Positions 1 through 64,000 of a stretch of DNA of 64,000 nucleotides are shown piece after piece. The translations under genes were made by a program, and so were the position numbers. The stretch is from Henriciella sp. Lineage in GTDB: Bacteria > Pseudomonadota > Alphaproteobacteria > Caulobacterales > Hyphomonadaceae. How positions within the stretch are numbered: the first letter of the stretch is position 1; each line of letters opens with the position of its first letter. The notes below the pieces were generated by a model. The model ran no database searches. It saw only the letters and a list, made by a program, of their open reading frames with translations, and had not been told where the DNA came from. The DNA is taken from assembly GCA_002733705.1 (NCBI GenBank), contig NVWP01000030.1:1-64000 (forward strand), in the 5' to 3' direction.

Positions 1-171
1 GCAGAATATTTTCGCATTTCGCCGTAAACTTTTTCGAGTTCGGATTTGCTCACAAGCCCGTCTGCATCGGTATCGGCTTTGCGGAGTTTGCTCCGCAGCG
101 GGGGCGGCGAGCATGACGGACCCGCTCGCGAGCGCGAGGGCCGAGATGGCGATGCGGAAGATATTAGCCAT
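1..171 (-). CDS. Partial EF-hand secreted protein, probably frameshifted
   Basis: The gene runs off the left edge. From ATG at 171 the reading gives a good signal peptide (MANIFRIAISALALASG, then VMLAAPAA). After that the frame turns into Arg/Cys-rich text that does not look coding. One base further on, the shifted frame reads a canonical EF-hand loop, DTDADGLVSKSE, followed by LEKVYGEMRKYS. Removing one G from the five-G run at 100-104 joins signal peptide and EF-hand into one frame. It starts 21 bases after ynbE, where other bacteria carry ydbL, but I see no YdbL (DUF1318) motif. Either a real frameshift or a base error in the homopolymer fits. Confidence 0.45.
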   Translation of the reverse strand, partial: MANIFRIAISALALASGSVMLAAPAAEQTPQSRYRCRRACEQIRTRKSLRRNAKIFC

Positions 172-192
172 AAGAAGCTTGGTTCCTTGGAC

Positions 193-381
193 CTAGAAAA
201 TGTCCGGGTTGGAAGCGATCAGATCCTCGACTTCTCTTTCGAGCCTGACGCGGACTTCCTGTTCGACCTTGACGTTGAGATTGATCGTAATGGGTTCTGT
301 CGGTGCCTGCACGCGAACGGTCGGCGTGCACCCGGCGGCGATTGCCAGGAGGCCCGGTAACAGAATGGCGGCTCTAATCAT
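193..381 (-). CDS. ynbE: YnbE-like outer-membrane lipoprotein
   Basis: This is a 62-residue protein with a lipoprotein signal ending in LLAIAAGC, so the mature protein starts at a lipidated Cys. The mature part (CTPTVRVQAPTEPITINLN followed by a charged helix) is typical of the YnbE family. I chose the ATG at 381 because GAGAG lies about six bases upstream; an in-frame ATG at 405 would only lengthen the positively charged end. It follows ydbH by 68 bases on the same strand. In E. coli YnbE is the outer-membrane partner of the bridge-like protein YdbH; the same role here is inference from synteny and sequence. Confidence 0.85.
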   Translation of the reverse strand: MIRAAILLPGLLAIAAGCTPTVRVQAPTEPITINLNVKVEQEVRVRLEREVEDLIASNPDIF

Positions 382-449
382 GTGTTGTGCTCTCATCTTG
401 GCCACAGCTTACACCATAGCGTCTGAACGGGGTTTGAACAGTCAATTGG

Positions 450-3400
450 TCAGGGCTCAGGTGTGGGCGGGGCCTGTTTCGAGGTTTCCTTGTCTTCTGA
501 TGGCAGACCGGAAACATCTTCCTCATTAATCTCTGCCAGCCAGTCTGTTCCGGAAATCCGGCGGCTGGCATTGATGAGTTTCGCCAGTTCCGAATCCACT
601 CCGATATTGAAGGCGAAGGGAGCTCCGCCAAGGACATCCGGCGAGACACCGACAAGCCGCAATGTGATCATGATGCTGCCGGTCAGATTTCCGTCCGCGC
701 CGACTTCCAGAACGCTGAACTGGAAGTTCCGCAAGGCGCGGAAGGCAAGATCTACACGCTCATCGGCCTGGGAGGCCGCGTCGGCCACATCGCCGGTATA
801 GGCGATCTTGCCGCCCTCTTCATCGGCGGTCAGGACCGCGTCGCGGACAAGGACGTTCGGGCCGTCGAACTCGACCGGGAAGCGGCCCGAGACAGTGCCC
901 TGGGCCTCGATATCCGGCAGGTTGAAGATCCTGATGATCTCCGAAAGCTCCAGCTCCCGCGCACTGATCTCCACGATGTCGCTCGTACCTGCAATTGTCC
1001 ATTCCGAGCGGCCAACTTCAAGGCGCCCGCCCGCGAAGGGCCAGCCGGCATCCTCGATCACAGCAGATTGCGGGCCGAGAAGCTGAAAGTGGATTTCACC
1101 GTCGCGAAGGGGCAGGCCGGGATTGATCTCGCCCAGCTTGACGGTCTGGCCGGGTGGGGTGTGCAGGTCCAGAAGGCTGTCGAACTCCACGCGCCCGTCA
1201 ACATTGTTCACCGCACCGACCCGCAGCGTGTCGAACCCGAACTCGTCCACCTCGACATAACCTGTGCCGGAGACATCCCCGCTTTCGATCAGGAAATATG
1301 CGCCTGCATTCAGCTGGCCGCGCGCATTGGAGAGGAAGCCGCGCACCTTTTCGCTGAGCGCGGTGGGCTGCAGCCCGCCCGGCTCAAATACCAGATCGCG
1401 CGTCTCTACCGAGGCTTCTCCGTCCAGTTCGAGAAGATCGAGGGTCATGTTCGCATCGGCGACAATCTCGCCCGCACGCTGGGTGGAGATAGGGCCGCTG
1501 AGTTGCATCAGGCCATTGGAAAAGACGGCGTCGAAATCGCCCCGCAAGGGCTGGTAGAAGGGGTCTTCATGCGTATCGCGTATGACGACATTCTGCGCCG
1601 CCGCCGTGCCGGAGAGGCCGCTTTCGGGGAGCGTCGCATCGAAGCGGAGCGCTTCAAGTTCAATGTCGGCGGGTATGAGCGAGCCCGACAGCTCTGTACG
1701 GCCTGTCCGGGCATTTATCTCCAGCGGTGAGGCCAGGGCGAAATCGAGCTCTGGACGGGCCGCTGAAATCTGCAGCGTGTTTTCACCGAGGTCGAAGCGG
1801 GCGGTCATCTGGCTGCCCGTAATGTCGATTTCCGCATGGCGCGCGGCGCGCCAGTCGAGTTTGCCTGCGCGCAGGGAGAGCTTGCCGCTCGTGTCGGCTG
1901 TTGAGAAGGGGAAGGAGAGACTGTCGACCGACACCGAGCCGGTGAGCGCCCCGCCGGCGCGGCGGACCAGACGGCCCTCCGGCGGGCAGAGCTGCGCAGT
2001 GAAGGCGCCCACGCGAAGGTCCTGCGGGGTGGTGAAGCCCTGGGTATCGAGGCCGATGCACCGTGTACTGAAGGACTGGACGCGAAGGCTGTCAGCGATG
2101 AGAGCCTCGATGCCGCCAAAGACCTTTGTCGGCTTGAAGGACTGACCGAAAAGGTCACCGCTGACCGTGGCTTCGCCGACGGCGCGGATCCGGGGGCCGT
2201 CGCCGCCTGTTTCATAGACAAAGCTGTTGAGGTCGCCCGACAGCGACAGGCCCTGGACGGTCCAGGGCTTCAGGGTGAAGCCGCCCGTTTCGATCTGCAG
2301 GCCGCTGCCGCCCGTTTCAAGCCGGGTGAGGTGGGCGGTTGCGTCGGGCAGACCGGTGCCATCAAGGGCGAGGACGCCGCTCATCGAAAAGCCTGTCTCT
2401 GCAACCTCCAGGGCGGGCACGGCGTCGAATGGCGCAAGCGAGAGGTGGGCGCCATTTTCTGCGGTCACCGCAACATTGCCTGATGAGGCAATCGACCAGC
2501 CGGCGTCCGGTGAGCGGGTGAACGCATAGCCCGTGCCGGTCCGGAAATTGGAAAGGGCGGCGCTGAGGCCCCGGCGCAGGGCGGCGGCATGGGCGCCGAA
2601 GGGCGGGCCGACGCTGATGCCGGAGAGGAGAGAGGCGCGCGTCTCCTCCGGGATGGCCGCGCCGGTGGCTGTGAGGTCGCCGCTGAGGTCAGCGTGCTGC
2701 AGCTCGTCACTCAGCAGGCCCTCTCCGCTGAGCGTAAGGGCCTCTGCGGAAAACCAGGGAGAGATCGCGCTGGCGGTCTCCACCGCGAATGTGCCCGACA
2801 GACCCTGAGGCGCCGATTTTCGCGCGCGGGCTCTTTCGGTGTCGAGCGTGATGGACGTCTGTCCGGACGAGACATCCTGCCACCGAAGCGCGCCGGCTGT
2901 GCCGCTGAGGCTGAGCGCGCGCAGATAGCTGAGCGGGCCTGGCTCGCCCTCCTTTTCGTCGCCAAGCCGGAGACTGGCCGTGCCATCCAGCTGAAGCGCA
3001 TGGGCGGAGAACGTCTCGGCCTCGACGTCCCCGATCCCGAGCGCGAATTCGACGCGCGGGCGAAGAGACTGGGCCATCTGCACATCGAGCAGGATCTCCT
3101 GCGCGGTGAGAGCCTTGAAGGCGGCCGATGAGATCTGGAGACGGGCGCTGCCGCGAAGCTGGCCGGCGATGAGGGTGAAGTCAGCGCGGCCTTCTTCCAG
3201 GCGCAGGTGGCCCTTGTCGGTGCGAAGGTCGGCGGGCTCTATGCGCGCATGGACTTCGGCCTGGAGAGGGAGGTTGCCGGATAGGTCGCCGCGAAGGGTC
3301 ACCGTGCCGGCGGGGGTGTGGGCCTCAATCCGGGCGTCCTTGATGGTGATCTCCGGAATGGATGGCATTGAGCCCTGGGAGTCCCGGCCGGCGCCGATTT

Positions 3401-3776
3401 TCTCCAGCCCGCCCAATTCGAATTTCCCCTCTGAAGTGTATTGAAGGCGAAGGACGGGGTCTTGGAGGCGGACCGATGTGACGCGGGGGGAAAAGAGGCC
3501 ATCCCAGTTCAGGACGATCTCGGCCTCGTTTGCTTCAAAAGGCGGCTCGCCGGTTTCGGTCCGCACCCGGATTCCGTGGACAGAGGCCCCGGAAAATCCA
3601 AGCCTTTCGATCTGAAACTCGCAGTTCAGGCCGTTCGACCTGCACCAGCTATCTGCAATACGGGCGGCCAGGGCCTGACGAAACAGCCAGGCGCCGGCCA
3701 CGATCAAGGCGAGCAGCCCAATCACGGTGCAGATGCCAGCCAACCATGGGCGATTTTTAATCAAAGACGCCATCAT
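450..3776 (-). CDS. ydbH: YdbH-family intermembrane bridge (AsmA-like) protein
   Basis: A very long, beta-strand-rich protein of about 1108 residues with one N-terminal membrane anchor (roughly residues 8-30, WLAGICTVIGLLALIVAGAWLF) and then a long periplasmic body of short repeated beta segments. That is the architecture of the AsmA-like YdbH group, which spans the periplasm and is thought to carry phospholipid to the outer membrane. The C-terminal part (FNIGVDSELAKLINASRRIS) and the following ynbE fit the family. The open frame extends upstream to 3890, but the sequence before the MM pair at 3776 does not look like a signal, so I start there. Last residues are Pro/Glu/Lys-rich. Confidence 0.83.
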   Translation of the reverse strand: MMASLIKNRPWLAGICTVIGLLALIVAGAWLFRQALAARIADSWCRSNGLNCEFQIERLGFSGASVHGIRVRTETGEPPFEANEAEIVLNWDGLFSPRVTSVRLQDPVLRLQYTSEGKFELGGLEKIGAGRDSQGSMPSIPEITIKDARIEAHTPAGTVTLRGDLSGNLPLQAEVHARIEPADLRTDKGHLRLEEGRADFTLIAGQLRGSARLQISSAAFKALTAQEILLDVQMAQSLRPRVEFALGIGDVEAETFSAHALQLDGTASLRLGDEKEGEPGPLSYLRALSLSGTAGALRWQDVSSGQTSITLDTERARARKSAPQGLSGTFAVETASAISPWFSAEALTLSGEGLLSDELQHADLSGDLTATGAAIPEETRASLLSGISVGPPFGAHAAALRRGLSAALSNFRTGTGYAFTRSPDAGWSIASSGNVAVTAENGAHLSLAPFDAVPALEVAETGFSMSGVLALDGTGLPDATAHLTRLETGGSGLQIETGGFTLKPWTVQGLSLSGDLNSFVYETGGDGPRIRAVGEATVSGDLFGQSFKPTKVFGGIEALIADSLRVQSFSTRCIGLDTQGFTTPQDLRVGAFTAQLCPPEGRLVRRAGGALTGSVSVDSLSFPFSTADTSGKLSLRAGKLDWRAARHAEIDITGSQMTARFDLGENTLQISAARPELDFALASPLEINARTGRTELSGSLIPADIELEALRFDATLPESGLSGTAAAQNVVIRDTHEDPFYQPLRGDFDAVFSNGLMQLSGPISTQRAGEIVADANMTLDLLELDGEASVETRDLVFEPGGLQPTALSEKVRGFLSNARGQLNAGAYFLIESGDVSGTGYVEVDEFGFDTLRVGAVNNVDGRVEFDSLLDLHTPPGQTVKLGEINPGLPLRDGEIHFQLLGPQSAVIEDAGWPFAGGRLEVGRSEWTIAGTSDIVEISARELELSEIIRIFNLPDIEAQGTVSGRFPVEFDGPNVLVRDAVLTADEEGGKIAYTGDVADAASQADERVDLAFRALRNFQFSVLEVGADGNLTGSIMITLRLVGVSPDVLGGAPFAFNIGVDSELAKLINASRRISGTDWLAEINEEDVSGLPSEDKETSKQAPPTPEP

Positions 3777-3991
3777 TCCGTATCCAGAGGCTGCTTTCCT
3801 ACCGTTGACTGCAAATAGAATGGAACCACGGGCTTGCAGCCCACCGATCACCCCGGTACCTACAGTGCCGGGGCAGGTTGATAAATCCATTTACCTTAAT
3901 TGCGAGGTAAGGAATTCAACCGACAGGGGCATAGACTTGAACCGTCTGCATGCGTCTTGCACGCTGGGACCAGGGAGGCCCGTTTCTCGAC

Positions 3992-5344
3992 ATGAATTTC
4001 TCGCGTAGTACCATCACACTCTCCATGCTGGGCATTGCCGCCGTCGGCACATCGCTCACCATCTTCCATTCCCTCGGCCAGTCCAAAACGGCTGAGGCTC
4101 AACCTGCTGCCGCCGTGCAGCTTGCTTCACCGCTGGCTGCAACGCTTCTGAGCGCAGAAGGGTTCGATGCGGAGGATCAGATCATAACGCGCGACGCCAC
4201 GTTGCAGCCGCGCGAGACGCTGATCGAGCTTGTGACGGAACTGGGCGTTGCCGGTTCTGATGCCTCGCAGTCGCTTCAGGCGATCTATGACGCCGAACTG
4301 GTCGATCCGCGCAAGGTGCGCCCCGGTCTCAATGTCACCGCGCAGTTCCGCGGCGATACACCTGACACGGCAGAGCTTGTCTCCCTCTCGCTCAGCCGCG
4401 ACACCGGTGGTCAGATCCTGTCGCAGCGCATGAGTGACGGCAAGTTCATGTCCATGGTCCTGCAGCCCCACACCCAGCCGGTCGAGCGGCGGGTGGCTGG
4501 CAAGATCGACGGAAGCATCTACCAGACCGCGCTGGCCCAGGGCGCACATGACCAGCAGGTCGTCGATTTCGCCAAGATCTTCGGCTATGACCTCGACTTC
4601 CAGCGCGACATCCATCCGGGCGACGAGTTCGAGATTGTCTATGAGGAAATGGTCGATGAGCGCGGCAACCGTGTCAGCTCCGGCAATGTGATCTATGCAG
4701 CCATCAACGGTCGCAGCCTCGACAAGTCCTATTACCGCTTCACGCCGGAAGATGACGGCGCAGTGGATTACTTCAATTATGATGGCGAGAGCGCCACGAA
4801 ATTCCTGATGAAGACGCCGATCAATGGTGCGCGTCTCTCCTCGAATTTCGGGTATCGCCGCCACCCGATCTCCGGCTATAGCAAGCTGCACAAGGGCACG
4901 GACTTCGCCGCGCCCACGGGCACCCCGATCTATGCAGCCGGCCACGGCACAATCGAGCGGGCGAACCGCTATGGCGGCTATGGCAACTATGTCCGCATCA
5001 AGCACGCCAATGGCTATCAGACCGCCTATGCCCATATGTCCCGCTTCGCCAGCGGCACAAAGGCCGGCGCGCGCGTCCAGCAGGGCGACGTGATCGGCTA
5101 TGTCGGCTCGACGGGCGCCTCCACGGGCCCGCACCTTCACTATGAAGTCCTCCGCAATGGCACGGCGATCAACGGCATGACGCTGGATCTGCCAACCGGG
5201 CGCAAGCTGGCTGAGACGCCAGAGATCTTTGCCGCGTTCAAGGAGCGCCGCGATGAGGTCGACGCGCTTCGCCAGTCGGCGCCTTCGCCGATGGACAGCG
5301 GCAACATCATGATGGCGAGCCATGACGTCCCGCCGGCGCCCTGA
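3992..5344 (+). CDS. M23-family peptidoglycan endopeptidase
   Basis: A protein of about 450 residues that should act in the periplasm as a cell-wall hydrolase or its regulator. Residues 5-25 form an N-terminal signal or anchor (STITLSMLGIAAVGTSLTIF). A middle region resembling the OapA/LysM-like part of MepM-type proteins precedes the lytic domain. The zinc site is intact: H300 and D304 in LHKGTDFAAP, H348 in AYAHMS, and H381/H383 in GPHLHYEV. I chose ATG 3992 because the signal starts there and AGGGAGG lies 13 bases upstream; ATG 3950 would add a charged leader. The cut bond is not shown by sequence alone. A strong terminator follows. Confidence 0.9.
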   Translation: MNFSRSTITLSMLGIAAVGTSLTIFHSLGQSKTAEAQPAAAVQLASPLAATLLSAEGFDAEDQIITRDATLQPRETLIELVTELGVAGSDASQSLQAIYDAELVDPRKVRPGLNVTAQFRGDTPDTAELVSLSLSRDTGGQILSQRMSDGKFMSMVLQPHTQPVERRVAGKIDGSIYQTALAQGAHDQQVVDFAKIFGYDLDFQRDIHPGDEFEIVYEEMVDERGNRVSSGNVIYAAINGRSLDKSYYRFTPEDDGAVDYFNYDGESATKFLMKTPINGARLSSNFGYRRHPISGYSKLHKGTDFAAPTGTPIYAAGHGTIERANRYGGYGNYVRIKHANGYQTAYAHMSRFASGTKAGARVQQGDVIGYVGSTGASTGPHLHYEVLRNGTAINGMTLDLPTGRKLAETPEIFAAFKERRDEVDALRQSAPSPMDSGNIMMASHDVPPAP

Positions 5345-5381
5345 GCCCCGGCAAAAGCTGAGTTGAAATTTCTCCGAAAAG

Positions 5382-5412
5382 AAGCCCCGGACCGCTCGTC
5401 CGGGGCTTTTGC
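5382..5412 (+). terminator. Rho-independent terminator after the M23 peptidase
   Basis: A GC-rich hairpin with arms AGCCCCGGA and TCCGGGGCT is followed by TTTTGCTTTTG. It lies 38 bases after the stop codon. Confidence 0.85.
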
Positions 5413-5596
5413 TTTTGCGCACGCGAAGCCGTGCTGGCGCAAGGCGGGGCCGGCTCTCCCGGCGCCTGAAGACCAGCCTTACGCGAGGGCGATATTGACA
5501 CGTTTTCCAGGGTTTAGTTTGATTGCTATGATTTTTTGGGGTCCTGCTAGGGGAAACACGGAAAAATCAAACGTGTAACTAGAACTGGAGGGGCGA

Positions 5597-5911
5597 ATGA
5601 AAGCGCTTCGATGGAGCAGCGGCCTGATCGCTGCCACTGCATTGCTGGCTGGCTGCGGCGGCGGCGCAAAGGGCTGTTCGGGTGTGACGCTTGAAACCGA
5701 ACAGAACGAAATGTTCGGCAGGATTGACGCCACAATAACGAACAAGACGAATGAGCCGAAACTCGTCACGGTCGCTATCGTCAGCGACGGTGAACGGGGC
5801 AAGGAAAACACGATGCGAGTTGATGCCAAGGACGTTGCTGAAACGAGTGTTGGCAATATGACAAAGAGCGTTCGCGAAAGAACCTCGCTCGAACTCGTGC
5901 AATGTGAGTAA
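5597..5911 (+). CDS. Small putative lipoprotein, unknown function
   Basis: A 104-residue protein with a clear lipoprotein signal (ATALLAGC, Cys at 20). The mature part has two more cysteines, at residue 27 and near the C-terminus, and reads like a small beta domain (ARIDATITNKT-type strands; LVTVAIVSDGE). A strong ribosome site, GGAGGGG, sits just upstream. It stands alone between two terminators. A TTGACA at 5495 and a TATGAT at 5527 lie upstream but are wrongly spaced for one promoter. I do not recognise the family. Confidence 0.65.
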   Translation: MKALRWSSGLIAATALLAGCGGGAKGCSGVTLETEQNEMFGRIDATITNKTNEPKLVTVAIVSDGERGKENTMRVDAKDVAETSVGNMTKSVRERTSLELVQCE

Positions 5912-5942
5912 GTCCGCTTCGGCCCACGAGTAAGTTTATAAA

Positions 5943-5982
5943 AAAAAGCCCCGGCGCTGGATAACCAGGCCGGGGCTTTTCC
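5943..5982. terminator. Terminator between convergent lipoprotein and UrcA genes
   Basis: The hairpin has arms AAAGCCCCGGC and GCCGGGGCTTT with A-rich sequence on the left and T-rich on the right, so it can work in both directions for the two convergent genes. Confidence 0.85.
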
Positions 5983-6025
5983 TGTTCAGCTTGCGCCAGC
6001 CATCTGGCCGGCAGCAGGGCTGCGC

Positions 6026-6376
6026 CTAGCGTGCGGCGAGCTGGATACGCTCGGACGGCTGGGCGGTGAAGTAGTCGGAGGCCGCATATTGCGTTGCAAG
6101 GTTGCGGTGACCGATACGGTCGACAGCCTGGAACATCAGGTCCTGCGCGCAGACTTCATCGACCGCGAGGCCGAGGGTGACGAGCGAAACCTTGCGGCAG
6201 GCGCGCTCGGCCTGGTCTTCGAGGTTCTGAAGAACGGCAGCGGCGCCGGCTTCGGTTTCGAGTGCGGCTTCGTCATAGGTGAAAGTTGCCGACACTTTGG
6301 AGTAATCGGTATCTGCGTGTGCAACACCGCCGAAGATCGACATGGCGAAAAGAAGGGAGGAGATACGCTTTTTCAT
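6026..6376 (-). CDS. UrcA family secreted protein
   Basis: A 116-residue protein with a Sec signal peptide (MKKRISSLLFAMSIFGGVAHA). The mature part has the UrcA layout: a short beta stretch (YSKVSATFTYDEAAL), then a helical region with conserved cysteines in QAERACRKV and VDEVCAQDL. UrcA proteins are common in Caulobacterales and sphingomonads; their function is not established. ATG 6376 is chosen because AAAAGGG lies about 10 bases upstream and the signal peptide begins there. It is divergent from the S9 peptidase across 267 bases in which I see no other gene. Confidence 0.8.
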   Translation of the reverse strand: MKKRISSLLFAMSIFGGVAHADTDYSKVSATFTYDEAALETEAGAAAVLQNLEDQAERACRKVSLVTLGLAVDEVCAQDLMFQAVDRIGHRNLATQYAASDYFTAQPSERIQLAAR

Positions 6377-6643
6377 AATCGAGCCCTTTTCGATTTGAAT
6401 GGCTATGGGTCGTTGCCCGCATTTCATGGCCCTGCGTGTTCGCAGGTGCACAACAACACCTTCGCGCCTGCAGCAAAAATTTGAAGGGATATTTGTGCAG
6501 CGCACCCATGCATATTTGCGCAGATCCGAGTCTCTTTGGCTGGCGCAGTGAGAAGCTTCACGCAAATGCGCAGCGGAAGGCTGTTGGACAGTTGTGCGCG
6601 TTAGCGCCCTTCTCTAGCTTTTAGGTTGAGAGGGAGATGATCC

Positions 6644-8599
6644 ATGAAGAAACTGATTGCGGCGCTTTGTGTAATATTCACTGCAGGATTGCCGTCGTCC
6701 GCCGATACTGCGGACCTGTATGGGCGCGCCGACGGCGTGAAGTGGCCGAGCCTGTCGCCAACAGGTGATCTGCTTGCCGTACACTGCTCGCCGCAGGGCC
6801 GGCCATCGGTCTGTATCTTCAATATTGCGAAGGGTGAGGACGTCGCATTCATCCCGCTCGGCGGGGAAGTTCGCCTCCAGGGGTTTTACTGGCCGTCCGA
6901 TGACTACCTCATCATCAATGTCTCCACCTTCAAATCGCTGCAGACCGTGGACGGGCAAAGGGACTATAATTTCCTGCAGGCGCTCTCCTACGACATCGAT
7001 GAAAATGAGCTCAACGTTCTGCTGAATGATGAGGGGCTCATTATTGACGGGCAGTCGGTCGTGTCCGTTCTGCCGGATGATGACCGGCACGTCATGCTGG
7101 CAGCTGTGTCCGTCAATACAAGCCAGAGCGGGCATTCATTGGGCAGTATAAGGCCGGATCGGGGCGGCACGGCCTGGTCGATCGCAACGTTCAAGACGCG
7201 GCTTGATAATGGCAAGTCGCGCCGTGCGCGCACCCTGCTGAAGTCCACCCTCAGCGCCTGGTTCGACGCTGAGGGTGATGTTGTCGCTGAAATCGTTAGC
7301 CCGGATCGCTCCACCCGGCGTGAGTTGCGCAGCAATAACCGCACGCTGTTCATGTACGATAGCGCCAGCGCCAATGACTTTGCGGTTCTTGGCCTCGATC
7401 AGGCGAGCGGCAAGCTGATCATCTTCCGCGATGTCGGCGACGAGGATGGGCTGTATTTCATGTCACTTGAGGATGGCTCCATGGAGCCGATCCGTCTGGC
7501 AGGCGTCGATGTCGGCCGGGCCAACCCCGTACGCGATTCCTATACCCGCAGCATTGTTGGGTTCGAGTATTTCGACGGGATGACCCAGCAGGTGTTTACC
7601 GACCCGGTCCTGAGCGATGTGCTTGGCCAGTTGAGCGGTGCGCTTGCGGGCAAGCGAGTGAATATTGAATCCTGGAACCGCGACCGGTCGAAGATTGCAA
7701 TCTCAGCCGCAGAGCCCGGCAGGCCCGCTGACTATTATGTGTTCGACCGGGGTGCAGGTGCGCTGGGGCCGATTGGTTCAGCCGCGTCCCATCTTGCTGA
7801 GGCGGCGACCGGGCAGGTCGTGACGCGCGAGATCCGGGCGCGTGACGGGCTTCAGGTTGAGACCTTCCTGACGGTGCCGCCCGGCCGCACGCTGGAGGAT
7901 GGCCCATTCCCGACCGTGATCATGCCGCATGGCGGGCCTGAAGCGAGCGATGGTCTCGGCTATGACTGGTGGGCGCAGGCGCTTGCAGCCGAGGGATATC
8001 TTGTGATCCAGCCTAATTTCCGCGGATCCAGCGGCTATGGGCAGGACTTCCGCAATGCGGGCTTTGGTGAGTTCGGCGGCAAGATGATCGACGATATCGC
8101 CGATGCGGGCGCATGGGCGGTGAGCCAGGGCCTTGTCGCAGAAGACGCTTACTGTGTCGCCGGGGCAAGCTATGGCGGCTATGCCGCGCTGATGATGGGG
8201 CTGAAGGATAAGGCGCGCTCGCGCTGCCTCATCTCCGTGAACGGTGTCACCCAGCCCTTCGCCCATGTCGGGTCGTTCGAGCTTGAGTCCGAGACCGGCC
8301 AGTACTGGGAGCGCTATCTTGGACTGAACCGGTTTGACTCAGAGGCCGAGCAGGCGGTGATCTCTCCCGTGGCGCGGGCAGGCGAATATGACCAGCCGAT
8401 CCTGATCCTCCATGCCGAGAATGACCTTGTTGTGCGTACGGGGCAGGCGCGTCTGATTGCAAGCGCGCTTGAGGGCAAGCCCGGATTCAGGTCCGTAAGT
8501 CTGGGTGAGGCTGACCACTATATGGGCGGCTCGGACGTGCGCGCGCAGGTGCTGCGTGAGACGTTTGCGTTTCTGAATGAAAATCACCCGGCCCGCTAA
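6644..8599 (+). CDS. Secreted S9-family (prolyl oligopeptidase type) peptidase
   Basis: A 651-residue serine peptidase with a Sec signal (about residues 1-20, cut near PSSADTA). An N-terminal beta-propeller-like region runs to about residue 390 and is followed by an alpha/beta hydrolase domain. The catalytic triad is visible: Ser509 in GASYGGYAALMMG, Asp594 in HAENDLVV, and His625 in ADHYMGG. The oxyanion region MPHGGPEA is also typical. The family cleaves peptides, often after proline or as acyl-aminoacyl peptidase; the exact substrate cannot be read. The ribosome site GAGGGAGA lies upstream. The stop codon lies inside a hairpin that may end transcription. Confidence 0.9.
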   Translation: MKKLIAALCVIFTAGLPSSADTADLYGRADGVKWPSLSPTGDLLAVHCSPQGRPSVCIFNIAKGEDVAFIPLGGEVRLQGFYWPSDDYLIINVSTFKSLQTVDGQRDYNFLQALSYDIDENELNVLLNDEGLIIDGQSVVSVLPDDDRHVMLAAVSVNTSQSGHSLGSIRPDRGGTAWSIATFKTRLDNGKSRRARTLLKSTLSAWFDAEGDVVAEIVSPDRSTRRELRSNNRTLFMYDSASANDFAVLGLDQASGKLIIFRDVGDEDGLYFMSLEDGSMEPIRLAGVDVGRANPVRDSYTRSIVGFEYFDGMTQQVFTDPVLSDVLGQLSGALAGKRVNIESWNRDRSKIAISAAEPGRPADYYVFDRGAGALGPIGSAASHLAEAATGQVVTREIRARDGLQVETFLTVPPGRTLEDGPFPTVIMPHGGPEASDGLGYDWWAQALAAEGYLVIQPNFRGSSGYGQDFRNAGFGEFGGKMIDDIADAGAWAVSQGLVAEDAYCVAGASYGGYAALMMGLKDKARSRCLISVNGVTQPFAHVGSFELESETGQYWERYLGLNRFDSEAEQAVISPVARAGEYDQPILILHAENDLVVRTGQARLIASALEGKPGFRSVSLGEADHYMGGSDVRAQVLRETFAFLNENHPAR

Positions 8600-8610
8600 G
8601 GGGCCGGGTG
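8585..8610. terminator. Hairpin between S9 peptidase and clpB
   Basis: A perfect 10-bp stem (CACCCGGCCC / GGGCCGGGTG) with a six-base loop holds the S9 stop codon. On the minus strand it is followed by GATTTTC, so it may terminate the convergent clpB transcript better than the S9 one. Confidence 0.55.
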
Positions 8611-8636
8611 AGAATTTCAGCTCTGTCGCTGCCTGA

Positions 8637-11267
8637 TCAGTTCAGGGCCGCGGCCCCCTTGGCGAAGTCGTTGGGGACGCCATTGATCGAGAGCGCATCG
8701 CCTTCGACATCGACCTTTACGGTTGAATTGTCGGCGACCTTGCCTTCGAGAACGAGCCGGGCCAGCGGGTCCTGAAGCTCTTTCTGGATCACGCGCTTGA
8801 GAGGGCGCGCGCCATAGACCGGGTCATAGCCCCGGTCAGCGAGCCAGGTGCGGGCCGCTTCGGTCAGGTCGACCTTGATCTTGCGATCGGCAAGCAGCTT
8901 CGACAGGCGGGCCATCTGGATGTCGACGACGTGGTCGATCTCTGCGCGGCCAAGCCGTTTGAAGAAGACGATCTCGTCGATCCGGTTGATGAATTCCGGC
9001 CGGAAGTGCGCCCGGACCGCCGTCATAACGGACTCGCGCTGGGCATCGCTGATCTCACCGGCGTCGCCGCTGGCGAGCGCATCGGCGCCGAGGTTCGACG
9101 TCATGATGATGATCGTGTTGCGGAAATCGACCGTGCGGCCATGGCCATCGGTCAGGCGCCCGTCATCGAGCACCTGAAGCAGCGTGTTGAAGAGGTCCGG
9201 GTGGGCCTTCTCAACCTCGTCGAACAGGACGACCTGATAGGGCCGGCGCCGGACAGCTTCGGTCAGCACGCCGCCTTCCTCATAGCCGACATAGCCGGGA
9301 GGCGCACCGATCAGACGGGCGACCGAATGCTTCTCCTGGAACTCCGACATGTCGAGACGGAGCACCGCGGTGTCATCGTCGAACATGAATTCGGCGAGCG
9401 CCTTGGTGAGCTCGGTCTTGCCGACGCCGGTCGGGCCGATGAAGAGGAAGGAGCCGATCGGACGGTGCGGGTCCTGCAGGCCGGCACGCGCGCGGCGCAC
9501 CGCATTGGAGACCGCGGCCAGCGCTTCATCCTGGCCGACGACACGCTTCATCAGCGCGTCTTCCATGCGAAGCAGCTTCTCGCGTTCGCCTTCCATCATC
9601 TTGTCGACCGGAATACCGGTCCATTTGGAGACGACGGCGGCGATATGCTGGGGCCGGACCACTTCGGAGACGAGCCCGGAATCGGGTTCGCTGCCGTCTT
9701 CGGCTTCAGCCTTCTCGACGGCCGCGATGCGGGCCTCAAGCTCCGGAATGACCGAATATTTCAGCTCAGAGGCGCGTGAGAGGTCGCCCCGGCGCTGGGC
9801 TTCGGCCATGTCGGCATTGGCGCGGTCAAGCTCTTCCTTGGCAGAGGCGGCGCCCTTGAGCTTGTCCTTCTCGGCCGCCCAGGTTGTGGTCAGCTCGTCG
9901 GACTCCGACTGGAGCTCGTCGATCTGGTCCTCAATCGCGGCAAGCCGGTCCTTGGAGGCCTGATCCTTTTCCTTCTTGAGGGCTTCAGCCTCAATCTTGA
10001 GCTGGAGCAGGCGCCGGTCGATCTCGTCCAGTGCTTCAGGCTTGGAGTCCACCTGCATCCGAAGGCGCGAGGCGGCTTCGTCCATCAGGTCGATGGCCTT
10101 GTCCGGCATGAAGCGGTCAGTGATATAGCGGTTCGACAGCGTCGCGGCCGACACGATGGCGGCGTCGGAAATCCGCACGCCATGGTGGGCTTCATACCGG
10201 CCCTTCAGACCACGGAGGATGGAGACTGTGTCCTCCACCGTCGGCTCATCGACATAGACGGCCATGAAGCGGCGGGCGAGGGCGGCGTCGCCTTCGACAT
10301 ATTTACGGTATTCGTCCAGCGTTGTGGCGCCGACGCAGTGCAGCTCCCCACGGGCAAGAGCGGGCTTCAGGAGGTTGGACGCATCCATGGCGCCGTCCGT
10401 CTTGCCGGCACCGACGAGGGTGTGCATCTCATCGATGAAGAGGATCACGCCGCCTTCGGCCTGCTCGATTTCCTTGATGACGGCTTTCAGGCGCTCCTCG
10501 AACTCACCGCGGAACTTCGCGCCCGCGATGAGCGCGCCCATGTCGAGGGCAAGCAGACGCTTGTCCTTCAGGCTTTCGGGTACGTCGCCATTGATGATGC
10601 GAAGGGCAAGGCCTTCGGCGATGGCGGTCTTGCCGACGCCCGGTTCACCGATCAGGACCGGATTGTTCTTGGACCGGCGCGAGAGGACCTGAACCGTGCG
10701 GCGGATCTCCTCGTCGCGGCCAATAACCGGGTCGAGCTTGCCCGAGCGCGCATCGGCGGTGAGGTCGCGGGTATATTTCTTCAGGGCTTCATAGCCCTCT
10801 TCGGCATTTTCCGTATCTGCGGTGCGGCCCTGGCGAAGCTGCGCGATGGCCGCTTCCAGACCTTTCGTATCGACACCGCCAGCCTTCAGCGCGTCGCTGG
10901 CTTTCGAGCCGGACAGCGCCGAAAGCGCGATCAGAAGGCGCTCAACTGTGACATAGCTGTCGCCGGCCTTCTTGGCGCCGGCCTCGGCATCGGCGAAGAG
11001 TTTCGCGGTTTTCTGGTCGAGCCGCAGGCCGGAGTCGCCGCCGCTGACGCTGGGCTGGCTGCGCAGCGCTTCGTCGGTCTTCTGCTGGACGAGTTCGGGT
11101 TTACCGCCCGCAGAGCGGATGAGGTTCACCGCCAGCTGGTCGCGATCCTCAAGCATGGCTTTCAGGATGTGTTCCGGCAGGAAGACCTGATGTCCCCCTG
11201 CAAGGGCGGCCGTCTGGGCCGATTGCAACACGCTTCTGGCGCGTTCGGTATAGGTATCAAAGTTCAT
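8637..11267 (-). CDS. clpB: ATP-dependent disaggregase ClpB (Hsp100)
   Basis: This 876-residue protein has the full ClpB plan: Clp_N repeats (1-145), first AAA+ ring with Walker A GEPGVGKT at 207-214, a long coiled-coil M domain (about 410-525, Lys/Glu-rich), and second AAA+ ring with Walker A GPTGVGKT at 611-618. The M domain separates it from ClpA/ClpC. It works with DnaK to pull proteins out of aggregates in the cytoplasm. A ribosome site AAGGGGA lies upstream. It sits directly downstream of rpoH on the same strand and has its own sigma-32-like promoter. Confidence 0.97.
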
Positions 11268-11378
11268 TATCTGTCCCCTTTCAAAGGCAGAACTACAGTC
11301 ATCGGACCAGCAAAGGCTGCGTCCGTTTCGGGTCTGAGAGGTTGGCCCCGCTCAGCGGCGGCCCTTCTCTCGGCAATT

Positions 11379-11407
11379 ATATGGGGAGCAAACAAAAGGG
11401 CCGCAAG
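11379..11407 (-). promoter_or_regulatory. Sigma-32 (heat-shock) type promoter of clpB
   Basis: On the minus strand CTTGCGG (11407-11401), a 14-base spacer and CCCCATAT (11386-11379) match the heat-shock consensus (CTTGAAA, 11-15 bases, CCCCATNT), with a full match in the -10 part. It lies about 110 bases before the clpB start. Its -35 element overlaps the terminator hairpin of rpoH. Confidence 0.75.
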
Positions 11408-11424
11408 CACAAGCTGCGGCCCTT
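11392..11424 (-). terminator. Terminator of rpoH
   Basis: On the minus strand a 10-bp perfect stem (AAGGGCCGCA / TGCGGCCCTT) with a nine-base loop is followed by a T-rich tract (TTGTTTG). It lies about 24 bases after the rpoH stop and shares bases with the clpB promoter. Confidence 0.85.
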
Positions 11425-11447
11425 GAAGGCAACGGAAAATAAGGAGT

Positions 11448-12332
11448 TTACCGGATTGGAATGAGGCCCGTTTCTTCCGGGTCGCCCACCATGGAGACAA
11501 GCGCCTTGCGAAGTTTGCCGAGCGCCTGGTGTTCGATCTGGCGCACACGCTCCTTTGAGATGCCGAGCTGCTTGCCCAGCACTTCGAGCGTGACCGTGTC
11601 ATCGGTAAAGCGGCGTTCGCGGATGATCAGGTTTTCGCGGTCGGTCAGCGTCTTGAGCGCCTCGACGATCCATTTGCGGCGCCGTTCGCTGTCATGCATT
11701 TCCATGACGCGCACTTCGGTCACCTCATTCTCGTCCTCGAGGAGATCCTGCCATTGAGCTTCGCTGTCGGTGGCAAGCGGTGCGTTGAGGGAACGGTCCG
11801 AGGCGGAGAGGCGGGACGCCATATTTTCCACATCGCGTTCCGGAACGCCAAGATGGGTGGCGATCCATGTCTTGTTTTCCGGGGTCATCACGCCGTCGCC
11901 GGTATCATCGATCTTCGCGCGCAGGCGTTTCAGATTGAAGAAGAGGGATTTCTGGGCCGCGGTCGTCCCTGTACGGACGATAGACCAGTTGCGCAGGACG
12001 AAATCCTGTATCGAGGAACGGATCCACCAGGAGGCGTAGGTGGAAAACCGCACTTCGCGGTCAGGGTCGAAACGGGCGGCGGCCAGCATGAGGCCGACAT
12101 TCCCCTCCTGAACGAGATCGGAGAGGGGCAGGCCATAATGGCGGAATTTCGAAGCCATGGAGATAACGAGGCGCATATAGGCGCTGGTCAGCTCGTGAAG
12201 GGCGTCTTCATCCTGATTGTCGCGCCAGCGGACGGCCAGATCCACCTCATGCTCCTGGCTGAGCATCGGTTTGTTCATGGCGGTTCTGACAAAACGGCGG
12301 TCTGCGGTATCAGTTGTCGAACGAACGGCCAT
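11448..12332 (-). CDS. rpoH: RNA polymerase heat-shock sigma factor RpoH (sigma-32)
   Basis: A 294-residue sigma-70 family protein. Region 2 includes LVQEGNVGLMLAAARFDPDR and FSTYASWWIRSSIQDFVLRN, the -10 recognition part. The stretch QKSLFFNLKRLR just after it is the RpoH box, which separates sigma-32 from RpoD. Region 4 near the C-terminus holds the helix-turn-helix for the -35 (VLGKQLGISKERVRQIE). I start at ATG 12332 because GAGGAG lies seven bases upstream; two ATGs further up lack that. It should direct RNA polymerase to heat-shock genes, including clpB next door. Confidence 0.95.
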   Translation of the reverse strand: MAVRSTTDTADRRFVRTAMNKPMLSQEHEVDLAVRWRDNQDEDALHELTSAYMRLVISMASKFRHYGLPLSDLVQEGNVGLMLAAARFDPDREVRFSTYASWWIRSSIQDFVLRNWSIVRTGTTAAQKSLFFNLKRLRAKIDDTGDGVMTPENKTWIATHLGVPERDVENMASRLSASDRSLNAPLATDSEAQWQDLLEDENEVTEVRVMEMHDSERRRKWIVEALKTLTDRENLIIRERRFTDDTVTLEVLGKQLGISKERVRQIEHQALGKLRKALVSMVGDPEETGLIPIR

Positions 12333-12448
12333 GGATCGGCTCCTCATCATTATTTAACGGACGGTCCCTTCATGACATACGCGTATGACGAGTATTGGTT
12401 CACCTGTAGGCCGATTATTTTGCGCGGCTTCTCTCATCAGGATAAAAA

Positions 12449-12477
12449 GAAAGCCCCGCCGGTGAGGGCAGGGCTTT
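12449..12477 (-). terminator. Terminator of carD
   Basis: On the minus strand an imperfect hairpin (AAGCCCTGCC / GGCGGGGCTT) is followed by TCTTTTT. It lies about 30 bases after the carD stop. Confidence 0.75.
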
Positions 12478-12506
12478 GAAAAATATAAGCTTTTTTCCGA
12501 CCGGCT

Positions 12507-13034
12507 CTAGGCGGCTTTTTTCTTGGCCAGAGACTTGGCCAGACGCTCCATGGCCGTGTCGTGGTCGGTGTTTTCCACCGCAGCCAGTTCACGGGCCATA
12601 CGGTCCAGCGCGCTCTCATAGAGCTGACGTTCGGAATAGGACTGTTCCGGCTGGTCTTCGCCGCGGTGCAGGTCACGCACGACTTCGGCGATGGAGATAA
12701 GGTCGCCGGAATTGATCTTCGCTTCGTATTCCTGGGCGCGGCGTGACCACATGGTGCGCTTGATGCGGGCCTTGCCGCCCAGCGTCTTCAGCGCGTCATC
12801 AACGAGCTTGGAGCCGGCCAGGGCGCGCATGCCGGAGGCTTCGGCGCGATTGGTCGGCACACGCAGGATCATCTTGTCCTGATCGAAGGAAACCACATAC
12901 ACTTCGAGTGACATGCCAGCGACCGTCTGCTTTTCGATCGTTGTGATCTTGCCGACGCCGTGGGCCGGATAAACGACCGACTGTCCTACGGCGAATGAAA
13001 GTTCCTGAACATCACCCTGTGTTTCTTTTGCCAT
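12507..13034 (-). CDS. carD: CarD family transcription regulator (CdnL-like)
   Basis: A 175-residue protein. The N-terminal Tudor-like RNA-polymerase-interacting domain (about 10-70) carries VGQSVVYPAHGVGKI, the signature of the family, and the C-terminal helical domain (75-165) is the DNA-binding part with W95 in RTMWSRRAQEYE. CarD/CdnL binds the RNA polymerase beta subunit and stabilises open promoter complexes, especially at rRNA and other growth genes. The C-terminus is Lys/Ala-rich. It sits between rpoH and fdxA, a neighbourhood common in alphaproteobacteria. Confidence 0.93.
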   Translation of the reverse strand: MAKETQGDVQELSFAVGQSVVYPAHGVGKITTIEKQTVAGMSLEVYVVSFDQDKMILRVPTNRAEASGMRALAGSKLVDDALKTLGGKARIKRTMWSRRAQEYEAKINSGDLISIAEVVRDLHRGEDQPEQSYSERQLYESALDRMARELAAVENTDHDTAMERLAKSLAKKKAA

Positions 13035-13189
13035 GTGCTGATAGCCTTTCTACGCAACATGAGCCTGCATACCCCGGCAACACTTTGCGCGTCAGACCGG
13101 AGGTTTTGTCAGGCTCCTTGGGATCTTGTTGATAAATATATATCAGAAAAAAGACTATTTCACAACTGGGAGTATTCCCCAGCCGGCGT

Positions 13190-13531
13190 CTAGTCTCCTT
13201 CGCCCGGCTTGGCGCTGAAGTATTTTTCCAGCTTTCCGGTTTCCTGTGCGTACTGTTCGCGGTCCGAGGGCGGCTCTTTCATTCTGGTAATGTTTGGCCA
13301 GACCTTGGCGTATTCGGTATTCAGCTTGAGCCACTTGGAATCCGGGTCATCCTCGGTGTCGGGCTTGATGGCTTCGACCGGGCATTCAGGCTCGCACACA
13401 CCGCAGTCGATACATTCGTCCGGATCGATGACGAGCATGTTCTCGCCCTCATAGAAACAGTCGACGGGACAGACTTCGACACAATCCATGTATTTGCAGC
13501 GGATGCAGGCATCTACGACGATATAGGTCAT
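13190..13531 (-). CDS. fdxA: Seven-iron ferredoxin FdxA ([3Fe-4S][4Fe-4S])
   Basis: A 112-residue soluble electron carrier. Cluster cysteines are seen at C9, C12, C17, C21 and C25 in the first half and in [11 protein letters not shown] in the second. The C-terminal extension of about 50 residues after the second cluster is typical of the FdxA type. I start at ATG 13531 ([17 protein letters not shown]) since the family begins there; the upstream extension in the open frame is not conserved-looking. Its redox partner is not evident from the neighbours. Confidence 0.93.
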
Positions 13532-13597
13532 TCGGGTTGGGTGTTCCTGAATAGCTGAAGGCGTGCATTTGGCGGTGAAGGCCGCCTGAGTCAATTG

Positions 13598-14038
13598 TCA
13601 GATATGACGCGATTCCGCGCGGCGGCGCGCCTGTGCCCGGCGGATGTCGTCGACATGCAGCAGGCTGGCAACGTGGCGGATAAAGGCGTCCTCGAACTTG
13701 CAGGCATCGCCATCGGCCATGGAGACCATGTAGAGCCCTTCGATGACCTTCACCCGCTTCAGAAGAGGCAGCTTCTTGACGTATTTGGTGAATTGATGCG
13801 CGCCGATGGCGTTCTCAGCCAGATCTTCGCCCTGCTGGAGCACATCGTCCACGCGGTCGGCGTCCATATCCAGGCTGTCGAGGAGGATTTCGGCGATCTG
13901 GTCGCTTTCCAGATTGGCGTAGACGCCGTCGACCAGGGCGACCTCGACCAGAAGCGCCGCTGTGGCGACCTCGGGGTCCATCTCCCCGGAGGAGGCATCC
14001 TGGCGGCCGGAGAACAGCCTTTTAAGCGCGTCAAGCAT
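13598..14038 (-). CDS. TerB-domain protein
   Basis: A 146-residue all-helical cytoplasmic protein that matches the TerB/tellurite-resistance-like domain: ATAALLVEVALVDG near residue 30, with acidic residues, and VIEGLYMVSMADG at about 100. TerB domains are metal-binding helical modules of unclear role. The start overlaps the end of the S4 gene by eight bases (ATGCTTGA), so the two are translationally coupled. No other Ter genes lie nearby, so tellurite resistance is not supported. Confidence 0.8.
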   Translation of the reverse strand: MLDALKRLFSGRQDASSGEMDPEVATAALLVEVALVDGVYANLESDQIAEILLDSLDMDADRVDDVLQQGEDLAENAIGAHQFTKYVKKLPLLKRVKVIEGLYMVSMADGDACKFEDAFIRHVASLLHVDDIRRAQARRRAESRHI

Positions 14039-14318
14039 CGTGGCGCTCCTGATCTTCTATCGAAAGGTCCTCATAAAGCGCGCGGGCCTCTGTTGCCGGC
14101 CCCCGGCGCTCTCCATGATCGAGAACCCGGACGCTCACTATTTGGCCGCCTCTGGGGAAACTTACAATATCCCCCGGCAATATCCGGAAGCCGGGCTTGG
14201 TCACCTTGCGGAGCTGGCCACCACGCGACAGCCGGATACCGCGGCCTGAAACGAAGCTGGATGAGAGCGCGCGCGTCTTGAAGAAGCGGGCGCGCCAGAG
14301 CCAGATGTCGAGGCGCAA
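14031..14318 (-). CDS. S4-domain RNA-binding protein (HslR-like)
   Basis: A 95-residue protein that is almost entirely one S4 RNA-binding fold: RLDIWLWRARFFKTRALSSS at the N-terminus and a GRGIRLSRGG turn. Short S4 proteins of this kind (Hsp15/HslR) bind stalled ribosomal 50S particles carrying nascent chains after heat shock. It lies eight bases after the helicase gene and overlaps the TerB gene. The nearby rpoH and clpB fit a stress link, but that is inference. Confidence 0.85.
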   Translation of the reverse strand: MRLDIWLWRARFFKTRALSSSFVSGRGIRLSRGGQLRKVTKPGFRILPGDIVSFPRGGQIVSVRVLDHGERRGPATEARALYEDLSIEDQERHDA

Positions 14319-14326
14319 TTGCTCGC

Positions 14327-17089
14327 TTATGACTTGGTCTCCGACGTGTCCGGGGCGGAATTCGCCGGGGGAGACGACGGCGGAGTCTCGCCGGCGGGTT
14401 TTTCCTGAGCCGCCGTGTCCGGTGAAGGGGCCGCTGCGGCCTGGTCGGGCTTTTTGGGTTTTTTCTTCTTTTTGGGCTTCGGCTTTGGCGGCGGGGGTGG
14501 CGGCAGCAGGCTGGCGAGCGCCGCGAAGGGGCTGTCAGGATCAGGCTGACGTTGGGCGGGGCGTCCGCCGCCTTTGGCCGGGCGCTTGTTCGGCGCGCCT
14601 TTCTTTCCTGACTTCTGGTGGCCGCGGCCCTCCGTGCCCGATTGCGGGCGTTTGCCGCGCGGCGGGCCTTCGCGCCGGTTGCGGGCAAGATAGCGCCAGA
14701 GGGTCACCGCGCCGGTCTCCGGATCCTTCTCAGCCGGGGCGAGGCCAAAGCCCTTGACCACGGCGGGGAACTCGTCGCCCGGGCAGGAGATCACCGAGGC
14801 AAGTTCGGCTGGCAGTTCGAAGGCAGGCTTGTCGGCTTCCTTGCGGCGGCGGGAAATCTCCCAGCCAAGGCGTTCGGCAAGGTCTGCGCGCACGGCCCGC
14901 TTGCCAAAGCGCAGATAGCCCTGGGCATGAAGCTCGGCATCGGCCCATTCGCCGTCAAGCTCGAAGGAGCCTGCCCCTTCCGGCGCGACCCTGCGGTTCT
15001 CGCCTGTCTGCGTGGCCTGAAGAATGGCAATCAGCCGCTGGGCGGCCGGCTTCTGCGCGTCAGGCACATGGGCGGCGACACGCCCGGTCCGGAGGCCGGC
15101 GGTTTTCAGCGCCTCGCGCTCTTCCTTTGAGACGTGCGGCGGCGGGCTTTCCTCGCGAAGGTCGATAGCGGCGCCGCTTTCAAGCAGGCGGAAGGCCAGG
15201 CCACGCGCCATGCCCTGAAGCTCGCTGCCAGCCTCGCCTGTCTTCAGCTTTGCGTGGGTGGGCAGGGTCCGCTTGATCTCTTCGCCCAGCCATTCATCGA
15301 CACGTTTGAGGGCGGCTTCCCGCCTGTGGGCTTCTGCGTCCTCTGCGCCGATGAGCTCCAGCCGGGGGGCGAGCCAGTCCGGGCCGGGTTTCAGTCCGGC
15401 GATGTCCTCACCTTTCCAGGTGATGCGGCCGCTGTCAGCCAGCGCAAAAGCGTCTGTCGGGGCGCCCGCGATCTCTCCCAGCCGCTCAGCCAGGATCGGG
15501 CCGAGCGCAGAGACGGCTGCGGACCGCACGGCCTTGCCTTCCAGTGTTTTCGCGGTCGAGGCTGGCTCAAAGTGCAGGCCGACCAGGCGGCCAACGACAT
15601 GGCCCTCGACAGTGACTTCTCCGGTCTCAGACAATTCGGTCAAAAGCAGATCTTCCCTTTTCAGTCCCGCAAGTAGAGCTGTCGTCCGACGGTCAACAAA
15701 GCGCAATGTCAGCGCGGCGTGAAGAGCATCCGACAGCCTGTCCTCGATTTCGCGGGTCCTGTCCCGCCAGTAGGACGGGTTTTCAAGCCAGTCCTCACGA
15801 TGGGCGGCATAGGTCCACGTCCGGATCATGGCAAGCCTGTGCTGAAGGCTGGCGATGTCCGGGACATTCGCCTCGAGGTTGTCGAGCCGCCGTGCCATGG
15901 CGGTATCGCCGAGACGGGCATCGGGGTCGGCCAGCGTCTCGGCCAGGCCGAGAACGAGACGGCCATGGCCTTCATGACCGGATTTGCGGAAGTCAGGCAG
16001 GCGGGCAAGATCCCAGAGACGGCGCACCTTGCGCTCACCGCGCACCTCAGGCCCGATGGCCTCATCCTCTGCCATCCGCCGCAGAACCCATTCATCCAGA
16101 GCGTGCGGGTTCTGGCGCAATATCGGGCTGCCGGAGGGGCGGGCGAGACTGGCGATCAGCGTCTTGATCGAGCGGTAATCGAGGTTCGAGTTACGCCATT
16201 GAAGCTCATCGACCGGCTCGAAATTATTCGTTTCGATGGCGCGGATGAGATCTTCCTCGAAAGGCGGGCAGTCGCCTGTCTCGCCGAACTCACCATCGGT
16301 GCGAAAACGGCCCGCCCGCCCGGCAATCTGTCCGGCTTCGGCGGCTGACAGCCAGCGGTTCCGGCGCCCGTCGAATTTCGACCGCGCGGCAAAGGCGATC
16401 CGCTCCACATCGAGATTGAGCCCCATGCCGATGGCGTCCGTGGCGACGAGATAATCGACCTCGCCGGACTGGTAGAGCGCCACCTGCGCGTTCCGGGTGC
16501 GCGGGCTGAGCGCGCCCATCACGATGGCGGCGCCGCCTTTCTGGCGCTTCAGAAGCTCTCCGATGGCGTAGACCTGCTCGGTCGAGAACGCGACGACGGC
16601 AGAGCGCTTCGGCAGTTTGGTGATTTTGGCGGGACCGGCATAATGAAGCTGCGAGAACCGCTCACGCGTATTGGTGTCGACATCGAGGTCGAGATCTCGG
16701 AGCACTGCGCGCATGGTTTCGGCGCCGAGCAGCAGGGTTTCCTGGGTCCCGCGTGCATGAAGGATGCGGTCGGTGAAGACGTGGCCGCGATCTTCGTCTT
16801 CCGCGAGCTGGATCTCGTCGATGGCGAGGAATTCTACGCGCTTCTGCACCGGCATCGATTCCACGGTGCAGATCCAGTACCGCGCAGTGGGCGGCTCTAT
16901 ACGCTCTTCACCCGTGATGAGGGCAACGGCGCGTTCGCCCTTGGCCTTGACGACACGGTCATACACCTCGCGCGCGAGCAGCCGCAGCGGCAGGCCGATC
17001 ATGCCGCTGGCATGGCCCATCATGCGCTCGATCGCATAGTGCGTCTTACCGGTATTTGTCGGCCCGAGAACGGCCTTCAGGGTACCCAT
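14327..17089 (-). CDS. SUV3-like superfamily 2 RNA/DNA helicase
   Basis: A protein of about 920 residues. The helicase core has Walker A GPTNTGKTHYAIERM at 9-23, Walker B LAIDEIQLAED (DEIQ, as in SUV3), and motif VI QIAGRAGRF. The C-terminal half is less conserved and ends in a Lys/Pro-rich tail (KPKPKKKKKPKKPDQ). Mitochondrial SUV3 unwinds RNA for degradation; bacterial relatives are common in alphaproteobacteria but poorly studied. I start at ATG 17089, where the family N-terminus begins. An upstream ATG would overlap the neighbouring gene. Confidence 0.88.
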   Translation of the reverse strand: MGTLKAVLGPTNTGKTHYAIERMMGHASGMIGLPLRLLAREVYDRVVKAKGERAVALITGEERIEPPTARYWICTVESMPVQKRVEFLAIDEIQLAEDEDRGHVFTDRILHARGTQETLLLGAETMRAVLRDLDLDVDTNTRERFSQLHYAGPAKITKLPKRSAVVAFSTEQVYAIGELLKRQKGGAAIVMGALSPRTRNAQVALYQSGEVDYLVATDAIGMGLNLDVERIAFAARSKFDGRRNRWLSAAEAGQIAGRAGRFRTDGEFGETGDCPPFEEDLIRAIETNNFEPVDELQWRNSNLDYRSIKTLIASLARPSGSPILRQNPHALDEWVLRRMAEDEAIGPEVRGERKVRRLWDLARLPDFRKSGHEGHGRLVLGLAETLADPDARLGDTAMARRLDNLEANVPDIASLQHRLAMIRTWTYAAHREDWLENPSYWRDRTREIEDRLSDALHAALTLRFVDRRTTALLAGLKREDLLLTELSETGEVTVEGHVVGRLVGLHFEPASTAKTLEGKAVRSAAVSALGPILAERLGEIAGAPTDAFALADSGRITWKGEDIAGLKPGPDWLAPRLELIGAEDAEAHRREAALKRVDEWLGEEIKRTLPTHAKLKTGEAGSELQGMARGLAFRLLESGAAIDLREESPPPHVSKEEREALKTAGLRTGRVAAHVPDAQKPAAQRLIAILQATQTGENRRVAPEGAGSFELDGEWADAELHAQGYLRFGKRAVRADLAERLGWEISRRRKEADKPAFELPAELASVISCPGDEFPAVVKGFGLAPAEKDPETGAVTLWRYLARNRREGPPRGKRPQSGTEGRGHQKSGKKGAPNKRPAKGGGRPAQRQPDPDSPFAALASLLPPPPPPKPKPKKKKKPKKPDQAAAAPSPDTAAQEKPAGETPPSSPPANSAPDTSETKS

Positions 17090-17138
17090 GGCCCATGCAC
17101 CTGCCAGAAAAGGGGAAAAGGTCCAAACGAAGTGGCGC

Positions 17139-18860
17139 TCAGTCCTGCGGAGGACAAGGCTCAGGTGCATTCATGGTCTGGTCGTCGAACCGCTCCACCC
17201 ATGCGTCCGTGCGCGCAAGCGGGGCATAGCCAGACGCGCGGTAGAGCATCAGTTCGCGAACAATCGGGCAGCCATTGGCCCGTTCGCCCAGGTCCACGCT
17301 GATCGCACCGACGCGTTCGAAGGTCGCGAAATCTGCAGCGATAGCCGGGCGGCGGTTTGGCCGGTAACTCGCCACGAGGACATCCCCGTCGATATCGCCG
17401 GTCAGCGGGCGTTCCTCGGCAAAGCTGTGGGGGCCCTCATTGTAGCGCCACAGGATGAGCGGGGCGTCGATCCGGTCCTTCAGATAGAAATCGAGACCAT
17501 GCCAGACCTCGCGCTCATCGGTGAGCAGTGCGCTCGGCGTGCCATTCTGCCGGGTAAAGGCGACGAGCTGGTCTGCCAGCGGGTCCCAGCCGCGTGTGCG
17601 CTTCAGCGCATTGTCGAGGTCAAGCGGGCCGGAGAGGGCTGTGGGCGCGATGAGGGCAGCGGTCATGATGAGACCGAGGACGCCATGCAGGGTGAGGCCC
17701 GCCCAGAAAAGCCCTTCGGGGCGGAAGCGGAAGGCCAAGGCGAAGAGGCCGATTCCTGCCGCGACGGCGAGGCCGGCCAGCAAGCGGGCGAGGAGGGTGA
17801 AGTCCGGTGCGATCAGGAAACCAACCGCAGAGAGGACGGCGATCACTGCCCATAGCCAGCGATTTGGCCGTGCCCGCAGGAAGAAGATGGCAATCAGGAC
17901 CGATGCGGCCGGATAGGCGGTTGCAGCCCAATTGGCATGCGCGCGCGAGAGGACGGACTGGAAGAGGATGATGGCCAGGACCGGCACGATAAAGGCGCTC
18001 AGCCATAGTTCCTGCTGCCCGGTTTCCGGGCGCCGGCTGGCGCGCAGGAAGAAGAGCGCGGCGAGAAGGCCGAGGAAGCTGACAGGTCCGAATACGCCCA
18101 TCTGGTCAGCAAGGAATTTCAGGACGTTTTCCGGGTTGAACAGGTGGCCGCCCAGATTGGCATTGTCGACCGTGTGGCCGACCGTGGCGAAATCATTGAG
18201 CGCGTTCCAGACAAGATGAGGCGTTATGACGGCAAGGGCGAGAGCCAGGGCCGCGCCGCCCTGTGCCGAGAGAAGGCCGCGGCGGGTCTGTTTGTCGAAG
18301 ACGGCGACCAGGACAAGGCCGATCGCGAAATAGATCATCGCATATTTGGCGAGAAAGCCTGCCCCGACGGCGAGGCCGAGGCCGAGAAATCCGGCCCATC
18401 CGGCGTCGCCTTCGCGAACCCTCCAGAGCAGATAGAGCGACACCGACCAGAGCGGCATGAGGACCCCGTCCGTCGATAGAACGGCAGAGGACAGCCAGAC
18501 TGCCGGCATGAGCGCATAGCCCACGGCGGCCAGGAAGCCGGTGCGGGGCCCAGCCACGCGCCGTCCGAGGAGGAACAGGCACCAGGCCGCCGCGGTGTGC
18601 AGAAAGGCCGCCGGCAGACGCACCGCCCATGCCGTATCACCGAAAATGGCGGTACTTGTATGGATCAGCCAGGCGATCAGGGGTGGTTTGGAATAATAGC
18701 CCCAGTCCAGCGACTGTCCCCAGCGCCAGTATTGTGCCTCATCGGCATAGAGTTCGAGCGGCGAAAGCAGAACCGCAGCGAGCCTGAGCGCCAGAAGCCC
18801 AAGCAGAATCAGGGCGGTAAGCCTGCTATAATCCGGTGTTCTCGCCTGGGTGTGTGTCAT
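17139..18860 (-). CDS. GT39/ArnT-like membrane glycosyltransferase
   Basis: A 573-residue integral membrane protein with about 12 hydrophobic segments. The first periplasmic loop carries DEAQYWRWGQSLDWGYYSKPPL, the PMT/ArnT signature with the catalytic acidic residue and the WGYY.KPP motif. Enzymes of this fold transfer a sugar from a lipid carrier to protein or lipid A on the periplasmic side. The C-terminal 150 residues form a soluble periplasmic domain. The acceptor is not shown by context. It is upstream of the helicase gene with a 49-base gap. Confidence 0.85.
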   Translation of the reverse strand: MTHTQARTPDYSRLTALILLGLLALRLAAVLLSPLELYADEAQYWRWGQSLDWGYYSKPPLIAWLIHTSTAIFGDTAWAVRLPAAFLHTAAAWCLFLLGRRVAGPRTGFLAAVGYALMPAVWLSSAVLSTDGVLMPLWSVSLYLLWRVREGDAGWAGFLGLGLAVGAGFLAKYAMIYFAIGLVLVAVFDKQTRRGLLSAQGGAALALALAVITPHLVWNALNDFATVGHTVDNANLGGHLFNPENVLKFLADQMGVFGPVSFLGLLAALFFLRASRRPETGQQELWLSAFIVPVLAIILFQSVLSRAHANWAATAYPAASVLIAIFFLRARPNRWLWAVIAVLSAVGFLIAPDFTLLARLLAGLAVAAGIGLFALAFRFRPEGLFWAGLTLHGVLGLIMTAALIAPTALSGPLDLDNALKRTRGWDPLADQLVAFTRQNGTPSALLTDEREVWHGLDFYLKDRIDAPLILWRYNEGPHSFAEERPLTGDIDGDVLVASYRPNRRPAIAADFATFERVGAISVDLGERANGCPIVRELMLYRASGYAPLARTDAWVERFDDQTMNAPEPCPPQD

Positions 18861-19078
18861 GTCCAGCAGCAGCTAGCGCGGGCCGAGCCATTAGGCCAGC
18901 GCCGAAGCTGATGTGTGGCTTTTTTGCAAGCCTTTAAAGGTGAATGTTGCGGGGCACAGAACAGTTATAATCGTGTCACGAAACCGTTACAGAGCGGGCA
19001 TAGAGGCGCGGTCAATTAGCCCGTAATTCGCCTGAATTCGCAGGGGGCGCGGGTTGTTCAACCGAAGAGGGGTTCTTC

Positions 19079-22000
19079 ATGTCCAACTGGAAACTTTATT
19101 CCGGCGCTGCGGTGAGCCTGATGGCCGCCGCCGCGATCGTTGCGCCTGCCCAAGCGCAGGTCACCTCCGCGGGTATCCGCGGTGACATCGTCTCGCCAAG
19201 CGGCGAAGCCGTTCCTGGCGCTTCGGTGCGCATCATCGATACGCGGACGGGTGCAGTCAGCACCTCGACAGCCAGCGCGACCGGCCAGTTCCAGACGCGC
19301 GGCCTGAATGTCGGCGGTCCTTACACCATCGAGATCGCAGCGCCTGGTTATCAGACCACCCGCATCACGGATATCGTCCTGCAGCTGGGTGAAGTCGCCA
19401 ATGTCGAAGTCGCTTTCGCGGCAGCCGCTGACGATGACGCCGAAGCCCGGATGGAAGTTGTGACCGTTTCGGCAACCGCAGGCGGCCTCGTCCAGACCGC
19501 TATCGGCCCGTCGGCAACCTTCTCGCTCGAGGACATCGAGCAGACCCCTGCCATCAACCGCGACCTGAAGGACATCGTCCGTCTCGACCCGCGCGTCTAT
19601 CTCGACGAGTCCTTCAACGACTCGATCCAGTGTGCCGGTTCCCACCCGCGCTTCAACTCGCTGACGGTTGACGGTATCGGCCTCAATGACGGCTTTGGCC
19701 TCAACTCGAACGGCTATCCGACCCAGCAGATGCCGTTCCCGTTCGACGCCATCCAGAACGTTTCGGTCGAGCTGGCCCCGTTCGACGTCGAGTATGGCTC
19801 CTTCACCGCCTGTAACATCAACGCGGTGACCAAGTCCGGCACGAACGAATTCCACGGTTCGGCCTTCTACGACTATGGCGACGACAGCCTGGTTGGCGAC
19901 AAGACCGAAGGCCAGGACTATACCGGCCCTGACTTCGAGGAGAAGCGTTATGGCTTCACCCTCGGCGGCCCTGTCCTGAAAGACCGTCTCTTCTTCTTCG
20001 GCGCCTACGAAAAATTCGAAGGCCCGGGCGCAGAGATCAACCGCACGCCGGAAGGCGGCAGCGGTCAGGTCGTTGAAGGCTTCACCCAGGCCGAATTCGA
20101 CGAAATCAGCGACATTGCCCAGAACGTCTACGGCTACAATCCGGGCGGCATTCCGACCGCGGAAGGCACCGAAGACGAGAAGTACCTCATCCGCGTCGAC
20201 TGGAACATCACGGACAATCACCGTGCGACCGCCACCTACAACTACAATGAGGGCTTCAGCCTCAGCGAGTCCGATGGCGACGACGATGAGTTCGAGTTCG
20301 CAAACCACCTCTACAACCGCGGCGCAGAGCTGAAGGCCTATTCCGGCCAGGTCTTCTCGGACTGGACGAACAATTTCTCCACCGAGCTTCGTTATTCCTA
20401 CAACGACGTGACCTTCCTCCAGCAGTCGGTTGGCGGCACGGAATTCGGCGAAGTCCAGATCACCGACCAGAACGTCGAAGCAGTGGACGGCACGAACCAG
20501 CGCAACACCATCTATCTTGGTGCTGACGACTCCCGTCACTCCAACCAGCTGGAATACTCGGTCGCCAACTACAAGGCGCTTGGCCGCTACAATGTGGGCA
20601 ACCACAATCTCACCTTCGGCGGTGAGCGTCAGGAATATGAGATCTTCAACCTGTTCGTTCAGGAATCCGAAGGCGAATTCCGCTTCAACTCCATCGACGA
20701 TTTCCGCAACGGGATCGCTGCACGCGTGATCTATGAGAACGCTGCCGGCACGAACAATGCCGCCGATGGCGCTGCCTCCTTCGAGTATGAAGTCAACACG
20801 CTCTACGCCCAGGACGAGTGGACCGGCCCGAACGGCCTGACCGTGACTGCGGGTCTGCGCTATGACTTCTACACGTCCGACTCGAAGCCGAACTTCAACC
20901 AGGATTTCCGGGATGAGTACGGTTTCAGCAACAATGAGAACATGGACGGCAGAGACCTGCTGATGCCGCGTATCGGCTTCACCTATGACTATCAGCCGAA
21001 CCTCTCCTTCCGCGGCGGCTTCGGTCTCTACTCCGGTGGTAACCCGAACGTCTGGATTTCGAACAACTACTCCAATAACGGCGTCACGCTCTACGAAGCC
21101 AACCGTCGTAATTTCGACCTGTTCGCAAACCCGGTTGCCGGTGGTGACACCCCGATCTTCGGTGTGCCGCAGGAAATGTTCGACGAAGTTGCCAATGGCG
21201 CCGTCAGCGGCCCGGTCAACGCGCTCGATCCGGACTTCGAGATCCCGTCTGAGTGGAAGTTCGCTCTCGGCTTCACCTACGACTTCAACACGCCGTCCTT
21301 CGGTAACGGGTATGTGCTGAACGCCGACGTTCTTTATTCGAAGGTCAGAGACGCCGCGATCACCAAGGCCATCTCGCTTGATCGTGTCGGTTCAGCTCCG
21401 GATGCCCGCCCGATCTATGACGAGAACACGGATGACTTTATCCTGACCAACACCAATGAAGGTCAGACATTCGTGGCCTCGCTGGCTCTGTCGAACGCCT
21501 TCGACACCGCTGCCGGTGAGTTCGACTGGTCGCTCGGCTATGCCTATGTGAATGCAGAAGACGTCAACCCGATGACCTCGTCGGTGGCTTATTCGAACTG
21601 GTCGAACGTCGCAGTCGTGGATCCTAACGATCCAATGGTTGCAACGTCGAACTATCAGGTCCCGCACCGTTTCACGGCCCGCGTCAGCTGGGAGAAGAAA
21701 TTCTTCGGTGAATACGCAACCCGCGCAACGCTGTTCGGCCAAGCCTACCAGGCCCGTCCGTTCTCCTTCACCTATGCCGGTTCCTCGCCGTTCGGCGATG
21801 ACACGTTCGGCCGCGCCCTGGTCTATGTTCCGACCGATGGCTCGACCGACCCGCTCATCAACTACGCGGCTTCCTCGGTCGATTGGGATGCCTTCTTCCG
21901 TTACACGGACGGTCAGGATCTCTCACGCGGCCGCATTGCCGAGCGTAACTCCGGTGAAGGCCAGTGGAACAACCGCTTCGACCTGCGTCTCGAGCAGGAG

Positions 22001-22252
22001 CTGCCGGGTGCCTTCCAGGGTCACCGCACCAAGGTCTTCGCTGTGATGGAAAACGTCGGCAACTTCCTCAACGACGAATGGGGCGCCTACTATCAGGCTG
22101 GCTTCCCGCAGACGACCGAGATCGTTCAGGCCGAGATCGACCCGGTCACGGGCCAGTACATCTACAGCTCGTTCAACGACGCCAATCCAGAGAGCAAGAC
22201 GAACAACCTGTCTGTCTGGGCTGTCCGCTTCGGTGTGAAGTACGACTTCTAG
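19079..22252 (+). CDS. Oar-like TonB-dependent outer-membrane receptor
   Basis: A 1057-residue outer-membrane protein with a Sec signal (1-26, cut after APAQA). Residues about 30-110 form a carboxypeptidase-regulatory-like beta-sandwich (SAGIRGDIVSPSGEAVPGAS), then a TonB plug (about 125-250) and a large barrel ending in the outer-membrane signature VKYDF. This is the Oar/TBDR layout of Caulobacterales and Myxococcus. Codon use is strongly biased to C-ending codons, as in highly expressed genes. A good ribosome site (GAGGGG) precedes it. The substrate is unknown; peptides or large glycans are usual guesses. Confidence 0.9.
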   Translation: MSNWKLYSGAAVSLMAAAAIVAPAQAQVTSAGIRGDIVSPSGEAVPGASVRIIDTRTGAVSTSTASATGQFQTRGLNVGGPYTIEIAAPGYQTTRITDIVLQLGEVANVEVAFAAAADDDAEARMEVVTVSATAGGLVQTAIGPSATFSLEDIEQTPAINRDLKDIVRLDPRVYLDESFNDSIQCAGSHPRFNSLTVDGIGLNDGFGLNSNGYPTQQMPFPFDAIQNVSVELAPFDVEYGSFTACNINAVTKSGTNEFHGSAFYDYGDDSLVGDKTEGQDYTGPDFEEKRYGFTLGGPVLKDRLFFFGAYEKFEGPGAEINRTPEGGSGQVVEGFTQAEFDEISDIAQNVYGYNPGGIPTAEGTEDEKYLIRVDWNITDNHRATATYNYNEGFSLSESDGDDDEFEFANHLYNRGAELKAYSGQVFSDWTNNFSTELRYSYNDVTFLQQSVGGTEFGEVQITDQNVEAVDGTNQRNTIYLGADDSRHSNQLEYSVANYKALGRYNVGNHNLTFGGERQEYEIFNLFVQESEGEFRFNSIDDFRNGIAARVIYENAAGTNNAADGAASFEYEVNTLYAQDEWTGPNGLTVTAGLRYDFYTSDSKPNFNQDFRDEYGFSNNENMDGRDLLMPRIGFTYDYQPNLSFRGGFGLYSGGNPNVWISNNYSNNGVTLYEANRRNFDLFANPVAGGDTPIFGVPQEMFDEVANGAVSGPVNALDPDFEIPSEWKFALGFTYDFNTPSFGNGYVLNADVLYSKVRDAAITKAISLDRVGSAPDARPIYDENTDDFILTNTNEGQTFVASLALSNAFDTAAGEFDWSLGYAYVNAEDVNPMTSSVAYSNWSNVAVVDPNDPMVATSNYQVPHRFTARVSWEKKFFGEYATRATLFGQAYQARPFSFTYAGSSPFGDDTFGRALVYVPTDGSTDPLINYAASSVDWDAFFRYTDGQDLSRGRIAERNSGEGQWNNRFDLRLEQELPGAFQGHRTKVFAVMENVGNFLNDEWGAYYQAGFPQTTEIVQAEIDPVTGQYIYSSFNDANPESKTNNLSVWAVRFGVKYDF

Positions 22253-22275
22253 GCTCTGACGAGACTATTATCGCG

Positions 22276-22310
22276 AAAGGGCGGCTCCATGCGGGCCGCC
22301 CTTTTTCTTT
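22276..22310 (+). terminator. Terminator of the Oar-like receptor gene
   Basis: The hairpin arms AAGGGCGGC and GCCGCCCTT enclose a nine-base loop and are followed by TTTCTTT. It lies 24 bases after the stop. Confidence 0.88.
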
Positions 22311-22337
22311 GCCTAAACCTATGGCAAATCGCGCTCC

Positions 22338-23345
22338 ATGACCGACACGACCATTGTATACACACCGGCCGAATGGGCGCCGCAGTCCGCCGTCTGGGCA
22401 GGCTGGCCGCATCTGAAGGATGCCTGGGCTGAAGACTATGAAGGCGCCCAGCGCGAGATTGCTGCCCTCATCGAGGCGCTGGCGCCTGTCGTGCGGGTGA
22501 AGCTCGTCATTGGCGACCCCGCCTCACGCGCCGAAGCGGCTGACCTTGTCGGGGAGCGGGCCGAGATGTTCGAGGCGCCGATGGGCGATATCTGGCTGCG
22601 CGATATCGGCCCGGTCTTCGTCAAATATCTGAACAAGCTCGAAGGGCTCGGGTTCGAGTTCAATGGCTGGGGCGGCAAGTATGAGCTGGAAGGCGACACT
22701 GAGACCGCCGCCGCAATTGCACGCATGGAAGGCCATCCGCTGAAACGCCTGCCCTTCGTCCTCGAAGGCGGCGCGGTCGAGCAGGATGGCGAAGGCACGC
22801 TGATCACGACGCGCCAGTGCGTTCTCAACCCCAATCGCAATCCGGACTGGGGGCGGGAAAAGGCCGAAGAGAATCTGAAGCTCGCCTTCAACGCCAAACG
22901 GATTGTCTGGCTGGGCGACGGGCTTGCGGGTGACCATACAGATGGCCATGTCGACAATATCGCGCGCTTCATCGCGCCGGGCCATGTTGTCTGTCAGACA
23001 CCGTCCGGAAAGGATGATCCGAACGCTGACGTCCTGCGCGAGATCGAGGAGACGCTGCGGGCGGCCGAGCTTCAGGTCTCCACCATTCCTTCGCCGGGCC
23101 GCATCCTCGATGAGGATGGCGAGGTCATGCCGGCGAGCCATATGAATTTCCTCATCTCCAATGGCCGGGTCATCCTGCCCGTCTATGAGGAGAAGCATGC
23201 CAAGCTTGCCGAGGCAGAATTGCAGGCGCTGATGCCGGACCATGAGGTGATCGCCCTGCCATCGCGTCACATCCTGTCGGGCGGCGGCAGCTTCCACTGC
23301 ATGACCCAGCAGGTCCCCCAAACAGACGGAGGTCTCTCGACATGA
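22338..23345 (+). CDS. aguA: Agmatine deiminase
   Basis: A 335-residue enzyme that converts agmatine to N-carbamoylputrescine plus ammonia in the cytoplasm. It belongs to the guanidino-group modifying (PPADI) superfamily. The start EWAPQSAVWAGWP is the family hallmark, the acidic/His site is seen in DHTDGHVDN, and the catalytic Cys321 in GGGSFHCMTQ near the C-terminus. No clear ribosome site lies before ATG 22338. It overlaps aguB by four bases (ATGA), giving coupled translation of the two-step agmatine to putrescine route. Confidence 0.95.
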   Translation: MTDTTIVYTPAEWAPQSAVWAGWPHLKDAWAEDYEGAQREIAALIEALAPVVRVKLVIGDPASRAEAADLVGERAEMFEAPMGDIWLRDIGPVFVKYLNKLEGLGFEFNGWGGKYELEGDTETAAAIARMEGHPLKRLPFVLEGGAVEQDGEGTLITTRQCVLNPNRNPDWGREKAEENLKLAFNAKRIVWLGDGLAGDHTDGHVDNIARFIAPGHVVCQTPSGKDDPNADVLREIEETLRAAELQVSTIPSPGRILDEDGEVMPASHMNFLISNGRVILPVYEEKHAKLAEAELQALMPDHEVIALPSRHILSGGGSFHCMTQQVPQTDGGLST

Positions 23346-24184
23346 GCAGAACCGTGAAAGTCGCCGCGCTACAGGCCTCGTTCAGCCAGGACATGCAGGC
23401 CAATATCGACAAGGTGAAGACGCTGGTGCGTGAGGCCGCGGCCAAGGGCGCCGAGATCATCCTGCCGTCAGAGCTCTTCTGTGACCATTATTTCTGCAAG
23501 GTGCAGGACGAGAAATTCTTCCGCACGGCCTATCCCTGGACCGAACACCCCGCCGTTGAGCAGCTCTCAGAGCTTGCAGGCGAGCTGGGCGTGGTCATTC
23601 CCGTCTCGATCTATGAGAAGGACGGTCCGGAATACTACAATTCCATCGTCATCATCGATGCCGACGGCACCCCGCTGGGCGTCTATCGCAAGAGCCACAT
23701 CCCCGATGGGCCGGGTTATATGGAGAAGTTCTACTTCCGCCCCGGCAATACAGGCTTTCGCGTCTGGGACACGATGAAGGGACGGATCGGCGTCGGTATC
23801 TGCTGGGACCAGTGGTTCCCGGAAGCCGCGCGCGCGATGACGCTCATGGGCGCAGATATTCTCTTTTATCCCACCGCCATCGGCTCAGAGCCGCATGACG
23901 CTGACCTCGACACGGCAGCGCGCTGGCGCAGGGCCATGCAGGGCCACGCCGTTTCCAACGTGATCCCCGTCGTTGCGGCGAACCGGACCGGCAATGAAGA
24001 GGGCCAGATTTTCTATGGCACCAGCTTCATCGCCGACCATGCCGGCGAGATTGCCGATGAGCTTGGCCGCGATGAGGAAGGGGTCATCCTGGCCGAGTTC
24101 GATCTCGATTTCCTCGACCGCCACCGCGCTGCCTGGGGCTTTTTCCGGGACCGGCGCACAGACCTCTATGAGGTGCTGGGCTAG
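23342..24184 (+). CDS. aguB: N-carbamoylputrescine amidase
   Basis: A 280-residue nitrilase-family enzyme that turns N-carbamoylputrescine into putrescine, carbon dioxide and ammonia. The catalytic triad is intact: Glu44 in ILPSELF, Lys117 in YRKSHIPDG and Cys154 in GICWDQWFPE. These surrounding motifs are specific to AguB among nitrilases. It starts inside the aguA stop codon and ends five bases before a convergent gene. With aguA it gives a complete arginine-decarboxylation-dependent polyamine route, although no speA lies in the window. Confidence 0.95.
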   Translation: MSRTVKVAALQASFSQDMQANIDKVKTLVREAAAKGAEIILPSELFCDHYFCKVQDEKFFRTAYPWTEHPAVEQLSELAGELGVVIPVSIYEKDGPEYYNSIVIIDADGTPLGVYRKSHIPDGPGYMEKFYFRPGNTGFRVWDTMKGRIGVGICWDQWFPEAARAMTLMGADILFYPTAIGSEPHDADLDTAARWRRAMQGHAVSNVIPVVAANRTGNEEGQIFYGTSFIADHAGEIADELGRDEEGVILAEFDLDFLDRHRAAWGFFRDRRTDLYEVLG

Positions 24185-24189
24185 AGGGT

Positions 24190-25074
24190 TCAGAACATTT
24201 CTTGTGGGCCGGGCGCCTTGCGGCCGAGAAACAGGAAGCGGAGCGCGGCAAGGCTCGCCAGTGCCAAAAGGGCAAAGCCGGCAGCGCCTGCCGAGGCGTG
24301 GGTCTCCGAAAAGGCGTCGGCGTAATCCATATAGCGGGCCGGCATGCCCTGCATGCCGAGCGCCAGCTGCTGAAGGATCATCCAGATGCCTGCGACGCTG
24401 ATGCCGACCATGAGCGCGAGATTGAGTGTGATCGAGTGGACCCGGCCCGCGATAGCGGCGCCGGTTGCCAGTATGGTCAAGCCGGACAGGATGATAGAGA
24501 GGCCATAGGCGTGCGCGCGGCCTGTCGGATACCAGGTGTCGGATAATATTGCATCGACGCCGGCACTTGCCTCTACCAACGCAAGCAGGCCGCCCCATAG
24601 CCAGACGGCGACGGCCGGGGCTGCCAGGATCATCATCTCCAGTCTCCGCCCCTTTGCAGCGCCAATTGCGGCGGCTGACAGGGCCAGCAAAAAGGCTGCC
24701 GTGATGGCAATGGCGGGCGCGGCAGAACCCGTCTGCTCTGAAAGGCTCAGGAGGGCGCCTCCGCACAGGCCGGCGGCAACAAGGAAGCTGATGGCGACCG
24801 CCATGATCCGCTGGCGATCCGCGAGGCAGGCCCGGACCAGCGAAAAGAGGCAGGCGCCGGTCAGGGCACAGGTCAACAATGGGGCAGCGAGCCCGGCATG
24901 AAGACTGCGCCAGCGCTGCCATGCCTGAATCGCTTCCTGCCGGCCGCCGCCCATATCGATGCCGGGGCGGAGCAGTTCCCCCTGAACAACCACAATTGGA
25001 AGCGCAAAGGCGACGAGTACCAGAGCGGCTAGAACGCCGCGCAGGATAAGGATCGGAGCGCGACTTTTGTTCAC
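24190..25074 (-). CDS. Degenerate heme-copper-oxidase subunit I-like membrane protein (copy B)
   Basis: A 294-residue protein with about eight membrane segments. GELLRPGID then RSLHAG (H59) resembles helix I-II of oxidase subunit I, where the His binds low-spin heme. LSDTWYPTGRAHAYG (H188) resembles helix X DTYYVVAHFHYV, with the low-spin His kept and the high-spin His replaced by R186. LGMQGMPARYMDYADAF (239-255) resembles the end of helix XI, LGRQGMPRRYIDYPEAF in Paracoccus. The CuB motifs HPEVY and HH are absent, and roughly 190 residues between the heme histidines are missing. GTG start with AGGAG ten bases upstream. I infer a one-heme membrane protein, not an oxidase. Confidence 0.7.
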   Translation of the reverse strand: MNKSRAPILILRGVLAALVLVAFALPIVVVQGELLRPGIDMGGGRQEAIQAWQRWRSLHAGLAAPLLTCALTGACLFSLVRACLADRQRIMAVAISFLVAAGLCGGALLSLSEQTGSAAPAIAITAAFLLALSAAAIGAAKGRRLEMMILAAPAVAVWLWGGLLALVEASAGVDAILSDTWYPTGRAHAYGLSIILSGLTILATGAAIAGRVHSITLNLALMVGISVAGIWMILQQLALGMQGMPARYMDYADAFSETHASAGAAGFALLALASLAALRFLFLGRKAPGPQEMF

Positions 25075-25093
25075 GGGTGAGGTCTCCTGGGCT

Positions 25094-25975
25094 CTAGGCC
25101 TGATGAGCCTCGGGCGGCCGAGGCCTCATCAGAAGGAAGTGTCGTAGCAGGCCGGCGAGGGTCGCGCCAACCAGCGTAAAGGCGCCAGCGCCAGCGATAT
25201 ACATGTCGACGGCAATGTCGGGCCGGTCGCCCGCAAATGACCGTGGGACGTCTGCGACGCCAAGGCGGTACTGGAAGATCACCATCGCGCTTGCCGAAAC
25301 ACAGATGATGAAGGCCAGAAGCGCGCCGATTATGCCGGACTGGCGAAGGCCCCGTTGATGGGCGCGAGCCTCAAGCAAGGCGAAGGTGGACAGCAGGATG
25401 GACGCCCCTCCGGCATGGGTTGCGGCGACATCGAGCCAGGTGCCGGGCTGCGTCTCCTCACTGCGGGCAAGGAACGTCAGATCGATGAAACTCACCGCCG
25501 CGATGAGCGCCCATGACAGATAGGCGAGCGCCAGCAGGCGGCTTGAGCCGGTCACGAAGAAGGCAAGCCCACTGGCAAAGAGAAGCGCACTTGTGAGGGC
25601 AATCAGCCCATGAATCTCACCCGCGAGAGCCGCTGCGAGAAAAGCTTCCGGCAACGCAAGAAGGGCCAGCAGCCCCGCCCCGGCGAGAATGACGAGGACA
25701 CCCGACCCGCGCCCGCCATCTTCTCTCACCAGCTTTATGGCAGGGAGGATCACAAGGCCGAGGAAGACCAGGCCCGGTATGGCCAGAAAGGCAGGGCCCG
25801 CGTGAAGGTCGCGCAGATACTGCCAGATGAATATGGCCGCTTCGACGCCGCCGCTGGGTCTCAGGAGTTCCGGAATGAGCAGCTGCAGCTGGATCCATGT
25901 GGCGGGCACGGCCAGCCCGATGCCGACCAGAAGGACGACGGCTGTCTTCGCAGGACCGGGCCGGAGGAAGAGCAT
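25094..25975 (-). CDS. Degenerate heme-copper-oxidase subunit I-like membrane protein (copy A)
   Basis: A 293-residue paralogue of the next gene, which follows after 19 bases. It has about eight membrane segments. PELLRPSGG then LRDLHAGPA places H58 like the helix II low-spin heme ligand, and GTWLDVAATHAGG places H187 like the helix X ligand. Ala185 takes the place of the high-spin His. The spacing H58-H187 is 129 residues, exactly as H59-H188 in the partner. The MPRRY-type motif has decayed to ADVPRSF. No CuB histidine pair is present. It is the first gene of the pair (GGAG 11 bases upstream). Without the partner I would have called it an unknown membrane protein. Confidence 0.65.
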   Translation of the reverse strand: MLFLRPGPAKTAVVLLVGIGLAVPATWIQLQLLIPELLRPSGGVEAAIFIWQYLRDLHAGPAFLAIPGLVFLGLVILPAIKLVREDGGRGSGVLVILAGAGLLALLALPEAFLAAALAGEIHGLIALTSALLFASGLAFFVTGSSRLLALAYLSWALIAAVSFIDLTFLARSEETQPGTWLDVAATHAGGASILLSTFALLEARAHQRGLRQSGIIGALLAFIICVSASAMVIFQYRLGVADVPRSFAGDRPDIAVDMYIAGAGAFTLVGATLAGLLRHFLLMRPRPPEAHQA

Positions 25976-26064
25976 GTCAGTTGCGTCTCCGGCAGACCGG
26001 AACGCGGCAAATGCCGACGGCGTTATTGCGGATGGCGATCACTGCCATGTCCGGATGTGAAAAA

Positions 26065-27093
26065 ATGAAGATCTTCACCTGCCCCACCTGTAACGGTCCC
26101 CTCTATTTCGATAATCTCACTTGCGCCTGCGGCACAAGTGTCAGCTTCGATCCGGAAGCGGAAGCGTTCGAACAACTGGATGTGCCGTGTGCCAATCGCG
26201 AGCAGATCGATTGCAACTGGCATGCCGAAGCAGGCCCGGGCACCTATTGCCGCGCCTGCGCGATGACGGAGATCGTCCCGGATTCGCTTGTCACGACGAA
26301 TATCCCGCTTTGGGCCGACACCGAGGCGGCCAAGCGCTGGGTGCTGGTCAATCTGGGCCAATGGGGCTGGCTGAAGGCGAATGATGCAGGCCAGAAGCCG
26401 CGGTTTCACCTCCTGTCGGAGCACACCTCAACCGGCCATGCGCCTGTCACGATGGGGCATGCCGACGGGCTTATCACGATCAATGTGACCGAAGCCGATC
26501 CCGCGCGCCGGGTCGAGCGCCGCGAGAGGCTGAGCGAGCGATACCGCACCTTGACCGGGCATTTCCGCCATGAGCTCGGTCACTATGTCTTCTTCCGGCT
26601 GGTTCAGGACGCGAAGTTTGCAGACGCATTCCGCAAATTGTTCGGCGACGAACGCGCAGATTACGGGGCTGCCCTTTCGCGCCATTACGAGCAGGGGCCG
26701 CCGCAAGACTGGCAAACCCGTCATATCACGGGCTATGCCTCCAGCCATCCGCATGAGGACTGGGCCGAAAGCTTTGCCCATATCGTTCACCTGACAGACA
26801 TGCTCGACAGCGCGAATGCTGCCAGGCTCAAAGCGCCTGGCGCCGATGTGCCCGATGCCTATCGGGCAGCTGACAGCGAAAGCGTCATTTCGGCGGGGGC
26901 CTCGCTCGGCCTCGCGCTCAATCATATCAACCGGTCTATGGGGCTGGCTGATATCTATCCCTTTGTCATCGCGCCCAAGGTTCGCAAGAAACTCAAATTC
27001 GTGCGGGAAGCTGTTGCGAAAGGGCCGATTGAGAGAACGCAGCCGCACCGGCGGAAGCGGAACTGGAACCCCTTCCGGTCTGCATCGCTGTAG
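26065..27093 (+). CDS. Putative zinc-binding metallopeptidase (zinc-ribbon + Peptidase_Mx type)
   Basis: A 342-residue cytoplasmic protein. The N-terminus is a zinc ribbon (CPTCNGPLYFDNLTCACG) with a further CRAC pair near residue 73. The catalytic part carries HELGH at 169-173 (FRHELGHYVFF), with downstream acid and His residues in HPHEDWAESFAHI. This is the layout of the DUF2248-like 'putative zinc-binding peptidase' group; substrates are unknown. I start at ATG 26065 (MKIFTCPTC); an in-frame ATG at 26047 is also possible. The C-terminus is rich in Arg/Lys. Confidence 0.85.
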   Translation: MKIFTCPTCNGPLYFDNLTCACGTSVSFDPEAEAFEQLDVPCANREQIDCNWHAEAGPGTYCRACAMTEIVPDSLVTTNIPLWADTEAAKRWVLVNLGQWGWLKANDAGQKPRFHLLSEHTSTGHAPVTMGHADGLITINVTEADPARRVERRERLSERYRTLTGHFRHELGHYVFFRLVQDAKFADAFRKLFGDERADYGAALSRHYEQGPPQDWQTRHITGYASSHPHEDWAESFAHIVHLTDMLDSANAARLKAPGADVPDAYRAADSESVISAGASLGLALNHINRSMGLADIYPFVIAPKVRKKLKFVREAVAKGPIERTQPHRRKRNWNPFRSASL

Positions 27094-27119
27094 AGGGCCT
27101 GACACAAAGGGAGAGCGTT

Positions 27120-28544
27120 CTGGCCGAAATAATAAGAGATGTTGCGATTATCGGGGCGGGTACCGCAGGCCTCGCGGCAGAGCGGCGGGCCCGCCAAAAC
27201 GGTGCCAGCACGGCCCTGATCGACCCTTATTTTGCCGGGACCACCTGCGCCACGGTCGGGTGTATGCCATCGAAGCTACTGATCGCGGCGGGCGAGGCCG
27301 CCCATGGCGTCCGTAAGGCAGACGAGTTCGGCATTCACGCAGCGATCTCCAAGGTGGACGGGCCAGCTGTGATGCAACGCGTGCGGCGGCTGCGCGACAG
27401 TTTCGCCGCCGGGGTGCGCGACCAGATTGACGATCTGCCGGACGGGGTCGCGGTCAAGGCCTCTGCAAAATTCCTGTCGGCCAACAGGCTGGGGCTCAGC
27501 GATGGCCAGCAGGTGGAGGCGAAGACGATTGTCATTGCCACAGGCTCTGCCAGCGTCCTGCCGCCCGGCTTTGACGAGCTTGGCGAGGCGGTCCTGACCA
27601 ATGAAACCCTGTTCGAGCTTCAGGCCCTGCCCGCCTCCATCGGGGTGATCGGCGCCGGTGCGCTCGGTCTGGAAATGGCGCAGGCGCTCTCGCGCCTCGG
27701 CGTGAAGGTCGAGGTTTTCGACATGAGCGAGCAGATCGCGGGAATGCCGGAAGGTGAACCTGAAACATCTCTGCGCACCGCCCTAGAGAATGAGCTTGTT
27801 TTCCATCTCGGCGTGGAGCCGCAGCCCTCGAAGACTGAAGAGGGTGTCCAGCTTTCCTGGCAGGAGGAAGGACATACCCGCACGGCGCATTTTGAGCGCC
27901 TTCTGGTCGCAGCCGGCCGCGCGCCCCTGCTGGATGGTCTCGATCTTGAGAAGACCGGGCTGCCCCTGGATGATCATGGCACACCAGAGTTCGACCGCGA
28001 GACACTGCAATGTGGCGATGCGCCAATCTTCATCGCGGGCGATGCCAATCACGATCGCCCGATCCTGCACGAAGCTTCAAAAGAGGGGACGATTGCGGGC
28101 GCCAATGCGGCCGGTTTCCCCGATGTGAAGGCGTTTGCGCGGACAGCACGCTTCCAGATCATGTTCACCCAGCCAAACATGGCCGTCCTTGGCGAGCCGC
28201 AGGGAAAAGAGACTGTGGTAGGGCGTGTCGACTATGCCGATCAGGGCCGGGCCAAGGCGATGGGCCGCAATTCGGGCGTCTGCGAGATATACGCCAGAAC
28301 GGGCTGCGGGACGCTGACCGGGGCCTGCCTTGTGGGGCCCGATGCTGAGCACCTGGCGCATATTCTGGTCTGGGCGATAGAGCATGGCGCTACGGCGAGT
28401 GAGCTGCTGGACAATCCCTTCTATCACCCGACGGTCGAAGAAGGGCTGAAGACAGCGCTGAAACAGATCTGCAGTGATCTTTCCCTGCCGCGCCCGGACT
28501 CACGCAACGATGCACAGTTGCCGGGCGATTTCGGGCCGGGATAA
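27120..28544 (+). CDS. Dihydrolipoamide-dehydrogenase-type flavoprotein with CTG start
   Basis: A flavin disulfide reductase of about 474 residues. The FAD motif AIIGAGTAGLAAE is near residue 10, the redox-active CxxxxC is in TTCATVGCMPSK, the NAD(P)H motif GVIGAGALGLEMAQAL is at about 175, and the C-terminal dimer domain has the catalytic HPTVEE. The first ATG in frame is at 27264, inside the CxxxxC motif, so it cannot be the start. The only start-like codon with a good ribosome site is CTG at 27120, with AAAGGGAG eight bases before it. Substrate is uncertain: no pyruvate or 2-oxoacid dehydrogenase genes lie nearby. Confidence 0.85.
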   Translation: MAEIIRDVAIIGAGTAGLAAERRARQNGASTALIDPYFAGTTCATVGCMPSKLLIAAGEAAHGVRKADEFGIHAAISKVDGPAVMQRVRRLRDSFAAGVRDQIDDLPDGVAVKASAKFLSANRLGLSDGQQVEAKTIVIATGSASVLPPGFDELGEAVLTNETLFELQALPASIGVIGAGALGLEMAQALSRLGVKVEVFDMSEQIAGMPEGEPETSLRTALENELVFHLGVEPQPSKTEEGVQLSWQEEGHTRTAHFERLLVAAGRAPLLDGLDLEKTGLPLDDHGTPEFDRETLQCGDAPIFIAGDANHDRPILHEASKEGTIAGANAAGFPDVKAFARTARFQIMFTQPNMAVLGEPQGKETVVGRVDYADQGRAKAMGRNSGVCEIYARTGCGTLTGACLVGPDAEHLAHILVWAIEHGATASELLDNPFYHPTVEEGLKTALKQICSDLSLPRPDSRNDAQLPGDFGPG

Positions 28545-28564
28545 GCGGCCTGAAAGCTTCAGCG

Positions 28565-29200
28565 CTAGTGCAGCGCGCCGTTCGAAGCGAATTTCTGGGC
28601 CTGCTCGATCCACTGCTCGCGCATCACACGGCCCTTGAAGGACAGATAATCATCGACCCAGTCCGCCTCATCGCTCTGCCAGCCGGCGATCTGACGGAAA
28701 TGATAGATGCCAAGCTCGTTCAGCGTCTTTGAGAGCTTCGGGCCGATTCCCTTGATACGGGTAAGATCGTCCGCGTCGCCTTCGGGCGCGGCAAGACCAG
28801 AGGGCTGGCGCGGGGCATTGGCGACAGGCGCCTCTTCTGGCGGAGATGCTGGCGTGGCTTTGAGCATGAAGGGCGTGAAAGCTTGCGCAGGCGTTTCGCG
28901 GCGCATACGGTCGAACCAGTCAGTCAGCATGTCGCCCGGCACAGTCTGGGGCCAGCGCATCCAGGCCGGCATGGCCTCAATCACCTTGGCGGCGTTTTCC
29001 CAGTGTTGAAGATTGAGGTCAGCAAGCTTTCGGAAAAGGTCCCGCGTGGCCGCTTCAGGGGCGGCGTCGTCCGGGCCGGGGTTCATGGACATGAGAGCAT
29101 CCATCCACGCTTCGCCCGCGCTGCGGCTGAGGTCGCGCCATGCCGAAACCGACTCCGTCCAGATCTGGAACGCATTGACCGGTGCTTGTTCTGTCGACAT
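28565..29200 (-). CDS. Phasin-like protein with C-terminal helix-hairpin-helix domain
   Basis: A 211-residue protein. The N-terminal 90 residues are helical and phasin-like (FQIWTESVSAWRDLSRSAGEAW). A Pro/Ala-rich linker leads to a C-terminal helix-hairpin-helix domain (DDLTRIKGIGPKLSKTLNEL) of the kind found fused to NuoE-like and ribosomal proteins. ATG 29200 is used because AGAAGG lies nine bases upstream. Granule association or DNA binding are guesses from the two parts. The gene is convergent with the flavoprotein gene. Confidence 0.7.
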   Translation of the reverse strand: MSTEQAPVNAFQIWTESVSAWRDLSRSAGEAWMDALMSMNPGPDDAAPEAATRDLFRKLADLNLQHWENAAKVIEAMPAWMRWPQTVPGDMLTDWFDRMRRETPAQAFTPFMLKATPASPPEEAPVANAPRQPSGLAAPEGDADDLTRIKGIGPKLSKTLNELGIYHFRQIAGWQSDEADWVDDYLSFKGRVMREQWIEQAQKFASNGALH

Positions 29201-29351
29201 GGGGTTTGACCTTCTGGTTATGCTGCACTGCAACATAAGCTGTTTCCGGCCTTATATCAAGCCAGGGCGCGCGAAGGGGCTATGAACTGCCCTTGCGAGG
29301 TCATATTCACGCCGCCTTCAAACTGCCCTATGCGGCAGGAGTGGAGGCAAG

Positions 29352-30209
29352 ATGAGAGAGCCGGACCAGACAGATACACCGCCGGACGTCCCGGAGACGG
29401 GCCGCGTGCTGGTCTTCGATTCCGGCATGGGCGGGCTGACGGTCGCGCGGGAAATCCGGGAGATGGCCCCCGGTCTGGCTGTCGATTATGCCGCCGATAC
29501 CGGCTTCTTCCCCTATGGCGACAAGAGCGACGAGGCCCTGCGGGCCCGCCTTCCTGAGGTTGCAGCAGCCCTGACCGCGCAGGCCAGACCGGATGTTTTC
29601 GTCATCGCCTGCAACACCGCCAGTACACTCGCGCTGGACGAGGTGCGCGCCCGCCTCGACATTCCGGTCATCGGGACGGTGCCGGCAATCAAGCCAGCCG
29701 CAGCCCAGACCAGAAGCAGTGTCATCGGCCTGCTGGCAACCCCCGGAACGATCCGGCGCGCCTATACGGCCCGGCTCATCGAGGAATTTGCGAGCGACGT
29801 GACCGTGATCCTGCATGGGAGTGTGGAGCTTGTGAGGCTAGCCGAGGCGGTGGCGGCGGGCGAGCCGCATGACCCGCAAGGATTTGCTGACACGCTGCGC
29901 CCCATCTTTGAGGCAAAATCCGGCGAGAAGATCGATACGATCGTGCTGGCCTGCACGCATTTTCCGCTGGTGGCGGAGCAGCTTGCAGCCGCTGCCCCGG
30001 CAGGGGTGCGCTTTATCGATTCCGGGGCTGCGATTGCCCGTCAGACTTTGCGTGTATTGTCAGGACAGTCACATGCGGGCCCTGCGACGTCACGCGAGGG
30101 CGGACGGCTTTATGTGACCGACACTGGAGGCGGGCATGAAAGGCTGCTGAAAGTGTGTGAGAGGTTCGGATTCGGCGCGCTGCAACCGGCTGTGCTGGTT
30201 CAGACCTGA
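29352..30209 (+). CDS. murI: Glutamate racemase
   Basis: A 285-residue cytoplasmic enzyme that makes D-glutamate for peptidoglycan. The two catalytic cysteines are Cys87 in ACNTAST and Cys201 in ACTHFPLV, and the N-terminal motif VFDSGMGGLTVAREI with Asp23/Ser24 is intact. GGAGG lies before the start. A 14-residue acidic extension precedes the family core, so a later start cannot be excluded, but none has a better ribosome site. Confidence 0.95.
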   Translation: MREPDQTDTPPDVPETGRVLVFDSGMGGLTVAREIREMAPGLAVDYAADTGFFPYGDKSDEALRARLPEVAAALTAQARPDVFVIACNTASTLALDEVRARLDIPVIGTVPAIKPAAAQTRSSVIGLLATPGTIRRAYTARLIEEFASDVTVILHGSVELVRLAEAVAAGEPHDPQGFADTLRPIFEAKSGEKIDTIVLACTHFPLVAEQLAAAAPAGVRFIDSGAAIARQTLRVLSGQSHAGPATSREGGRLYVTDTGGGHERLLKVCERFGFGALQPAVLVQT

Positions 30210-30233
30210 CCGGTTGCAGTAACTTCCATCCCA

Positions 30234-30251
30234 TTGTCACAAAACTTCGAT
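30234..30251 (+). promoter_or_regulatory. Candidate Pho box before the PstS-like gene
   Basis: TTGTCAC - AAAA - CTTCGAT has the 7-4-7 direct-repeat layout of PhoB sites (CTGTCAT twice). The first half matches in five of seven bases, the second in four. It lies 45 bases before the PstS-like start, where such a site would be expected. Confidence 0.35.
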
Positions 30252-30296
30252 AAAGGGGCAGTCTGAACCCGATTGCCGACCTTCAAGGACGATTCC

Positions 30297-31391
30297 ATGC
30301 GCAACATGCTCCTGGCCCTGACCGCAGGCCTCCTTGCCGTTGCCTGTTCACCGCAGACCGATCTTTCCGAGATCGACGCAAGCTCTGGAGAGCTTCAGGT
30401 GTTCGCGGCCTCGCCGGATGAAAAGATCAGGATTGTCGGCTCGTCGACGGTGGCCCCTTTTTCCACGACGGTTGCCGAGCAATTCGGCGCGGTCTCTGAA
30501 TATCCGACACCCATCGTCGAGACGACCGGGACGGGCGGGGGCTTTCAGGCTTTCTGCCGGGGGATCGGCCCCAAGGAACCCTCGATCAGCAATGCGTCCC
30601 GCCCCATCAAGGCTTCGGAACTTGCCCTCTGTGAACGCTCTGGCGTCACCGAAATCGTTGAGGTGAAGATCGGGTATGACGGCATCGTGCTGGCGAACGC
30701 CAAGGCCTCTCCGACGCTCGACCTTTCAAAGGAAGAGATTTACCGCGCGCTGGCCGAAGAACTGCCGGACGGTGAGGGCGGCTGGGAGAAGAACCCCAAC
30801 GAGACCTGGAAGGATGTGGCCGACCACCTGCCCGATATGCCGATCCTTGTTTCCGGACCGCCGCCGACTTCCGGCACGCGCGATGCCTTCGCCGAACTTG
30901 CCATGGAGGGCGGCGCAGAGGAAATCCCCGAACTGGCGGCGCTGGCCGAGACGGACAAGGAAGAGTTCGCGCGCCGCGCCACCACGATCCGGATGGATGG
31001 CAAATGGATCGACTCCGGTGAAAACGACACGGCGATTGTCCAGACGCTCATGAAGAACCCCGACAGTATCGGGATCATGGGCTATTCCTTCCTGGAACAG
31101 AACCTTGACCGGCTGAAAGGCGCGCATATCGAGGGCCACGACCCGACCTTCGAGGAGATTGCGAGCGGCGAGTATGGCATTTCGCGCTCCATGTTCTTCT
31201 ATGTGAAGAGGCAGAATGTGAATCTTGTGCCCGGTCTTGTCGATTTCATTTCCGAGTTCACGCAGGAGGATGCCTGGGGCCCGACAGGCTATCTTGTCGA
31301 GAAAGGGCTGATCCCATTGCAGGAAGACCAGCGCGAAGAGGTGCGCCGCAAGGCGCTGGCTCTTGAGACGATCGAATCGGCAGAGAGCTAG
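30297..31391 (+). CDS. PstS-family phosphate-binding lipoprotein
   Basis: A 364-residue protein with a lipoprotein signal (MRNMLLALTAGLLAVAC). The substrate-binding fold is of the PstS type: IRIVGSSTVAPFS near the N-terminus, ETTGTGGGFQAFCRG, SGPPPTSGTRDAF (the phosphate-contact SGT), and IGIMGYSFL. It should bind phosphate in the periplasm. I start at ATG 30297 with AAGGA eight bases upstream. No pstC, pstA, pstB or phoU follows, so it is an orphan binding protein here. The stop overlaps the convergent kinase by four bases. Confidence 0.85.
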   Translation: MRNMLLALTAGLLAVACSPQTDLSEIDASSGELQVFAASPDEKIRIVGSSTVAPFSTTVAEQFGAVSEYPTPIVETTGTGGGFQAFCRGIGPKEPSISNASRPIKASELALCERSGVTEIVEVKIGYDGIVLANAKASPTLDLSKEEIYRALAEELPDGEGGWEKNPNETWKDVADHLPDMPILVSGPPPTSGTRDAFAELAMEGGAEEIPELAALAETDKEEFARRATTIRMDGKWIDSGENDTAIVQTLMKNPDSIGIMGYSFLEQNLDRLKGAHIEGHDPTFEEIASGEYGISRSMFFYVKRQNVNLVPGLVDFISEFTQEDAWGPTGYLVEKGLIPLQEDQREEVRRKALALETIESAES

Positions 31392-32269
31392 ACGCTGAAG
31401 GACAGCTCCTCGAGGAGTTTCCGGCTGCGCTTCTCGATCGGCGTCTTTGTCCCTCGATAGTGGGCATAGGCGATGACGCCGGTCGACAGCGCCCAGCCGC
31501 GCGCGCGGCGCCAGACGGTCTCCGTGATGCCGGACGCCTGCCAGAATACCTCCTGGACCGCCCCCTCAAACAGGGTGAACCCTGCCATGAGGTCACAGGC
31601 CGGGTCGCCGAGGCCAGAAAGCCCCCAGTCGATTACGCCAGAAAGCTCACCTTCGCGTACCAGAAGATTGCCCGCGTGAAGGTCGCCATGGATCCATGTC
31701 CGGTCGCGCTCCGGGCAGGGGGGAGCTTCCAATGCGGCATTCCAGATCGCGGCCAGCGCGATGACATCGAAGTCTTCAGCGACCTCACCAATCGCGCTGC
31801 GCGTCGGGCTGTCTCGATGCGATAGCGGACAGCCGCGCCAGTGATTGTCGATATTCGGTTCTGCCGCGAAATCCCGTTTCTGGCCCTGGAGGTCGAGCAG
31901 GAAAAGGGCGAGGCGTCTCGCATCCATCTCAGTCAGCGCATGACCGCCGGTTTCGGCGCTTTCGCCCGCAAGCCAGGTACAGACGAGCCAGGGCCAGCCC
32001 TGCGGCGTGTCCGTCAGACCATGATCGACAAGCTGCGGTGTCTGTAGCGGCAAATCCTTCAGGTTTCGCATGGCAGCCGGTTCGCGATAGGCGAGCGAGG
32101 GTATGCCTTCATGGCCGCGGGGGACCCGAAGGCAATGGCTTTCACCGATGCGGAAGATGAGATTGTCTGTGCCTGCAGCGCGCACGCGTGAGAAAGGCTT
32201 GCCTGCAAGCTCTGGCAGCTGCTGGCCTATCAGGCGTTTCAGCGTGTCTATGTCAGGCGCGGTACTCAC
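31388..32269 (-). CDS. Aminoglycoside-phosphotransferase-family kinase
   Basis: A 293-residue kinase of the APH/choline kinase fold. The catalytic loop is WIHGDLHAGNLLV and the metal-binding DFG-like motif is GVIDWGLSGLGDPACDL. The N-lobe has the ATP-binding ENLIFRIG-like segment (DNLIFRIGESHCLRVP). Members phosphorylate small molecules, including aminoglycosides, but sequence alone does not give the substrate and I do not claim resistance. It starts inside the stop of the GT4 gene (ATGA), so the two form one operon. Confidence 0.8.
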   Translation of the reverse strand: MSTAPDIDTLKRLIGQQLPELAGKPFSRVRAAGTDNLIFRIGESHCLRVPRGHEGIPSLAYREPAAMRNLKDLPLQTPQLVDHGLTDTPQGWPWLVCTWLAGESAETGGHALTEMDARRLALFLLDLQGQKRDFAAEPNIDNHWRGCPLSHRDSPTRSAIGEVAEDFDVIALAAIWNAALEAPPCPERDRTWIHGDLHAGNLLVREGELSGVIDWGLSGLGDPACDLMAGFTLFEGAVQEVFWQASGITETVWRRARGWALSTGVIAYAHYRGTKTPIEKRSRKLLEELSFSV

Positions 32270-33369
32270 CCGATTTTCGTGTCGGGGAATTTCTTCTTGC
32301 GCCGACGCAACCTGATCTTCTGCCAGAAGCGCTTGCGCTCGGGCACAGGAAGCGGATCGAGATTCTCGATGAAGGCTTCGGCGCAGGCGCGCCAGCTATA
32401 GCCTTCAGCATAGGCGCGCGTGGTCTGGCGGTCGAGGTTGAGGCAGTCCTTGCAGGCCTGGGCAAGGTCGTCGCTGATGACGCCGGAATTGGAGCCCGGG
32501 ATAATGTCGCGCGGGCCCGGCGCATCGAAGGCCGCCACAGGCGTGCCCGCGGCCATGGCTTCGAGGATGACAAGGCCGAACGTGTCGGTGAGGCTTGGAA
32601 AGCAGAAGACATCCGCGCTCGCAAAACAGGTGGCGAGATCTTCATTGAAGCGGGCGCCGAGGAATTTCACCTTCGGATATTTGCGCTTCAGCTCTGCCAG
32701 CTGCGGGCCTTCGCCGACGATGACCTTGGTGCCCGGCAGATCAAGCTCGGCAAAGGCCTCTATATTCTTCTCCACCGCAACACGCCCGACATTCAGGAAG
32801 ATGGGGCGCGGCAGACCTTCGAACGGGTCGCCCGGCTGGCCTTCTTCTATCCGGCGCGACGGGTTGAAGAGGTCGATATCGACACCGCGCGTCCAGGAGA
32901 CGACATTGTTGAAGCCGTGTTCTTCAAGCTCGGCGCGCATGGAGGGCGTCGCGACCATCACCTTGCCGGAATATTTGTGAAACCAGCGCACATAGCTGTA
33001 GCCCCACGAGGTCGGCACCGGAAAACGCGCCGAGACATATTCAGGAAAGCGGGTGTGGTAGGAGGTGGAGAAGGGGTGTTTCTCCTTCAGGCACATGGCC
33101 CGCCCGGCAAGCCCCAGGGTGCCTTCGGTCGCGATATGTACCGCGTCGGGCTGAAAATTCTCGAAGCGTTCGGAAATGCGACTGCGGGCAAAAAGTGCAA
33201 GCTGGATTTCGCTATAGGTGGGAAGCGGCATGGTCAGGAAATCGTCTGCGGGTGAGACAATCTCCCATTCATGGCCCATCTCCTCGCACTCGGCGATGAC
33301 GCGTTTCATGGTCCTGACCACACCATTGACCTGAGGTTCCCAGGCATCGGTGATAAGCATGATACGCAT
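32266..33369 (-). CDS. Family 4 glycosyltransferase
   Basis: A 367-residue retaining glycosyltransferase with two Rossmann domains. The N-terminal MRIMLITDAWEPQVNGVVRT and the C-terminal donor motif FPSLTDTFGLVILEAMAAG (EX7E) are diagnostic for GT4. It resembles the mannosyl- and glucosyl-transferases that act on diacylglycerol or phosphatidylinositol lipids; which one is unclear. It is divergent from putA across 122 bases. It is followed directly by the kinase gene. Confidence 0.87.
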   Translation of the reverse strand: MRIMLITDAWEPQVNGVVRTMKRVIAECEEMGHEWEIVSPADDFLTMPLPTYSEIQLALFARSRISERFENFQPDAVHIATEGTLGLAGRAMCLKEKHPFSTSYHTRFPEYVSARFPVPTSWGYSYVRWFHKYSGKVMVATPSMRAELEEHGFNNVVSWTRGVDIDLFNPSRRIEEGQPGDPFEGLPRPIFLNVGRVAVEKNIEAFAELDLPGTKVIVGEGPQLAELKRKYPKVKFLGARFNEDLATCFASADVFCFPSLTDTFGLVILEAMAAGTPVAAFDAPGPRDIIPGSNSGVISDDLAQACKDCLNLDRQTTRAYAEGYSWRACAEAFIENLDPLPVPERKRFWQKIRLRRRKKKFPDTKIG

Positions 33370-33491
33370 CTGGACTCCTTGCCGCTTTTTCTGCCACCGC
33401 CCACTTTTAGAGGCATGTTCTCCAGCGTAAACCCGGCGGGTGGTTTGCGATACAATGACAACGCACGACGGACGATCAAGGGAGCAAAAGA

Positions 33492-36400
33492 ATGCCAGAC
33501 ACGCTCAAGCAAGCAGAGGCCGGATGGGATAGCCTTGATCGCCTGAAATTCGCCGATGAGGAAGCCCTGGTCGCCGACCTTCTGAAAGCCTTGCCGCTTG
33601 ATGAGCGCGCCCGCACGGCTGCGGTCCGGCGCGGACGGGAGCTTGTCAGCTCTGCGCGGGCAGCTGGCCGGCCGAAAGGGATGATGGAGAGTTTTCTCGA
33701 AGAATTCGGGCTTTCCAATGCCGAGGGGCTTGCGCTCATGTGCCTTGCAGAGGCCTTGCTGCGCGTGCCGGATGCCGAGACGCGCGACGATCTCATCGCT
33801 GAAAAAATCCGCTCCGGGGACTGGGGCTCGCATTCCGGCCAGTCCGATAGCTGGCTGGTCAACGCCTCCACCTGGGGGCTGATGCTGACCGGCCGGGTCA
33901 TCGGTCCGCCAAGCGACGCGAAGAAAGGCCCATCCACCTTCCTGTCGAATCTGATCCGCGAAAGCGGTGAGCCGGTCATCCGCACGGCCATGATGCAGGC
34001 AATGCGGATCATGGGCGAGCAATTCGTGCTCGGCCGGACCGTTGACGAAGCCCTGAAGCGCGGGCGCAAAAAGGTAAAGGCGGGCGAGGCGGCCAATTTC
34101 AGTTTCGACATGCTGGGTGAAGGGGCCCGCACCAAGGAAGATGCCGAGCGGTATTTCACCTCCTACATGCAGGCCATCGAGGCGGTCGCCGCTGATGGCG
34201 ATGCGTCTTTCGCGCCCGAAGAAAAGAACGGCATTTCCGTCAAACTGTCGGCCCTTCATCCGCGCTATGAGGCGGTCAATGAAGCGCGCGTGCATGCCGA
34301 GCTCTATCCCCGCCTGCTGGCGCTTTGTGAGGCGGCGGCCAAGGCCAATATCAATCTCTGCCTGGATGCTGAAGAAGCCGACCGGCTGGTCATCTCGCTT
34401 GAGATTCTGGAGCGTCTCATGCGGGAGCCTTCCCTGAAGGGCTGGGCAGGGCTGGGCCTTGCGGTCCAAGCCTATCAGAAGCGGGCGCTTGAGGTGATCG
34501 AGAAACTGTCACGCCTCGCCGGCGAGACGGATATGCGGATCATGGTGCGGCTGGTGAAGGGCGCCTATTGGGACACCGAAATCAAGCATGCCCAGGAAGA
34601 GGGTATGGTGAACTTCCCGGTCTTCACCACCAAGCCCGGTACCGACATCAACTACCTCTCCTGCGCGCATGCGCTGCTGCAGGCGAGTCCGCGCATCTAT
34701 CCGCAATTTGCGACGCATAATGCCCATTCGCTCGCGACCATTCTGATGATGGCCGAGTCCGAAGGCGTCACAAATTATGAGTTCCAGCGCCTGCATGGCA
34801 TGGGCGAGCCGCTGTATGGCGCTGCCGACAAGGCCGACAAGGTGCGCGTCTATGCGCCGGTCGGGGCACATAAGGATTTGCTGCCCTATCTGGTCCGGCG
34901 CCTGCTGGAGAATGGCGCGAATACGAGCTTCGTCCATTCCTTCCTCGACCCGGATGTCCCGGTCGAGAAGGTGGTGGACGATCCGATTGCCAAGGTTGAG
35001 GCAGGCCCCCGCCGCCATCCGCGTATTCCAACCCCGCCGCGCCTCTATGGGCCGATGCGGCGCAATTCGATTGGTGTTGACCTCTCGCAGGCAAGCGAGC
35101 GCAAGGTTCTGGAAGAGAATGTGGAGCAGCTGCGTCAGGGCAGCGCGCTCGTTTCCGGCCCGATCATTTCCGGTAAGCCGAAGACAGAGGGGGGCGCGGA
35201 GGTCTTCGCACCGGCCGATACCTCCCGCCGCCTTGGCACCGTCCTTGAGGCCAGCGAATCCGATGCGGATGCCGCCCTGAATGCAGCGGTCGCTTTTCAA
35301 GGCGAATGGGACGCGCTGGGCGGTGCAAAGCGGGCAAAAATCCTTTCCGATATGGGCGATGCGCTTGAGTCCAATATGGACCGGCTTGTCGCCCTGATGG
35401 CCGAAGAGGCGGGCAAGACATTTGGCGACGGTATCGCGGAAGTGCGCGAGGCGGTCGACTTTTGCCGCTACTATGCAATCCAGGCCGAAGAGCATTTTGA
35501 AGGGGCGACCCGCCTTCCGGGGCCGGCCGGCGAGACCAATCATATTTCGCTTCATGGCCGCGGCGTCTTTGCCTGTATCTCGCCCTGGAATTTCCCGCTG
35601 GCGATTTTTACCGGCCAGATCACCGCGGCGCTTGGGGCAGGCAACACCGTCATTGCCAAGCCCGCCGAACAGGCGCCGATCATTGCCTATGAAGCGGTCC
35701 GTATCTTCCAGTCGGCCGGCCTGCCGGGCGATGCGCTGCACCTTCTGCCCGGGCGGGGCGAAACGGTCGGCGCCTATCTGACCCGTGATCCGCGCGTGAA
35801 GGGTGTCTGCTTTACCGGCGGGACCGACACGGCGCGTCTCATCAACCGGACGCTGGCAGAGCGGGAGGGCGCGATCATCCCGCTCATCGCCGAAACGGGC
35901 GGGCTGAATGGCATGTTCGTCGATACCACGGCCCTGCGCGAACAGGTGATCGACGATGTCCTTGTCTCCGCCTTCGGCTCAGCCGGACAGCGCTGCTCGG
36001 CGCTGCGGCTTCTTTTCCTGCCGCGCGCAACCGCTGACTTCCTGCTGGAAGGGCTGAAAGGGGCGATGGACGAGCTGCAGATCGGCGACCCCGGGGAGGC
36101 GGATACCGATATCGGTCCGGTCATCGATGGCGAAGCCTGCGGAATGCTGAACGATTATCTCGCGCGCATGAAGGGCGAGGCAGAGCTTATCAAAACGCTT
36201 GAGGCACCGCAGGGCGGGCACTTCTTCGGCCCCGCCATCATCGAGCTGTCCTCCATCGACCAGATCGAGAAGGAGACCTTCGGCCCGGTCCTGCATGTCC
36301 TGCGCTACGATCCCGACAATATCGCAGAGGTCGGGGCGCAGCTGGAGGCCAAGGGCTATGGGCTGACCCTCGGCGTGCATTCGCGTCTGGAAAGCTTCGC

Positions 36401-36617
36401 CGGGAAGGTCCGTCAGGCTGTCCATGCCGGCAATACCTATGTGAACCGGTCGATGACCGGCGCTGTGGTTGGCGTGCAGCCCTTCGGTGGGGAAGGCCTT
36501 TCTGGCACCGGCCCCAAGGCGGGCGGGCCTCACTATATGCTGCGTTTTGGCACAGAGCGTGTGGTGACAGTCGACGTGACGGCACAGGGTGGCGATCCGG
36601 AACTGCTCAGTCTATAG
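33492..36617 (+). CDS. putA: Bifunctional proline dehydrogenase / P5C dehydrogenase PutA
   Basis: A 1041-residue enzyme that oxidises proline to glutamate. The FAD-dependent proline dehydrogenase barrel (about 120-480) shows [26 protein letters not shown] and [10 protein letters not shown]. The NAD-dependent aldehyde dehydrogenase half (about 540-1030) shows [14 protein letters not shown], Glu801 in IAETGG, and the catalytic Cys835 in [10 protein letters not shown]. It lacks the N-terminal ribbon-helix-helix DNA-binding domain of the E. coli type, so it should not repress its own gene. GGGAG precedes the start. Confidence 0.96.
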
Positions 36618-36650
36618 ACTTGTCTATTATCCAGAATGGGAATGGTGGGG

Positions 36651-37517
36651 ATGAAGCAGAGCTATTTGATCGCCTTCGGCGCCCTCCTGCTTGCAGCCTG
36701 TGGCGCAGAACAGGCTGAAGAGGCCGAAAGCGTCCGCGTTTCTGCGCTTCCCCGGCCTGAGCAGCCGGCCGGAAACGGCTTTTCCAGCCCGGGCGAGGGG
36801 ATCGCCATCGTCAATGGCAGCCAGGCTGCTTCGATCGACATCAGCCTGCCCGCCAATCTGGACGAGCTTGATGAGGCATTGGCGAAGACCCTTCGCGAGC
36901 GCGTAAATGCAGGGCAGGCCGGCTTCCTTGAGGCCGCCCAGAATGACCGGCGCGCGGCGGAGAATGGCGACTATGACTTCAAGCCGCATTCCCTGACCGT
37001 GAGCTGGGAACAGGTTGGCCCTGAGGATGGCATGCTGCGCTCCTTCCTTGGCGTGTTCGCGGCCTATACGGGCGGGGCCCATCCAAACTACACCTTTGAG
37101 GTGCTGAACTGGGATAGCAAAAAGGGCACCGAGGTCGGCTTTGCGGATCTCTTCGCCGATCCCGAAGAGGCGCGCCAGATCATGCGTGCCTCGCTTCAAC
37201 CCAAGCTGATGGAAGCCAAGCGCGAGCGCCTGAATGGCTTCGATGCCAGCGATGAGCAGATTCTCGATACCTGGGTGCGGCCAGCCTTTGAGGAGAATGC
37301 CAGCGTCTATGAGAACTTCACCGTGGCCCCAGGGGGCAGCGACGATCTCGCAGGCGGCATGATCTATCATTTCGCGCCTTACATGGTGGGCTCCTATGCG
37401 GAGGGCGCTTACGAAATCGGGGTGCCGGCGTCTGTCTTTGAGGCAGAGTTGAAGCCGCGTTACCGCGAGGCGTTCGATGGGGACGTCACAGAGCTGACGC
37501 CGCCGCCAGCCCCGTAA
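36651..37517 (+). CDS. DUF3298/DUF4163-type lipoprotein
   Basis: A 288-residue lipoprotein with signal MKQSYLIAFGALLLAAC. The C-terminal domain has the RsiV/DUF3298 features: AYTGGAHPNYTFEVLNWD and a GTEVGFADLFADP stretch. These domains occur in bacterial anti-sigma factor RsiV and in periplasmic proteins, and can bind muropeptides or lysozyme; function here is unknown. ATG 36651 has GGTGGGG just upstream. It is convergent with the small protein that follows, with a seven-base gap. Confidence 0.75.
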   Translation: MKQSYLIAFGALLLAACGAEQAEEAESVRVSALPRPEQPAGNGFSSPGEGIAIVNGSQAASIDISLPANLDELDEALAKTLRERVNAGQAGFLEAAQNDRRAAENGDYDFKPHSLTVSWEQVGPEDGMLRSFLGVFAAYTGGAHPNYTFEVLNWDSKKGTEVGFADLFADPEEARQIMRASLQPKLMEAKRERLNGFDASDEQILDTWVRPAFEENASVYENFTVAPGGSDDLAGGMIYHFAPYMVGSYAEGAYEIGVPASVFEAELKPRYREAFDGDVTELTPPPAP

Positions 37518-37524
37518 GGGTGGT

Positions 37525-37845
37525 CTAGCGGTCCGGCTTCACCAAGGTGCAGCCAAGACCGTTTTTGTAGACCGCTGTCGCGCTGACGATGCCGCCCAGA
37601 ACACTGGCGCGGATCGCGTTCTCTTTCTCGGTGAAGCTGACGGCGCTCACATCCTCCGTGAAATCCTGCATGCAGCTTTCCATCGGACGCTCTGCGACGA
37701 AGCGGCAAGAGCAGACCATCTTGGCGCCATAGGGCGTCGCAACACGGGCGAGGTCGACCTGGTCCTTGATCAGGAACTGCCAGGCAAGAATGGCGGCGAC
37801 GCCCAGCATGATGATGATGACGATCGCGGCTTTGACGAGTTTCAT
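37525..37845 (-). CDS. Stand-alone version of serine-hydrolase N-terminal domain
   Basis: A 106-residue protein with one N-terminal membrane segment (about 6-25, AAIVIIIMLGVAAILAWQF). The mature part has ARVATPYGAKMVCSCRFVAE and ends in GLGCTLV. To my recollection both stretches resemble the leading region found fused before the catalytic domain of many beta-lactamase-family serine hydrolases (AARVGTGYAAK...LCSGVFVSGRD ... GLGCTL). Here it is separate and head-to-head, 45 bases apart, with such a hydrolase. Four cysteines suggest disulfides in the periplasm. The function is unknown. Confidence 0.6.
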   Translation of the reverse strand: MKLVKAAIVIIIMLGVAAILAWQFLIKDQVDLARVATPYGAKMVCSCRFVAERPMESCMQDFTEDVSAVSFTEKENAIRASVLGGIVSATAVYKNGLGCTLVKPDR

Positions 37846-37890
37846 GCTCTGCCTCTAAAGCTATAGGTCTGATCGTTACGGAGCGCGCCG

Positions 37891-39054
37891 ATGTTGTTCA
37901 AGTCTCTCCTCGTTTCTGTTCTCTGCGCGATGGGCCTGCAGGCTTCGGCGCAGGACCTCGTCCCGTTGCCCACGCAACCGGAGGGGCTGGCATGGCCGAC
38001 GGAGAGCTGGCCGGAAGGTGAGCTGCCTGAGGAGACGCGTGACGACCTTCAGCTTCTCGTCCAGGAGGCGATGAACCGGGATCAGGGCCAGGAAATGGGC
38101 AAGACGCGGGCCATCGTGATCATTCATGAGGGCCGCCTCGTCTTTGAAGCCTATGCTGAGAATTTCGGGCCGGACACGAAACAGGTCTCCTGGTCCATGG
38201 CCAAGTCGATCACGTCGGCGCTTGCGGGCCGCGCGGTAATGCTGGGTCTCATTGAGGATATCGACACCCCGATGCCGAGCCCTTTCGCTGCGGATGACCC
38301 GCGGAGCGAGATCACCTGGCGCCAGTGGCTGACCATGACGGACGGGCTCGACTATCTGGAAATCGGCTCGACAGGTCTCATGGATAACGATGTCGTCCAG
38401 ATGATGTACGGGCCGGGCCGGTTCGATGTGGCACAACATATAGTGGATGAGTTCGAACTCGCGCACGATCCGGGAGCGGTATGGAATTACTCGACAGCGG
38501 GCTTTCACCTGATCGCAAGGGCGCTGCAGGAGGTGACCGGCGCAGAGGATGAAGCCGGTTTTGCCCGCACGATGGATGAGATGCTCTTCGAGCCAATCGG
38601 CATGGAGGCCGTCCCGGAGTTCGATGCGGCCGGGACTTTCCTCGGCGGGTCGCTTGTCTGGGCGTCGGCGCGCGACTTTGCCAAGTTCGGTTATCTATAT
38701 CTCCGCGGTGGAGTGTGGCAGGGTGAGCGCCTCCTGCCGGAAGGCTGGGTGGATTTCTCCCGCCGTGACCCGGCCTCGACGAAGGCCAATGTCTATGGGG
38801 CGGGCTGGTGGCTGGGCGCGGACCCTGATCCGGTGCCGGAGGGCCAGGCCGCCACCACACCGCCCTTTGATGCCTTTTCCGCGCAGGGCCATGAGGGCCA
38901 GACCATCTGGGTCGTGCCGTCAAAAGATCTCGTGATCGTGAGGCTCGGTATCATGCCGAATGGCGGCAATAATTGGCCGGCTCTCTATGAGTGGAATCAG
39001 TCCATCGCGCGGTTGTTTCCCGATGCCGAGCCTGAGGTGTCTTCAGCCCCCTGA
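37891..39054 (+). CDS. Secreted beta-lactamase-family serine hydrolase
   Basis: A 387-residue periplasmic enzyme with signal MLFKSLLVSVLCAMGLQASA. The SxxK catalytic pair is Ser102/Lys105 in SWSMAKS. The second motif is Y200 in NYSTAG, where the usual Asn is Thr. The third box is HEGQTIWV, with His in place of Lys of KTG. These variants are close to the 6-aminohexanoate-dimer hydrolase (NylB) and esterase groups, so penicillin hydrolysis is unlikely. It is divergent from a gene for a domain that is usually fused to it. Confidence 0.85.
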   Translation: MLFKSLLVSVLCAMGLQASAQDLVPLPTQPEGLAWPTESWPEGELPEETRDDLQLLVQEAMNRDQGQEMGKTRAIVIIHEGRLVFEAYAENFGPDTKQVSWSMAKSITSALAGRAVMLGLIEDIDTPMPSPFAADDPRSEITWRQWLTMTDGLDYLEIGSTGLMDNDVVQMMYGPGRFDVAQHIVDEFELAHDPGAVWNYSTAGFHLIARALQEVTGAEDEAGFARTMDEMLFEPIGMEAVPEFDAAGTFLGGSLVWASARDFAKFGYLYLRGGVWQGERLLPEGWVDFSRRDPASTKANVYGAGWWLGADPDPVPEGQAATTPPFDAFSAQGHEGQTIWVVPSKDLVIVRLGIMPNGGNNWPALYEWNQSIARLFPDAEPEVSSAP

Positions 39055-39398
39055 TTCGAACCGTCGAACGTGTTTTATCGGTCCCGCACTTATCGTCTTG
39101 CGGAAAGACCGGGCGGGGCCTGACTCGATGAGGGCCGGGCCCGCAAAACTTTCCGCATGCGAAACGAAAATAACAGCCAGCCGCTGAACGCTTTGTGTGA
39201 CGGGGGTTGCGGACAGGATACCCACCATTCACCACAGGAATTCCACGACAATGAGATCAAAACCGGCAGACTCCCCATTGACCAAGCCTTAACCTTAGGA
39301 ACACTATATCTAGTATTGGGACTGGGCAGAAGCACCGCATATGGCGCTTTGGGAGCCGAACCCCCATATATCACGGGCCGATTGAGAGGAATGACACC
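39055..39398. other. Intergenic stretch before nrdA with a long hairpin
   Basis: This 344-base gap has no gene I can support. At 39099-39157 there is an inverted repeat: TGCGGAAAG and CTTTCCGCA arms with GC-rich, partly complementary sequence inside. It has no T-tract after it, so it is not a classic terminator. The NrdR sites and nrdA promoter follow at 39279-39347. Confidence 0.6.
39279..39347 (+). promoter_or_regulatory. nrdA promoter with NrdR box pair
   Basis: Box 1 ACACTATATCTAGTAT (39301-39316) matches the NrdR consensus ACACTATATATAGTGT in 14 of 16 bases. Box 2 GCACCGCATATGGCGC (39332-39347) matches in nine. The gap of 15 bases is the spacing known for paired NrdR boxes. TTGACC at 39279 lies 17 bases before box 1 bases, so the -10 is covered by box 1, the expected geometry for repression. 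Confidence 0.8.
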
Positions 39399-41270
39399 AT
39401 GTCTGCGAGCACTGTTGCCACCAAATCCAGCGCCGCTCTTCGCCGGGGCAAGCCGAAGGGGCAGATGCGTCCGGACCTCAAGGTTGTCAGCGAGATCGAG
39501 ATCGAGATTGACGAGTCGCGCGACGCCCTGCTGACCGAGTTTGGCAAGAAGACCCTCGAGGACCGCTACCTCCTGGCTGGTGAGACCTATCAGGGCATGT
39601 TCGCCCGCGTCGCGAAGGCATTCGCCGACGATCAGGACCACGCCCAGCGTATCTACGATTACATTTCCCGCCTCTGGTTCATGCCGGCGACGCCCGTCCT
39701 CTCGAATGGCGGGGCCGACCGTGGCCTGCCGATCTCGTGCTTCCTCAACCAGGTTGGCGATTCGCTTGACGATATCGTCGAGACCTGGACCGAGAATGTC
39801 TGGCTCGCCTCCAATGGTGGCGGCATCGGTACCTATTGGGGCAATGTCCGCTCTATTGGTGAGAAGGTCGGCCAGAATGGGCAGACCTCCGGCATCATCC
39901 CCTTCATCCGCGTGATGGACAGCCTGACGCTCGCCATCAGCCAGGGCTCGCTACGCCGTGGCTCGGCCGCCTGCTATCTCGACATCCATCACCCGGAAAT
40001 CGAGGAGTTCCTGGAAATCCGCAAGGCGTCCGGCGACTTCAACCGCAAGTCCCTGAACCTGCACCATGGCATCAACATCACCGATGAATTCATGGAAGCG
40101 GTGCGCAATGACGAGGAGTTCGGCCTGCGCTCGCCGAAATCCGGCGAAGTGCTGCGCAAGGTGAATGCCCGCAAGATCTGGCAGAAGATTCTTGAGCTGC
40201 GCATCCAGACCGGCGAGCCCTATCTTCTGTTCACCGATACGGTGAACAATGCCATGCCGGCGCACCAGCGCAAGCTCGGCCTGAAGGTTCATCAGTCGAA
40301 CCTTTGCTCGGAGATCACCCTGCCGACCGGTGTCGACCAGAATGGCGAGGACCGCACGGCGGTCTGCTGCCTCTCCTCGGTCAATGCCGAGAAGTTCATG
40401 GAATGGTCCAAGGATGAGCGCTTCCTGGAAGACATTTTCCGCTTCCTGGACAATGTGCTGGAGGACTTCATCCAGCGCGCGCCGAACGAGATGGCCCGGG
40501 CTGTCTATTCGGCCAAGCGTGAGCGCTCTGTCGGCCTCGGCCTGATGGGCTTCCACTCCTTCCTGCAGACGATGAATGTGCCGATCGAAAGCGCGATGTC
40601 GAAGGTCTGGAACGAGAAGATGTTCAAGCACATCCGCGCGGGCGCCGACCAGGCGTCGGTGAAGCTCGCCAAGGAGCGTGGCCCCTGCGAGGATGCGCGC
40701 GAGGCTGGCATGATGGCCCGCTTCAGCCACAAGATGGCCGTGGCGCCGACCGCGTCGATCTCTATCATCTGTGGCGGCACCTCTGCGGGCATCGAGCCGA
40801 TCCCGGCCAATGTCTACACCCACAAGACGCTCTCAGGCTCCTTTACGGTGAAAAACCCGCAGCTGGAGCGCGTGCTGGAGCAGAAGGGCGAGAACATAGA
40901 CGAGGTCTGGTCCTCCATCCTGGAGAATGAAGGCTCGGTCCAGCACCTCGATTGCCTGGATGAGCATGAGAAGGGCGTCTTCAAGACCGCCTTCGAGCTT
41001 GACCAGCGCTGGATCATCGAGCTTGCCGCAGACCGCACCCCCTATATCTGCCAGAGCCAGTCGCTCAACGTCTTCCTGCCGGCCGACATCAACAAGTGGG
41101 ACCTCCACATGCTGCACTGGACGGCCTGGGAAAAGGGGCTGAAGTCGCTCTATTACTGCCGCTCCAAATCGGTCCAGCGCGCGAGCTTTGCGGGCGCCGC
41201 CGACAAGGAAAAGACCACCGGCATGGATGTGCCGAACACCGACTATGACGAATGTCTCGCCTGCCAGTAG
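39399..41270 (+). CDS. nrdA: Ribonucleotide reductase alpha subunit (class Ia)
   Basis: A 623-residue enzyme that makes deoxyribonucleotides. The active-site cysteines are visible: Cys114 in PISCFLNQ, the thiyl-radical Cys303 in SNLCSEI, the partner in VCCLSSVN (323/324), and a C-terminal CLAC pair that reloads electrons. The N-terminus lacks the long ATP cone of E. coli NrdA, so allosteric control of activity may differ. NrdR boxes precede it. A strong terminator follows, and nrdB is about 6 kb away. Confidence 0.95.
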   Translation: MSASTVATKSSAALRRGKPKGQMRPDLKVVSEIEIEIDESRDALLTEFGKKTLEDRYLLAGETYQGMFARVAKAFADDQDHAQRIYDYISRLWFMPATPVLSNGGADRGLPISCFLNQVGDSLDDIVETWTENVWLASNGGGIGTYWGNVRSIGEKVGQNGQTSGIIPFIRVMDSLTLAISQGSLRRGSAACYLDIHHPEIEEFLEIRKASGDFNRKSLNLHHGINITDEFMEAVRNDEEFGLRSPKSGEVLRKVNARKIWQKILELRIQTGEPYLLFTDTVNNAMPAHQRKLGLKVHQSNLCSEITLPTGVDQNGEDRTAVCCLSSVNAEKFMEWSKDERFLEDIFRFLDNVLEDFIQRAPNEMARAVYSAKRERSVGLGLMGFHSFLQTMNVPIESAMSKVWNEKMFKHIRAGADQASVKLAKERGPCEDAREAGMMARFSHKMAVAPTASISIICGGTSAGIEPIPANVYTHKTLSGSFTVKNPQLERVLEQKGENIDEVWSSILENEGSVQHLDCLDEHEKGVFKTAFELDQRWIIELAADRTPYICQSQSLNVFLPADINKWDLHMLHWTAWEKGLKSLYYCRSKSVQRASFAGAADKEKTTGMDVPNTDYDECLACQ

Positions 41271-41296
41271 GCGCGGCGTACATCTGAGGGGATGTA

Positions 41297-41332
41297 GAAA
41301 ACCCCGGCTCCATCAGGGGCCGGGGTTTTGCA
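41297..41332 (+). terminator. Terminator of nrdA
   Basis: The hairpin has arms AAACCCCGGC and GCCGGGGTTT with an 11-base loop and is followed by TGCATTTTTG. Confidence 0.88.
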
Positions 41333-41427
41333 TTTTTGGGGCCTTATTCGACTCTTCGAAAGAATCGGGGAAGTATCAACCAAGCCTAATCAACTATGAG
41401 ATGTTCTAGACTAGTTCTTATTATGCC

Positions 41428-41940
41428 ATGAACCCAGAGGATTATTTTCGCGAATTGCACGCTTATGAGCTAGAGCGGCGAGAGCGTTTCAATGAGCTCC
41501 TTAGCTTGCCTCTTGGAATAATTACGCTCACTGGCGGTGCGCTTTATACCCTAGCCTCGAATGTAGAACGCTTCGATAACGCGTACGAGTATCTTTCGAT
41601 CGGTGTTGTCGGCGTAGGGGCTCTGCTCCTTATCGCGGCTTGTTATGAGCTATGGAAAGTCGCGATAAATAAGGGTTACTGTTTTCCAGCTCACGCCGAT
41701 GAGCTTCACAAATATCAGTCGGAGGTGAGGAAGTACGAGACCGACACCTCTAATGCAGAACACGAATTTTCGTCTTTTTTGACGAGAGAGTTCGTCCGTT
41801 GCGCTTCTACGAATGGAAGGATCAATGACAGGCGCTCCGAGCATCATCATAAGCTAAAGAAGAGAATGATATTGGCGCTCGCCACATTGGGTGTGGCCGG
41901 AACAGTGCAGATCGGCTTGAGCTTAGTGAATAATAGTTAG
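41428..41940 (+). CDS. Unknown membrane protein in an AT-richer cassette
   Basis: A 170-residue protein with two membrane segments (about 25-42 and 55-72), a long charged cytoplasmic helical region (75-140), and a third membrane segment at the C-terminus (about 147-165). It starts MNPEDYFRELHAYELERRERF. The base composition and codon use are AT-richer than the neighbours, which suggests transfer. The topology (two TM helices, soluble middle, one TM) recalls small membrane effectors of defence systems, but I see no motif that proves it. It is followed after 12 bases by a proline-rich gene. Confidence 0.7.
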   Translation: MNPEDYFRELHAYELERRERFNELLSLPLGIITLTGGALYTLASNVERFDNAYEYLSIGVVGVGALLLIAACYELWKVAINKGYCFPAHADELHKYQSEVRKYETDTSNAEHEFSSFLTREFVRCASTNGRINDRRSEHHHKLKKRMILALATLGVAGTVQIGLSLVNNS

Positions 41941-41952
41941 AGAGATTGTCGC

Positions 41953-42084
41953 ATGGCAGAAAACCCGAAATCACCGCCTCCGCCTCCGCCTCCGCCACCA
42001 CCGGCTGAGACAACCAATCAGCGCCCGCAAGAGCCACCGGGGCGTGTAGTCAAAGACGGAAACAAGCCCTCTAAGCGGGACTGA
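41953..42084 (+). CDS. Small proline-rich protein
   Basis: A 43-residue protein not long enough for usual gene callers. It starts MAENPKS, then has ten consecutive prolines, and ends in a Lys/Arg-rich tail (VVKDGNKPSKRD). It lies 12 bases after the membrane protein and AGAGA precedes its ATG, so the two look like one operon. I know no function; polyproline would need EF-P for translation. Confidence 0.5.
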   Translation: MAENPKSPPPPPPPPPPAETTNQRPQEPPGRVVKDGNKPSKRD

Positions 42085-42176
42085 TCGTTGCGGTGCCTTT
42101 TGATAGTTATGCCCGCCGTCAGCCGCAATTAGCAAAATATTGCCTGCCAATAGTCTCCAGCCCTAGGGGCACGAGA

Positions 42177-42213
42177 AAAAGCCCCGGCTCAGCGATGAGC
42201 CGGGGCTTTTGTT
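42177..42213. terminator. Terminator after the two-gene cassette
   Basis: A perfect 15-bp stem (AAAAGCCCCGGCTCA / TGAGCCGGGGCTTTT) with a GCGA loop, flanked by A and T runs, so it can work in both directions. Confidence 0.9.
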
Positions 42214-42235
42214 GGGGGCGTTCCAACTTTGCCGA

Positions 42236-42320
42236 TCATCCCCGCGAAGGCGGGGATCCCGGAAAGGCTGGGCGCAGCGCCTGGCTCACCAGACCCCCGT
42301 CTTCGCGGGCGAGGTCGGTG
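42236..42320. repeat. REP-like inverted pair of palindromic repeats
   Basis: Unit 1 (ATCCCCGCGAAGGCGGGGAT, 42238-42257) is a palindromic hairpin. Unit 2 at 42292-42318 (ACCCCCGTCTTCGCGGG) is a similar copy in opposite orientation, about 35 bases away. This palindrome type is widespread between genes of alphaproteobacteria and proteobacteria. It lies just after the zinc-receptor gene on the minus strand. Confidence 0.7.
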
Positions 42321-42333
42321 ATGATAACCAAGT

Positions 42334-44517
42334 CTAGAATACAATCCTCACACCGCCGCGGATATTGCGGCCGGGGGCTGGTACGGTGTCCTTCAGCACA
42401 GAGGTCGCATAACGGACTTCCTCATCGGTGACGTTGCGGGCTTCGAGGAAGAGTTCGGTGCCCTCGCTGCCAAAGCCGACATCTGCGAGCGAGAAGGCCC
42501 CGCGCAGATCGAGCGTGGTGTAGCCATCTGTCGGCAGCTGGCCTTCGCCCGGATCATCCTGGTCGCCGGCCACGGTCACACTTGCTCCCGCCTTCCAGAG
42601 GCCCCAGTCGCCATCGAGCGAGGCATTGAAGGTCGTCGGTGGCAGCAGGGGTACATCGCCGCCGCCATCAATGTCGGAGCTGACAAAGTCGACATTGGCC
42701 TCAGCGCGCCAGTCTGCGCCCAGCGGGCCATCCTGAAGCGTGTAGTCGGCATAGATCTCGCCGCCCGTAAAGCTCGCATCCTGCTGGACGAAGAGATAGA
42801 CCGGAAGCTCGTCAATCTCGTCGACAAGGACGTCGTCCTCCAGCGTCTGACCCGGTGTGAGGTAAATGAAGCCATCAAACTCTGTGTGGAAGAGGTTGGC
42901 GCCGATGCCGAAGCCATTATCGCCGCGCCAGCGGACGGTGCCCTCGAAATTGACCCCGCGCTCCTTGTCCAGATCCGCATTGCCGACTTCATACTGTTCG
43001 GTGGCAAGGTGGGCGCCATCTGCAAAGAGTTCGCTCTCATTCGGCGCACGCTCGGTCAGGCTGACCTGACCGCCGACGAACCAGCCATTGTCCCAATGCT
43101 GGTGGAGGCCGAACGAGCCGGAGAACAGGTCGAACTCGCGGGTCCCGAAGCGGGCATTGTCCAGCTCGGTCGCATCATAGCGAAGACCGCCCTCGACACC
43201 GAAGCCATTATCCCATTCGCGTGTCTGATAGAGGAAGACGCCCGTAGAGGTCGTGTCGGTTTCGGTGATGAAGGCTTCGTCGCCAAAGGCATCCAGCGTC
43301 TTGTCGAGTGCCTGGAGGCCAATTGCGCCTTCCCACTCACCGACGCTGGTTCCGACTTCAAGCCGGCCTTCGGTGCCCTCGCTCTCATAGCGCGTGCCGG
43401 GCTCACCCGGAGCCTCGAACTCGGTGTGCTCATAGTTGGCGATGGAGACGTTCCCGGCAATGCGGGTGAAGGGGCCGTAGTCGAGATCGGCACCTGCGCG
43501 GAAATCATAGCGGGTCTGTTCGAGATCAATGAAGGGCTGCTCTTCTTCATGCCCTTCTTCGTGACCCTCTTCCTCCTCATGGTCCTCGCCTTCATGCTCT
43601 TCACCTTCGTGACCGTGCGCGTGGCTATGTCCCGGCAGGCCGTAGGTTGAGGTCTGGCGGCGGATGGCGAGGCCCGCAAAGGCGCCGTCACCGACCCATG
43701 AGAGACCACCGGCAAAGGACTCGGTCTCTACAAATGAGTTCTCCAGTGTGTCGCGGACTTCCTCGCCTTCATGCTCATCGTGGTCCTCGCCCTCTTCTTC
43801 TTCATGCTCATGATCATGCTCTTCAGATGCGCGAAGGCGTGAGGATTCCGCAAAGCCGGGAATGTCGTAATCATCGAAGTCGCGCGCAGAGGCAGAGAGC
43901 GACAGCACGAAAGGCCCGGTTGTGAAGCGGCCCTTGACGGCGCCTTCTTCTCCATCGCTGACGCCGTTGAGGGCGCCATAGGCCTCGCCGGAGACCGGCT
44001 CGTCCGGCAGTTCCTCGACAATTAGGCCGTCGATGACGTTCACAACACCGCCAATCGCCTGGCCGCCATAGGCAAGGGCCGCCGGGCCGCGAAGGATCTC
44101 GATTTTCTCCGCATCGATACCGTCGGAGGCGACCTGGTGGTCCGGCGATGCTGCGGACGCGTCAATCACACCAATGCCATTGGTCAGCACCAGAACGCGC
44201 TCGGCGCCGAGGCCCCTAAGGACAGGCCGGCTGGCCGCCTGGCCAAAATGCGTCGTGGAGACGCCGGGCTCGCTGTCGAGCGTGTTGCCGAGCGAGGCCT
44301 GGAGTGTCTCGACAATCTGGTCGCGGGTGACAACCGAAGCGTTGCCGATCATCTCATCGGTGTCGCGTTGCGGCCCGACACCGGAGACGATGACCGTCGA
44401 AAGGCGTTCGGGTGCGTCGGTCTCGGGCGCTGAGGCAGCGTTCTGGGCGAAGGCGATAGGGCTGGCGCCCATGAGCAGGGTCGCCGCAAGCGTGCGGCGC
44501 AGGATTCTGGAAGTCAT
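42334..44517 (-). CDS. ZnuD-like TonB-dependent receptor with His/Glu-rich loops
   Basis: A 727-residue outer-membrane receptor with signal (about 1-24, cut after AFA). The plug is at about 35-170 (RPVLRGLGAERVLVLTNG), with a 22-strand barrel ending in Phe (GGVRIVF). Two loops at about residues 229-255 and 292-328 are runs of His, Asp and Glu. Such clusters are the hallmark of ZnuD-type zinc receptors. It follows a small His-containing protein and is preceded by a Zur-like operator, so zinc uptake across the outer membrane is likely; the metal is inference. Confidence 0.85.
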   Translation of the reverse strand: MTSRILRRTLAATLLMGASPIAFAQNAASAPETDAPERLSTVIVSGVGPQRDTDEMIGNASVVTRDQIVETLQASLGNTLDSEPGVSTTHFGQAASRPVLRGLGAERVLVLTNGIGVIDASAASPDHQVASDGIDAEKIEILRGPAALAYGGQAIGGVVNVIDGLIVEELPDEPVSGEAYGALNGVSDGEEGAVKGRFTTGPFVLSLSASARDFDDYDIPGFAESSRLRASEEHDHEHEEEEGEDHDEHEGEEVRDTLENSFVETESFAGGLSWVGDGAFAGLAIRRQTSTYGLPGHSHAHGHEGEEHEGEDHEEEEGHEEGHEEEQPFIDLEQTRYDFRAGADLDYGPFTRIAGNVSIANYEHTEFEAPGEPGTRYESEGTEGRLEVGTSVGEWEGAIGLQALDKTLDAFGDEAFITETDTTSTGVFLYQTREWDNGFGVEGGLRYDATELDNARFGTREFDLFSGSFGLHQHWDNGWFVGGQVSLTERAPNESELFADGAHLATEQYEVGNADLDKERGVNFEGTVRWRGDNGFGIGANLFHTEFDGFIYLTPGQTLEDDVLVDEIDELPVYLFVQQDASFTGGEIYADYTLQDGPLGADWRAEANVDFVSSDIDGGGDVPLLPPTTFNASLDGDWGLWKAGASVTVAGDQDDPGEGQLPTDGYTTLDLRGAFSLADVGFGSEGTELFLEARNVTDEEVRYATSVLKDTVPAPGRNIRGGVRIVF

Positions 44518-44596
44518 GTCTGGGTATTCCCCTCAATCAACAGGTATATCGCCCAGCCGGAAGCGCGGTGCTCCGCAGGCCGGGCAGCGTCAGTGT

Positions 44597-44902
44597 CTAC
44601 CGGTTGAGGAAAGGGGGACTTCGTGGGGGTGGGGCGCGGCCGGGGGGACGCGACCAGGGTCTGAAGTCGAGGGAGGGTTGCTGCGTGACAGTGAAGGCAA
44701 GCGGGGGCCTGGGCAGGGCGGGTGTCGTTGGCAGAGGCACAGCCTGCGGGGCGACCGCATGGCCCAGATCGCAGGCAACGCCGTAGTGCTGGTGCGGGGC
44801 ATCGCCGTGCGCAGCAGCATCGTAAAGCGCGGCGCCCTGAACCCATAGAAACAGGGCCGCCAGAAGAGCTTTGCCTAGGAAAGGAGACCGGAACCATGCC
44901 AT
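44597..44902 (-). CDS. Small periplasmic metal-site protein upstream of the receptor
   Basis: A 101-residue protein with one N-terminal hydrophobic segment (about 8-23, LGKALLAALFLWVQGA). A His/Cys patch (HGDAPHQHYGVACDLGHA) follows and then a Pro-rich tail. It resembles short DUF2946-like proteins that accompany metal transporters. The start at 44902 is next to the operator. It lies 79 bases upstream of the receptor gene on the same strand, and I infer one operon. Function beyond metal binding is unknown. Confidence 0.6.
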   Translation of the reverse strand: MAWFRSPFLGKALLAALFLWVQGAALYDAAAHGDAPHQHYGVACDLGHAVAPQAVPLPTTPALPRPPLAFTVTQQPSLDFRPWSRPPGRAPPPRSPPFLNR

Positions 44903-44903
44903 A

Positions 44904-44938
44904 TTGTTACCTGATAACAAAAATATCCGGGCTCTCAA
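44904..44938 (-). promoter_or_regulatory. Zur-like operator over promoter of zinc-receptor operon
   Basis: TTGTTACCTGATAACAA (44904-44920) is a perfect inverted repeat with the TGTTA-N5-TAACA core of Zur sites. On the minus strand TTGAGA (44938-44933), a 16-base spacer and TATCAG (44916-44911) make a promoter whose -10 lies within the repeat. This is the geometry expected for metal-dependent repression. It is not proven. Confidence 0.6.
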
Positions 44939-45162
44939 GCGCTATGTTCAGGTGCGGGGGGCCGCCAGCTGTATCTGTAGCGCGCACTACAGTCCGTTCA
45001 GAAAAAATCCGCTTGGCCCGGGAACAAGTTATGCGTGTATCGCTTTTTCTGCTTGTAGATTTAATGATTTTTCGGAAACATCCTGTGAAGTCCGTTATCG
45101 GTATGGTAGGCTAAACGGGGTTAGTGCCCTCTCAGATTGAGTGGGCCGTGGGGAAAGGTTTG

Positions 45163-45963
45163 ATGATGATCGTTGCGATTTCATCCCTTCTAATTCTTGG
45201 GTGCCAGGGCTGTTCACAGGCCCAAGGCGCGCAGAACGACTCCCTGGCGGGTGAAATCGACTACCGGCTGGGGCAGACTGAGGACAAGGCGGGCCCGCCG
45301 CGCCTGGCGGCTGAGACGAATTTCTCCTTTCGTCAGGCCGACACAATGAACGCGCCGGAGCTCGCCCTGCATCAGCCGGATCACAATTCCGGCCTGCGGT
45401 CGTATGAAGCCGTTGGCGTTCGGACGTTTAACGACCGGACGCGCGTGCCGACCTCGCCTGCCGCGATCAGTTCCCAGCGTATGCGCGCGGCTGCCTCGGT
45501 CGTGCAGCCTGTCCGTCAGATCAGAGACTTCGATGCGCAGGTCGCGATCTCCGCGCCAACGGAATCCACTGGTTTCGGTTTCGATGTGGGCGTTGTGCCC
45601 CGGATGAGCGTCTCCAAGGATGGCCCCTTCAAACAGCGCAGCGTCGGCGGTGAAATTCGTATCGGCCAGAATTTCGACAAGCGCGACATGGGCGCCTATG
45701 CTGGCAGCTGGTACCTGTTTGCCGGGGCGGACGGCGAAGCGCTTGTCTATGAACCCGATGGGGAGCGCAATCTCACCAATCGCATGGGCCTTCGCAACCA
45801 GGTTACAGTCGGCGACATGCAGGCAGGCGTGTCGTTCACCAGGGGTAGCGGCCAGCTCTCGTTGAGCTATATCCACCGCGAAGTGGAATATAATGAGCGC
45901 GGGCTTAATGGTCAGAAGGCCGCCGAGGACTTTGCCGGCGTGAGCTTCACGCTCCGCCGCTAG
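45163..45963 (+). CDS. Secreted protein related to LpxR-like outer-membrane proteins
   Basis: A 266-residue protein with an N-terminal signal (MMIVAISSLLILGCQGC), either a weak lipobox or Sec signal. The C-terminal third (YLFAGADGEALVYEP...MQAGVSFTRGSGQLSLSYIHREVEYN) resembles the corresponding part of the next gene's protein. GGGGAAAGG before ATG 45163 supports the start. The N-terminal half does not show the LpxR motif. I treat it as a divergent or partial relative whose activity is unknown. A 224-base AT-richer gap precedes it, in which I see no gene. Confidence 0.6.
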   Translation: MMIVAISSLLILGCQGCSQAQGAQNDSLAGEIDYRLGQTEDKAGPPRLAAETNFSFRQADTMNAPELALHQPDHNSGLRSYEAVGVRTFNDRTRVPTSPAAISSQRMRAAASVVQPVRQIRDFDAQVAISAPTESTGFGFDVGVVPRMSVSKDGPFKQRSVGGEIRIGQNFDKRDMGAYAGSWYLFAGADGEALVYEPDGERNLTNRMGLRNQVTVGDMQAGVSFTRGSGQLSLSYIHREVEYNERGLNGQKAAEDFAGVSFTLRR

Positions 45964-46083
45964 ACGCGACCGCCATTGCGCGAGCAAGCGCTGAATTTCT
46001 GCCTTCTTTTCGTGATTTTAAGCTGACGCCCCCACGTCCGCTGCGCTATTCGGCCGACGTGTCCTCCAGCCAGCGGTCTTTTC

Positions 46084-47112
46084 ATGCGTGCAGTCTGTGC
46101 TCTCTTCCTCGTTCTCGTCTCGGTCTGGGGCGCGTTTCCCGCGCTGGCGCAGGAGCCGCAACCCGATAGAGAGAAGACCGGGACGCGCTCGCACACCCGC
46201 GGGGTCTGGTCGGTGACATCGGAGAACGATCTTTTCGGCGGAACCGACAGAAATTACACCAATGGCATTCGAATCGAGCGTGTCTCACCTGAAGATCGTG
46301 TGCACCCCGCTCTCGACTGGGCGGCGCGGAACGTGCCGGTTCTGGACCTTGAGCGCCGCAAGCTGCGTCAGGGGATTGCCCTGTCGCACGCCATCTTCAC
46401 GCCTGCTGATACCTCAGTGAGGATCCCGGACCCCGATGACCGGCCCTATGCGGGCTGGCTCTACATGTCGGGCACGGTGGTGGCGAGCGACGAGAATATT
46501 CAGGATATCCTGCAGGTTAATCTCGGTGTTGTCGGGCCGCTGGCGCTTGGTGAGTTCGTGCAGACCAACTGGCACGATCTGATCGATGAGGCCAAGCCAA
46601 AGGGTTGGGACTCCCAGCTTCGCAATGAGCCGGGAATCGAGGTGATCGCCCAGAGAATGGCGCTTTATGAAGGCCCCCATCTGCCGCTTGGGCTTGAAAC
46701 CGACTACGGCATTCATGCCGGGGCGGCGCTTGGCAATGTGCGCACCTATGGCGCAGCTGGCGTCACGGGTCGGATCGGCTGGGATCTTGGGTCGGATTTC
46801 GGCCCGCCCCGCATCCGTCCGGCCCTTTCAGGCGCCGGCACCTTCTCACCGGGACAGCTTCTGGGAGCCTACCTCTTTGCCGGGGTGGAAGGCCGTGTGG
46901 TTCTGAGGGACATGTTCCTGGATGGCAATGCTTGGCGCGACAGCCCGCGAGTCTCTGACAGGAACAAGCTGGTCGCCGATGCGCAGGCAGGCGCCGCCGT
47001 GCATATCAGCAATGTCCAGATCGCCTTCACCTATGTCCACCGGACAGAGGAGTTCCAGCGCCAGGATGGGCCCCAGCGCTTCGGCGCGGTCTCAATTTCC
47101 ATTGCCTATTAG
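46084..47112 (+). CDS. LpxR-family (DUF2219) outer-membrane protein
   Basis: A 342-residue barrel protein with signal MRAVCALFLVLVSVWGAFPALA. The mature part starts with the family motif SVTSENDLFGGTDRNYTNGIR (Glu-Asn-Asp calcium/catalytic region), with GIALSHAIFTPADTS and FLDGNAWRDSPRVSD later. LpxR removes the 3'-acyloxyacyl group of lipid A in the outer membrane; that reaction is inference for this protein. It precedes nrdB, but its stop is 140 bases before it and the NrdR boxes lie between. Confidence 0.8.
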   Translation: MRAVCALFLVLVSVWGAFPALAQEPQPDREKTGTRSHTRGVWSVTSENDLFGGTDRNYTNGIRIERVSPEDRVHPALDWAARNVPVLDLERRKLRQGIALSHAIFTPADTSVRIPDPDDRPYAGWLYMSGTVVASDENIQDILQVNLGVVGPLALGEFVQTNWHDLIDEAKPKGWDSQLRNEPGIEVIAQRMALYEGPHLPLGLETDYGIHAGAALGNVRTYGAAGVTGRIGWDLGSDFGPPRIRPALSGAGTFSPGQLLGAYLFAGVEGRVVLRDMFLDGNAWRDSPRVSDRNKLVADAQAGAAVHISNVQIAFTYVHRTEEFQRQDGPQRFGAVSISIAY

Positions 47113-47182
47113 GGTGTTGCGCGGATAGGCGCGGCAATTGTCCACAGTTACCCATTCCTTGTGGAAAATGACCTTGGTCTGA

Positions 47183-47230
47183 TGTATATATCTTGCGCGC
47201 AAGCGGCGCATTTGGCACTATATATAGTGT
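47183..47230 (+). promoter_or_regulatory. nrdB promoter with NrdR box pair
   Basis: The downstream box GCACTATATATAGTGT (47215-47230) matches the NrdR palindrome in 15 of 16 bases. The upstream partner at 47183-47198 is weak (about 8 of 16) but is spaced by 16 bases. TTGCGC at 47193 and CACTAT at 47216, spaced by 17, repeat the layout before nrdA. Confidence 0.82.
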
Positions 47231-47252
47231 TCACGATAGAAGGGGCAGACCT

Positions 47253-48278
47253 ATGGCAGACGGAACCGTACACATCCCGGGACTTCTCACGCCGAGCAAG
47301 GCGTACAAGCCTTTCCGCTATCCGTGGGCGTATGATTTCTGGAAGATCCAGCAGCAGGTCCACTGGCTGCCGGAAGAAGTCCCGCTCGGCGAGGACTGCA
47401 AGGACTGGTCAAACAAGCTCACCGACAAGGAGCGTAATCTGCTGACGCAGATCTTCCGCTTCTTCACCCAGTCGGATGTCGAAGTCGGCGCCAACTATAT
47501 GGAAAACTACATGCCGCTCTTCAAACCGGTTGAAGTGCGCATGATGCTTGCCTCTTTCTCCAATATGGAGACCGTGCATATCGCGGCCTACGCGCTGCTG
47601 CTTGAGACGATCGGCATGCCGGATTCGGAGTTCTCCGCCTTCATGGAATATGAGGAGATGGCGGCCAAGCACGACTTCCTCGGCCAGTTCGGCGTGGAGA
47701 CCGAGCGCGATATCCTGACCTCCATGGCTGTCTTTGGCGGCTTCACCGAAGGCCTGCAGCTCTTTGCGTCCTTTGCGATGCTGATGAACTTCCCGCGCTT
47801 CAACAAGATGAAGGGGATGGGGCAAATCGTGTCCTGGTCGGTGCGCGACGAGTCGCTGCACTGCGAAGGCATGATGAAGATGTTCCACACCTTTGCGGAG
47901 GAGACGGGCGCACTGACCAAGGCGGTAAAGGATGACATCGCCGATTGCTGCAAGACAACGGTCGCGCTGGAAGACAAGTTCATCGAACTCGCTTTCGAGG
48001 CCGGCGAGGTCCAGGGCATGACGCCTGAGGACATCAAGCAGTATATCCGCTACATCGCCGACTGGCGCATGGGCCAGCTCAAGCTGGACCCGATCTATGG
48101 GGTCGAGAAGCACCCGATTCCGTGGCTGACCGAGATCCTGAATGGCGTCGAACATGCCAACTTCTTCGAAGCGCGCGCGACCGAATACTCCAAGGGCGCA
48201 ACGCGCGGCGACTGGCATGGCGATGAGGGTGTCTGGTCGATGTTCGACAAGCAGCGCCGCACCGTCGCGGCCGGATAA
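47253..48278 (+). CDS. nrdB: Ribonucleotide reductase beta subunit (class Ia)
   Basis: A 341-residue protein that holds the diiron-tyrosyl radical cofactor. The iron and radical residues are visible in SNMETVHIAAY: Glu106, His109 and the radical Tyr113 at the same spacing as E. coli Glu115, His118, Tyr122. RDESLHCEGM carries the second Glu-x-x-His pair. I start at ATG 47253 with AAGGGG upstream; the longer open frame would overlap the NrdR box. A terminator follows. It works with NrdA, made from a separate locus 6 kb away. Confidence 0.95.
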   Translation: MADGTVHIPGLLTPSKAYKPFRYPWAYDFWKIQQQVHWLPEEVPLGEDCKDWSNKLTDKERNLLTQIFRFFTQSDVEVGANYMENYMPLFKPVEVRMMLASFSNMETVHIAAYALLLETIGMPDSEFSAFMEYEEMAAKHDFLGQFGVETERDILTSMAVFGGFTEGLQLFASFAMLMNFPRFNKMKGMGQIVSWSVRDESLHCEGMMKMFHTFAEETGALTKAVKDDIADCCKTTVALEDKFIELAFEAGEVQGMTPEDIKQYIRYIADWRMGQLKLDPIYGVEKHPIPWLTEILNGVEHANFFEARATEYSKGATRGDWHGDEGVWSMFDKQRRTVAAG

Positions 48279-48296
48279 ACCGTACGAGTAGACCTG

Positions 48297-48333
48297 CCGC
48301 CTCCTGCTGCAATTGATGCAGGAGGCGGTTTTA
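48297..48333 (+). terminator. Terminator of nrdB
   Basis: An 11-bp perfect stem (CCGCCTCCTGC / GCAGGAGGCGG) with a ten-base loop is followed by TTTTATG. Confidence 0.88.
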
Positions 48334-48418
48334 TGTAACAGTTTCAAGACACTGGCGTTGATCGACCTTTAAGAAAGAGCTGTTATGCCCTTGCGTCTCA
48401 AGGCGTAGGGGTTGCGGT

Positions 48419-50200
48419 ATGCTGGCTGCGGAAATCGAGATTGAGCGGGCTCCGGTCGTTACTGATGAGGAGCTGTGCAAGTCTGTCGATGAAATTTTCC
48501 GGAACATGCCGCTTTTGCGTGCCGTCGTGGTCGTCGACAATGAGATGAAGCCTGTCGGCCTTATCCCGCGCAGCGACTTTCTGCTCCAGCTCTCCCAGCG
48601 TTTTGGCCGCGCCCTCTATGAGAACAGGCCGGTTGCCAGCCTCATGCAGGCCGAGCCGCTGATCGTCCCTGTCAACGAACCCTTCGAGGATTTCGTCCGG
48701 GCCCAGTTCCTCACGGGCGAACATGAGGTCCAGGACATATTTGTCCTCACCGATGATGAGGGCCATTATCGCGGGATCAGCAACGGCCGGGCTGTGATGA
48801 AGGCGCTTCTGGATGCCCAGAAAATCCTGCTGGCGGACCTCTCTTCGAGCCGTGAGCAGCTGGTCATCGCCAATGAGCAGCTTGGACAGGAAGTAAGTGT
48901 GCGCCGCGCCGCCGAACGCGAGGCCATCAACGCCTCCCACCGTGACCCGCTGACCGGCCTGTTCAACCGGGCGCCCATGGTGCGGAATATCGACGAGCTC
49001 ATTGAGGACGAAGCGCCTTTCGCGCTCATCTTCATTGATCTGGACGGCTTCAAGACGCTGAACGACGTCTATGGTCACCTAGCGGGGGATGAAGCGCTGC
49101 GCACAGTCGCAAGGCGTCTGGGGGAGCTTGAAGAGGGGGTCACCTGCGCGCGTTTCGGCGGGGATGAGTTTGCTGTCATCCTGCCGAAATCCGCCTCTGC
49201 CGAAGCGCCCGAGATCTATGCGCGGAAACTGCACGGGGCCATCACGGAAAGTTTCGAGTTTGACGGCCGCTACCTTCGTATAGGGGCCTCGCTCGGATTG
49301 GCGCTCTACCCGGACAATGCGACGCTCTCGAACGACCTGCTTCAGGCGGCCGACATGGCGATGCTCCGCGCGAAGCGTGAAGGTGGTGGGCTGCGCAAGT
49401 ATGACCGGTCGGTCGATGCAGGCTCGACCAGCCGCCGCGCACAGCTGCAGGCCCTTACGGCAGCGGTCGGCGAACAGGAGATTGAACCCTATTTTCAGCC
49501 CATCGTGGACCTGACGACCCGCCAGCCCATCGTGCACGAAGTCCTGGCGCGCTGGCCTTCTGGTGGCGACCCGCTTGGCCGGCCTGATAACTTTATCGCG
49601 CTGGCAGAGCGCGAAGGCCTGATCGATGACCTGTTCTGGCTGGTCTTCGCCAAGGCATGCAATGGCGTGAGAAGGGCCGAAGTCCGGACCCGGCTGGCTT
49701 TCAATGTGTCAGCCAGACAGCTGCATAATGCGAGCTTGCCCGAGCGGCTCCTGCGGGAAATTGACCGTCAGGGCCTGCGACCGGAAGACATTGAGGTGGA
49801 AGTTACCGAGACGGCGATGATCGCAAATGAGAAACTGGCGGCCGCTGCGCTTCGCAAGCTTCGTCAGGCCGGCGTGCAGATCGCCCTGGACGATTTCGGC
49901 ACTGGCTTTTCGTCTCTGGCGCTGCTCCACAAATTCCCGTTCGACAGTTTGAAGATCGACCATTCCTTTGTCAGCCGGATGACATCGGAGCGCCGCTCGC
50001 TCGACATCGTCGCCTCAACGCTGCTGATGGCCGAGCGGCTTGGCCTGAAGACGGTGGCAGAAGGCGTTGAGGATCAGGCAACGCTCGACTGCCTTGCCGA
50101 GATCGGCTGCAATATGGTGCAGGGTTACTATCTTGGCCGTCCGGCCCCGACGCTTCTGCAAACGGCGAGTGGCAGCCAGAAGATATGTCAGGTCGCGTAA
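48419..50200 (+). CDS. CBS-domain GGDEF-EAL cyclic-di-GMP protein
   Basis: A 593-residue cytoplasmic protein. The N-terminus (about 1-140) looks like a CBS pair (LRAVVVVDNEMKPVGLIPRSDF). A short coiled coil leads to the GGDEF domain with an intact GGDEF at 247-251. The EAL domain has EVLARW in place of EALxRW, but keeps FNVSA, EVTE, DDFGTGFSSL, DSLKID, AEGVED and QGYYLGRP. So both making and breaking of cyclic-di-GMP look possible. No input partner lies nearby. A hairpin after the stop may end transcription. Confidence 0.92.
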   Translation: MLAAEIEIERAPVVTDEELCKSVDEIFRNMPLLRAVVVVDNEMKPVGLIPRSDFLLQLSQRFGRALYENRPVASLMQAEPLIVPVNEPFEDFVRAQFLTGEHEVQDIFVLTDDEGHYRGISNGRAVMKALLDAQKILLADLSSSREQLVIANEQLGQEVSVRRAAEREAINASHRDPLTGLFNRAPMVRNIDELIEDEAPFALIFIDLDGFKTLNDVYGHLAGDEALRTVARRLGELEEGVTCARFGGDEFAVILPKSASAEAPEIYARKLHGAITESFEFDGRYLRIGASLGLALYPDNATLSNDLLQAADMAMLRAKREGGGLRKYDRSVDAGSTSRRAQLQALTAAVGEQEIEPYFQPIVDLTTRQPIVHEVLARWPSGGDPLGRPDNFIALAEREGLIDDLFWLVFAKACNGVRRAEVRTRLAFNVSARQLHNASLPERLLREIDRQGLRPEDIEVEVTETAMIANEKLAAAALRKLRQAGVQIALDDFGTGFSSLALLHKFPFDSLKIDHSFVSRMTSERRSLDIVASTLLMAERLGLKTVAEGVEDQATLDCLAEIGCNMVQGYYLGRPAPTLLQTASGSQKICQVA

Positions 50201-50238
50201 GCGGCCCTCGCAGCAGCCTCTATTCGGCCGCTGTTTTC
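50200..50238 (+). terminator. Hairpin between convergent GGDEF-EAL and DUF4167 genes
   Basis: Arms AGCGGCC and GGCCGCT with a 19-base loop are followed by GTTTTC. The loop is long, so it is a weak candidate. Confidence 0.4.
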
Positions 50239-50945
50239 TCCGTCTTCGACGAACCGGCATCATCGCCAGTGGTCTCTTCCGCGTCTGCCTTGCGACGACG
50301 TCCGCGAGCGAGGGTCGACATGACGCCGGCCGCTTCCTCACCCTGTTCGGCGTCCTGATCGGCTTTCTTGCGATAGGTGCGCCGTTTGGGCTTGGCTTCC
50401 GCCTTTTCGTCACTGGAGGCGGATGACTTGTCGTCGCCTGCGTCCGCGTCGATGACCTTCATCGGATCATCTTCACTCTGCTGCTTGGGCTTGCGGCCGC
50501 GGCGCGGCTTTTTCTCGTCATTACCGCCCGACTCATTCTGATTGTCGTTGTTGTCAGACTTGTCCTTGCCGGACTTCCTGTCCGACTTGTTGTCGGAGCG
50601 GTTGTCATTGCGGTCATTGGAGGAGTTGTCGCCGCGATTATCCGATTCATTGTCCGACGAATTGTCATCATTGTCGTCGGAATCATTATCGTCATTCTTG
50701 TTGCGCGGCTTGTCCTTCTGGAAGCTCGCAACGATGCGCGCATAATGCTCGGCATGCTGATAATGCGCCTCGGCTTTCACCCGGTCGCCTGCGGTCATCG
50801 CGTCGCGCGCATATTGCTGGTACTTGTCCAGAATCTGCTGCGCGGACCCGCGAATTTTCACGTCGGGGCCGGTGCTCTCATAGTGACGGTTCGGATTATT
50901 GTTGTTGCCACCTGAACGGCGGCCGCGTCCGCGCTTGCGTTGCAT
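50220..50945 (-). CDS. DUF4167 protein with Asp/Asn/Ser low-complexity region
   Basis: A 241-residue protein. Residues 1-90 are the DUF4167 domain, starting MQRKRGRGRRSGGNNNNPNR and containing DVKIRGSAQQILDKYQQYARDA. The middle (about 100-145) is a run of Asp, Asn and Ser repeats. The end is Lys/Arg-rich (KPKRRTYRKKADQDAEQGEE). DUF4167 is a mark of alphaproteobacteria; nucleic-acid binding is suggested only by charge. It lies upstream of a region of about 180 bases without genes and in line with prmC-prfA on the same strand. Confidence 0.85.
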   Translation of the reverse strand: MQRKRGRGRRSGGNNNNPNRHYESTGPDVKIRGSAQQILDKYQQYARDAMTAGDRVKAEAHYQHAEHYARIVASFQKDKPRNKNDDNDSDDNDDNSSDNESDNRGDNSSNDRNDNRSDNKSDRKSGKDKSDNNDNQNESGGNDEKKPRRGRKPKQQSEDDPMKVIDADAGDDKSSASSDEKAEAKPKRRTYRKKADQDAEQGEEAAGVMSTLARGRRRKADAEETTGDDAGSSKTEKTAAE

Positions 50946-51123
50946 ACGCTAAATTCCTGATCCCATTATGTCCGTTATCCAGACCCTGTGCGTCTCATCC
51001 CGGTTTGGGTTATCTCGGTGATGTTGCGCTTACTCGTGGCGGGGCTGTGATAATGTCATCAGCCTCCTGCCCGACACCAGCCTTAGCGTGCATTTCCCGC
51101 TTCGCCAAGCCCCTAGCTGTGGA

Positions 51124-51978
51124 TCAGCGCCGGGCGGTTACAACCCTGTCACGCTGGCCGGTATCCTGAGCCACGGAAATGGCCTCAAACCCCGCCATTT
51201 CAAGCAGTTTCCGCACCTCGTCTGCCTGATCGAACCCGATTTCGAAGACCAGCCATGCGTCCTTCTTCATATGTCTTGCGGCCAGGGAAATGATCTCGCG
51301 ATAGGCGTCGAGCCCGCTTGTGCCCCCGTCGAGCGCGCTGTGGGGCTCATACGCCTTGACGCTGGTATCGAGCGTCCCGATGACATCGCTTCGGATATAG
51401 GGCGGGTTGGAGATGATGAGATCCATCTCGTCCCAGCCCTCCCATTCGGCCCAGCCGAGGGCCAGCATGGCAGCGCGCGCCTCCAGCCCGTGTGTTCGGA
51501 CGTTCCGTCGGGCCACCTCAACCGCGCCAGCCGAGCGGTCGATGCCAACGCCTGAGAGGCCCGGTTGCTGTTTCATCAGCGCGATCAGAAGACACCCGGT
51601 TCCGGTGCCGAGATCTGCGACCTTCGCTTCGCGGCCAAGAGGCAGACGCGCCAGAGCCTCGTCGACCACGACCTCGCTGTCGCCGCGCGGGATCAGCGTG
51701 TCCGGTGTGCAGGCAAAGGCGAGCCCACAGAACCAGGCTTCCCCGGTGAGGTATTCATAAGGTTCTCCGCAGGCCCGCCGTTCGACGGCGTCAAAGAACG
51801 CCTCGCTTTGACCATCGCTCATCAGGTCGTTCTCGCAATTGATGAGCTGCGTGGCCGTCAGCCCGCAGACATGCTGCATCAGGTGGCGCGCCTCCCGGCC
51901 CGGACGCTCCAGGCCGACCGATTTCAGCCTCGCGGCCGCGATGGTGAGCTGTGTCTGGAAGGTCCGCGCCTCATGCAT
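51124..51978 (-). CDS. prmC: Release factor glutamine methyltransferase
   Basis: A 284-residue enzyme that methylates the Gln of the GGQ motif in release factors with S-adenosylmethionine. The SAM motif is [15 protein letters not shown], and the substrate-glutamine motif NPPY is at 191-194 (SNPPYIRSD). It overlaps the end of prfA by eight bases and should modify that product, RF1. The gene order is the common bacterial one. Confidence 0.95.
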
Positions 51979-53047
51979 TCTCGTCCATCGCCGCCAGCTT
52001 GCGGGCCTGGTCTTCTGCGATGAGCGAGGTGATCACCTCGTCCAGCTTGTCGCCGGCAATGATCTTGTCGAGCGAATAGAGCGTCAGATTGATCCGGTGG
52101 TCGGAGACACGGTTTTCCGGGAAATTATAGGTGCGCACCTTCTGGGACCGGTCGCCGGAGCCGATCTGGTCCTTGCGCGCCTCGGCGCGTGCGGAGTCCT
52201 TCTCCTCGCGCTCGCGCTCATAGAGGCGGATCTTCAGCTGCTCCATCGCCTTTTCACGGTTCACGTGCTGGGACTTTTCAGAGCTCGTCGTCACGATCCC
52301 GGTCGGCAGGTGGGTGATGCGAACGGCCGAGTCCGTTGTATTGACGTGCTGGCCGCCAGCGCCGGAGGAGCGCATCGTGTCGATCCGGATGTCTTCCTGG
52401 CGCACTTCGATCTCAATATTTTCAGGCGCGGGCAGGACGGCCACGGTTGCGGCCGATGTATGAATGCGCCCGCCGCTTTCTGTTTCCGGCACGCGCTGGA
52501 CCCGGTGCACACCGCTTTCCCATTTCAGCCGGCCGAAGACGCCGTCGCCTGAAATGGTTGCGATGATTTCCTTATAGCCGCCGACATCGCCTTCGGAAAC
52601 GGAGATGACCTCCACCTTCCAGCCCTGAAGCTGGGCATAGCGCGAATACATGCGGAACAGGTCGCCCGCGAAAAGGGCTGCTTCGTCGCCGCCCGTGCCG
52701 GCGCGCACTTCCAGAACGATGTCAGCCTTGTCGTCGACATCCTTGGGAATGAGCAGAAGCTGGACCTCTTTCTCCAGGGCGGGCAGGCGCTCCTTGATGT
52801 CGTAATATTCGTCGCTGGCGAGTTCGGCCATTTCCTTGTCAGGCCCGTCCATCATCGCCTCGGCGTCCTTCAGTTCTGTGCGAAGGTCGAGGAGGAGTTT
52901 GGCCTTGTCGGCGACGGGTTTCAGGTCAGCATGTTCTTTCGACAGCGCCACGATCTCGTCGCTGTCCGTCGTCGCGCCCATACGCGCTTCAACTTCGTCA
53001 AAACGGTCGATGACCTGTTCAAGCCGGGAGTGAGGGATAGATGCCAT
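51971..53047 (-). CDS. prfA: Peptide chain release factor 1
   Basis: A 358-residue factor that ends translation at UAA and UAG. The catalytic GGQ is at residues 231-233 in [15 protein letters not shown]. The RF1-specific stretch [13 protein letters not shown] precedes it. The N-terminal coiled-coil domain (1-110) is present. PrmC, the methylase for its Gln233, follows in the same operon with an eight-base overlap. Confidence 0.96.
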
Positions 53048-53114
53048 GGGCCCGCATCTATCCCGGAATGTGTGGCGGGGGAAGCACCCTGCCGCCGTTC
53101 ACCCGCAGCTTTGC

Positions 53115-53546
53115 CTAAAGCAACAGGCGCAGAACTTCCTTGAGTGCCATGGCCATGAGAACAAGCGTGCTGAGCGCGAAGACAAGGAAGCGCTGTTCCA
53201 CCTTTGAGGACAGGACCTGTATGAAGGAGTGAATCACACGCAGAATCACATAGGCCCAGGCAAGATACATGAAGACATTATCGCCGCCGCCTGTGAGCGC
53301 GGCAAAGAAGACGAGCGCGTAGAACAGCGTCGGCTGCTCGTGCAGATGGTTGTAATTGTCGGCGACGGACCGGACGCTGGCGGGGATTCTCGCATTATAA
53401 CCGGCGTCGGGATGGCGCGCCTCATTGGGCTCGATGCCGGCCTTCTGAAAGGCTGGCAGGCGTGTGGCATACATCCAGACGAACATGACAAGCGTCCAGA
53501 CAATGAGCGCCAGAACTGGCAAAAGGTCTTCGGTTTGAAATAGCAT
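53115..53546 (-). CDS. MAPEG-family membrane protein
   Basis: A 143-residue integral membrane protein with four hydrophobic segments. It shows the MAPEG pattern of the bacterial group: a loop with NEARHPDAGYNARIPASVRS and NNYNHLHEQPTLFYALVF, with the conserved glutamate-and-proline EQP. Members are eicosanoid or glutathione-linked enzymes in eukaryotes; in bacteria the role is unknown. It is spaced 20 bases after the esterase gene on the same strand, in a likely operon. Confidence 0.8.
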   Translation of the reverse strand: MLFQTEDLLPVLALIVWTLVMFVWMYATRLPAFQKAGIEPNEARHPDAGYNARIPASVRSVADNYNHLHEQPTLFYALVFFAALTGGGDNVFMYLAWAYVILRVIHSFIQVLSSKVEQRFLVFALSTLVLMAMALKEVLRLLL

Positions 53547-53566
53547 GAGTGCCCTCCCTCATTTTG

Positions 53567-54922
53567 TTATGGGGAAAGACTATCCTCATTCGCCCGGTCC
53601 GGCATCTCATTTCCCCGCGGCAGGGCGGCGTCGAGGAAAGCAAGGAAAGCGTCGATATCGCGCTGGGTGATCGAGTGCCCGCCTGGCCGCAGGAAATAGC
53701 TCAGACGCGCGGCCGGATCGAAATCCTGCATGCCGGACTGGTCCAGCCCATCCGTGCCATAGAGTTCATAGACGCGGTCCGCCGCCTCAGCCATGCGATA
53801 GGTCGAGTTGGGATCGGACCAGACATCACGCCTTCCATTGCCGAGCAGCATCGGCGTTGGCGCGACGAGGGCGATGAACTGGTGCTGGTCGACGGGGAGG
53901 TCTTCGGTCCGACCTGCATAATCTGCAAAGGCCGGCGCGAACCAGTGCGGATAACCCGGCATCTGAAGAAAGCCCAAGAGGTCGGCGCCGTCGACCATCC
54001 GTTCTACGGTTTCTCCGGTTTGCGACCGTGATGAGGCGGCTCCGCCAAAGCCAGACTGGTGCGACACCACAGCCGCAATCCGCCTGTCATGAACCGCCGC
54101 AACCATTGCCGACTTGGCGTGGCGCGAATGGCCGAGAACCGCGACGCGAGCGCTGTCGATGGCCGGATCATCTTCAAGCACATCGATAATGGCTGAAAAG
54201 CCGAAGGCCCATCCCGCAAGTGTACCGGTCGGTGCGGTGACGCCTTCGCCCGCCATGGCCTCCATAATGGCTCTCGCCTCTTCCTGGCGGTCAGGAATGA
54301 ATTCGCCCGCCTGCCAGGTCGCATAGCCATAGCCATGGGCGAAATACTGCTCGATGGGCACAAGCGCGATGAACTCCCCGAAGATCGCCTCGATGAAGCC
54401 GGGCACGCCCTCATGATCTGCGCAATCACCGCCATCCGGGGCGGTCAGCGGTGCACCGGGAAAGGCGCCGCAATTGCTGGCAAAGGTCTGGCTGATAATG
54501 AGAGGGACCGGGCGATCGCTCTTCGGCAGGGCAAGCGCGACGTGAAAGCTGCGTGCGCCCTTGCCGGACCCGACCCGTATCTTCAGCTCCTCAAGCGTGC
54601 CGCGCCCGCCGGCCAGCGTGTCATCCACCATTCGCCGGCCGACAAGCTGGACATCCTGCCCCTCCGGCCACGGCCCATAGACCAGCGCCTCAAATGTCTG
54701 CACCAGCCCTTCGCGCCCAGCCTCCCATTCTGCAAGCGAGGCGGCGTCGATCTCAGGGCGCGCGTCCGGCTTGTTGCCGACTTCCAGGCTCGCATAGTTC
54801 AGGCCGAGCATGGTGCAGTTCGTCATCAGGAAGAGAAGGATGGCGAGCACAATCAGTCGAAACGTCCAGCCGGCAACTCCAAGAATGATTTTCACGCAGG
54901 ACGCCCTCCGGGTCGATGCCAA
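53567..54922 (-). CDS. CE15-like (glucuronoyl esterase type) alpha/beta hydrolase
   Basis: A 451-residue exported enzyme with an N-terminal hydrophobic segment (about 11-33) that may be an anchor. The nucleophile is Ser266 in LGHSRHAKSAMV, the GxSRxxK form characteristic of CE15 glucuronoyl esterases, and His416 is in RPGGHSITQRD. A loop with conserved SHQSGFGGAASSR follows the nucleophile. CE15 enzymes cut ester links between lignin alcohols and glucuronic acid on xylan; substrate here is uncertain, as no xylan genes are nearby. Confidence 0.8.
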   Translation of the reverse strand: MASTRRASCVKIILGVAGWTFRLIVLAILLFLMTNCTMLGLNYASLEVGNKPDARPEIDAASLAEWEAGREGLVQTFEALVYGPWPEGQDVQLVGRRMVDDTLAGGRGTLEELKIRVGSGKGARSFHVALALPKSDRPVPLIISQTFASNCGAFPGAPLTAPDGGDCADHEGVPGFIEAIFGEFIALVPIEQYFAHGYGYATWQAGEFIPDRQEEARAIMEAMAGEGVTAPTGTLAGWAFGFSAIIDVLEDDPAIDSARVAVLGHSRHAKSAMVAAVHDRRIAAVVSHQSGFGGAASSRSQTGETVERMVDGADLLGFLQMPGYPHWFAPAFADYAGRTEDLPVDQHQFIALVAPTPMLLGNGRRDVWSDPNSTYRMAEAADRVYELYGTDGLDQSGMQDFDPAARLSYFLRPGGHSITQRDIDAFLAFLDAALPRGNEMPDRANEDSLSP

Positions 54923-55064
54923 ATCCCTAACAGCGAAACGGCGTCTGCCAAACAGGTAAGTGGACAGGGAGAACGGGCATCTTCGACTGTCGCCTGAGGT
55001 CTGGCTCCGCGGTGGGCGGGACGATCTGTTTCCATGCCCTTTCGTCCCTCCGGGGTCGCGTCGT

Positions 55065-55688
55065 ATGGCAGGCGGGATGAAACTCTTCCTGTTTCTTCTC
55101 TTGTCGGGATGTCTGGGGCTCAGCGCAGGCGGGGCGTCCGCTCTCTGGATGGGCGGCTTGACGCGGTCGGGGCCTCAGCTGGGAGATGCTGTCCGAATAA
55201 ATGGGTGGACCAGCGACTGGTCCATCGGCGCGGAGGCCGCCAACCCCTATGTTCGCGCCCGCGTCGCCCGGTTCGGCCTGCTAGCGCTGCGCAGGGAAGA
55301 GGCGGTCTATTTCACCACGGCCCGCGACAAGGATGGCAAACGTCTTAGCGACCGTTGCATCTATCAGGTCACGGGCGGGACCATGCCGTCCGACTGGTGG
55401 TCAATCACGCTCTATGACCGTGACAGCCGTCTGCCCATGAATGAGGACGGGGCCCTTTCCTTCGACGCGACTGATGCGGCGCGAACGGGCACAGGCGGTG
55501 CCTGGAGCTTTCGTGTCAGCCGGGACCAGAACGGCCATCCCGATGAGCTGTGGGTGTCGAGCCGCAATGCCGGACGCTTCGATCTGACCCTGCGTCTATA
55601 TCTGCCCTCCGATGCCCTGCTGGAACACCCTCAGGCCACGCTCCAGCCACCGGTGGTCGATGAGCTTTATTGCGACGAGGCTGCCTGA
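55065..55688 (+). CDS. DUF1214 protein
   Basis: A 207-residue protein with an N-terminal membrane or signal segment (about 7-28). The body has DUF1214 features: GWTSDWSIGAEAANPYVRARVA and WWSITLYDRDSRL. In many bacteria DUF1214 is joined to or next to DUF1254, as here. I chose ATG 55065; ATG 55077 is equally possible (its AGGCGGG is too close). The stop overlaps the start of the next gene (TGATG), giving coupled translation. Confidence 0.8.
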   Translation: MAGGMKLFLFLLLSGCLGLSAGGASALWMGGLTRSGPQLGDAVRINGWTSDWSIGAEAANPYVRARVARFGLLALRREEAVYFTTARDKDGKRLSDRCIYQVTGGTMPSDWWSITLYDRDSRLPMNEDGALSFDATDAARTGTGGAWSFRVSRDQNGHPDELWVSSRNAGRFDLTLRLYLPSDALLEHPQATLQPPVVDELYCDEAA

Positions 55689-56215
55689 TGCACTGGACCG
55701 CCGCCGCCGCCACTTTTCTTGTCATGGCCCTGATCGGCCATCTCGCCATTCTCAACTCGATCCCGACCCGGATCATGGCGGCCGCGCAGGACAGGATGGT
55801 CGAGCGCGGTGTGGGGATGTACCGATGGGTCGCAGCTGACCGTATGACGCCGAAGAGCCAGACCATTGTTCGCCCATCGCCAGATCTTGCCTATGCCATC
55901 TGCCGTTTCGACGTCGCTGACGGGCCGGTCCTGCTGACGGCACCGGTTTCGGACACTTATGGCTCGCTTTCGATTTTCGATGCCCGGACGAACAATGTCT
56001 TCGTTGCCAGCCTTCAGAAGGGCAGCGATTTCAACGGGGTGATCGTCCATGCGCCGGGCGAGAGGCCGAACGACACCACCCGGCAAGCGCTTGCCATGGG
56101 GGGAAGGGGGATCGCGCTGATCCGGCGTCTGGCGCCTGATGAGGCCACCCACGGGGCCGCAATGCAGCTTGTCGATCAATCGGCATGCGAAAGATTCAGG
56201 ACCGCTGAGCCCTAG
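55688..56215 (+). CDS. DUF1254 protein
   Basis: A 175-residue protein with one N-terminal membrane segment (about 5-25) and a soluble periplasmic domain (TPKSQTIVRPSPDLAYAICRF). The DUF1254 domain here is short. The ATG at 55688 overlaps the DUF1214 stop. The pair may form a complex; the function of both families is unknown. Confidence 0.78.
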   Translation: MHWTAAAATFLVMALIGHLAILNSIPTRIMAAAQDRMVERGVGMYRWVAADRMTPKSQTIVRPSPDLAYAICRFDVADGPVLLTAPVSDTYGSLSIFDARTNNVFVASLQKGSDFNGVIVHAPGERPNDTTRQALAMGGRGIALIRRLAPDEATHGAAMQLVDQSACERFRTAEP

Positions 56216-56251
56216 ACGAGTCTCGAATTCGGCCTTCTGAAGGGGTGCCGC

Positions 56252-56689
56252 TCAATCATGGTAGCGGTGGCAACGGTGATAATCATCGCGCTGGTTCGTG
56301 TCGTAGGCGGGCTCACGCTGCCAGCAATTGCAGTCTGCGTCCCAGGTAAAGCCCTCCCCCTTGCCATTTACCTTGAGGCTGGAGGATGTCATCGACCCGT
56401 CCGACGTATCGCCGAACATGTCGGCATAGCCGTCACCATTGGTGTCGCACTGGTAGAGCGTGCCCGAATTGACGCATTGATTGTAGCCGGTGCGAAGATC
56501 GCCCGTGCCGCCGATCCGGTAGGGGCTCTGATAGGGCGAGCCATAATAGCCGGCAGAATTGTAATTGGTCTGCTGGAGATCGTAGGAGGCCTGCGCCAGC
56601 CCCTGCGAAATCGCCTCAAGCTCGCCTGTCGTGCAGGCCGCTGCGCTGAGCGCCATCGCAGCGATCCCCACCTGCATAATCTTGCGCAT
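56252..56689 (-). CDS. Tyr/Gly-rich lipoprotein with Asp-rich calcium-like loop
   Basis: A 145-residue lipoprotein with signal MRKIMQVGIAAMALSAAAC. The mature part is Tyr/Ser/Asn-rich (NYNSAGYYGSPYQSPYR) and carries DTNGDGYADMFGD, the calcium-binding Asp loop of dockerin or EF-hand type. The C-terminal part has NCW, HRCHRYHD with Cys and His. ATG 56689 is used because AGGA lies before it. I do not recognise the family. Confidence 0.65.
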   Translation of the reverse strand: MRKIMQVGIAAMALSAAACTTGELEAISQGLAQASYDLQQTNYNSAGYYGSPYQSPYRIGGTGDLRTGYNQCVNSGTLYQCDTNGDGYADMFGDTSDGSMTSSSLKVNGKGEGFTWDADCNCWQREPAYDTNQRDDYHRCHRYHD

Positions 56690-56768
56690 GTCCTGTCGTC
56701 CCACTCAGCCTGCGTTTCGGCCAATGTTCCTAGCGCAGTGAAGATGAACAGAAGCCAACAGATTTCCC

Positions 56769-56972
56769 GTGCTGGAAAATATTCCGTCAGGCAGAAACCC
56801 TTATACCGGGGGCGGCAGCCAGACTTTCAATGGCACGTACTCGGATCAGGATAGCGGGTATAATGCTGGCTATCAGGGGACGATGCCGCAGCCAGCCTAT
56901 CGCCCGCCGACGTCGAACGAGCCACGCTGCTATAATCAGGGCGATGGCACTGAAAGGTGCTTTTACGACTGA
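56769..56972 (+). CDS. Small Tyr/Gln-rich protein, divergent from the lipoprotein
   Basis: A 67-residue frame from GTG at 56769, in GC-biased codons, rich in Tyr, Gly, Gln and Pro (TYSDQDSGYNAGYQGT) with two cysteines at the C-terminus (RCYNQGDGTERCFYD). Composition resembles that of the divergent lipoprotein across 79 bases. It has no signal peptide in this reading, so it may be a C-terminal remnant or a mis-set start. Low confidence. Confidence 0.4.
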   Translation: MLENIPSGRNPYTGGGSQTFNGTYSDQDSGYNAGYQGTMPQPAYRPPTSNEPRCYNQGDGTERCFYD

Positions 56973-56981
56973 GGTCTGAGC

Positions 56982-58118
56982 CTACTCGGCAGCGACAGTT
57001 TCATCCGCCTCGCGCTGGGCTTTCAGTCGCTCGGCCTTCTTCTCGACCAGCTCGACAATGTGTTCGACCATGTCGGCATTGGAGACGTTGTGATCCGGGC
57101 GCCCGGAGACATACATCTTGCCGCTTTCCTTGCCGCCGCCGGTAAAGCCGAGATCGGTCATCGCCGCCTCGCCGGGGCCGTTGACGACACAGCCGATAAT
57201 CGACAGCGAGATGGGTTCTGAGATGTGTGCGAGCCGGTCTTCCAGCGTCTCCACCGTCTTGATGACGTCAAAGCCCTGACGCGCACAGGAGGGGCAGGCG
57301 ATGATATTCACGCCGCGGGTGCGCAGGCCGAGCGATTTCAGCATGTCGAAACCGACCTTCACCTCCTCGACCGGGTCTGCCGAGAGCGAGACACGGATCG
57401 TGTCGCCAATCCCCATCCAAAGCAGATTGCCCATGCCGATGGAGGATTTGACGGTGCCGGTGCGCAGGCCGCCGGCTTCCGTAATACCAAGGTGCAGCGG
57501 TGCATCGGTAGCCTCGGCAAGCTGCTGATAGGCTGCCACGGTCAGGAACATGTCTGACGCCTTCACCGAAATCTTGTAGTCGTGAAAGCCCAGATCATCG
57601 AGGATCCGCGCATGGTCGAGCGCGCTTTCCACCATCGCGTCCGGGCAGGGCTCGCCATATTTTTCCAGCAGATGGCGCTCCAGCGAGCCGCCATTCACGC
57701 CGATACGTATAGAGCAGCCATTGGCGCGCGCCGCATTGACGACTTCCTTGACGCGCTCCTGGCTGCCGATATTGCCGGGATTGATCCGCAGGCAGGCGGC
57801 ACCTGCGTCCGCTGCCTCAATGCCGCGCTTGTAGTGGAAATGGATGTCAGCGACGATCGGCACTGGGCTGTTCCGGCAGATTTCCGGCATGGCCGCTGTG
57901 GCTTCCATCGTGGGGCAGGAGACGCGCACAATGTCAGCCCCCGCTTCGGCGCAGCGCTCGATCTGGGCAATCGTTGCGGCTGCATCCTCTGTCGGCGTGT
58001 TGGTCATGGTCTGAACGGCAATGGGGGCGTCCCCGCCGACCTCGACCGGACCGACCTTGATCTTTCGGGACTTGCGCCTGTCTATCGACCGCCAGGGCCT
58101 GACCGGATTGTGGCTCAT
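56982..58118 (-). CDS. ispG: Flavodoxin-dependent HMBPP synthase IspG
   Basis: A 378-residue iron-sulfur enzyme of the non-mevalonate isoprenoid pathway that makes HMBPP from MEcPP. The N-terminal TIM barrel starts at about 20, and the [4Fe-4S] ligands are Cys275 and Cys278 in CPSC and Cys310 in [10 protein letters not shown]. Electrons come from flavodoxin or ferredoxin; FdxA elsewhere in the window is a possible donor, but that is inference. The last 25 residues are Lys/Ala/Glu-rich. Confidence 0.96.
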
Positions 58119-58320
58119 CGCTCTACCTCAATAGGCCGCTCTTCGCCTTCTATGTGGTCAATCATCATGGCGAGGTAAAGGCAGGACGCTGAGATGGACC
58201 GCGCGCAGGGCAGCCGCGACGTTTCAAATTTCACAGACCCGCTGAACGCGGTTGAAACTACAACCGGCTAGCACAGGTGATGTCGGTTTCCGCCATTTCA
58301 CGTTGCTATCAGGTAGTTTC

Positions 58321-58887
58321 ATGTTCTCACCCATCTGTCCCGGTCTTCTGGCCCCCAGGCTGATGCAGCGCTTGCGCGCATGGGCGGGCGACAGGCGGGG
58401 CGTCGCGGCTGTCGAGTTCGCGATGATTGCCATGCCGTTTTTCTTCCTGATTTTCGGCCTTCTGGAGATCTGCGTGATCTTCATCATGTCATCGGTCCTG
58501 GAGCACGGCCTTAACGAGGCAGCCCGGGGCATTCGCACCGGCCAGCTGCAGGCCACTGAGGACTTTGACAAGGCCGCCTTTGAGAAAGTGCTATGTGCCG
58601 AGGTATTCGATCTCTTCGCCTGCGAAGGCAAGGTTCAGCTCGATGTGAAGACCTTTGACGACTTTGCCTCGACCTCCAATCCATCCGCCATCGATGAGGA
58701 TGGCAATCTGGATACCGAAGACTTCGGGTTCGACCCGGGCGGATCAAACGACATCGTCGTTGTGCGCGCCTTCTATGAATGGGACCTGATGACGCCGCTC
58801 CTGAGCGCGCCGCTGGCCAATCTCAGCGGCAACCGCCGGCTTCTCCAGTCGACCGTCGTTTTCCGCAACGAGCCCTTCGGAGACTAG
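58321..58887 (+). CDS. TadE/TadG-like pseudopilin (1)
   Basis: A 188-residue protein. Residues about 25-50 are the TadE N-terminal region: GVAAVEFAMIAMPFFFLIFGLLE with the Glu at position +5 of the processing site (RRG/VAAVE). TadE-like pseudopilins are cleaved by TadV and join the tight-adherence pilus. The C-terminal half is a small soluble domain with several cysteines. ATG 58321 has AGGTAG upstream. No tadA, tadB, tadC or tadV lies in the window. Confidence 0.82.
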   Translation: MFSPICPGLLAPRLMQRLRAWAGDRRGVAAVEFAMIAMPFFFLIFGLLEICVIFIMSSVLEHGLNEAARGIRTGQLQATEDFDKAAFEKVLCAEVFDLFACEGKVQLDVKTFDDFASTSNPSAIDEDGNLDTEDFGFDPGGSNDIVVVRAFYEWDLMTPLLSAPLANLSGNRRLLQSTVVFRNEPFGD

Positions 58888-58889
58888 AG

Positions 58890-59429
58890 ATGCGTCGTAT
58901 TCTGGATGCTGTCCGCCGGTTCCGGTCTGAGGACAAGGGTGTCTCGGCGATTGAGTTCGCGCTGATCGCGCCGGTGATGGTCCTTATCTATTTCGCCTGT
59001 ATCGAGCTTTCCTTCATGATGATTCTCGACCGCAAGGTGACGAGTTCTGCCTCTTCGCTCGGGGATCTGGTCGCGCGTTCGGCGACGATAAGCGATGCGG
59101 AGATGGATGATGTCTTCGAAGCGACGCGGATGATCTTCCAGCCCAATCCGATCTCCGGAGCGCGCATGCGTGTGTCGAGCCTCTACGATGATGACGGCAC
59201 AACGAAGGTCGCCTGGAGCGAAGGGCGGAACATGACGCCTTACACCGAAGATGAAGTCATGGTCGTGCCAGAGGGCATCGTTCCGGAAAACGGATCGGTG
59301 ATCTTTGCCGAGGTGGAATATGACTACAATTCCAGGCTCGGCTATTTCTTCTCCACGACGAAGACGCTTTCCGACGAGTTCTATCTTCGCCCGCGCCGTA
59401 CCGACCGCGTCGGCCGTGAGACGAGCTAG
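58890..59429 (+). CDS. TadE/TadG-like pseudopilin (2)
   Basis: A 179-residue second TadE-like protein with GVSAIEFALIAPVMVLIYFACIE. The first gene's TAG stop is two bases before its ATG. It has a periplasmic domain (VEYDYNSRLGYFFST). Two adjacent TadE-like genes are typical of tad loci. The remaining tad genes are not within reach of this window. Confidence 0.85.
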   Translation: MRRILDAVRRFRSEDKGVSAIEFALIAPVMVLIYFACIELSFMMILDRKVTSSASSLGDLVARSATISDAEMDDVFEATRMIFQPNPISGARMRVSSLYDDDGTTKVAWSEGRNMTPYTEDEVMVVPEGIVPENGSVIFAEVEYDYNSRLGYFFSTTKTLSDEFYLRPRRTDRVGRETS

Positions 59430-60919
59430 CTGTCCTTGTCGACGGCAGGGTGATGCGGCGAGTGCACGGTCGTCAGCACCATGAGGCCGAGCACGAAGAG
59501 CAGGCCGATCGCACTCATGCCAACACGCTGGTCGCCTGACCATTTGGTGAAAAGTTCCACCAGAAGCGGGCCGAGCCAGACGGTCACCGTGCCCGCAATG
59601 GCATAGAGGCCGAAGAACTCACCCACCCGGTCGCTGGGGGCGAGGTGGACCAGCATGGAGCGGCTGGAGGAGATGCTGGCCGTGGCGGTGACCGCAATGA
59701 AGACGGCCGTGCTGAGATACACGACATCCGACAGTGTATTGAAGATCGGCCCGTCCCAGATCTCGAAACCGGGGACGAGGCCGTAGAGGATGGCATTCGG
59801 TGTGATCGAAAGCTGGAAGGCCAGGGTCGCGATCATGCCGGTAATTTCGATCATCAGCGCGCGCTTCGGCCCGACCAGCCCGTCGAGCCACCCGCCAACG
59901 ATCCCGCCGCCAAATGCAAAGAAAGAGGCAAGGATCGCATAGGCTGAGAGCTCGACCACATTCCATTCCAGATAAAGGCCGATAAATACGCCGCCGAGCG
60001 CCAGCAGGGCCTGCATCCCGTCGGCATAGAGCATGCGGGCGCCGAGATATTTCAGGATTTCCTTGTTGTCGGACGCGTTGCGCATGGTCCTGAAGAGGCC
60101 GGCCGCGCCATTTTTCGCGGCCGCCATCCAGTTGGCACCGCGCGTGCCGCCATCGTCGGAATAGAGAAAGAAGGGGATGGAGAAGACGACAAGCCACACC
60201 GCGCAGAGCGGGCCGACCAGACGCTGATGTTCGCCATTGGCAACATTGATCCCGAAAAGCGGGGCCTCAAACGGCCAGCCGACCAGAGCCGGCATGGCAA
60301 AGGCGAGCACGATGAAAAGCATCAGGATGGCGCCGGCAAGATTGCCCAGAGCGAGGCCAAGCCCGGAAATAGCTGGCAGGGAACTCGCCCGCCCATTCAC
60401 ATTCAGCATCGAATTGTGCGTCACCTCTGAATAGGTGTAACCGAGCGCGGCGATCACGAGGGCGCTCATCCCCATCCAGATCGGCATGCCGCTGCCGTCG
60501 GGCTTGATCCACCAGAGCGAGAAGGACATCGCCGCGACCAGGGCGAGGAAGACGACAAGGAGCGGCTTGCGCCGCCCGCCGCGGTCAAGCGCTGCACCAA
60601 GGAAGGGGGCGGTGAAGGCGGCGATAAAGCCCGCATATTTCACCAGAGACGAGATCGTGGCCTGGCCTTCGGCATTGGCTGCGGCCCGCTGGGCTGCCCC
60701 GTCCAGACCATCGACAGCGCCGCTGGCGATCAGATTGGCCCCGATGATTCCCGCAAAATAGGGCGCAAACAGATAGATGATCACCAGGATGTAATAGGGG
60801 TTGCGGGCCCATTCGAAGATTGCCCATGCAAAGCCGCGCCGGTCGAGGGCGCCCCCGAGGTCGATCCGAGGTTCGGCTACCAGTGTTTCAGCTGGCGGCG
60901 GCGTTGCTTGACTTGTCAT
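59426..60919 (-). CDS. UMF1-type MFS transporter
   Basis: A membrane protein of about 497 residues with 12 hydrophobic segments. It resembles the UMF1/Atg22-like MFS group, with FAWAIFEWARNPYYILV near the N-terminus and the cytoplasmic loop motif after segment 2. The start at 60919 (MTSQATPP) is used as GGGAGGAG lies 12 bases before it; ATG 60940 is possible. The substrate is unknown. It is convergent with the second TadE gene, overlapping by four bases. Confidence 0.85.
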   Translation of the reverse strand: MTSQATPPPAETLVAEPRIDLGGALDRRGFAWAIFEWARNPYYILVIIYLFAPYFAGIIGANLIASGAVDGLDGAAQRAAANAEGQATISSLVKYAGFIAAFTAPFLGAALDRGGRRKPLLVVFLALVAAMSFSLWWIKPDGSGMPIWMGMSALVIAALGYTYSEVTHNSMLNVNGRASSLPAISGLGLALGNLAGAILMLFIVLAFAMPALVGWPFEAPLFGINVANGEHQRLVGPLCAVWLVVFSIPFFLYSDDGGTRGANWMAAAKNGAAGLFRTMRNASDNKEILKYLGARMLYADGMQALLALGGVFIGLYLEWNVVELSAYAILASFFAFGGGIVGGWLDGLVGPKRALMIEITGMIATLAFQLSITPNAILYGLVPGFEIWDGPIFNTLSDVVYLSTAVFIAVTATASISSSRSMLVHLAPSDRVGEFFGLYAIAGTVTVWLGPLLVELFTKWSGDQRVGMSAIGLLFVLGLMVLTTVHSPHHPAVDKDS

Positions 60920-61024
60920 TTCGGCTCCTCCCGATGGCATCTTTTATGATGCTCTCGGGCCAGCCTCTGCCAAAAATCCGGATTTGAAAAGCGGTGCTTG
61001 TCGCTGCCGTCGCGGCAGCGGGGC

Positions 61025-61807
61025 TCAGACGAGCAGCTTTTTGCGGATCGTCTCGCGCTTGGCCGCATCGACGCCGAGCGTTGTGGCAAGATAGGTGTCG
61101 AGATCGCCGGATTCGTCCTTGATGGCGGCGATCGCGGCTTCAAGAAATTCCCGGTCGACGCCGACAAATGGCTGGTAGACGGCATCGTCGAAATTCTTCG
61201 ACAGCATGTCGTTGAAATAGGCGGCCGCTTCGGGGAGCCGGTCTTCGACACTGGCCGCTGTATTGGTCAGCTCATAGTCGATGAAGATGTCGTCCATCGA
61301 CACGCCGAGGGCGTGATGTGTCAGCGCGCAGAGAATGCCGGTCCGGTCCTTGCCGGCTGCGCAGTTGACGAGCGCCGCCTTGTCGGCATCGAGCCCCGCG
61401 AGGCGATCGAACCAGGCGGTGTAGGTCTCCACCAAAGCGGGGCGATAGGGGGCGTTGATATAATAGTCCCGCATCCAGCCGCGCGAACTGTCGGCATCGA
61501 TGGCGACCTGGCGCAGGAAATTCACATGCGGGGCATCGGTTTCGCGGCCAAGATCGGAATAGAGCTGGTGCACGCCCTTTACCGGCCATTTGTCGCCATG
61601 GCGCTCGCGCTCATCCGGGCGGCGAAGGTCGGCCTGGAGCGTGATGTTGAACAGGTCGATGGCGGCAAGGTCATTGTCGGACGCCTCGCCGAAATGACCC
61701 GAGCGGTAGAGCTTGCCGGACCTGATCCGCGCGCCATCAACGCCTTCATAGCCGCCAAAGTCGCGGAAGTTTCGAACGCCCTCAAGCGGTTTGACCCGGT
61801 TATCCAT
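61025..61807 (-). CDS. Tyrosine/dual-specificity-type phosphatase
   Basis: A 260-residue cytoplasmic phosphatase with the P-loop VNCAAGKDRTG: catalytic Cys149 and Arg155. The residue before Cys is Asn, where most have His. The N-terminus starts with VRNFRDFGGYEGVDG, the IVD/LRP family motif of bacterial protein and phosphoinositide phosphatases. Substrates are unknown. It lies downstream of amn on the same strand with a 72-base gap. Confidence 0.85.
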   Translation of the reverse strand: MDNRVKPLEGVRNFRDFGGYEGVDGARIRSGKLYRSGHFGEASDNDLAAIDLFNITLQADLRRPDERERHGDKWPVKGVHQLYSDLGRETDAPHVNFLRQVAIDADSSRGWMRDYYINAPYRPALVETYTAWFDRLAGLDADKAALVNCAAGKDRTGILCALTHHALGVSMDDIFIDYELTNTAASVEDRLPEAAAYFNDMLSKNFDDAVYQPFVGVDREFLEAAIAAIKDESGDLDTYLATTLGVDAAKRETIRKKLLV

Positions 61808-61879
61808 ATTACCTGCCCTCTGCGTGCGGTTTCCTCAGGTCTCAGCTAGGCTGATCGGCCCATGGCGTCCACCCGCACC

Positions 61880-63334
61880 CTAGCGGAAAGGCGGCTCGTC
61901 AAAGGCGCGCAGCTTGCGAGAATGCAGGGCCGCCCCGCCGTCGCGGGCAAGCCGCTCCAGCGTCTCGATGCCGATCCGGATATGTTCGCCAATGGCCCGC
62001 TCATAGAAGCGGTTGGCCGCGCCCGGGAGTTTGATTTCCCCATGCAACGGCTTGTCGGAGACGCAGAGCAGCACGCCATAAGGCACCCGCAGGCGGTAGC
62101 CATTGGCCGCGATGGTGGCGCTTTCCATGTCGATGGCGATCGCGCGCGACTGGTTGAACCGCTGCGCGGTCTCTGTGAAGCGAAGCTCCCAGTTGCGGTC
62201 ATCGGTCGTGACGACCGTGCCGGTGCGAAGACGTTTCTTCAGCCTGTCGCCCTGCTCGCCTGTGACATCCGCGGCGGCCTGCTGCAGAGCCACCTGAACT
62301 TCGGCGATAGGCGGTACCGGAATGTCTGGCGACAGCACGCCGTCCAGCACATGATCATCGCGCAGATAGGCATGGGCGAGGACATAGTCGCCGATCTGCT
62401 GGGAATGGCGAAGGCCGCCGCAATGGCCGACCATCAGCCAGCACTCAGGCCGCAGCACAGCCAGGTGATCGGTGATCGTCTTCGCATTGGACGGACCGAC
62501 GCCGATATTGACCAGCGTAATGCCGGTGCGGTCTTCAGCCATCAGGTGATAGGCCGGCATCTGGAAACGGCGCCAGGGGGCTGCATCGATGGCCGATTTC
62601 GCGTCCGGCGTATTCCCATCGATCTTCAACCCGCCGGCGACGGAGAGCCCGGTATAGCGTGAGTTCTCGTCGCCAAGCTGTTCCAGCGCCCAGTCACAGA
62701 AGGCGTCCACATAGCGATGGTAATTGGTGAACAGGACATAGCGCTGCATGTCTTCGACCGGCGTGCCGGAATAGTGCTGCAGGCGCTTCAGGGAAAAGTC
62801 CGTGCGCGGCCCGTCGAACAGGGCCAGCGGGCGTGTGTCGCCCGGCGAATAGAGCTGGCCGTCCGCGACCTCGTCCCCAATCGAGCTGAGGGCGGGAGAC
62901 GGGAACCAGCGGGCAAGCTCGGCCGGGCTCACCTCATCGAGGCCGCCGGATTCCGCCTTGTCCCAGACATAGGCATAGGGGATTTCAGAGCCAGAGGGGC
63001 GAACCTCGACCTCGACCGGATAGTCCCGCATCAGGGGCGTGAGCTGTTCGATGAGGTATGGCCTGAAATAGTCGGGCCGCGTGATGGTCGCGATATAGGT
63101 GCCCGCTTCAGACATCTTGCCGAAGGCCCGGGAGATAGGCGGCGGCGGACCTTCAGGGTCGTAGCGAAGGATCAGCGCCGGATAACAGAAGGCTCGCGAG
63201 GTGCGAAGCTCCCCGGAGGGGGGCGTCCCATCCTTCAGATAGGCATCAAGGCAGTTGGTGAGGGTCTCGACAGCGTCTGCATAGAGCTTTTCTAGCGCGT
63301 CGACGACCTGTTCTGGTGTATCGAGTTTTGACAT
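61880..63334 (-). CDS. amn: AMP nucleosidase
   Basis: A 484-residue enzyme that cleaves AMP to adenine and ribose 5-phosphate. The N-terminal AMP nucleosidase domain (1-190) is followed by a phosphorylase superfamily domain: NIGVGPSNAKTITDHLAVLRP and CGGLRHSQQIGDYVLA. The C-terminal IDMESATIAANGYRLRVPYG holds the Met-Glu pair for ribose. Length and order match the Amn family. It lies 30 bases after the membrane protein gene at the right edge. Confidence 0.93.
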   Translation of the reverse strand: MSKLDTPEQVVDALEKLYADAVETLTNCLDAYLKDGTPPSGELRTSRAFCYPALILRYDPEGPPPPISRAFGKMSEAGTYIATITRPDYFRPYLIEQLTPLMRDYPVEVEVRPSGSEIPYAYVWDKAESGGLDEVSPAELARWFPSPALSSIGDEVADGQLYSPGDTRPLALFDGPRTDFSLKRLQHYSGTPVEDMQRYVLFTNYHRYVDAFCDWALEQLGDENSRYTGLSVAGGLKIDGNTPDAKSAIDAAPWRRFQMPAYHLMAEDRTGITLVNIGVGPSNAKTITDHLAVLRPECWLMVGHCGGLRHSQQIGDYVLAHAYLRDDHVLDGVLSPDIPVPPIAEVQVALQQAAADVTGEQGDRLKKRLRTGTVVTTDDRNWELRFTETAQRFNQSRAIAIDMESATIAANGYRLRVPYGVLLCVSDKPLHGEIKLPGAANRFYERAIGEHIRIGIETLERLARDGGAALHSRKLRAFDEPPFR

Positions 63335-63364
63335 GCCCTCCGTTGCCGCAAAGTGCCGCCGAGG

Positions 63365-64000
63365 TCAATTGCGGTCGAAGGCAATGGTGTAGAGGACCGG
63401 ATCGCCCTGCCGGTCCCCCGGCGGTGTCATGGGGACCAGCCAGTTGGGAATGTCACCGCGCTCCAGCGCGGCGGCGAAACTGTCAGGGGCCCGCTCGGCA
63501 TAGGTTTCCAGCTCATTCAGTCCCGGACAGTAGAGAAGGTGGGTCGCGCCCGTGCGGGCCATCTTCTCGCGCGCAACATCGACGGGGCCGGTATAGATGT
63601 TGAGGGCCCGCCCCAGCGCTTCTGGATTGCGATGATAAGGTGCTGCGGTCGCATAATGGCGGGTGTGATAGATCAGCGGCGCGCCGAGATCGATGGGTGT
63701 AAAGACCACCATGCGCGGCGCCGCGCCAATCTGGGCGAAGGCGGCTGCTGATGTGCAGTCGGTTTTCGTTTCGCTGGACGCATCGTCGGCAGCGATCAGG
63801 CGGGGCAGGCGCCAGCCGACCGGAGATACGAGAAGGGCCGTCAGCACGAAGATGAGCGCCGCCTGCGAGCCCCGGCGTGTGTACCAGTGGCTGAAGGCAA
63901 GACCGGTTACGAGCCCGCCTGCGATCGCGGCGAAGCTATGCGAAAGCATGGCCGCACGCAGCTGCCAGAGAGAGAGGGCGAAACCGGCGAGACAGAAGCC
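63365..64000 (-). CDS. Membrane protein, C-terminal part (runs off the edge)
   Basis: The frame is open to the right edge, so the N-terminus is missing. The visible part has two or more hydrophobic segments (FCLAGFALSLWQLRAA and FAAIAGGLVTGLAF, then AALIFVLTALLVSPV). A soluble C-terminal domain with several cysteines follows (RTGATHLLYCPGLNEL). It looks like the end of a polytopic protein such as a GT39/GT83 enzyme or O-antigen ligase type, but too little is visible to decide. It lies upstream of amn. Confidence 0.6.
   Translation of the reverse strand, partial: GFCLAGFALSLWQLRAAMLSHSFAAIAGGLVTGLAFSHWYTRRGSQAALIFVLTALLVSPVGWRLPRLIAADDASSETKTDCTSAAAFAQIGAAPRMVVFTPIDLGAPLIYHTRHYATAAPYHRNPEALGRALNIYTGPVDVAREKMARTGATHLLYCPGLNELETYAERAPDSFAAALERGDIPNWLVPMTPPGDRQGDPVLYTIAFDRN

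Follow-up and report, generated by a model that had tools for sequence, protein, structure and literature searches.

Genes A and B, a tandem pair in a Henriciella genome of 3.37 Mb, belong to a family of small membrane proteins (14 genes in 12 genomes, all within the order of Henriciella) that very probably descends from subunit I of the heme-copper oxidases with loss of the active site. We propose that the two proteins are rare subunit I descendants in which the O2 centre is lost and the low-spin heme pocket is kept, and that they would work as one-heme membrane cytochromes, a complete reading that we believe and doubt in equal measure.

Genes A and B and their surroundings

The window, which is the whole stretch of 64,000 nucleotides that was analysed, carries the two genes and their pocket residues as listed here; the codon coordinates of all six pocket residues were checked against the window sequence.

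24190-25074, minus strand: gene B, 294 aa, GTG start, eight predicted helices, very probably a COX1-derived membrane protein
24190-25074, minus strand: features kept in B, namely Q31, H59, H188 and a GMPxRYxDYxD loop
24982-24984, minus strand: Q31 codon of B, helix I, at the position of bovine R38 and of Q42 in T. thermophilus ba3
24898-24900, minus strand: H59 codon of B, helix II, equivalent of the first low-spin heme ligand
24511-24513, minus strand: H188 codon of B, helix X, equivalent of the second low-spin heme ligand
25094-25975, minus strand: gene A, 293 aa, eight predicted helices, paralogue of B
25094-25975, minus strand: features kept in A, namely Q29, H58 and H187, with the helix XI-XII loop motif gone
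25889-25891, minus strand: Q29 codon of A, helix I, equivalent of Q31 of B
25802-25804, minus strand: H58 codon of A, helix II
25415-25417, minus strand: H187 codon of A, helix X

The two genes lie head to tail in the order A to B, and B begins 19 bases downstream of A. These are the two adjacent open reading frames of 293 and 294 aa to which the first-pass annotation had given eight helices each, and hydropathy indeed finds eight segments in either protein. The end of B lies 5 bases from the end of a convergent gene (23342-24184) for a carbon-nitrogen hydrolase, read as an amidase, and a divergent zinc-ribbon metallopeptidase gene at 26065 faces the start of A (names from Pfam). The hydrolase gene forms part of the region 22338-24184 (plus strand), in which it and a PAD_porph-type deiminase gene overlap by 4 bases (Pfam); with enzyme names inferred, the pair reads as agmatine deiminase and N-carbamoylputrescine amidase. 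The amidase gene is present in all 29 genomes of the genus, and the metallopeptidase gene (26065-27093, plus strand; zinc-ribbon and Peptidase_Mx, PF10005 and PF15887) adjoins the A-type gene in all seven genus genomes that bear one. Between these two conserved genes, the site 24184-26065 is variable: it holds an A-type gene in five genomes and A plus B in two, and it is empty in G025, with about 125 bases separating the amidase gene from the metallopeptidase gene. The empty-site reading is limited to G025, since the metallopeptidase was not found in the flanks examined in the remaining A-less genomes of the genus.

The family very probably derives from subunit I

Protein B resembles subunit I beyond chance, as the first-pass annotation had held. 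Specifically, it matches the Pfam model COX1 (PF00115) at E 4.3e-7 with 29.6 bits, short of the curated cut-off of 34.8 bits, the NCBIfam CtaD_CoxA equivalog model TIGR02891 at E 2.8e-7 with 29.6 bits, short of the cut-off of 670.75 bits, and PDB structures of subunit I chains with E values down to 7e-5; with the CtaD of its own genome it shares 34% identity across 127 aa. Protein A alone matches no subunit I family in Pfam or NCBIfam and no subunit I chain in the PDB, and its only listed family matches are weak ones to other families (E 0.067 and 0.099). It does match B across most of its length (E 4.8e-7 and 6.8e-8), and hhalign gives a weak independent similarity between A and CtaD (E 0.021). 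A profile built from 11 family members retrieves subunit I chains from the PDB at E 7e-10. Among 11 members scanned singly, COX1 matches three at E 0.01, one of which passes the cut-off with 38.5 bits, and CtaD_CoxA matches five at E 0.01, with a best E of 2.1e-13.

In a block test, the family alignment of six non-A members was cut into blocks and searched against 1351 ORFs from the window and other collected loci, of which 49 are labelled CtaD by motif; these CtaD copies are related and do not count as independent trials. The helix I-II block puts CtaD at ranks 1-12 of the non-family matches and in 33 of the top 40, although the best E is weak (6e-4), and the helix X-XII block (best E 5.1e-17) has CtaD at ranks 1-12 and at 37 of the top 40 places. 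From the same 1351 ORFs, the middle blocks (helices II-IV and IX) each retrieve no CtaD in the top 12 and one in the top 40. Because the helix II-IV block misses CtaD, the assignment of the helix II histidine depends on alignments beginning in helix I. In the printed alignments, the EL..PG motif after helix I is aligned with EL..PG of CtaD, and the helix II histidine falls on that of CtaD in two of the four, which are the two that extend to helix II. The helix X histidine of the family is in register with the second His of the CtaD motif HFH. For the A proteins, an A-only profile of helices X-XII finds labelled CtaD in 12 of its top 20 non-family matches (best E 0.008), the remaining eight including truncated A copies and a contig-end piece of a CtaD operon (L074), and an A-only profile of helix I finds labelled CtaD in none of its top 40. 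In a tree built on the helix X-XII block, with 13 members and 16 CtaD sequences, the family is split from CtaD at 99% ultrafast bootstrap and the A genes are grouped at 100%, the deeper branch order being weak.

An ELLRP segment had been seen in both copies, but the two segments do not line up: in the alignments Q31-GELLRPG of B is paired with Q29-LQLLIPE of A, and the ELLRP of A, which comes further along, is not conserved among the other six A-type genes.

With subunit I of the A-type oxidases (CtaD/COX1; PF00115, TIGR02891), the family has in common the helix II histidine and the second His of HFH in helix X; most non-A members also have the helix I exit motif EL..PG, and non-A members have LG and the GMPxxYxDY-like loop of helices XI-XII. 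In contrast, the oxidase subunit is about twice as long, with 12 helices compared with the eight or six predicted in the family, and the family lacks the high-spin heme ligand and the CuB motif HPE and carries Gln at the R38 position. Taken together, the matches support the descent from subunit I that the first-pass annotation had put forward. The heme-copper oxidase family is described in PMC3084760 by at least 12 transmembrane helices, a low-spin heme and a binuclear centre; under that description, the A/B family would consist of descendants, not members, of the heme-copper oxidases.

Membrane topology

Of nine members scanned by hydropathy, seven have eight segments, one has nine (G114) and one has six (G226, 225 aa), and the CtaD control in the same scan gives 11 segments where 12 are expected. 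Two 225 aa versions, the smallest in the family, are located at L075:6669-7346 (plus strand) and L142:3359-4036 (minus strand); they come from G226 and G758, genomes of a different family of the same order, and that of G758 has this length when counted from the equivalent start. Among the predicted loops of B, those facing one side hold 12 Lys/Arg in 46 residues and those facing the opposite side 6 in 96, an asymmetry that fits an N-terminus inside. Since six and eight helices have the same parity, both histidines would lie on the same side of the membrane in both versions. Along the sequence, helix I (to the start of helix II) and helices X-XII match CtaD and the middle does not. The hhalign and HMMER alignments run straight into helices VII-IX and display no clean deletion, a pattern that would fit a loss of helices III-VI as well as one of V-VIII.

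The low-spin ligand positions are kept and the active-site ligands are lost

Six positions are identical in all 14 members (Q31, H59, H188, L196, L202 and G240 in B numbering), with two alignment modes in agreement; of these, only Q31, H59 and H188 are polar. The sequences are otherwise far apart, the least alike pair sharing 15% identity and the 12 members besides the two B genes being 20-28% identical to B. In the alignments, Q31 takes the place of bovine R38, and H59 and H188 occupy the sites of the two low-spin heme ligands. We take H59 and H188 of B to correspond to the bovine low-spin ligands H61 and H378. The positions first given for the histidine pair, H59/H188 in B and H58/H187 in A, are confirmed, and the pair in helices II and X, the putative heme ligands, is aligned in 14 of 14 homologues. 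In the member of G111, two histidines 7 residues apart compete for the helix II position and the alignments choose differently. Both 225 aa members retain the equivalents of Q31, H59 and H188.

Two residues ahead of the helix X histidine, where the oxidases have the high-spin heme ligand, the family has R, A, G, L or N, so the ligand is replaced in 14 of 14 members; R186 in B and A185 in A are as originally reported. The His ligands of CuB lie in the motifs HPE.Y and HH. No member has HPE (0/14), and an HH pair occurs in two (S_G111 and S_G226) and in neither A, B nor the other members, which agrees with the earlier statement that CuB motifs are absent. All seven non-A members, and none of the seven A members, keep the Y.D (tyrosine and aspartate) in the helix XI-XII loop.

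Purifying selection acts on A, with dN/dS of 0.13-0.19 in all ten pairs of the five closer A genes. The ratio is 0.23-0.64 in the 11 A pairs that involve G000 or G002, where dS exceeds 1, 0.18 in the single B pair, where dS is saturated (2.56), and 0.39 in the pair G035/G114. Divergence of the family genes is rapid: G000 and G002 share 40% identity in A and 51% in B, compared with 97% in the adjoining amidase.

Members and distribution

Genes A and B occur together only in G000 and G002, an A-type gene occurs alone in G004, G013, G016, G017 and G020, and single family genes are found in G035, G114, G111, G226 and G758. A member is present in 10 of 105 genomes of the same taxonomic family (E 1e-12). 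In the order, it is present in 12 of the 398 genomes sampled, with five or six candidates scored per genome, and distant members could have escaped; this scarcity suggests that the function is dispensable. The matches in another 110 order genomes are frames of CtaD length or near contig ends. The class and phylum samples (385 and 398 genomes), scored in the same way, contain no member outside the order at E 1e-12, with the frame of G1000 set aside. A scan of the collection finds relatives in Henriciella sp., H. barbarensis, H. marina and H. algicola, the last two with a single A-type gene each; with B, a scan of the plasmid collection gives no match, as does a scan of genome contigs with B alone as query. 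The short frames that resemble CtaD and lie at contig ends (L071-L074 and G224) were judged pieces of ordinary oxidase genes, and short frames in G233, G045, G700 and G1000 were set aside solely for their position within about 420 bases of the contig start.

The first-pass annotation had considered the pair a functional unit, perhaps a heterodimer. This part is not supported: A and B co-occur in 2 of the 12 family-bearing genomes and a single family gene was found in each of the other 10, so a heterodimer cannot be general. An obligate pair as a general feature was likewise rejected, as the B-type gene is present in 2 and the A-type gene in 7 of the 29 genus genomes.

In G035 and G114, which belong to another genus, the family gene (mini-COX1) shares 4 and 10 bases, respectively, with the 3' end of a gene that looks epimerase-like by eye, an overlap that suggests coupled translation.

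L020:7956-9730, minus strand: mini-COX1/epimerase-like overlap locus, start as chosen here
L069:6601-8372, minus strand: mini-COX1/epimerase-like overlap locus, start as chosen here

No gene neighbour common across genera is recognised at the loci inspected by eye (for G020, among the genes listed).

A proposed one-heme membrane cytochrome and its alternatives

In the mechanism that we propose, each protein would bind one bis-histidine heme between helix II and helix X, held by H59/H188 in B and by H58/H187 in A close to the periplasmic face, and the small membrane cytochrome would move electrons from a periplasmic or quinol donor to some partner. Heme binding by the family is likely; electron transfer, although the likeliest job, is a tentative assignment. 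Small bis-histidine membrane cytochromes b of the cytochrome b561 type, in which heme is held by His pairs within the helix bundle, would work alike, and among the members scanned none matches the Pfam and NCBIfam models of heme A synthase CtaA or cytochrome b561. For the family as a whole, we see an even chance that it is a stand-alone low-spin heme module, i.e., a single-heme-b membrane cytochrome with a minimum of 225 residues and six predicted helices.

The heme would probably be heme b. Bovine R38 contacts the formyl group of heme a, and T. thermophilus ba3 has Q42 there and heme b, according to PMC12901375; by analogy, a family with Gln at this position should hold heme b as well. The ba3 subunit I described there has in common with the family the Gln at the R38 position beside low-spin heme b, but it is part of a full oxidase and is likened by description only, the best family matches of B being to CtaD-type models. 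In addition, the deletion of surf1 in R. sphaeroides is reported to leave 50% of aa3 without heme a3 (PMC9145763), which suggests that the low-spin site can form without heme a3. The family is no replacement for the oxidases in the genome of A and B, where a full CtaD gene and another full heme-copper oxidase gene are present.

The same two oxidases would need heme, and the kept pocket positions next to a vanished catalytic site could also serve a protein that holds heme transiently for delivery to, or quality control of, the oxidases of its own cell, as an assembly or reservoir factor; PMC9145763 states that the mode of heme insertion into subunit I is unknown. Such heme handling is unlikely in our view. 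The family loci, inspected by eye, have no recognised oxidase operon, no oxidase or assembly gene is recognised beside the family genes (for G020, among the genes listed), and oxidase assembly can do without the family, since 95 of 105 genomes of the same taxonomic family lack a member at E 1e-12.

The family could instead be a heme-free remnant, that is, a decayed subunit I in a structural role whose histidines are kept by chance or for folding. The nearest report that we found offers a precedent in another alphaproteobacterial group: the 'deranged COX1-like protein' of Acetobacter, encoded in a cluster with ctaB, is likewise a relative of subunit I from which O2 reduction is not expected (PMC10715153). 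The loss of the helix XI-XII loop motif in seven A-type genes would be in keeping with decay. However, the Acetobacter protein is said in PMC10715153 to be without all metal-binding residues, whereas the family keeps the low-spin ligands and sits elsewhere, a distinction drawn by description only; that two ligands and Q31 persist in every member despite the low identity to B argues against a remnant, which we find improbable.

A membrane sensor or regulator of heme, oxygen or redox state that signals via some partner would suit the sporadic spread and the fast divergence seen between G000 and G002, but Pfam scans of 11 members find no signalling domain and FNR-type sites in the window are at chance level (16 found, 15.2 expected), leaving this explanation a slim chance. 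That the proteins are unrelated to subunit I and resemble it by hydrophobic convergence is made unlikely, to the point of being hardly credible: DUF998 (PF06197), a family brought up by the profile scans, matches 2 of 11 members at E 3.8e-5 and 0.0061 with 23.8 and 16.7 bits, short of its curated cut-off of 30 bits and outscored by COX1 in the same two members (38.5 and 33.1 bits), and both the CtaD_CoxA matches and the confinement of the block matches to helices I-II and X-XII, in register, argue for homology.

Novelty and implications

In the open-licence full-text literature searched, we found no description of such a protein, in line with the initial remark that no such family had been described, and no papers on Henriciella and cytochrome c oxidase. 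If the one-heme cytochrome reading is true, the family would be, as far as the literature searched goes, the first heme-copper oxidase descendant without a binuclear centre yet with a working redox site. Were heme binding confirmed, the oxidase fold would prove reducible to about half with the electron-entry heme still placed, and there would be a small natural protein in which low-spin heme, its potential and linked proton movements could be studied without an adjacent oxygen-reducing centre. The roles of the D- and H-pathways in oxidases are presented as debated in PMC12901375, and a protein with low-spin heme only would bear on that debate. Confirmation would also add a non-oxidase branch to a superfamily defined, in the description of PMC3084760, by 12 helices and a binuclear centre. 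In practice, the label 'cytochrome c oxidase subunit I' may be wrongly given to family genes.

Other features of the window

An Rfam scan of the window gives no matches. A 515 aa open frame at 19058-20605 (minus strand), antisense within the gene 19079-22252, is probably spurious, and that gene resembles, by eye, a TonB-type receptor. At 33492-36617 (plus strand) lies a gene for a bifunctional proline dehydrogenase/aldehyde dehydrogenase (PutA-like) with a DNA-binding domain.
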